Part shown: one piece after another, positions 1-23,908 of the stretch
How positions within the stretch are numbered: the stretch's first letter is position 1
How the letters are laid out: the number at the start of each line of letters is the position of its first letter
Origin: a virus
Strand: one strand, 5' to 3'
Virus record (IMG/VR): IMGVR_UViG_3300032092_000255
Span: 1 to 23,908 of that record
DNA: 23,908 nucleotides
Made by a program: the position numbers and the translations under genes
The notes under the pieces: generated by a model
What the model was told of the DNA's origin: nothing
The model's database searches: none
The model's input: only the letters and a program-made list of their open reading frames with translations

Positions 1-206
1 TGCTCCTGGTCGATGACCTCGGGCAGGAGGCCCCGAGCGACCAGGGCGACGTCGTGGCGCTGATCAGCGACCGCCAGGCCGAAGGGCGCCCCACGCTGGT
101 CACCTTCGGCTTCCGCCTCGACGACCTCGCCCCCCGGTACGGCGCGCACTTCGAGCGGCGGCTGGTCGAGGGCGCGGCGCGCGTCGACCTGGGAGGGGGT
201 GCCTGA
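1..206 (+). CDS. DnaC/IstB-like helicase loader ATPase, C-terminal part
   Basis: Only the last 67 residues lie in the window; the gene begins upstream. They show a Walker B strand (LLVDDLG near the left edge), then a sensor-like segment reading GRPTLVTFGFRLDDLAPRYG, then a FERRLVEGAARVDL end. This order, with a hydrophobic strand before DD, a conserved Arg-Tyr-Gly and the late Arg pair, is the pattern of DnaC/IstB AAA+ ATPases, which load the replicative helicase onto DNA. The Walker A part would be outside the window. The stop codon overlaps the start of the next gene by one base (TGATG), so the two are probably translated together. It could instead be an IstB-type transposition ATPase, but the phage replication context favours a helicase loader. 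Confidence 0.75.
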   Translation, partial: LLVDDLGQEAPSDQGDVVALISDRQAEGRPTLVTFGFRLDDLAPRYGAHFERRLVEGAARVDLGGGA

Positions 207-736
207 TGGGCCTCATCCTCGGCATCGACCCGGGCACCTGGGAGGGGCGCCACGGTTGGGCGCTCCTGGAGGCCTCGCCAGGATGCCCTCCTCGCTGGCT
301 CTCGGCAGGCCACAGCCCCTCCAAGGCGCTCCTCGACGACCTCGCGCCCCAGGTCCCGCTCGGCCTGCGCGTAGCGCTGGAGACGGCGGCTGGGTACGTC
401 TGGCAGCACTACAAGGGGGCCGACCTGCTCTCGATGAACAGGGCCGCGGGCTACCTGCAGGGGCGCTTCGAGGCCCTCGGCATCGAGGTGCTTACCCCTG
501 CCTCGCAGGACTGGCGCCGCGTGGTGTGCGGCAAGGGCGCGGCCAGCGACGCGCAGATCGCGGCGGCGGTGCGGGCTGGCGTGCTGGGGGTGCCGGCAAG
601 GGCGAAGGTACACAGCCTCGATGCTGCTGGAGCGGCCCTGGCGGTGGCCCGAGGGTGGCGCCCCGTGCCCCCTCAGCTGCGGCTGGCGCTGGCTCCGAAG
701 CGGCGGCAGGTGCGGCCGGCAAGGAAGGTGGGGTGA
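206..736 (+). CDS. RuvC-like Holliday junction resolvase
   Basis: This 176-residue protein begins with the RuvC signature strand LILGIDPGT. The likely metal ligands are Asp8 in GIDPG, Glu59 in VALETA, and His136 with Asp139 in VHSLDAAGAAL. A D-E-H-D set is known from Thermus RuvC, where a His takes the place of one of the four acidic residues of the E. coli enzyme. In phages such resolvases clear branched DNA before packaging, which fits the position just upstream of the terminase genes. A strong ribosome site (GGGAGGGGG at about 191-199) precedes the ATG at 206. Length is typical of the family. The C-terminal 25 residues are basic and Pro-rich. Confidence 0.85.
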   Translation: MGLILGIDPGTWEGRHGWALLEASPGCPPRWLSAGHSPSKALLDDLAPQVPLGLRVALETAAGYVWQHYKGADLLSMNRAAGYLQGRFEALGIEVLTPASQDWRRVVCGKGAASDAQIAAAVRAGVLGVPARAKVHSLDAAGAALAVARGWRPVPPQLRLALAPKRRQVRPARKVG

Positions 737-1020
737 TGGAGAAGCACGGCCTCGCGTTCTTCGACCAGATCCGCGCCGACCTGGCCGCCGAGGGCATCAC
801 CATCCGCGCCTCCGACTGGCTCCTCGAGGCAGACGACGCGCCCCCGGACCTGTGCCTCCCGCAGACCTTCAGCCGTGCACCACACGCCGAGTGGGCGATG
901 GTTGGTTTCAGGCGCAACCGCTGCCGGTGGGGACCGCAGGCAGGCAGCTCCGACACGGGGCACGTTCACCACGTGTGCGCGCATACCCAGCGCCAGTGCA
1001 AGGTGGAAAACAATGGCTAA
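736..1020 (+). CDS. Unknown small protein
   Basis: This is a 94-residue product that I do not recognise. The ATG at 736 overlaps the resolvase stop by one base and follows a GGAAGGTGGGG ribosome site. The first 45 residues look like ordinary coding sequence for this genome (MEKHGLAFFDQIRADLAAEG). The C-terminal half is richer in Cys, His and Arg (HVHHVC, QRQC) and uses less G/C at third positions. The Cys/His cluster could bind metal, but the spacing matches no finger I know. The last 8 bases overlap the next gene, which has its own ribosome site. The start is well supported; the C-terminal half is less certain. Confidence 0.6.
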   Translation: MEKHGLAFFDQIRADLAAEGITIRASDWLLEADDAPPDLCLPQTFSRAPHAEWAMVGFRRNRCRWGPQAGSSDTGHVHHVCAHTQRQCKVENNG

Positions 1021-1471
1021 AAAGCAGCCCCCGCCCCCGCCAGAATCCACAGGCGCGCGCGCGCCAGCGCCTCCTGTTTGGCTGCGGGTGCGAGCCATCC
1101 GGCTGCACCTGGAGGCCGGCACCTGGAGCGGTGAGGTAGAGCGCGAGCTGGCCGAGGAGTGGGGGCTCGACCCGGCGGTGGTCCGGCGCCACGCGGCCGA
1201 GGCTCAGCGCCAGCTGGAGGCCGTGCTCGACGCGGGCGCCGCCGCCAGGCAGATCGAGGCGGACCTCTCCACCGCGATCCAGACCGCCTTTGCCCAGGGC
1301 GACATGGGTGCCGTCCAGCGGCTGCTCGAGACCCGGCTCAAGCTCCACGGGATCGGCGCCCATCGCGACCCGAAGAACGACCCGAAGCCCACGGCGGCTG
1401 CGGTGCCCACGCCTTCCGGAGAGGTGCCCTTCTGGCTCAAGAAGAAGGGCCCGAAGGAGGCGTCGTCGTGA
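1013..1471 (+). CDS. Putative terminase small subunit
   Basis: This is a 152-residue product starting at ATG 1013 behind AAGGTGG (about 1000-1006). The N-terminus is a Pro-rich leader (KKQPPPPPE). Residues 22-70 form a likely helix-turn-helix: WLRVRAIRLHLEAGTW, then ELAEEWGLDPAVVRRHAAEA. A helical middle and a charged C-terminal tail (WLKKKGPKEASS) follow. Small terminase subunits recognise the packaging site through such an N-terminal HTH and oligomerise through the helical middle. The position one small operon step upstream of the large terminase supports the call, but no family-specific motif is visible. It could be another DNA-binding regulator. Its stop overlaps the next GTG start. Confidence 0.6.
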   Translation: MAKKQPPPPPESTGARAPAPPVWLRVRAIRLHLEAGTWSGEVERELAEEWGLDPAVVRRHAAEAQRQLEAVLDAGAAARQIEADLSTAIQTAFAQGDMGAVQRLLETRLKLHGIGAHRDPKNDPKPTAAAVPTPSGEVPFWLKKKGPKEASS

Positions 1472-1662
1472 GCCCGCTGGCCCCTCTCTTCATCCCCGGC
1501 CTGCGCGTGGAGTTCTGGCAGGTGCCCGGTTCGACTGACGTCGCCGTCATGGCCAACGGCAAGCCCGTCCGCGTTCTCACCGCGGCGCAGTACGAGGAGT
1601 TCCAGCGGCGCGTCGCCGCCCTCGGCAAGGACCTTGACGAGAAGGCTGGACGTCGACCATGA
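1468..1662 (+). CDS. Unknown 64-residue protein
   Basis: A GTG start at 1468 overlaps the previous stop by 4 bp (GTGA) and is preceded by AAGGAGG at 1454-1460, so translation is well supported. The product has a beta-like first half (LRVEFWQVPGSTDVAVMANG, then VRVLTAAQYEEF) and a short helical end. I do not recognise it. It sits between the two terminase-related genes and is probably part of the same transcript. It ends with an ATGA overlap into the next frame. Confidence 0.6.
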   Translation: MSPLAPLFIPGLRVEFWQVPGSTDVAVMANGKPVRVLTAAQYEEFQRRVAALGKDLDEKAGRRP

Positions 1663-1991
1663 GCATCAACGCGTACAACGTGTATCAACGTGTCGTGCTA
1701 TCCTGCGACCTCATGCACATCCCCAGCTCCATCTTCATCGACGGCAAAGAGTTTCAGGTGGGCTTCGACCGCTGTAGCCCGCCGTCTGGCGACGAACTCA
1801 AGGCCCTCTCCGAAGAGGTGCAACGGCGCATGAACTGCTTGAGGGCGCTTCGGGAGGAAGAGGAGAGGGCGCGCGACCACGCGCAGCGCATCGCGTTGGT
1901 CATCAAGGAGGAGGAGCGCCAGCTCGACCGGGCGCGCACCGTGCTGAGCGTTCGCGCTCACGGCCTGCCCCTGGTGGAGCGGGAGGGCTGA
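1659..1991 (+). CDS. Unknown protein with coiled coil; start uncertain (1659 or 1713)
   Basis: Up to 110 residues. The C-terminal two thirds is a charged heptad-type helix (residues about 45-95, rich in Glu, Arg and Gln), and the N-terminal part has a short beta segment (SSIFIDGKEFQVGF). The family is unknown. The first possible start, ATG 1659, overlaps the preceding stop by 4 bp but has no close ribosome site. ATG 1713 lies 9 bases after a TGCTATCCT extended -10 box, which would give a leaderless or nearly leaderless message. Codons 1-18 cover the AT-richer repeat at 1667-1695, an unusual sequence for coding DNA here. The stop overlaps the large terminase start (TGATG). Confidence 0.6.
   Translation: MSINAYNVYQRVVLSCDLMHIPSSIFIDGKEFQVGFDRCSPPSGDELKALSEEVQRRMNCLRALREEEERARDHAQRIALVIKEEERQLDRARTVLSVRAHGLPLVEREG
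1667..1695 (+). repeat. Three tandem CAACGYGT units
   Basis: CAACGCGTA (1667-1675), CAACGTGTAT (1676-1685) and CAACGTGTCG (1686-1695) follow one another with 9 to 10 bp periodicity, about one helical turn. They end just before a TGCTATCCT extended -10 box at 1697. The arrangement looks like a repressor or activator operator array over a promoter, or iterons. Function is inferred only. Confidence 0.5.
1697..1704 (+). promoter_or_regulatory. Putative extended -10 promoter (TGCTATCCT)
   Basis: The extended -10 form TG-n-TATCCT starts at 1696-1697, with the -10 hexamer at 1699-1704. The same GTGnTAnCCTnG form recurs near 22753 and 23187. No good -35 is visible; the CAACGYGT repeats occupy that position. 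A transcript would start near 1711, next to the ATG at 1713. Confidence 0.4.
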
Positions 1992-3553
1992 TGCTTTTCA
2001 CGGACTTCCTCGAAGAGCTGGGCGTGAGGCTGGAGGCCGGTCAGCGGGCCTTCTGCCGCGTCGCCTTCGACGGGGTCCAGGTGGCCGACCTCCAGGGCGA
2101 GGACCGCGGCTGGGCGATCAAGATCTTTGGCGACCTGCCGCGGATGCCCGACGAGGAGTGGGCGTTCGTGCGGGCGGTGATATGCATTGTGGCCGGGGGG
2201 CGCAGCGGCAAGACGTACCTGTGCAGCCTGCGCATCCTGTACCTGGCCCTGACCCTCGACCTGGAAGGCAAGCTGGCCCCGGGCGAGGAGGCCGTCGCGA
2301 TCATCCTGGCGCCGCGGCTCAAGGAGGCGCAGCTCAGCCTCAAGTACATCGCCGGACAGGCGCGCAAGAACCCGGACATCAAGCGCCTGATCGTGGCTGA
2401 CACGGCTGATCAGCTGGTGCTGCGGCGCCCCCAGGATGGGCAACTGGTGACGATCACACCACAGGCCGCTGGCGCGGGCGGCGTGAGCGGGCGAGGCAAG
2501 ACGCTGATCGCCGTGCTGATGGACGAGACCTGTTTCTTCCGGGACGCGTCGAGCGGGGTGGTCAACGACGATGCGATTTTTGACGCGGCTGAGCCCCGCG
2601 TGATCGAGGGAGGTCAGACGTTCGTGTCGTCTACGCCGTGGGTGGCCCGAGGGCTGCTCCACCGGAAGTGGAAGGAGAACCACGGCCACCCGAAGACGGC
2701 CCTCAGCGCCCACGCCAGCACGCGAAACATGCGCACGAACGCCTTGCAGCTGCGCAAGGTGGACAACGCGTACAAGAAGGACCCGAGGAACGCGGCCATC
2801 GAATTTGGCGCCGAGTGGGGGTCGACCACGGTGGAGCTCTTCTTCACCGACGCCGAGCTGGACAGCCTGTTCGATGGGTCGGCGCCCCCGCTGGGCACCT
2901 TGCCCCGACCTGGCTCGACGGTCGCAGCTGGTGGCGACCTGGGGTTCGTCCGGAACAGCTCCAGCCTGGCGATCGTCGTTCAGGCCCGCGGGGTTGTGAG
3001 GCTGGCGCACCTCGAGGAGCACCAGCCCCCCAAGGGCCAGAAGCTGCGCCCCAGCGTGGTCTGCAGGGGTTTCGCCGAGACCCTGGCGCGCTACGGATGC
3101 GCCGGCCTTGTAGCCGACCAGCACGAGCGAGCCAGCCTGGAGGAGTACCTGTCCGACGCCGACCTCTCGGCCTACGACGCCCCCAGCTCCGTCGACGCCC
3201 TCGTGGCGCTGCGGGCAGCGGTGCGCGAGGGGCGCGTCAAGGCCCCGGTGCCCTTGGAGCAGACGGACGAGGAGGCGCCAGCGGACCTGCCCGGAAGGCT
3301 CCGAGAGCAGCTGGCAGGCATCCGGCAGAAGCGGACGGTGGGAGACGGCCTGGCCGTGGTCCTGCCCACCGCGCTCGATGGCAGCCACTGCGATCTGGCG
3401 GTGGCGTTTGCCCAGGCAGTCTGGGGCCTTGGTGCCGTCGGTGGCGCCGAGGTGGACGAGGAGAAGGAAGAAGACCTATGGGAAGAACGTCATCAGAGAG
3501 AGGTTGCCGCCCGCGAGCGGCGGCTCAGGGCCCGGCAGGAGCGCAGCTGGTGA
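1991..3553 (+). CDS. Terminase large subunit
   Basis: This 520-residue DNA packaging motor has an ATPase part with Walker A GGRSGKT (69-75), Walker B LIAVLMDET (172-180) and the coupling motif SSTP (213-216). The C-terminal RNase H-like nuclease carries the expected acidic triad: Asp316 in GGDLGF, Asp376 in VADQHE and Asp468 in HCDLAVAFA. Together these show an intact ATPase-nuclease that translocates DNA into the prohead and cuts it at termination. Length is normal for the family. The ATG at 1991 follows GGAGGG at 1982-1987 and overlaps the previous stop by one base. The C-terminus ends in a highly charged helix (EEKEEDLWEERHQRE). Confidence 0.95.
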   Translation: MLFTDFLEELGVRLEAGQRAFCRVAFDGVQVADLQGEDRGWAIKIFGDLPRMPDEEWAFVRAVICIVAGGRSGKTYLCSLRILYLALTLDLEGKLAPGEEAVAIILAPRLKEAQLSLKYIAGQARKNPDIKRLIVADTADQLVLRRPQDGQLVTITPQAAGAGGVSGRGKTLIAVLMDETCFFRDASSGVVNDDAIFDAAEPRVIEGGQTFVSSTPWVARGLLHRKWKENHGHPKTALSAHASTRNMRTNALQLRKVDNAYKKDPRNAAIEFGAEWGSTTVELFFTDAELDSLFDGSAPPLGTLPRPGSTVAAGGDLGFVRNSSSLAIVVQARGVVRLAHLEEHQPPKGQKLRPSVVCRGFAETLARYGCAGLVADQHERASLEEYLSDADLSAYDAPSSVDALVALRAAVREGRVKAPVPLEQTDEEAPADLPGRLREQLAGIRQKRTVGDGLAVVLPTALDGSHCDLAVAFAQAVWGLGAVGGAEVDEEKEEDLWEERHQREVAARERRLRARQERSW

Positions 3554-3744
3554 GCGAGGTCGTCGCCCTCGCCACCGCAGCCCGCGCGGCAGGGGTCACC
3601 CACCTGCGCATGCGGGTCGGCCCCGTGCGGGAGTTGATCCTGCTGCCCCCCGACCCGCCCGCCGATCCCTCTCCGGCAGAGGCGACGGTCGACCTGGAGC
3701 TCCAGCGTCGTGAGCGTGAAGCGCGGCTGCGGGGTGGCTCGTGA
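3550..3744 (+). CDS. Unknown 64-residue protein between terminase and portal
   Basis: A GTG start overlaps the terminase stop (GTGA, 3550-3553) with AGGAG at 3537-3541. The product has a short N-terminal helix, a beta-like stretch (THLRMRVGPVRELILLPP), an Asp/Pro linker and a charged C-terminal helix (LELQRREREARLRGG). It is unrecognised. The position between large terminase and portal, and a 4 bp overlap with the portal GTG, suggest a packaging or portal-assembly accessory expressed in fixed ratio with its neighbours. Confidence 0.6.
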   Translation: MSEVVALATAARAAGVTHLRMRVGPVRELILLPPDPPADPSPAEATVDLELQRREREARLRGGS

Positions 3745-5585
3745 GGAGCCGCAACGAAACCCGCTGGTGGAGGGCCGAGAGTCACCACCGCTACGACGTG
3801 CTGAGGACGGCGCTGGACGACGTGTACCGCACCAGCGATGCCCGCTTCTGGAGCTACGACCGGGCTGTCCGGCTCTTCGCCGAGAAGCTCGAGGTGGTGA
3901 TCGGCCGCAACCTGGCGACCCCTGCGCGGCTCGACTTCAACCTGACGCGGACCCTGGCCCTGACCGCTCGGGCGCACCTCACGGAGTACGCCCCGCCGCG
4001 CGCCGCGATCTACACGGAGGGCGGCAGCTGGGAGCTACGCCAGCGCGGACAAGCGCTGCAGAAGTGGGTCTCGGCGGCGGTGCTGTCCGCCGACATGGAC
4101 CGCACCGTACGGGAACTGGCGTCGGTGCGCTGCGCCGTCTTCGGTGACGGCCCCCTGCGGGTCGGCTCTCGCTGGGGGCGCATCACCGTCGACAGCGTGA
4201 GGCCCTGGGAGCTGCTCGCCCACGAAGAGGACGAGCGCGCCGGCGACCTCCGCACGCTCTACCACCTGCGCGACGAGGACCGCGGCGTGCTGAGCCACCT
4301 GTTCCCCGACGCCGAGCACGTCAAGGCGATCGACGACACCGACGGCTCGGGGCTGCTCCCCTGGGGCAGCTACAGCACCACCTACGGCCACCGCAGCCAC
4401 CGGATCCCGGTGCTGGAGGCCTGGCACCTGCCCAGCGCCCCCGGCGCCGACGACGGCCGCCACCTGGTGGTGGTCGAGAACCACGTGCTCCTCGACGAGC
4501 CCTGGACCTCCTCACGTTTCCCCTTCGCCTGGTGGCGCTGGACGCGCCCGGTGGGCGGCGGCTTCTGGTCGACGGGCATCGCCGACAGTGTGGGTGAGTT
4601 CCAGCGCCAGATCGCCGTGCTGCTCCAGCGGCTGCAGCAAGCGATCGATTTGACCACCAACCCCCGGCTGCTGGCGCCGCGCGCGTCTCGGCCCACGCCG
4701 TGGCCCCCCACGAACGAGATCGGCGGGATCACCTGGTACAACGGCAACACCCCGCCGATGTGGGACGTGGCCCGCGCCGTCTCCCCCGAGATCGCCGGGC
4801 AGATCGAGCGCCTCTGGGGGCAGGGCTTCCGGCAGGAGGGGATCAGCGAGATGGCCGCCATGGGCGTGAAGCCCGCGGGGCTCAACTCCGGCGAGGCCCT
4901 GCGCGTCTACGCGGACAAGTCCTCCGGAAGGCTCGCCTCCTGGTCGATCGCCTGCCAGGAACTCTACGTCGAGAGCGCGCACCTGAAGCTCGAAGAGGCC
5001 CGGCGCCTCGTGGCCGACGACCCCGAGTTCTCCGTGGTCTACCAGGACGAGCAGCAGCAGTCTGTCGAGCGCATCCCGTTCGCCGACGTCGACCTGGACG
5101 AGGACAGCTACGTCATCCGCTCCGGCGCCGTGTCGTCGCTGCCGGACTCCCCGGCGGGGCGCCGCGCGCTGGTGGCGGACATGCTCAGCACCGGGCAGGT
5201 CACCCCCGAGCAGGCGCGACGCATGGTTCGCGACCCGGACACCGACGCCGAGCAAAACCTGCTCGACGCGCGGGTGAACTACCTCAAGAAGATCATCGAA
5301 GACATGCTGTTCGGGTCGGGCGCCTACACCCCGCCCGAGCCCATGGATGACCTCGCCGGCGCGAAGGAGCTGATCAAGAGCTACTACGCCCGCGCCCGCG
5401 CCGAGGGCGTCGACCGCGCGCGCCTCGCTGCGGCCCGAAGGTGGGCGGCTGCGGTCGTCGCGCTCGAGACGCCACCCCCGCCCCCGCCGACTCCTGGAGC
5501 CCCGCCGGGAGCGCCGCCGATGCCCCCGGAGGGCGCCCCACCCATGCCGCCCATGCCCCCTCTTCCTGAAGGAATGATGCCATGA
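3741..5585 (+). CDS. Portal protein
   Basis: This is a 614-residue product starting at GTG 3741, overlapping the previous stop. The N-terminal half contains the helical, Trp/Arg-rich wing typical of portals (RFWSYDRAVRLFAEKLEVVIGR begins near residue 35). The middle has SVRPWELL and a long stem-like helix (EFQRQIAVLLQRLQQAIDL), followed by a GISEMAAMGVKPAGLNSGEA turn region. The last 45 residues are almost all Pro, Met, Ala and Gly. The portal forms the dodecameric vertex through which DNA is pumped and to which the tail attaches. Assignment rests on these regions, its size and its place between terminase and scaffold. The Pro-rich tail is an oddity and may be disordered in the capsid interior. 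Confidence 0.85.
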   Translation: MRSRNETRWWRAESHHRYDVLRTALDDVYRTSDARFWSYDRAVRLFAEKLEVVIGRNLATPARLDFNLTRTLALTARAHLTEYAPPRAAIYTEGGSWELRQRGQALQKWVSAAVLSADMDRTVRELASVRCAVFGDGPLRVGSRWGRITVDSVRPWELLAHEEDERAGDLRTLYHLRDEDRGVLSHLFPDAEHVKAIDDTDGSGLLPWGSYSTTYGHRSHRIPVLEAWHLPSAPGADDGRHLVVVENHVLLDEPWTSSRFPFAWWRWTRPVGGGFWSTGIADSVGEFQRQIAVLLQRLQQAIDLTTNPRLLAPRASRPTPWPPTNEIGGITWYNGNTPPMWDVARAVSPEIAGQIERLWGQGFRQEGISEMAAMGVKPAGLNSGEALRVYADKSSGRLASWSIACQELYVESAHLKLEEARRLVADDPEFSVVYQDEQQQSVERIPFADVDLDEDSYVIRSGAVSSLPDSPAGRRALVADMLSTGQVTPEQARRMVRDPDTDAEQNLLDARVNYLKKIIEDMLFGSGAYTPPEPMDDLAGAKELIKSYYARARAEGVDRARLAAARRWAAAVVALETPPPPPPTPGAPPGAPPMPPEGAPPMPPMPPLPEGMMP

Positions 5586-6526
5586 CCGTCGAAGCCTCCG
5601 CCCCCACCACCGACACGTCCGCCTCTCCTGCCTCCGAGGCCCCAGCCGCGCCCGCGGCCTACGGCCCTGCGGCCATCGATCGGATCGTCAGCGCCCACCG
5701 TGCCGCCGTCGAAGCCAAGAAGGCGCCCGCCAAGAGCGAGGACGACGAGGACGAGGACGACGACGAGACCCCCGCGGCGCCTCCCGCGGCGCAGCCGCAG
5801 GGGAAGAAGCGGACGATCGGCGCCAAGATGAAAGAACTGCGCCAGCAGCGCGCCGCCCTCCGCCAGCAGCTGGCCGACCTCCAGGCCAAGCTCCAGGCCC
5901 CCCAGACGTCTCCGTCCTTCGACCCGGAGGGCTTCAAGAAGAGCCCCCTCAAGGCCCTCGAGCAGCTCGGCCTGGACCGAACGGAAGCGCTCGACCTGAT
6001 CCAGAAGGACGCGCTGGAGACGGGGGGCCTCCCGCCCGCCGTGGCGAAGGCGCTGGACCGGATCCAGAGCGACCTGCAGCAGGCCCTGAAGCGCAACGAG
6101 GAGCTGGAGAAGCGCCTCGCCGAGCGCGAGGAAACCGAGCGGCACGAGGCCGGCGTGCGCGCCCTCAAGACCGAGGCCGCGGACCTCAAGAAATACCCCG
6201 AGTTGGAGGGCTACGAGTGGCCCGATCTGGAGGGGGCGATCTACCAGGCGATCGAGTTCCTGCGCGCCAGCGGCAAGGGGAGCGCGACGGCGCAGGAAGT
6301 GCTCGGCCTGGTCAACGTGGCCTTCGGTCAGCATCACGCGAAGATCGCCGCGCGAGCGAGCAAGAAGGCGCCTGCGCCCCCCGCGCCTCCTGCCCCCGAG
6401 CCGGCGCGCAAGGGCAAGGCGGCGCCGCCCCCGCTGCCCCCTGTCACCCCGGGGCCGAAGGGCAAGGTCCGCCTCCCGACGCGGCAGGAAATCCAGCTGC
6501 GCGTGGAGCGGGCTAGCGCTCGCTGA
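5582..6526 (+). CDS. Capsid scaffold protein
   Basis: This is a 314-residue product with ATG 5582 overlapping the portal stop by 4 bp behind AAGGAA (5569-5574). It has an Ala/Pro-rich N-terminus, an acidic run at about 53-62 and coiled coils at about 81-105 and 157-200. A Pro/Ala/Lys linker follows, and then a basic C-terminal helix (RQEIQLRVERASAR). This charge layout, with a basic C-terminal helix that binds the capsid protein, is typical of phage scaffolds, as is the place directly before the capsid gene. Scaffolds direct prohead shell curvature and then leave or are degraded. No protease domain is seen. Confidence 0.8.
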   Translation: MTVEASAPTTDTSASPASEAPAAPAAYGPAAIDRIVSAHRAAVEAKKAPAKSEDDEDEDDDETPAAPPAAQPQGKKRTIGAKMKELRQQRAALRQQLADLQAKLQAPQTSPSFDPEGFKKSPLKALEQLGLDRTEALDLIQKDALETGGLPPAVAKALDRIQSDLQQALKRNEELEKRLAEREETERHEAGVRALKTEAADLKKYPELEGYEWPDLEGAIYQAIEFLRASGKGSATAQEVLGLVNVAFGQHHAKIAARASKKAPAPPAPPAPEPARKGKAAPPPLPPVTPGPKGKVRLPTRQEIQLRVERASAR

Positions 6527-6533
6527 CGTCCTG

Positions 6534-6552
6534 TGCGATCCTACTGATCGCA
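6534..6552. other. 7 bp inverted repeat in the scaffold-capsid gap
   Basis: TGCGATC (6534-6540) and GATCGCA (6546-6552) flank a 5-base loop 8 bases after the scaffold stop. Outside it, CTGTG (6531-6535) can instead pair with CACAG (6556-6560). No T-tract follows, so it is not a standard intrinsic terminator. It could be a protein-binding palindrome, an mRNA stability or processing hairpin, or chance. The rest of the gap (6553-6667) shows no clear promoter. Confidence 0.4.
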
Positions 6553-6667
6553 GGCCACAGCCTGCTCTCGCCGCCAGCCTCCGGCGCCGTCTCAGTCGGT
6601 CGAACGCTGCCTCCGCCCTGCCGCGGACTCGCCCAGCGACCTCGACTCTCAGACCTGGAGACGGCCC

Positions 6668-7954
6668 ATGGCCCTCGGTCCCGAAGACCTCCTCACAGCG
6701 GCAAATTCTCTCAAGAGCGTCTACTCCCCCGACGAACTCAAGCTCGTGATCTGCAAGAAGCGGCCCTTCATGGCCGCGATCCCCAAGGTCGATGACTTTG
6801 AGGGAGACGACTACAAGCACACCGTTCAGCACGGCTACAACCAGTCGGCGGGCCCCACCGTCGCGGTTGCGCGCAACACCATCTCCACCAACTCGGAGGA
6901 GCGGTTCACCGTCGACCGGAAGCAGTACTACGGGTACGGCAAGATCAGCCGCGAGCTGATCCTCGCGACCCGCAGCAAGAAGGGCTCCGTCGCCAACAAG
7001 TACAAGCAGGCGATGGACTCCATGATCATGTCGCTGGGTCGCTTCCTCGACTACGGCGTCTGGTCGAACGGAGGCGGCGCCTACGGCCGTCTCGACGCGG
7101 TCGGCGTGGCCGGCGGCCTGCTCAACACGCAGGTGCGCCTTGCCAACCCGGCGATGGCGCTCTGGCTGGAGAGCGACATGCAGCTCCAGTTCTCCGCGAA
7201 CAGCGGCTACGGCCCGGTCACCACCGTGCGCCAGCCCGGCGGCGGCGCGGAAGGCGCGGCCTCCACCGGCATCACGCTGACCATCCTCGCGGTCAACAAG
7301 CGCACCGGCGTCATCACCTTCACGGCTGCTGTCCCCGTGGCTGTCGGCGAGGTGACCGTCAACGATTTCATTTTCCGGCGCCAGACCAAGGGCCTGGTGA
7401 TCGACGGCGTGCGCGGCTGGATCCCCCAGGACGACACCACCGCCGCCGCGGCCTACCTCGGCGCGACCCGCTCCAGCAACACCGAGCGGCTCTCCGGGCA
7501 CCGCTGGCTCGACGTGCTCGGCACCTACGCGGAGACGATCCGCGAGGGCTGCGCCCACTTCGCGAACATGGGGATGGATGCCTCGAACATCTACATGAAC
7601 CCCATGTCGATCACGAAGATCGAGGCGAGCGAGCGCGAGCGCGTCACCACGGTCGACGTGGGCGACCTCGAGATCGGCTTCGAGACGATCAAGTTCAAGA
7701 CCGCGATCGGTGACCTCGACCTGCAGAGCGAGGTCGCGGTGCCCCCCGGCTGGGCGTTCGTGACCAACCCGAACAGCTGGGCGTTCAAGCACCTCGGCGA
7801 CATGGTCGGCTTCTTCGAGGAAGCGGGCCTGCTTCAGCGCGTGGTCGGCGAGGACAACTACGACTTCGAGGGCGGCGGGTACGGCAACCTCGTCTGCGAG
7901 CTGCCCGGCAACAGCGGGTGGATCAAGGTCGACAAGCTCGCGGCGGAGTTCTGA
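6668..7954 (+). CDS. Major capsid protein
   Basis: This is a 428-residue product with ATG 6668 behind CTGGAG (about 6655-6660). The sequence fits a podovirus-type HK97-fold coat protein. It has an N-terminal region with FMAAIPKVDDFEGDDYKH, and a central helix bundle (ISRELILATRSKKGS, then KYKQAMDSMIMSLGRFLDYG). Residues about 165-245 look like a beta-rich insertion carrying VNKRTGVITFTAA. The C-terminal part contains IYMNPMSITKIEAS and FVTNPNSWAFKHLGDMVGF. It assembles the icosahedral shell. Location right after the scaffold and before connector genes supports the call. The 141 bp leader may allow separate, higher expression. Confidence 0.9.
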   Translation: MALGPEDLLTAANSLKSVYSPDELKLVICKKRPFMAAIPKVDDFEGDDYKHTVQHGYNQSAGPTVAVARNTISTNSEERFTVDRKQYYGYGKISRELILATRSKKGSVANKYKQAMDSMIMSLGRFLDYGVWSNGGGAYGRLDAVGVAGGLLNTQVRLANPAMALWLESDMQLQFSANSGYGPVTTVRQPGGGAEGAASTGITLTILAVNKRTGVITFTAAVPVAVGEVTVNDFIFRRQTKGLVIDGVRGWIPQDDTTAAAAYLGATRSSNTERLSGHRWLDVLGTYAETIREGCAHFANMGMDASNIYMNPMSITKIEASERERVTTVDVGDLEIGFETIKFKTAIGDLDLQSEVAVPPGWAFVTNPNSWAFKHLGDMVGFFEEAGLLQRVVGEDNYDFEGGGYGNLVCELPGNSGWIKVDKLAAEF

Positions 7955-7956
7955 TC

Positions 7957-8355
7957 ATGGCCAACCAGCCACACTACCCGCTGCTGGCGCGCCAGGAAGC
8001 CGCGCGCACGATCTGGGGCTCCTGGATCTGCAACAACGCCTCCAACCCCGACGCGTCGACGATCGAAGGCGTGGGGATCAAGGCCGTCACGAAAACGGCC
8101 AACGCCGGGGAGTTCGAGGTCGAGCTGGACGACGACTATTTCGCCGTCGGCCCCATCCTTGGCTTCAAGAGCCGCGACGACGTCGAGCCCGCGGCTTCCT
8201 GCACCTTCCACTTCCCGAACGCCTCCACGCTCACCTCGACCCGCAAGTTCCTGGTCGAGTACCAGCAGGGCGGCACCGGCACGAACCGCGTGAGCGGCAA
8301 CAACGTCCGCATCGGGTTCATCCTCTTCGCCATCAACCGGAAGCTGGGGCTCTGA
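7957..8355 (+). CDS. Probable head structural (decoration) protein
   Basis: This 132-residue product lies two bases after the capsid stop, with GGAG at 7944-7947. The sequence alternates beta-like segments (EFEVELDDDYFAVGPILGF, CTFHF, RIGFILFAI) with Gly/Asn-rich turns, so it is probably an all-beta protein. It has no recognised catalytic motif and no membrane segment. Proteins of this size and fold placed immediately after the coat gene are often capsid decoration or stabilising proteins, and that is the basis of the call. The family itself is not recognised. Confidence 0.5.
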   Translation: MANQPHYPLLARQEAARTIWGSWICNNASNPDASTIEGVGIKAVTKTANAGEFEVELDDDYFAVGPILGFKSRDDVEPAASCTFHFPNASTLTSTRKFLVEYQQGGTGTNRVSGNNVRIGFILFAINRKLGL

Positions 8356-8356
8356 C

Positions 8357-8584
8357 ATGGACCTCCTCGCCATGATCAAGAAGCGCCCGAAGGGGGACGC
8401 TCCGCCCTCCAAGAGCGACGGCTACGAGGCCGAGATGGACGACGCCGAGGACGACGCCGAGGAGGTCGAGCTCGACGGCCCCGCGCTAATGGAGAAGATG
8501 CACAAGTCCTGCAAGGCCGGCGACTACGAGGGCGCCTTCGAGGCGCTTCGCATGGCGGTCGACCTCGCGGCGGAGGAGGAGTGA
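8357..8584 (+). CDS. Small acidic protein, unknown
   Basis: This 75-residue product starts one base after the previous stop. The first 15 residues are basic and the middle is strongly acidic (EMDDAEDDAEEVELDG). The C-terminal part forms helices resembling a single repeat of alpha-alpha type (KSCKAGDYEGAFEALRMAVDLAAEEE). There is no obvious ribosome site, so it is likely coupled to the upstream gene. Function is unknown; the position between head and connector genes suggests a head assembly role. The GGAGGAGGAG at its 3' end also serves as ribosome site for the next gene. Confidence 0.6.
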   Translation: MDLLAMIKKRPKGDAPPSKSDGYEAEMDDAEDDAEEVELDGPALMEKMHKSCKAGDYEGAFEALRMAVDLAAEEE

Positions 8585-8587
8585 TCG

Positions 8588-9400
8588 ATGGCCGTGGTGA
8601 CGCTGGCCACGCTGGTCGCCAAAGCCCGGAAGCGGGCGGACATGGTCAACAGCACCTTTCTCTCGGATGCCGAGTGGAAGGAGCTGGTGCTATCCGGCGT
8701 CCAGGCGCTGCGCCAGCGCCTCCACGGCGCCGGGCAGGAGTGGGAGCGCCTCACGGCCGAGATGGACACCGTCCCCGGCCAGGCGCTCTACAACCTCCCG
8801 ACCGACTTTTACCGGCTCCAGGCGCTGATGGCGAACCGGGTGCAGCTCGTGCCCGGCGCCACCCCTGGCACCTGGTACGCCCACGACAGCGACGCCACCG
8901 GGTGGATCCCTCTCTTCCCCTTCGAGCTCGCCGAGCTGCCGCAGCTGCTCAGCCGCACCGACGGCCGCGCCGAGACCGCCAGCTACCGCCTTCGCGGCGT
9001 GCGCGAGGAGGTCGGGAACGTGTCCCCGGTCACGACCCCGGTGCGCAAGATCGAGATCCGGCCCACCCCGCGGCAGGCCTTCACGCTGCGGCTCGAGTAC
9101 CTCCCCCTCACGCTGCTCTCTACCAGCGACACGGCTCCGATCGAGGGTCTCGACGGGTTCGAGGAGATCCCGGTCCTGCAGGCGGCGATCTACGCCCTGG
9201 ACCGCGAAGAGACCTCCTCGACGCACCTGAAGGAGTGGCTGGCGCGCGAGGAGGCACGGCTCGCCGAGGTGGCGAGCGCCCAGGACATGGGCCGCCCCGA
9301 GCGCGTCGTCGACGTCTACAGCCAGCAGCACGGCACCGTCATGGACGGCGGCCCGCTCGGCTACGGCTACGGGCGCCGCGGGCGCGGGTGGTACCCGTGA
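8588..9400 (+). CDS. Head-tail adaptor (connector) protein
   Basis: This 270-residue product starts at ATG 8588 behind GGAGGAGGAG. The N-terminal helices (ATLVAKARKRADMVNS, FLSDAEWKELVLSGVQALRQRL) and a YNLPTDFYRLQAL segment are typical of phage adaptor proteins that dock under the portal. A beta region around KIEIRPTPRQAFTLRLEYLP follows. Then comes the family-like helix GFEEIPVLQAAIYALDREE, and a long amphipathic helix ending near residue 240. The last 30 residues are Gly/Tyr/Arg-rich. It closes the head and carries the tail nozzle encoded two genes downstream. Its stop overlaps the next GTG by 4 bp. Confidence 0.75.
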   Translation: MAVVTLATLVAKARKRADMVNSTFLSDAEWKELVLSGVQALRQRLHGAGQEWERLTAEMDTVPGQALYNLPTDFYRLQALMANRVQLVPGATPGTWYAHDSDATGWIPLFPFELAELPQLLSRTDGRAETASYRLRGVREEVGNVSPVTTPVRKIEIRPTPRQAFTLRLEYLPLTLLSTSDTAPIEGLDGFEEIPVLQAAIYALDREETSSTHLKEWLAREEARLAEVASAQDMGRPERVVDVYSQQHGTVMDGGPLGYGYGRRGRGWYP

Positions 9401-9702
9401 GCGGCGCCGGGCGCGACCAGCGCACCGGGCTCGCCCCGGAGGATCAGCGCTACGATCAGCTGCTGGCGGACCTGCAGCGGCTGCTCCGCGACCCGCTCAC
9501 CCGGGGCCTCACCCTCGAAGGCCTCGACCTGGTGGCCGGCGCCAACGCGATCGCGCACCGGCTGGGGCGCGTGCCGCAGGGCTGGGTGCCGCTCCGCGTG
9601 ACCGGCGCCAACCCCTTCAGCGCGCGGGAGACGGCTCGCGACAACCGCTTTCTGACCCTCGACGTGGTGGCCCCCTGCCGCGTCGATCTGAGGGTGTTCT
9701 GA
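9397..9702 (+). CDS. Conserved short podovirus-type structural protein
   Basis: This 101-residue product has GTG 9397 overlapping the preceding stop. It carries the pattern DLVAGANAIAHRLGRVPQGWVPLRV near residues 43-67 and ends in a DLRVF strand. Short proteins with an L-x-G-x-N-x-(V/I)-x-H-x-LGR-x-x-x-GW core and a final hydrophobic strand ending in VF are common next to tail nozzle genes in podoviruses and are usually virion components of unknown role. That family memory and the location are the basis; the exact role cannot be told. It overlaps the next start by one base. Confidence 0.6.
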   Translation: MSGAGRDQRTGLAPEDQRYDQLLADLQRLLRDPLTRGLTLEGLDLVAGANAIAHRLGRVPQGWVPLRVTGANPFSARETARDNRFLTLDVVAPCRVDLRVF

Positions 9703-12700
9703 TGGCGCTGCAGAAGGCGCTCGTGCCGGTGCTGCTGAAGGGCGGCCTGGCGCAGGACACCGACGAGATCGCCCTCGGCCTCGGCGAAGGGTTCGTGCTC
9801 GTCGAGAACCTCCGTTACGACCGGGGCGGCGTGCTGAAGAAGCGCGACGGGTACGAGCCTGTCGCCGCCGACACCTTCCGCGGGCTGAGCACGGTGCCCA
9901 CCGACAAGGCCCGCAGCCTTCACGCGCATCGCGGCGCCCTCGTCGCCGCCCTCGGCTCTCGCGTGGCCACCTACACGCTCAACGGCTGGGCTGACCACGG
10001 CCTCAACGCCCCGGGGACGCTGCGCCGCACCTCGGCCGTGCGCATCCCCGAGGCGAGCCTGGAGAACGCCCAGGTGGTGGCGAACGACACGTTCACCGTC
10101 GTCACCTGGCTGGCCAGCGACTTCTTGCTCTACAAGCAGTTCGACACCGTGACCGGCGCCGTCCTCCAGGACGAGCGCATCCTGGTGGCGGGCGGCGTCG
10201 TCCGGCACCGCGCCTTCGAGTGCGGCGGTGACGTGGTGGTGGTCTACTACACCACGACGACCGAGCTGCGCGCCTTCCGGCTCAAGTTCAACTACAGCTC
10301 GGGCACCGTCGTCAGCCCGGACCTCGTGCTCGACACGGTGGCCCACGATGGGCCCTTCGACGCCGCGGCGTCGGTGGGCGAGCCCGGCGTGTTCTACGTC
10401 GCCTGGGTGGTGCTCCGCACCGGGGTTCGCGTGGGCAAATACACCGTGCCGGGCGGGCCTCCCCTCGGCGCCCTCACGCTCACCGCGGGCCCGCTGACGC
10501 ATGCGGACCCGGACGCCTCCGGCTGCGGGCTCGGGCTCTACAACAACGGCGACGTGTGGGTCGCCTGGTCGCAGCTCACGGGCGCGGTCTTGAGCATCCG
10601 CCTCGGGCGCTGGACGCCCTCGCCGTTCGCCTTCGCCGGCGCCACCACGGTCCACACCCCGGGCATCCCCGCCGCCTCGCACGCGAACCGGCTGGTGGTG
10701 AGCTACGACGGCTGGGTCGGCTGGGCCAACGCTCCGGCGGGCGGGGGGTTCCAGCTCTGCGACTCGGCGGGCCTGGCCACGGGCAGCCGCGCCATCGTGT
10801 ACCGCGCGGTGCCCCAGTCGCGGTTCTTCCGCCACGACGCCGCCGACTGGATCTTCCTCGGCGAGGCCGACACGTACTTCCTCGTGCGCCCCGACCAGGG
10901 GCAGGACCTGCCCCGCACGGTCACCTACCACGGAGCGACCTGCCTGGACGTGGCCGGGGGAACGCTGGCGACGCACCCCTTCGGCGAGGTCGAGCTGCTC
11001 GGCGCCGCGCGGTTCCGCTGGGCGGCGCTGGTGCGCACCGGCGTCGTCAGCCCCAGCAGCACCACCACCAAGGGGCGCAAGGGCGTCGACCTGGTGGACC
11101 TCGATCTCGACCCGAACCAGGCGCCGGTGGTGGTGTCCTGCGAGGCGAACGGCTGCCTCGTGACCGGCGGCGCTCTGGCCTCGTGGTTCGACGGCCAGCA
11201 GGTGACGGAGCAAGGGTTCCTCCGCCCGCCGCTGATCGAGCTGACGACGGTGGTGGCGGGGCTCGGCAGCATCGAAGGCGCCGACATCGCCCCCGGCATC
11301 CACAACGTCTACCTGTACCGCGCCTGCTACGAGTACCAGGACGAGCGGGGCCTCTGGCACGTGAGCGAGCCCTCGCCGCCGGTGGCGGTGAGCGTGACGC
11401 TGGCGGACACCAACGCGAAGATCGTCCTGCAGCTCGCGCACCTCCTGGCCACCCGGCGCGGCGACGTGCCCTGGCCCGGCGGACGCAACGCGCGCGTCGC
11501 GGTCTTCCGCTCGCTGAAGAACAACCCGGACCCCTCGGGGCTCCTCGGGCCGTACTACCGCATCACCGACCCGAACGGCGCCAACCTGCCGAACGCGCGG
11601 GGGCAGAACTTCCAGACCTACGAGGACACGCTGAGCGACGCCCAGGTGCTCGCCCTCGGCTTCGGCCAGCTCTACACCGACGGCGGCGTGCTGCCGAACC
11701 GGCTGGTACCGTCGCTGCTGGCGGTGACGACCTGGCAGGGGCGCGTGTGGGGCGTCAGCGGCGAAGACCCGCGCCAGATCGTCTACACGCAGGAGCTGCT
11801 CCCCGGCGAGGCCCCCGGCTGGAACCCGTCCGAGCTGTTCGTCCAGGTCGAGGAGGACGCGACGGGCGTGGCCCCCGCGGGCGGGAGCCTCCTGATCTTC
11901 ACCCGGCGCCGCATCTACGCCCTCTCGGGGCTTGGCCCCACGCTGGCGGGGCAGGGGGCCGACTGGCGCGGCCCCACCGTCGTCAGCGAGGCCGTGGGCT
12001 GCGTCGACGCGCGCTCGATCGTCGACTTCCCCGGCGGCGTCGTTTTCCTGGCGGAGCAGGGGTTCCACCTCCTGCCCTCGCCGCAGGCCACGCCGGTCTT
12101 CCTCGGGGGGCCGGTGCTGCAGCTCACCCGCGACTACCCCGTGTGCCGCGGGAGCGCCCACGACGAGGCGAACGGGCGGCTGCTCTGGACGATGGCGCGC
12201 ACCACGGGCCAGAGCCTCACGCTGGTCTTCGATTACCTCCGCAACGCGTGGATGGTCTGGACCCCCGCAGGCACGTCCTCGACGCGCTACCCGGGCCCCC
12301 TTGCGGTCCTCGACGGGCAACACTGGTACGGCAACGCCGCCGACGTGCTGCGTCAGGACACGGTCCCCACCGACGACGGCAATTACGTCCCCTGGCGGCT
12401 GATTCTGCCCTGGGCGCGGCTCGGGAACGTCGCGGGCTTCGAGCGGCTGTGGCGCGTCTGCGTCTCGCTGAAGCGCAGCGTCGGCACCAAGCTGCTGACG
12501 CGGCTGCGCACCGACGACAGCACCGCCCTCGACCAGGAGGCCGAGCACGACCTCGGCACCCTCGACGCGGTCACCGGCGAACGCCTCGTGGCCGAGACGC
12601 ACGTGGCCCGGCAGAAGTGCCGCAGCGTCCAGGTCGAGCTGAGCGAGGAGCTGGTGGAGCCCTCCGACCCGACGACCGAGTCGGGGACGCTGGAGCTCTA

Positions 12701-12767
12701 CGGCGTGGATCTCGAGATCGGGCGCAAGAAGGGGCGGTGGAAGACCGCCCCGGAGAACCGGAGGTAA
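9702..12767 (+). CDS. Tail nozzle / tail tubular protein B-like structural protein
   Basis: This is a 1021-residue product with ATG 9702 in a TGATG overlap and GAGGGTG upstream. The N-terminus (VLLKGGLAQDTDEIALGLGE, then ENLRYDRGGVLKKRDGY) matches the start of large podovirus tail proteins that form the distal tail tube. The rest is almost all beta with repeated Trp/Tyr/Gly blades, suggesting propeller-like modules and a central insertion. Motifs such as NRLVPSLLAVTTWQGRVWGV and GGVVFLAEQGFHLLPS recur in this class. It extends the DNA channel from the adaptor to the host surface. The C-terminal 130 residues contain a separate beta domain (RVCVSLKRSVGTKLLTRLRT). No enzymatic motif was seen. 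Confidence 0.75.
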   Translation: MALQKALVPVLLKGGLAQDTDEIALGLGEGFVLVENLRYDRGGVLKKRDGYEPVAADTFRGLSTVPTDKARSLHAHRGALVAALGSRVATYTLNGWADHGLNAPGTLRRTSAVRIPEASLENAQVVANDTFTVVTWLASDFLLYKQFDTVTGAVLQDERILVAGGVVRHRAFECGGDVVVVYYTTTTELRAFRLKFNYSSGTVVSPDLVLDTVAHDGPFDAAASVGEPGVFYVAWVVLRTGVRVGKYTVPGGPPLGALTLTAGPLTHADPDASGCGLGLYNNGDVWVAWSQLTGAVLSIRLGRWTPSPFAFAGATTVHTPGIPAASHANRLVVSYDGWVGWANAPAGGGFQLCDSAGLATGSRAIVYRAVPQSRFFRHDAADWIFLGEADTYFLVRPDQGQDLPRTVTYHGATCLDVAGGTLATHPFGEVELLGAARFRWAALVRTGVVSPSSTTTKGRKGVDLVDLDLDPNQAPVVVSCEANGCLVTGGALASWFDGQQVTEQGFLRPPLIELTTVVAGLGSIEGADIAPGIHNVYLYRACYEYQDERGLWHVSEPSPPVAVSVTLADTNAKIVLQLAHLLATRRGDVPWPGGRNARVAVFRSLKNNPDPSGLLGPYYRITDPNGANLPNARGQNFQTYEDTLSDAQVLALGFGQLYTDGGVLPNRLVPSLLAVTTWQGRVWGVSGEDPRQIVYTQELLPGEAPGWNPSELFVQVEEDATGVAPAGGSLLIFTRRRIYALSGLGPTLAGQGADWRGPTVVSEAVGCVDARSIVDFPGGVVFLAEQGFHLLPSPQATPVFLGGPVLQLTRDYPVCRGSAHDEANGRLLWTMARTTGQSLTLVFDYLRNAWMVWTPAGTSSTRYPGPLAVLDGQHWYGNAADVLRQDTVPTDDGNYVPWRLILPWARLGNVAGFERLWRVCVSLKRSVGTKLLTRLRTDDSTALDQEAEHDLGTLDAVTGERLVAETHVARQKCRSVQVELSEELVEPSDPTTESGTLELYGVDLEIGRKKGRWKTAPENRR

Positions 12768-12769
12768 CC

Positions 12770-13486
12770 GTGCTGAAAGACATCGCCACCATCGCAGCGG
12801 GCCCCCTCGGGGGCGCCGGCCTCCTGTTCGGGAGCGACGCCGCCGGCAGCTTCGGCGACACGCTGAAGCGAGGCCGCGGGCCGGACGCCGCTGCCTACGG
12901 CTACAACTACACGCCCGAGTTCGACTGGGCGCGGGCCAACGCGGACTACCAGGCCCAGAACCAGGCGCGCACCGACATGCAGCGCGCAGCCGAGCAAGCT
13001 CGCCTTCAGGCAGAGGGGAAGCTCGGGCCATCGCTGGCTCAGCTCCAGCTCCAGGACGGCATGCAGCGCGCCGCCCAGGAGCAGGCCCAGAGCGCCGCCA
13101 GCGCCCGCGGGGGGCCCGCCGCGCAGGCCGCCGCGCGTCGCCAGGCGATGGCCGCTCAGGCAGGCTCACAGGGGGCGCTCGCCGCCGCGGCAGGACAGCA
13201 GCGCGTGGCCGAGCAGAACGCGGCCTACCAGCGTGAGCTCGCCGCCCTCCAGGGCGCGGGCCAGGTGGCGGGCCAGCAGCGCCAGGGAAGCCTTGCGATG
13301 AGCCAGGCCGAGGTGGACGCGAACATGCAGGCGGAGCGGTACCGGCAGGAGGGCCGGATGGGCTACGACGCAGCCGCCACCGGCGCGGACAAGGCGTACC
13401 GCGACCGCATGGAGCGCTTCTACGGAAAGTTTATCGATCAGGCCAGCGCCGGCGGGACGAAGGCGGTCACCGGGGGGCTGGGCTGA
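12770..13486 (+). CDS. Internal virion (ejection) protein, small
   Basis: This 238-residue product starts at GTG 12770, five bases after GGAGG (12760-12764). After a Gly/Ala-rich hydrophobic N-terminus (TIAAGPLGGAGLLF) it is a nearly continuous Ala/Gln-rich helix with very few hydrophobics other than Ala and Leu (residues about 60-210). It has no Cys. This resembles the small ejection proteins of T7-like phages (the gp14 class), which leave the head first and insert in the outer membrane. It is the first of three consecutive helical virion proteins of increasing size. The assignment is by composition and order, not by a specific motif. Confidence 0.6.
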   Translation: MLKDIATIAAGPLGGAGLLFGSDAAGSFGDTLKRGRGPDAAAYGYNYTPEFDWARANADYQAQNQARTDMQRAAEQARLQAEGKLGPSLAQLQLQDGMQRAAQEQAQSAASARGGPAAQAAARRQAMAAQAGSQGALAAAAGQQRVAEQNAAYQRELAALQGAGQVAGQQRQGSLAMSQAEVDANMQAERYRQEGRMGYDAAATGADKAYRDRMERFYGKFIDQASAGGTKAVTGGLG

Positions 13487-15861
13487 TGCCCGCGTACACG
13501 AGCTATTCCCGGCTGCCGGACGGGCGGGTGCAGCTCACCGACGACCAGGGCGGTCAGCTCACCCTGCTTGATAGCCCCTCCGTGAAGGCGGAGATGGACC
13601 GGATCGACGCGGCGCAGCCTGCGGCGCCGGAGGTGGTGCCCGACGGGATCGTCGTGGCCCAGAGCCCGACGATGACGGCGCAGCGGGCACAGGTGCCGAA
13701 CACCTTGCCCACACCTCCGGCAGAAGCGCCGGCTCCGATCGCCGGGGGCTCTCCGCTGGTGCCTCCTGCGCCCCTCGTCAACGTGGCGCCCCCCACGGGC
13801 GGCTCTCCGCTGGTGCCCCAGGCCGCCACGCCGGAGGCCCCCGCGGCAGCCGCACCGGCACCTCCGGCGCCAGCCCCGGCGAGCCCCGGCCCCATCGCGC
13901 GCGCCGGCGCAGGCTCGACGGGGCCCACGCCAGGCAACGCGGCGGCGAACCTGTACGCGGCGGCGGCGGAGGCCGAGCTTCGAGGGAGCCCGGGCACTTT
14001 CGTCCCCGGGGGCACCTTCAAGACCGGCGCGACGCAGCAGTACGCGCCAGGCCCGGACCCGGCGGCGACGGCGAGCCGCGAGGACGCTGAGCGTCAGCGC
14101 GGGCTGGTCGATCAGTCGCTGGCGTGGGTCGAGGCGCGGAAGAACCAGGAGCTGAACGAGCTGGCGCAGGCCGAGGCCGCACGCGCCGCGGAGCGCCAGA
14201 AGAAGATCGACGAGCTCCAGGCGAAACAGGCCGAAAAGCTTGGCGGCGTGCTCGGGCAGATCGACGCGAAGCGCAAGGACATCGCGGACGCGAAGCTCGA
14301 CCCGAACCGGCTGATCAAGGAGATGAGCACGGGCCAGCAGGTGCTTGTTGGGATCTTCCAGCTGATCGGCGCCTTCGGCCACGCGCTGGCCGACAAGGAC
14401 GGCCCGTCGCTGGCGATGCAAACGCTGGATGAGGCGCTGAAAACCGACCTGGAGATGCAGAAATACGCCGTCGACCAGAAGCGCGGCGACCTCAACACCC
14501 TCGGCGAAATCTACAAGCTCACGAAGGAGCAGTTCGGCGACGAGAAGATGGCCATGGATGCGGCGTACATCGCTGGCCTGGACATCTACAAGGCGAAGAT
14601 TCAGAAGACGATCAGCGAGGCCGACGCGGCGATGGGCGTCGAGACCCAGTACGACGCCGACGGGAAAATCATCGCGGGCGCCCCTTATTCGATGCGCGCG
14701 CAGAAGGTGCTCGCGGATCTGGCGGTGGAGCAGGCGAGGCTCAAGGAGCAGCTCTCGCAGGCTGCGAACGGCCAGATCGCCCAGCAGTTCCAGACCGTCC
14801 CCGACAAGGTCGTGGGCGGGAAGGCGCCGAACTTCGCCAAGGCCGCAGAGTACCTGGACAAGGCCGAAAAGGCGGCCGGCGGCTCGGGACAACAGGTCAC
14901 GTATGACGGCAAAAAGTACAAGATCGCTAGCTTCGCCGAAGCCGGGGAAGGCAAGGATCTTCGCAAAGAGCTTGGGGATATTGAAGTCCTCAAGAAGGAC
15001 CTCGCTCTCCTCGAGCGCGAGTTGAGAGAACACCCCATCGACTCCAAGACCTTCAACAAATCGAAGGTGCTGGGGTTGATGGAGCGATCTACCAGCAAGG
15101 CGAACGTGGTGCTCGGCCAGGGCTCCAAGAACAACGAAGAAGCGGCGCGCTGGGAAAAAATCGTCAGCAGCGTTCTCACCAACGGCGTCGGGGCCGTCGA
15201 GGACATGCACCGGTGGGCCGACGACATGGCGCGCTCGAAGCTCGACCAGGTGAACGCCACGCCCGCCGGCGCCTCCGGTGGGGGCGGCGTGCGGCTCGGC
15301 GATCGCACGCGCGCCGTGATCGACGGCAAGCCCATCCCGATGGGGGGCGGCGTGGTCGGCATGCCGCGCCAGGGCGGCGGCGCTCCTGCCCCCGTGGTGC
15401 GCGCCAGCGGCGTCCGGGCCACCCCGCTCGACCGCGCAGGCGCCTCGCTGGTGACCGCCACGACGACCCGCGACGAGCGCACCCGAGCGAGGGCCGTCGA
15501 GACCGCGAAGGCCGCGATCAGCGACAGCGTACGCGCCAACCAACTTGGCCCCGGCGAGGCGCGCGTGGCGCTCCAGCTGGCCGAGGCCGGGGACATCGAA
15601 GGGCTCTTGAGCTTCCTGGGGCGGATGCGCGGCGCCGTGTCGACGGCTCCTCAGCCGAGCCTCGACGACTTCAACCGGCAGGTATCCAACCAACTGTTGC
15701 TCCAGGAGCTGAAGCGCGCCGGGCGGGCCTCTGAGGCGGCGCTCTCCTCTCCGGTGAGCGTCACGGTCACCACGGGGGCCGGCGGGGGCAAGAAGGGCGG
15801 CAGCGCCCCGGCGGTGAAGCCCCAGAAGCCGGTCAACCTGAGCGGGAAGAAGGGCAAGTAA
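13486..15861 (+). CDS. Internal virion (ejection) protein, medium
   Basis: This 791-residue product has ATG 13486 in a TGATG overlap. Residues 1-40 form a small beta start, and 50-200 are a Pro/Ala/Gly-rich disordered stretch. About 225-300 is a charged coiled coil (ELNELAQAEAARAAERQKK). About 305-400 shows GQQVLVGIFQLIGAFGHAL, then SLAMQTLDEALKTDLEMQK, a pattern seen in many phage internal proteins. The remainder is helical with a Gly-rich linker, ending in a basic Lys/Gly tail (KPVNLSGKKGK). The probable role is part of the periplasm-spanning DNA ejection channel. Codon use is slightly less GC-biased around 14880-15180, coding residues about 465-565. Confidence 0.6.
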   Translation: MPAYTSYSRLPDGRVQLTDDQGGQLTLLDSPSVKAEMDRIDAAQPAAPEVVPDGIVVAQSPTMTAQRAQVPNTLPTPPAEAPAPIAGGSPLVPPAPLVNVAPPTGGSPLVPQAATPEAPAAAAPAPPAPAPASPGPIARAGAGSTGPTPGNAAANLYAAAAEAELRGSPGTFVPGGTFKTGATQQYAPGPDPAATASREDAERQRGLVDQSLAWVEARKNQELNELAQAEAARAAERQKKIDELQAKQAEKLGGVLGQIDAKRKDIADAKLDPNRLIKEMSTGQQVLVGIFQLIGAFGHALADKDGPSLAMQTLDEALKTDLEMQKYAVDQKRGDLNTLGEIYKLTKEQFGDEKMAMDAAYIAGLDIYKAKIQKTISEADAAMGVETQYDADGKIIAGAPYSMRAQKVLADLAVEQARLKEQLSQAANGQIAQQFQTVPDKVVGGKAPNFAKAAEYLDKAEKAAGGSGQQVTYDGKKYKIASFAEAGEGKDLRKELGDIEVLKKDLALLERELREHPIDSKTFNKSKVLGLMERSTSKANVVLGQGSKNNEEAARWEKIVSSVLTNGVGAVEDMHRWADDMARSKLDQVNATPAGASGGGGVRLGDRTRAVIDGKPIPMGGGVVGMPRQGGGAPAPVVRASGVRATPLDRAGASLVTATTTRDERTRARAVETAKAAISDSVRANQLGPGEARVALQLAEAGDIEGLLSFLGRMRGAVSTAPQPSLDDFNRQVSNQLLLQELKRAGRASEAALSSPVSVTVTTGAGGGKKGGSAPAVKPQKPVNLSGKKGK

Positions 15862-18605
15862 TGGCCGCGCCTCCTCCTCCCGCGAGCACGATCACGGTCT
15901 ACGGCCCCGACGATCAACCCGTCGAGGTGCCGGCGGCGGAGGCGGCGGCGTTGCTGCGCTCGGGCCAGTACGGCCTCCCCGAGAGCGCCGCGGTCCCGGT
16001 GCAGAAGGCCGACGGCTCCTGGGAGACGGTCACCGGCGCCGAGGCGGTGCAGCGCGCGCAGTCGTTCAGCACGCGCCTCGGGAGCGCGGCGGACGTCCAG
16101 GACTACCAGAAGAGCGAGGAGTTTCGGGGGCTCGGAAACAAGGCCCTCGCAGCGGGCTCGGGTCTGGTCGACTCGGCTCTTCTCGGCTTCGGCGACGCGG
16201 CCGTGGTCAAGGGCGCCGAGCTGATCGGCAAGGGGGACGAAGCGCGCGCGTTCCTGCAGGACGCCGACCGCTACGCCCCCGGCTCGCGGATGGCCGGCCA
16301 GGCCGCCGGCTTCCTGCTCCCCCTGGTGGCCACCGGAGGAAGCTCCTCGGCTGCCACCGGGGCCAGCGTCGCCGGGCGCGCGGCGCGGGTCGCCACGGCG
16401 CTCCCTCGGGGCCTGACGGCGGTGGCCGAGGGGGCGGGGAGCCTCGCCTCTCGCGCCGTCGGTGGAGGCCTCCCCGGGCGGTTCATCGCGCCGGTGGTCA
16501 GCCAGGGCCTCGAGCTCGGCGTGTACGGCGCGGGCCAGCGGGTGAGCCAGACCGTGGTGCGAGACCCCCAGGCCGACGGCGCCGCGCTGGCAGCTGCGCT
16601 CGGGCAGGGGTTTCTCCACGGGGGTGCGATGGGCGCCGCCTTCGGTGGGGCCTTCGGCCTCGGGGGCGTGGCCCTCGGGCTCGGGGGGCGAGCCGCTCAG
16701 CGTGGCGCCGACGCCGTGAAGGGGCGGGTCGGCGAGTTCATCCAGACCACCGGGGAGCGCGTGCGAGGCCTGGAGGAGCTGGTGCGCACCGGCGAGCTTC
16801 CCGGCGCCCTCGGGGAGCGGCTGGGCGCTGGGCTCGACCAGGCCACGGGGCTCGCCGAGAAGGTCACCGGGCGCACCGCTCCCGAGGCCACGACCCTCGC
16901 CGGCAAGGCCGACCGCCTCGCGCGGACGGTGCTCGACGTCGACAAGGCGGCCGTCGAGAAGGCAATTCAGAGCACCGGGGCGACCGACAAGATCCTGCAG
17001 AAGGCCGAGAAGCTCGGGGGCTCTCGCGAGATCGCCGCGCGGCAGATCGTGGAGGACCTGCCCCGGCTCGCGGGCAAGGAAGGCAAAGTGCTCACCTTCG
17101 CGGAGCAGGCCGAGGCAGCGCAGCTGCTCCGCCGCGAGGTGGGCCAGAAGGTGGGCGACGCGCTCGAGGCGCTCGACGCTGCGGGCAAGGGAATCTCCGT
17201 CTCCGTCGTCGTCAAGAAGGCGCAGCAAGAGGTGGTGGAAGATCTGCGAAAGCTGGCCGGCGCCGAGGGCTACGCCGACCGGATCGACAGCTACCTGGCT
17301 TCGCTGAAGAGCAAGAGCACCCGCGGGCGAATGGGCCTCAAGGACTTTCACCAGCAGCGCTCCTTCCTCGACGACATGGTCTTCGAGGCAAAGGCGAGCA
17401 ACAGCCCGGCGCGCAAGGGCCTGGAGCGCGTGCGGGCGATCATGGAAGAGAGCTTCGAGGCCTCGGCCTCGCGCGCGGCGAAGGCCGCAGGCAACGATGC
17501 GGCGAAGGCCTACAAGACCGCGAAGGCCGAGTATCGCGCGGCGAAATGGGTGGAAGAGGCGACGGCGAAAGGCGCGGGGCGCACCAACGCGAACCGCGCC
17601 ATCGGCTTCTCGGAGCAGGTCGGCGCCCTCACCGGCGCGGTGCTTGGCGGCGGTGGTGTCACCGGGCTGGTGACCAGCGTGGCCAGCGCCGCGGCGAACC
17701 GCGCGATCAAGCAAGTTGGCGATCAAACGACCGCCGCGATCCTCCGGGAGATGCAGCTTGGGAAGCCCCTGGCGGAGGCCGTCGCGGACGTCACCCGGCG
17801 CAACGTGGGCGACAAGGTGGAGCGCTTCTTCGCCGCCGCGGAGCCGGTGCGACAGCGAGCCTCGGGGCTGCTGTCCCGGGCTCGCGAGGCCGGAGAGCGT
17901 GCGGTCGAGGTCGGCCGCGCCGCGGGGCGTGCCACCCTCGCCGCCGGGCGCTTCTCCGCGCGGGCCACGGGGCGCGCTGCGGAGGCCGCGGCGATGGCCG
18001 CTGAGTACGACCGCAGGCGCAGCGAGGTGCTCTCCGTGCGCGTCGGTGGAGCCGACAGGGTCGCAGCCACGGCGGAGCGGTTCCGCCAGATCGGCGCCTC
18101 CCCGGAGGCCGCCCAGCGCGCCGCCGAGACGGCTGCCCGCGGGGCCGAGCTCCTGGCGAAGAAGCTCCCCCCGGTGCCGCAGCGCATGCAGACGCTCCAG
18201 CCCGAGCTGAGCGCCGACCGCCCGGACCCCGCAGCGATGGAAAAGTGGCTGCGGCTGGCGAAGGTGGTGGAGCAGCCCGCGGTGGTGCTCGACTACCTGG
18301 CCGACGGCACGCTGGACCCCGAGGAGACGGAGCTTTTCCGCGAGGCGCACCCCGATACCTACCGGCAGATCGTGGACCTGGTGTCGATCAAGGTGGCCCA
18401 GGAGACGGAGGCCGGGCGTCCCCTCAGCTACGAGAAGGCGCTGGCCCTCGGGACGCTCCTTGACGTGGTGGCGGACCCCACGCTGGACCCCGCGTTCATC
18501 GCGGCGATGCAGCGCCCACCGCAGCCTCCCACGCCTCCGCTCGCGCCCTCGCGCCGCGCCGCTTCCAAGGCCCCCGCGCTCTTCGACCCACGACAGGAGA
18601 TCTGA
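15861..18605 (+). CDS. Internal virion (ejection) protein, large
   Basis: This is a 914-residue product with ATG 15861 in a TAATG overlap. The first 90 residues form a small mixed domain (ITVYGPDDQPVEVPAAEAAA). Residues about 95-290 are rich in Gly and Ala with several hydrophobic stretches (MAGQAAGFLLPLVATGG, GGAFGLGGVALGLGG) that could insert into a membrane. The rest is Ala-rich helix, including FHQQRSFLDDMVFEAKAS. I see no lytic transglycosylase ESG-type motif, unlike T7 gp16. Size, composition and location point to the largest ejection protein. The C-terminus is Pro-rich. The gene ends one base into the next ATG. Confidence 0.6.
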   Translation: MAAPPPPASTITVYGPDDQPVEVPAAEAAALLRSGQYGLPESAAVPVQKADGSWETVTGAEAVQRAQSFSTRLGSAADVQDYQKSEEFRGLGNKALAAGSGLVDSALLGFGDAAVVKGAELIGKGDEARAFLQDADRYAPGSRMAGQAAGFLLPLVATGGSSSAATGASVAGRAARVATALPRGLTAVAEGAGSLASRAVGGGLPGRFIAPVVSQGLELGVYGAGQRVSQTVVRDPQADGAALAAALGQGFLHGGAMGAAFGGAFGLGGVALGLGGRAAQRGADAVKGRVGEFIQTTGERVRGLEELVRTGELPGALGERLGAGLDQATGLAEKVTGRTAPEATTLAGKADRLARTVLDVDKAAVEKAIQSTGATDKILQKAEKLGGSREIAARQIVEDLPRLAGKEGKVLTFAEQAEAAQLLRREVGQKVGDALEALDAAGKGISVSVVVKKAQQEVVEDLRKLAGAEGYADRIDSYLASLKSKSTRGRMGLKDFHQQRSFLDDMVFEAKASNSPARKGLERVRAIMEESFEASASRAAKAAGNDAAKAYKTAKAEYRAAKWVEEATAKGAGRTNANRAIGFSEQVGALTGAVLGGGGVTGLVTSVASAAANRAIKQVGDQTTAAILREMQLGKPLAEAVADVTRRNVGDKVERFFAAAEPVRQRASGLLSRAREAGERAVEVGRAAGRATLAAGRFSARATGRAAEAAAMAAEYDRRRSEVLSVRVGGADRVAATAERFRQIGASPEAAQRAAETAARGAELLAKKLPPVPQRMQTLQPELSADRPDPAAMEKWLRLAKVVEQPAVVLDYLADGTLDPEETELFREAHPDTYRQIVDLVSIKVAQETEAGRPLSYEKALALGTLLDVVADPTLDPAFIAAMQRPPQPPTPPLAPSRRAASKAPALFDPRQEI

Positions 18606-18904
18606 TGGACCTCACGCAATTTTCCCTCGTAGACACGGACCCCGGCAACGACGTGGTGCGCAGCGACGGCACGCGCGGCACGGCGCTGAGCGACTCGCTG
18701 AAGCTCGGCGCCGTTGCCGTCGCGATCAAATTCGACGTCGGCGCCACGGGGAACCTCACCTTTGTCAACCGCGCGGGGCGGACGCGCACGATCGACGTCG
18801 CGACCTACGCGACGGGGGTGTGGCACCTGCTCCAGATCGCCCAGGTGCGCGCCACCGGGACCACGGTGGCGGCCACGGCTTTCGAGCTGGGCTGGAGCTG
18901 GTGA
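18605..18904 (+). CDS. Spike-base-like small structural protein
   Basis: This 99-residue product is preceded by AGGAGA (18595-18600). The sequence is beta-rich with a G-x-L-x-x-x-N-x-x-G-R core (ATGNLTFVNRAGRTRTI), followed by VWHLLQIAQVRATGTTVAA. This resembles small virion proteins of the spike-base type known from gene transfer agents and many phages, where a beta-barrel anchors a fibre or spike and carries an RV-x-x-TGTT motif. Its place directly before the receptor-binding candidate fits that role. Identification is by pattern only. Confidence 0.55.
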   Translation: MDLTQFSLVDTDPGNDVVRSDGTRGTALSDSLKLGAVAVAIKFDVGATGNLTFVNRAGRTRTIDVATYATGVWHLLQIAQVRATGTTVAATAFELGWSW

Positions 18905-18905
18905 G

Positions 18906-20432
18906 ATGTTCGCCTCGCTGACCTTGCTGGCGCAGCTGAGCGGAGCCGCTGCCGCGTCGCCTCCGGCGCCGCCGACCTTCGACCCCACCGACTGGAGCGG
19001 ATGCACGCTGGACCTGGTGGCCGAGGACTGCGACCCGACGGCAAGCCCGGCGACGTGGGTAAGCCGCGTGGGCTCCGTCTCCTTCACCGCCAGCGGCGCC
19101 TCGCGCCCCATCGCAGGCGATCCGATGGGCGGGCAGGACACGCTGCGCTTCTCGGGGGCGCAGTCGATGACCTCGACCACGGTGCTCAGCTCCGTGCTCT
19201 CAGACCTCGACGACTGGACGGTTTTTATCGTCCTCAAGGTCAAGGGATACACGAACCTCGCCACCTTCGGAGCCTACGCCGCTGGCGATTTTTACTTCGG
19301 CGACAGCACCGAGTATTTCGTGCTTCAGGGGACCACCGCCAACAACGGGCAGGTGTTCGGCGCGAACTACAACGCGGGCGCCTACTACGCAGCGCGCCGC
19401 ACGCTCGCGGTGGACACAGGAGCCGCGCTCGGCTTCCGCGGGAGCAGCGCCGCGGGGAAATCCTGGGCGGCGCTGACCGACCAGGTGGAGGCGACGGCGC
19501 AGTCATCCGCGCTCGCCACAAGCGCGGTGATCGGCTCGCTCGCGGGACAGCTCAGGATCGGCGGCGGAAGCCCCTCGGGGAAGTTCGGCAATTTCGAGGT
19601 GGCGCGTATTTTTGCCTACAATCGCGCGCTGTCCGACCTGGAATACGACGAGGTCGTCGCGGCGCTCCAGGCGTTCTACGGCCTCGGCTCGCTGGCGTGG
19701 GAGCCCACCACACCGGCGGCGCCGTCGTGGTGGCACGCGGTCGAGGCCGGTCGAATCTGGCAGGATACCGCGGGCACCGTCGCCGCGGTGAATCCGGGCG
19801 ATCCGGTGGCGCGCATCGACGCTCGTGCGGGCACGAATTTTTCGCAGGCCACGGGCTCCTTGCAGCCGTACCTTGCCGCCCTCGGGGACGGCCTGGCGGT
19901 GCGCTCCGATGATGTGGACGACAACCTCGGCAACAGCGCAACCTTTGCCGCCGGGGCCAAAACATTCGCGTGCATCTTCGAGACGTTTTCGCAGCCGAGT
20001 AGCGCGGGAAACGAGACGATCCTGCGCCTCGGGACGACGCCGCAGCAGATCGCGGTGAGGCACTCGGGCCTATCCGCCTCCGGTGCCAAGGGCTTCAATT
20101 TTGCGGTGGATCGGACGAGCACGACGGGCGTGTGCATCCAGCCCACGGGCGGCGCGGCGCTGCTCTCGAATGGCATCCACACCCTTGTGATCCGCTACAC
20201 CGGCGGCGGCACCACCACAGCAGCGGCCTACCGTGCGTGGCTCGACGGCGTCGAGGTCAGCTTGACGACCGGAGGGAACATGGCCGCGAGCGGCAACACC
20301 CGCTGGCTGGCCACCAGCGTCCCCGCGGAGGTGTGCAACGCATCGGTGCGCGAGTCGCTGGTGTGGCTCGAGGCCATCGCGCCCGAGGACTGCGCGGCGA
20401 TGGCCGCGCGACTGGAGGCGATGCGCTCGTGA
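18906..20432 (+). CDS. Tail fibre/receptor-binding candidate with two lectin-like (LamG/ConA) domains
   Basis: This 508-residue product has ATG 18906 with GGAG at 18894-18897. Two similar beta-sandwich units are visible. The first, about residues 25-255, has DWTVFIVLKVKG and ends with IFAYNRALSDLEYDEVVAALQAFYGL. The second, about 262-508, has FACIFETFSQPSSAG, then GIHTLVIRYTGG and AYRAWLDGVEVSLTTGG, ending in VWLEAIAPEDCAAMAARLEA. The closing NRALSD-x-E...-L helix is a hallmark of LamG/concanavalin-like domains, which bind sugars. It is likely the host adhesin. The N-terminal 18 residues look like a signal peptide (MFASLTLLAQLSGAAAAS), odd for a virion protein. Confidence 0.65.
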   Translation: MFASLTLLAQLSGAAAASPPAPPTFDPTDWSGCTLDLVAEDCDPTASPATWVSRVGSVSFTASGASRPIAGDPMGGQDTLRFSGAQSMTSTTVLSSVLSDLDDWTVFIVLKVKGYTNLATFGAYAAGDFYFGDSTEYFVLQGTTANNGQVFGANYNAGAYYAARRTLAVDTGAALGFRGSSAAGKSWAALTDQVEATAQSSALATSAVIGSLAGQLRIGGGSPSGKFGNFEVARIFAYNRALSDLEYDEVVAALQAFYGLGSLAWEPTTPAAPSWWHAVEAGRIWQDTAGTVAAVNPGDPVARIDARAGTNFSQATGSLQPYLAALGDGLAVRSDDVDDNLGNSATFAAGAKTFACIFETFSQPSSAGNETILRLGTTPQQIAVRHSGLSASGAKGFNFAVDRTSTTGVCIQPTGGAALLSNGIHTLVIRYTGGGTTTAAAYRAWLDGVEVSLTTGGNMAASGNTRWLATSVPAEVCNASVRESLVWLEAIAPEDCAAMAARLEAMRS

Positions 20433-20926
20433 TGCGCGTCCTTGTCATTCTTCGCTCTGCTCTCGACACCCTGATCCGAAAGGCACTCACCACCATGGTC
20501 ACCGCTCGCACGTACCGCCTCTATCTCGCCTGCCCGCCCGCTGAACTGGCTGCGCTCCAGGCGTTCCTCTACGCCCTCGGGCGCCCCGTTGGATCCGTCG
20601 ATCTGGTGCTGGAGGCCGGCGTCGACGGCGTGGCGCCGGTGCTCTACCGCGTCGGGTCCGATACATTTACCGACGAGGAAGTGACGGCGCTGCGGCCCTG
20701 GATCTCCCCGGGAGGCGCCGGGTACGCCGCGGGGATGCGCTGCCGCCGCGGGCTCAACACAGCCACCGAGGTACCGGCGCCGGATGTGGAGCCGGGCAAA
20801 ATCACCGTGACGGTGATCGACGAGGGCGAGCCGATCCCGTCGGGGGTCGACTGGGACGACACTCGGCTGACTTTCCCGCGCTTCCTTGAGGAGCTGGGCG
20901 TCGCCATCATCGAGCCCGCAATCTGA
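20432..20926 (+). CDS. Unknown protein, about 164 residues
   Basis: The start is uncertain. ATG 20432 overlaps the previous stop by one base, GTG 20429 is also in frame and better spaced from GGAGG (20414-20418), and ATG 20495 would remove an N-terminal amphipathic segment (MRVLVILRSALDTLIRKAL). From residue 22 the product is mixed alpha/beta: YRLYLACPPAELAALQAFLY, LVLEAGVDGVAPVLYRVG, a Gly-rich loop, and a C-terminal segment ending FPRFLEELGVAIIEPAI. No catalytic motif is recognised. Lying between the adhesin and the lysis genes, it may be a fibre accessory or chaperone, but this is inference. Confidence 0.55.
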   Translation: MRVLVILRSALDTLIRKALTTMVTARTYRLYLACPPAELAALQAFLYALGRPVGSVDLVLEAGVDGVAPVLYRVGSDTFTDEEVTALRPWISPGGAGYAAGMRCRRGLNTATEVPAPDVEPGKITVTVIDEGEPIPSGVDWDDTRLTFPRFLEELGVAIIEPAI

Positions 20927-20949
20927 TGGCCCAAGGCCCTGGAGGGACC

Positions 20950-21279
20950 ATGGCTGAGCCCACCGGAATTTTGTCTATTGCCGCCGCGGCCGTCGCTGCA
21001 GGTGGCGCGATCCTCCAGGGCGTATGGAAGGCCAAGGACGATCGCGAGAAGGAAGAACGCGCGCGCCGAGAATCCGAGGACAAAGAGGACCGAGAGGCGA
21101 TCTCTCGGCGCCTCGGAGCGCTCGAGTCGAAGGTCGTCGCTCATGACATCGCAGACGCGCGCCACGACCAGGCGCTCGAGCATCTCTCGGCCCTGCTGAC
21201 CGAGATACGCGACGAGCTGCGCGAGATGCGTCGGGCGCTGCTGGAGCGCCCTGGCTCCAGCCCAGGAGGCCGACGATGA
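20950..21279 (+). CDS. One-TM coiled-coil protein, holin candidate
   Basis: This 109-residue product is taken from ATG 20950, four bases after GGAGG (20941-20945). An in-frame ATG at 20926 lacks a ribosome site. Residues about 6-24 are a membrane segment (GILSIAAAAVAAGGAILQGV), followed by a very charged helix to about residue 100 with heptad character (AISRRLGALESKV, LLTEIRDELREMRRALLE). Small single-TM proteins directly upstream of a muralytic enzyme are often holins or their regulators. One TM with a long cytoplasmic or periplasmic coil is compatible but not specific. It overlaps the endolysin start by 4 bp. Confidence 0.55.
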   Translation: MAEPTGILSIAAAAVAAGGAILQGVWKAKDDREKEERARRESEDKEDREAISRRLGALESKVVAHDIADARHDQALEHLSALLTEIRDELREMRRALLERPGSSPGGRR

Positions 21280-21920
21280 TCGATGCAACGAAGTACGCCC
21301 CCACCTTCCGCTCGGCCTGCACGTCGCTCAAGGGGGAGGCCTACTGCTCCCCCACGGTGGTCCAGGCGCTCATGGCGGTCTCGCGCCACGAAACGTGCTT
21401 CAGCGACTGCAAACCCTTCGTGGGGGCCCACAACTACGGCGCGATCCAGTGCGGAGTGATCGCCGACAAGGCCGGGAAATGCCCTGCCAACTGCATCCCC
21501 GCACGGGACACCTCGCCGACTGCAACCGGCGCGAGCATCGCGTACCTTGGATGCTTCCGCGCGAAGCCTTCGGCCGAAGAAGGCATCGCCGATTTCGTGC
21601 GGCTGATGACCTTCCAGCGCCCCCTGATCGCGGAGGCCTTGCCCTCGGGGGACGCGCGGCAGATCGCCTGGGCGATGCGCCGCTCGTACTACTTCGAGGG
21701 CTTCGGCAAGACCCAGGAGGAAAGGGTCGAGAACTACGCGACGGCCATCGCCAAGAACGCGAAGGTGAACGCCTCGCAGCTGCGCCAGGAGCTGCTCGTG
21801 TCCCTCCCGCCCCTCGAGGAGGAGGGCATCGGCACCGTCGACATCGCCGCCGGCTCAACGGCCGCCGGGCTGCTGATCGCAGCGCTGCTCAAGAGGATCA
21901 CGAAAGGATCGCAAGAATGA
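21276..21920 (+). CDS. Endolysin-like peptidoglycan hydrolase with C-terminal membrane segment
   Basis: This 214-residue product starts at ATG 21276, six bases after AGGAGG. The pattern VVQALMAVSRHETCFSD followed by AHNYGAIQ is that of lysozyme-like/glucosaminidase-type hydrolases, with Glu39 as likely catalytic acid. FRAKPSAEEGIADFVRLM and AMRRSYYFEGFGKTQEERVENYA continue the same fold. Eight Cys lie in the first 93 residues (15, 24, 41, 45, 59, 69, 73, 93), suggesting disulfides and an extracytoplasmic site of action. Residues about 188-205 (VDIAAGSTAAGLLIAALL) form a likely membrane segment followed by a basic end. That is unusual: known membrane-tethered (SAR) endolysins carry theirs at the N-terminus. 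No N-terminal signal is visible. Confidence 0.75.
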   Translation: MIDATKYAPTFRSACTSLKGEAYCSPTVVQALMAVSRHETCFSDCKPFVGAHNYGAIQCGVIADKAGKCPANCIPARDTSPTATGASIAYLGCFRAKPSAEEGIADFVRLMTFQRPLIAEALPSGDARQIAWAMRRSYYFEGFGKTQEERVENYATAIAKNAKVNASQLRQELLVSLPPLEEEGIGTVDIAAGSTAAGLLIAALLKRITKGSQE

Positions 21921-22303
21921 CCGCCTCTGGACAGAGCGTCGCCCTCTTCGCCTTTGCTGCGGCCCTGCTGCTGTTCGTGGCCCTGCGCCACACCAGCCCC
22001 GCTGGGGAGCCTCCGCCGGCCGACGCCCTCGGCGAGCTCGGCGCGGTCGTGATCGACGCCGAGCAGGCGCTGCTGGTCGGCCAGCTCGCCTGCGAAGCCC
22101 TGGCCGAGGAGGAGCGGGCCCCGTGCCTGGCTCGCCTCGACGACCTCCAGGCCGCCGTCGGAGTGGCCAGGGCGCTCCACACCTCCGGCGAGGTGTGCCG
22201 GCGCCAGGCCCAGGCCGAGTGCCTCACGGCCTCCCTGGAGCAGGCGCGCGGCGCCCTCCCCGAGCTGCGCCGCGCGATGGCGCAGGCGGCGGCGGTACGG
22301 TAG
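21917..22303 (+). CDS. One-TM helical protein, spanin-like candidate
   Basis: This 128-residue product has ATG 21917 overlapping the endolysin stop, with GAAAGGA at about 21902-21908. An N-terminal membrane segment (residues 8-23, VALFAFAAALLLFVAL) is followed by a Pro-rich hinge and a mainly helical periplasmic part with four Cys (59, 70, 94, 102). Inner-membrane spanins have this topology, and the location after the endolysin fits. No embedded lipoprotein gene with a lipobox was found, so the outer-membrane partner is missing or different. It might instead be an anchor for the lysis complex. The last coding bases overlap the promoter-like box at 22301. Confidence 0.5.
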   Translation: MTASGQSVALFAFAAALLLFVALRHTSPAGEPPPADALGELGAVVIDAEQALLVGQLACEALAEEERAPCLARLDDLQAAVGVARALHTSGEVCRRQAQAECLTASLEQARGALPELRRAMAQAAAVR

Positions 22304-22306
22304 GCT
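22278..22306 (+). promoter_or_regulatory. Putative promoter P1 (TGGCGC-N17-TAGGCT)
   Basis: A -35-like TGGCGC (22278-22283), a 17 bp spacer and TAGGCT (22301-22306) overlap the end of the spanin-like gene. The same arrangement, TGGCGG-N17-TAGGCT, occurs at 22624-22652. A start near 22313 would give the gene at 22351 a leader of about 38 nt with AAGGG upstream of its ATG. Confidence 0.45.
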
Positions 22307-22350
22307 CTGGCCGTGCGTTCTTCTTGTACGACCTGTCTCAAGGGCCCCGC

Positions 22351-22608
22351 ATGAGCCGCCGCCTCATCGTCGGCAATGACGACGACGTGCTGTCCGTGGT
22401 CGAGATGCCCGCGGAGGTCATTGGCGCGTGGTGCGACGGGTACGTGACGGGAGCGGGGCTGTCTGATCGGTGGGACACCATCCGGGTCATCGACCCCGAC
22501 GACCCGGCGCAGGTGGAGAAGGCAGAGCAGGAGCTGACCGGCGACGCGCTCGAACGGCTCCGCCTCCTGGCCTACGGGCTGAGGCAGCGCCCTCCGGAGG
22601 AGCCCTGA
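22351..22608 (+). CDS. Unknown 85-residue protein
   Basis: The ATG at 22351 has AAGGG at 22340-22344 six bases upstream, and the probable promoter P1 lies about 45 bases further. The product begins with a beta-like stretch (RRLIVGNDDDVLSVVEMPAEV), has one Cys in GAWCDGYV, a loop with WDTIRVIDPDDP, and ends in a helix (VEKAEQELTGDALERLRLLAYGL). It is acidic and soluble-looking, with no membrane segment. I do not recognise it. It is separated from the lysis genes by its own promoter-like signal, as expected of an accessory gene inserted after the late operon. Confidence 0.6.
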   Translation: MSRRLIVGNDDDVLSVVEMPAEVIGAWCDGYVTGAGLSDRWDTIRVIDPDDPAQVEKAEQELTGDALERLRLLAYGLRQRPPEEP

Positions 22609-22623
22609 TCGCGCGCGACCTCC

Positions 22624-22652
22624 TGGCGGACGGCTACCGGCGGCGGTAGGCT
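22624..22652 (+). promoter_or_regulatory. Putative promoter P2 (TGGCGG-N17-TAGGCT)
   Basis: TGGCGG (22624-22629), a 17 bp spacer and TAGGCT (22647-22652) repeat the P1 layout, including the GGCGGCGGTA context before the -10. Transcription from about 22659 would run through the stem-loop at 22668-22725 and either stop at the T-tract near 22737 or continue into the Acb2-like gene at 22772. Confidence 0.45.
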
Positions 22653-22667
22653 GCTCTCGTGGGCGGC

Positions 22668-22737
22668 GCCCGGGGGTCTGCGTAGGCGGGCCGGTGATGC
22701 GAGGCTCGGAGGTCAACCCCCGGGCCTTCTCGCTTTT
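22668..22737 (+). terminator. GC-rich stem-loop with T-tract, possible terminator or attenuator
   Basis: A perfect 10 bp inverted repeat pairs GCCCGGGGGT (22668-22677) with ACCCCCGGGC (22716-22725) around a 38-base loop. TTTT follows at 22734-22737, eight bases after the stem. The loop is long and the T-tract distant, so termination would be weak. The placement between P2 and the next promoter-like element suggests attenuation or a short RNA of about 78 nt. Confidence 0.4.
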
Positions 22738-22768
22738 AATCCGCCACCATGGTGTTAACCTGGTGCTC
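22732..22768 (+). promoter_or_regulatory. Repeated promoter-like element A
   Basis: GCTTTTAATCC (22732-22742) is followed at a fixed distance by GGTGTTAACCTGG, with -10-like TAACCT at 22756-22761 in an extended TGn context. Element B at 23166 shares the first 11 bases exactly and the GGTGnTAnCCT block at the same spacing. CACCATGGTG between them is a palindrome. Transcription would start near 22768, only about 4 bases before ATG 22772. Confidence 0.5.
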
Positions 22769-22771
22769 TCC

Positions 22772-22966
22772 ATGGCCGACGATCACGAGCCCATCCTCAA
22801 ATTCTTCGCGTACGAGCACCTGCCGGCGCACCTCCAGGAGCACTCGCGGCCCTGGTGCGAGCTGGCCCGGCGGCTCGTCGACACCCTGCCTCGCAGCGCC
22901 GAGCGCAGCGTCGCCCTCCGCAAGCTCCTCGAGGGGAAGGACGCGGCGGTGAGGGCAGCGCTCTGA
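22772..22966 (+). CDS. Acb2/Tad1 hairpin-like protein, putative cyclic-nucleotide sponge
   Basis: This is a 64-residue product. Its core (FFAYEHLPAHLQ, then CELARRLVDTLPRSAERS, VALRKLLEGKDAAVRA) matches the two-helix pattern of small phage proteins in the Acb2/Tad1 hairpin group: F-x-Y near the start, a Gln, L-A-x-x-(I/L), P-x-S-x-E-(R/K)-S-x-AL-x-K-L-E, and a late Ala-rich helix. Acb2 binds cyclic di- and trinucleotide signals and so blocks CBASS and related host defences. Binding ability is inferred, not shown. ATG 22772 is chosen because the family begins close to the F-x-Y motif and a -10 box lies 11 bases upstream, giving a leaderless message. An upstream in-frame GTG at 22694 lacks a ribosome site. 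Confidence 0.7.
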   Translation: MADDHEPILKFFAYEHLPAHLQEHSRPWCELARRLVDTLPRSAERSVALRKLLEGKDAAVRAAL

Positions 22967-23101
22967 AGATACCCGTGCGCTGGCGTCCGAGGAGGCCAGC
23001 GGGGAGAAGGCCCCTCCCGGAAGACCCGCAAGGGCAAGGGCAAGTCGACCCGCCTCGGGCGCCACCGTGCGCCGCAGAAGCGGACCATCGGCGGCCACCT
23101 A
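22967..23101 (+). other. Coding-like stretch without intact ORF
   Basis: After the Acb2-like stop there is no ORF with a start codon, yet the sequence keeps a coding-like third-position G/C bias. From about 23021 the Acb2 frame reads KTRKGKGKSTRLGRHRAP, then QKRTIGGHL, with nearly every codon ending in G or C. The preceding 54 bases look more coding in the frame one base over (ALASEEASGEKAPPG). That second frame meets a TAA at about 23099-23101, just before the next stem-loop. This may be a decayed C-terminal extension, a frameshifted gene, or sequence error. Confidence 0.35.
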
Positions 23102-23102
23102 A

Positions 23103-23171
23103 CAACCCCCGCTCTCGCCCCCTCACCTGCAAGCGCTACCGAGGGCCAGCCTGGGCGGGGGTTGGGCTTTT
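23103..23171 (+). terminator. GC-rich stem-loop followed by TTTT
   Basis: CAACCCCCGC (23103-23112) pairs perfectly with GCGGGGGTTG (23155-23164) around a 42-base loop, and GGCTTTT follows immediately. It could end transcription from the Acb2-like gene. The T-tract is also part of promoter-like element B, the same stem plus CTTTTAATCC arrangement as at 22668-22742. Confidence 0.5.
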
Positions 23172-23202
23172 AATCCACCGCGGCGGTGCTACCCTTGGGG
23201 CT
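23166..23202 (+). promoter_or_regulatory. Repeated promoter-like element B
   Basis: GCTTTTAATCC (23166-23176) and GGTGCTACCCT, with -10-like TACCCT at 23190-23195, repeat element A with identical spacing. The interval holds an inverted repeat CACCG/CGGTG. Transcription would start near 23202 and run to the terminator at 23283. Confidence 0.5.
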
Positions 23203-23322
23203 CCTCGACAAAGGCTCTCGCAAGGGAGGCACACATGCGCCCCACCCGCTAACGGCGGCCCAAGGCTATCAGTCACCCAAACCCAGCGCCCTCGATCCTC
23301 GGACCGGGGGCGCTGGCTTTTG
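23202..23322 (+). ncRNA. Putative ~120-nt transcript (small RNA or minigene)
   Basis: A promoter-like element B upstream and a strong intrinsic terminator at the end delimit a unit of about 120 nt with no ordinary ORF. Inside it, AGGGAGG (23223-23229) precedes ATG 23235, which opens only MRPTR and then TAA (23250-23252). It could be a regulatory RNA or a translated minigene. The ends are inferred from signals only. The stretch between the TAA and the terminator stem has no other recognisable feature. Confidence 0.4.
23283..23321. terminator. Intrinsic terminator, probably bidirectional
   Basis: CCAGCGCCC (23283-23291) pairs with GGGCGCTGG (23308-23316) over a 16-base loop and is followed by CTTTT on the plus strand. 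On the minus strand the same stem is followed by GTTTGGG, a weaker T-tract. It lies between convergent genes: the plus-strand unit from element B and the minus-strand genes ending at 23323. Confidence 0.8.
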
Positions 23323-23394
23323 TCACCCTCGCCACCTGGCCCACAGGTCGAGGAGGCGGAGCACCTCTGGTGGCGGAGGCTCGCGGTAGCTCAT
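23323..23394 (-). CDS. Possible 23-codon ORF
   Basis: The ATG overlaps the stop of the upstream minus-strand gene (ATGA, 23391-23394), and the ORF ends exactly at the terminator. The product (MSYREPPPPEVLRLLDLWAR, then WRG) has a Pro-rich start and an amphipathic Leu/Trp/Arg helix. Translational coupling and the snug fit before the terminator are the only support. It may be the last small gene of the early minus-strand operon or a chance ORF. Confidence 0.35.
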   Translation of the reverse strand: MSYREPPPPEVLRLLDLWARWRG

Positions 23395-23699
23395 CGGCGG
23401 CGAGGCCTCCAGCCGGCCCCGTCGCAGTCGTCGCACAGCGTCCAGTGGCACCCCGGGTACCCGCATGGCTCCCACCCTGCTGGGCGCTCCGAGCCGGGCG
23501 GGTAAGGCCACGGGCGAGGGCGCGGCGCCCTGGTGGCAGGCGGCCCCACCAGGGCGCGGGCCTCCTCGATGCGCGCCTTGGGGAGCACCCACAGGCGAGT
23601 GCGGCGGTCGTAGAGCCCGCCCATCTTTTTCAGCGCTGCCCGGTGCGGGTAGGTGTCTCCCACGCCAGTCAGCACCTCCCACTCGTCGGCTCGCGTCAT
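23391..23699 (-). CDS. Small protein with C-terminal zinc-ribbon-like Cys cluster
   Basis: This is a 102-residue product. Residues 8-52 (EVLTGVGDTYPHRAALKKMG, LYDRRTRLWVLPKARIEEA) match a small phage/plasmid domain in which a G-x-T-Y-P...L-K-x-x-G-G-x-(W/Y)-D unit precedes a W-x-(V/L)-P strand; its role is unknown. A Pro/Arg linker follows, and then Cys79, Cys84, Cys89 and Cys92, a likely zinc site. The start codon at 23699 is preceded on the minus strand by TAGGAT only 6 bases away, the spacing of a leaderless -10 box, although AGGA in the same hexamer could act as a poor ribosome site. It lies 14 bp after the upstream gene. Confidence 0.65.
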   Translation of the reverse strand: MTRADEWEVLTGVGDTYPHRAALKKMGGLYDRRTRLWVLPKARIEEARALVGPPATRAPRPRPWPYPPGSERPAGWEPCGYPGCHWTLCDDCDGAGWRPRRR

Positions 23700-23702
23700 G
23701 GG

Positions 23703-23710
23703 GTGATCCT
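23703..23710 (-). promoter_or_regulatory. Putative -10 box TAGGAT for leaderless gene
   Basis: On the minus strand, TAGGAT is followed by CACCCC and then the ATG of the zinc-ribbon gene, so transcription would begin at or within one base of the start codon. No convincing -35 is visible in the end of the upstream gene. Confidence 0.35.
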
Positions 23711-23713
23711 ACG

Positions 23714-23908
23714 TCAAAACGGGATGTCGTCGTCCGAGGTCGCGGGGATCTGCTCCTGCACCGGCGGGTGGACCTCCTCCCGGTGCTGAGGGCGCCGCGG
23801 GCCACGGTGCCCCCGCTGCTCCAGCCGCAGCGCCCAGCCCAGCGCCCTGGCCGCGTCGCGCCGCGCGTAGCCCGATTTGGGGCGCCCCTTCGCGTCGACG
23901 TTGCCCTT
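23714..23908 (-). CDS. Protein with SSB-type DDDIPF tail, C-terminal part
   Basis: The last 64 residues of a minus-strand gene lie in the window; the start is beyond the right edge. The end reads TSDDDIPF, the acidic tip of bacterial and phage single-stranded DNA-binding proteins that recruits replication and repair partners; some phage annealing proteins share it. The preceding stretch is basic and Gln/His/Pro-rich, as in SSB linkers. The part at the window edge (KGRPKSGYARRDAARALGWA) is not clearly an OB-fold, so the exact family (SSB, ERF-type annealing protein or other) cannot be fixed. Confidence 0.55.
   Translation of the reverse strand, partial: KGNVDAKGRPKSGYARRDAARALGWALRLEQRGHRGPRRPQHREEVHPPVQEQIPATSDDDIPF

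Follow-up and report, generated by a model that had tools for sequence, protein, structure and literature searches.

The locus

The window analyzed here, by which we mean the whole stretch of 23,908 nucleotides from IMG/VR virus record IMGVR_UViG_3300032092_000255, contains a 64-codon open reading frame that is preceded by a promoter-like element and lies between two stem-loops (Table 1). As the earlier sequence-only reading had assumed, this frame is a genuine coding gene. Its codon-position GC content (0.75/0.45/0.92) matches that of the terminase and capsid genes of the same phage, whereas that of its antisense frame does not. Moreover, relatives of its product, hereafter the hairpin protein, were found (i) 113 times among pattern-matched IMG/VR stretches; (ii) in 315 GenBank phage records, with hosts including Vibrio, Erwinia, Acinetobacter, Brevibacterium, Gordonia, and roseobacters; and (iii) in 212 genome-contig stretches from many phyla. 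With hundreds of relatives, the frame is far from a chance occurrence. The protein had also been singled out as near minimal in size; it is indeed short, but most of its relatives are only 60–80 residues long, so that its size is no oddity.

Beyond the TGA codon the frame stays open for a further 68 codons (22967–23170), with no start codon and with a basic stretch, RKTRKGKGKSTRLGRHRAPQKR; codon-position GC is flat across this extension, which is therefore probably not coding. Among 50,697 phage records, the terminase large subunit encoded elsewhere in the window (1991–3553) is matched by one only (Virus Rctr16k, 37%), placing this phage far from those described.

The promoter-like element, which consists of CTTTTAATCCRCC, a short palindrome, and an A/C-rich box resembling a -10 box, recurs 434 bases away (23167–23195); the window holds these two matches where 0.14 would be expected, and each copy directly follows a GC-rich stem-loop. 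We detected no sigma-70 consensus upstream of the gene, and no clear ribosome-binding site between the element and the ATG, and the transcript may be leaderless. The suggestion that the gene has its own promoter thus holds with regard to the recurring element just upstream, but not with regard to a sigma-70 consensus. Lying behind this element and between two T-tailed stem-loops, the gene looks like a small self-contained cassette. The second element is followed, at 23195–23321, by AGGGAGG and a five-residue frame (ATG CGC CCC ACC CGC TAA); a strong terminator (z -5.4) ends this small unit, which could be a small RNA or a leader peptide.

Table 1. Positions of features in the window and of paired genes in four related genome-contig loci
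Feature	Position	Strand	Remarks
214-residue ORF	21276..21920	+	possible lysin, from reading of the sequence alone; no family match
85-residue ORF	22351..22608	+	directly upstream of the hairpin gene; no family match
GC-rich stem-loop, T-containing tail	22668..22725	+	possible terminator of upstream unit (weak); z -1.24
Repeated promoter-like element	22733..22760	+	CTTTTAATCC(R)CC, palindrome, TTAACCT; directly before ATG
64-residue hairpin protein	22772..22966	+	ATG to TGA; translation, AlphaFold2, conservation, coding bias
Tyr14 codon	22811..22813	+	aligns with T4 Acb2 Tyr8; Y in 44/46, F in 2/46 relatives
Ser25 codon	22844..22846	+	at T4 Acb2 Lys23; invariant Ser in hairpin family
Arg50 codon	22919..22921	+	at T4 Acb2 Thr68; invariant Arg in hairpin family
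Arg61 codon	22952..22954	+	aligns with T4 Acb2 Arg79; invariant in 46/46
Stem-loop, CTTTT tail	23103..23164	+	possible terminator after hairpin gene; z -3.05
Hairpin and DGYxSWSP/Tad2-like gene pair	L264 5947-6707		
Hairpin and DGYxSWSP/Tad2-like gene pair	L284 5995-6740		
Hairpin and DGYxSWSP/Tad2-like gene pair	L289 5297-6192		
Hairpin and DGYxSWSP/Tad2-like gene pair	L320 1186-1981		

Probable relationship to the Acb2/Tad1 hairpin superfamily

The hairpin protein belongs to PHROG 1761 (1.5e-27) and PHROG 5120 (3e-15), both of which are listed as of unknown function; PADLOC and NCBIfam gave no match to it, and a literature search returned no paper on the family. The family signature is FxYxHLPxxLxxxS...E(R/K)(T/S)xALRKLLExKDxxVRA, and residues F12, H16, L17, L21, S25, E44, R50, K51, L52, E54, K56, D57, and R61, invariant in 46 relatives, remain nearly so in a broader set of 60. 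One phage record among those listed bears the name "Occludin homology", to which 9 of the 60 members have weak Pfam matches; we attribute this to chance similarity of a helical segment. In the hairpin relative gp27 (L255) of Brevibacterium phage 2T, helix 2 is duplicated in frame and in tandem, LPDGPEKSTALRKLLE occurring twice; the record marks 51-base repeats there, and tblastn suggests that other AGM phages differ in this respect.

The sequence-only reading had assigned the protein to the Acb2/Tad1 cyclic-nucleotide sponges and proposed a profile search against their Pfam family as a check. PF24729 (Acb2/Tad1 hairpin) was the only Pfam family returned, but its score (13.8 bits, E 0.07) falls below the curated cut-off of 27 bits, and the hairpin protein is therefore not a Pfam member. 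T4 Acb2 (71 bits), SBSphiJ7 Tad1 (34 bits), and actinophage proteins, used as calibrators, pass this cut-off. When PF24729 was run against 60 diverse hairpin relatives, seven matched at E values of up to 1, the best being 0.0035, and none reached the cut-off.

Profile comparisons supported a remote relationship. PHROG 1454, which represents the actinophage PF24729 group, matches SBSphiJ7 Tad1 at 4e-4, T4 Acb2 at 7e-4, and the hairpin protein at 2e-3, so that the last is about as distant from this group as are two experimentally proven sponges; conversely, PHROG 1761 is matched at 1e-4 by a PF24729 protein from an actinophage. Alignment of the hairpin family with 48 sequences of the actinophage group using hhalign gave an E value of 9e-6 over 34 columns, and a more diverse profile gave 2.3e-6 over 55 columns, reaching through the N-terminal motif (these E values are pairwise and carry no correction for a database search). 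Shuffling the columns 100 times yielded hhalign scores no higher than 17.7, against the 31.8 observed.

The actinophage group in turn aligns with the PaMx33-type Acb2 group (E 2e-4, or about 2e-3 with the profiles in the other order), and its profile finds the solved structures of "Acb2 homolog 43" (E 2.6e-10) and Tad1 (E 2.8e-5). Direct comparison of the hairpin family with the PaMx33/PaP2-type Acb2 group alone was not significant, and searches of solved-structure sequences with the single hairpin protein and with profiles gave weak matches only; one of these, to "Acb2 homolog 43" (E 0.47), led to the intermediate actinophage group. Hence, while membership in the Pfam family did not stand, we consider homology to the Acb2/Tad1 hairpin superfamily very probable, and the PHROG 1761/5120 hairpins are best described as a sister family of their own, both widespread and very conserved.

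Predicted fold

The two-helix hairpin pattern claimed from the sequence was supported by an all-helical AlphaFold2 model (pLDDT 93.8) built on the family alignment, in which a short helix (residues 7–12) precedes two long antiparallel helices (19–38 and 43–62). The same set of helices, one short and two long and antiparallel, has been described for the Acb2 protomer (PMC12043709), and this layout was likewise predicted for an accepted PF24729 relative (helices 6–15, 24–47, and 52–74).

A Foldseek search of the PDB with the hairpin model found neither Acb2 nor Tad1; since the accepted PF24729 relative, used as a control, likewise found nothing, this negative result carries little weight. In a viral structure library the best matches were close relatives of the hairpin protein, and 15 of the 50 matches listed carry Acb2/Tad1 hairpin names. 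The best structural match, BFVD A0A6G6XYP8 of Ochrobactrum phage vB_OspP_OH, is a 122-residue hairpin protein named for an anti-TRAP zinc domain; a weak anti-TRAP match was also seen for the Tad2-like protein of locus L289.

Pocket and interface positions

In T4 Acb2, Y8 and F82 stack on cGAMP, polar ligand contacts are made by Y8, H11, K23, and R79, the last through a salt bridge, and L29, A66, A73, and A77 contribute to the hexamer interface, while S74N disturbs ligand contacts (PMC10097602). In addition, T68M has been reported to lower binding (PMC12657230). Residue equivalences with the hairpin protein were taken from a pooled MAFFT alignment, ungapped through helix 2, which drew on no structural information and predates our reading of the complete list of contact residues.

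Among the T4 ligand residues Y8, K23, R79, and F82, the first and third are kept in the hairpin protein and the other two are replaced (Table 1). The K23 and T68 equivalents are serine and arginine in all 46 aligned hairpin members; in the pooled alignment, Acb2 and the actinophage group have Lys or Arg at the former position, and these two as well as Tad1 have Thr at the latter. S74 corresponds to an invariant lysine, Lys56, and F82 to Leu64, which is leucine in most relatives; the Acb2 group, too, mostly lacks the phenylalanine, with Ala at this position in 33 of the 34 members aligned. The interface residues A66, A73, and A77 correspond to A48, G55, and A59, which are small in 98, 100, and 93% of relatives, respectively; by chance, the three helix-2 positions so named would all be small with a probability of about 0.009.

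Judged from these aligned positions, the pocket would keep one stacking aromatic residue and one arginine while its cationic side chains have moved, possibly to suit a different ligand. Because none of the aligned members retains the Acb2 residue at two of the pocket positions, the proposal that the protein is a PF24729 member binding CBASS, Thoeris, or Pycsar messengers was too strong.

Neighboring genes

The gene had been described as lying after the lysis cassette; while this is plausible from the sequence, none of the three genes upstream matched a lysis family. Relatives of the hairpin gene elsewhere adjoin holin, lysin, or Rz genes, and in some phages they lie inside head modules; both placements suggest that expression may be late.

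Across 175 loci we found no recurrent partner gene, as would be expected for a stand-alone protein: the most frequent genuine neighbors (terminase, lysozyme, and others) occur in at most eight. We discounted the two largest neighbor clusters, of 70 and 47 loci, as antisense shadow frames of the conserved hairpin itself.

In four genome-contig loci, including the mutually related L264 and L320, a Tad2-like domain gene (PF11195, E ~1e-23) lies within 11 bases of, or overlaps, the hairpin gene. The Tad2-like domain is C-terminal in these genes and is preceded by an N-terminal "DGYxSWSP" domain, which matched no Pfam family and which is fused to the hairpin itself in loci L016 and L324. PHROG 872, which spans both domains in L284, matches both kinds of fusion. 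The pair of genes possibly forms a two-sponge operon. None of 50 whole phage contigs carries a PF11195 Tad2-like gene, and the adjacency is thus rare.

Proposed function and alternatives

On balance, we think it somewhat more likely than not that the hairpin proteins are a distinct sister family of sponges whose inter-subunit pockets bind a phosphorylated nucleotide signal. The gene product would be a two-helix hairpin of minimal size within the Acb2/Tad1 superfamily and would oligomerize, like T4 Acb2, through the small-residue face of helix 2. The inter-subunit pockets would hold a phosphorylated, purine-containing signal, on which Tyr14 may stack; Arg61 would also be used, and Arg50 and Lys56 may stand in for the lysine that Acb2 carries in helix 1. 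With a host immune messenger sequestered in this manner, the effector of a CBASS-, Thoeris-, or type III CRISPR-like system would remain inactive. Computation supports the coding gene, the conserved family, the helical-hairpin fold, the remote homology, and the key aligned positions; from these we infer oligomerization, the nature of the ligand, and the anti-defense role.

The main rival, which we regard as rather unlikely, is that a true relative of the Acb2/Tad1 hairpins has reused the fold as a small oligomeric adaptor or as an assembly or lysis-timing factor, binding a protein or a common nucleotide and not an immune signal. The replacement of the K23 and T68 pocket positions throughout the aligned family would fit such a change of role, as would the genes found within head modules or beside holin and lysin genes, and invariance of this degree across phages of many phyla is unusual for a protein engaged in an arms race. 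However, this reading is at odds with the low frequency of even the commonest genuine neighbors and the lack of a recurrent one, and with the retention of the ligand residues Tyr14 and Arg61 and of the hexamer positions; the adjoining Tad2-like genes and the fused domain common to both also speak for a sponge.

It is improbable that the protein is an unrelated helical hairpin resembling Acb2/Tad1 through convergence and composition. The sub-threshold Pfam score, the lack of a Foldseek match to solved Acb2 or Tad1, and the non-significant comparison with the Acb2 core group are consistent with convergence, but the Foldseek result is the same for an accepted PF24729 member, and the profile-profile score lies far above those of shuffled controls, the PHROG matches are reciprocal, and the alignment runs through the N-terminal motif. 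Finally, despite the same predicted protomer layout and the retention of Y14, R61, and the small interface positions, a full PF24729 member acting exactly as Acb2 and binding 3'3'-cGAMP and cyclic trinucleotides is highly unlikely, since the protein misses the family cut-off and has neither the Lys/Arg nor the Thr conserved in the accepted groups with which it was compared.

More tentatively, PHROG 1761/5120 may constitute an unrecognized, very widespread sponge family, carried by phages and likely prophages of many phyla, in whose changed cationic pocket Arg50, Lys56, and Arg61, together with Tyr14, take the place of Lys23/Thr68/Arg79; its ligand would then be a messenger bound poorly or not at all by the known Acb2 and Tad1 proteins. 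Hundreds of phages and contigs, spanning many bacterial phyla, carry the family, which is annotated as hypothetical and sits under the thresholds of the libraries used for finding anti-defense genes. A sponge activity would give a function to a small "unknown" gene that is among the commonest in phages, and the invariant altered pocket would point to a common immune messenger missed by known sponges.

Comparison with known systems

Acb2 (T4 Vs.4, PHROG 717; p26 of Pseudomonas phage PaMx33/PaP2; PF24729) shares its predicted layout with the hairpin protein, as well as the aromatic residue at Y8, the arginine at R79, and the small residues at A66, A73, and A77. Unlike Acb2, the 64-residue hairpin protein lacks the long insert between the helices, has Ser for K23, Arg for T68, Lys for S74, and Leu for F82, and lies outside PHROG 717 and under the Pfam cut-off.

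By profile comparison, the nearest group is the actinophage/Paenibacillus group of PF24729 (PHROG 1454), to which "Acb2 homolog 43" (PDB 9ptq) is related. The two have in common the pattern RF/FFxY(F)...P..(R)E(K/R)(S/T)xALxKLxEA and the predicted layout; however, the actinophage/Paenibacillus group has Arg for S25, Thr for R50, and Ala for R61, and carries the motif FWANAAIAR where the hairpin protein has KDAAVRA.

Tad1 (SBSphiJ7 and relatives) contains a C-terminal hairpin with the same ExxxAxTKLEEA-like pattern, but it has an N-terminal beta domain that the hairpin protein lacks, and its conserved threonine is arginine in the latter. Tad2-like proteins (PF11195), whose genes adjoin the hairpin gene in the four loci described above, differ in fold and family, yet share with some hairpin relatives the same fused N-terminal "DGYxSWSP" domain.
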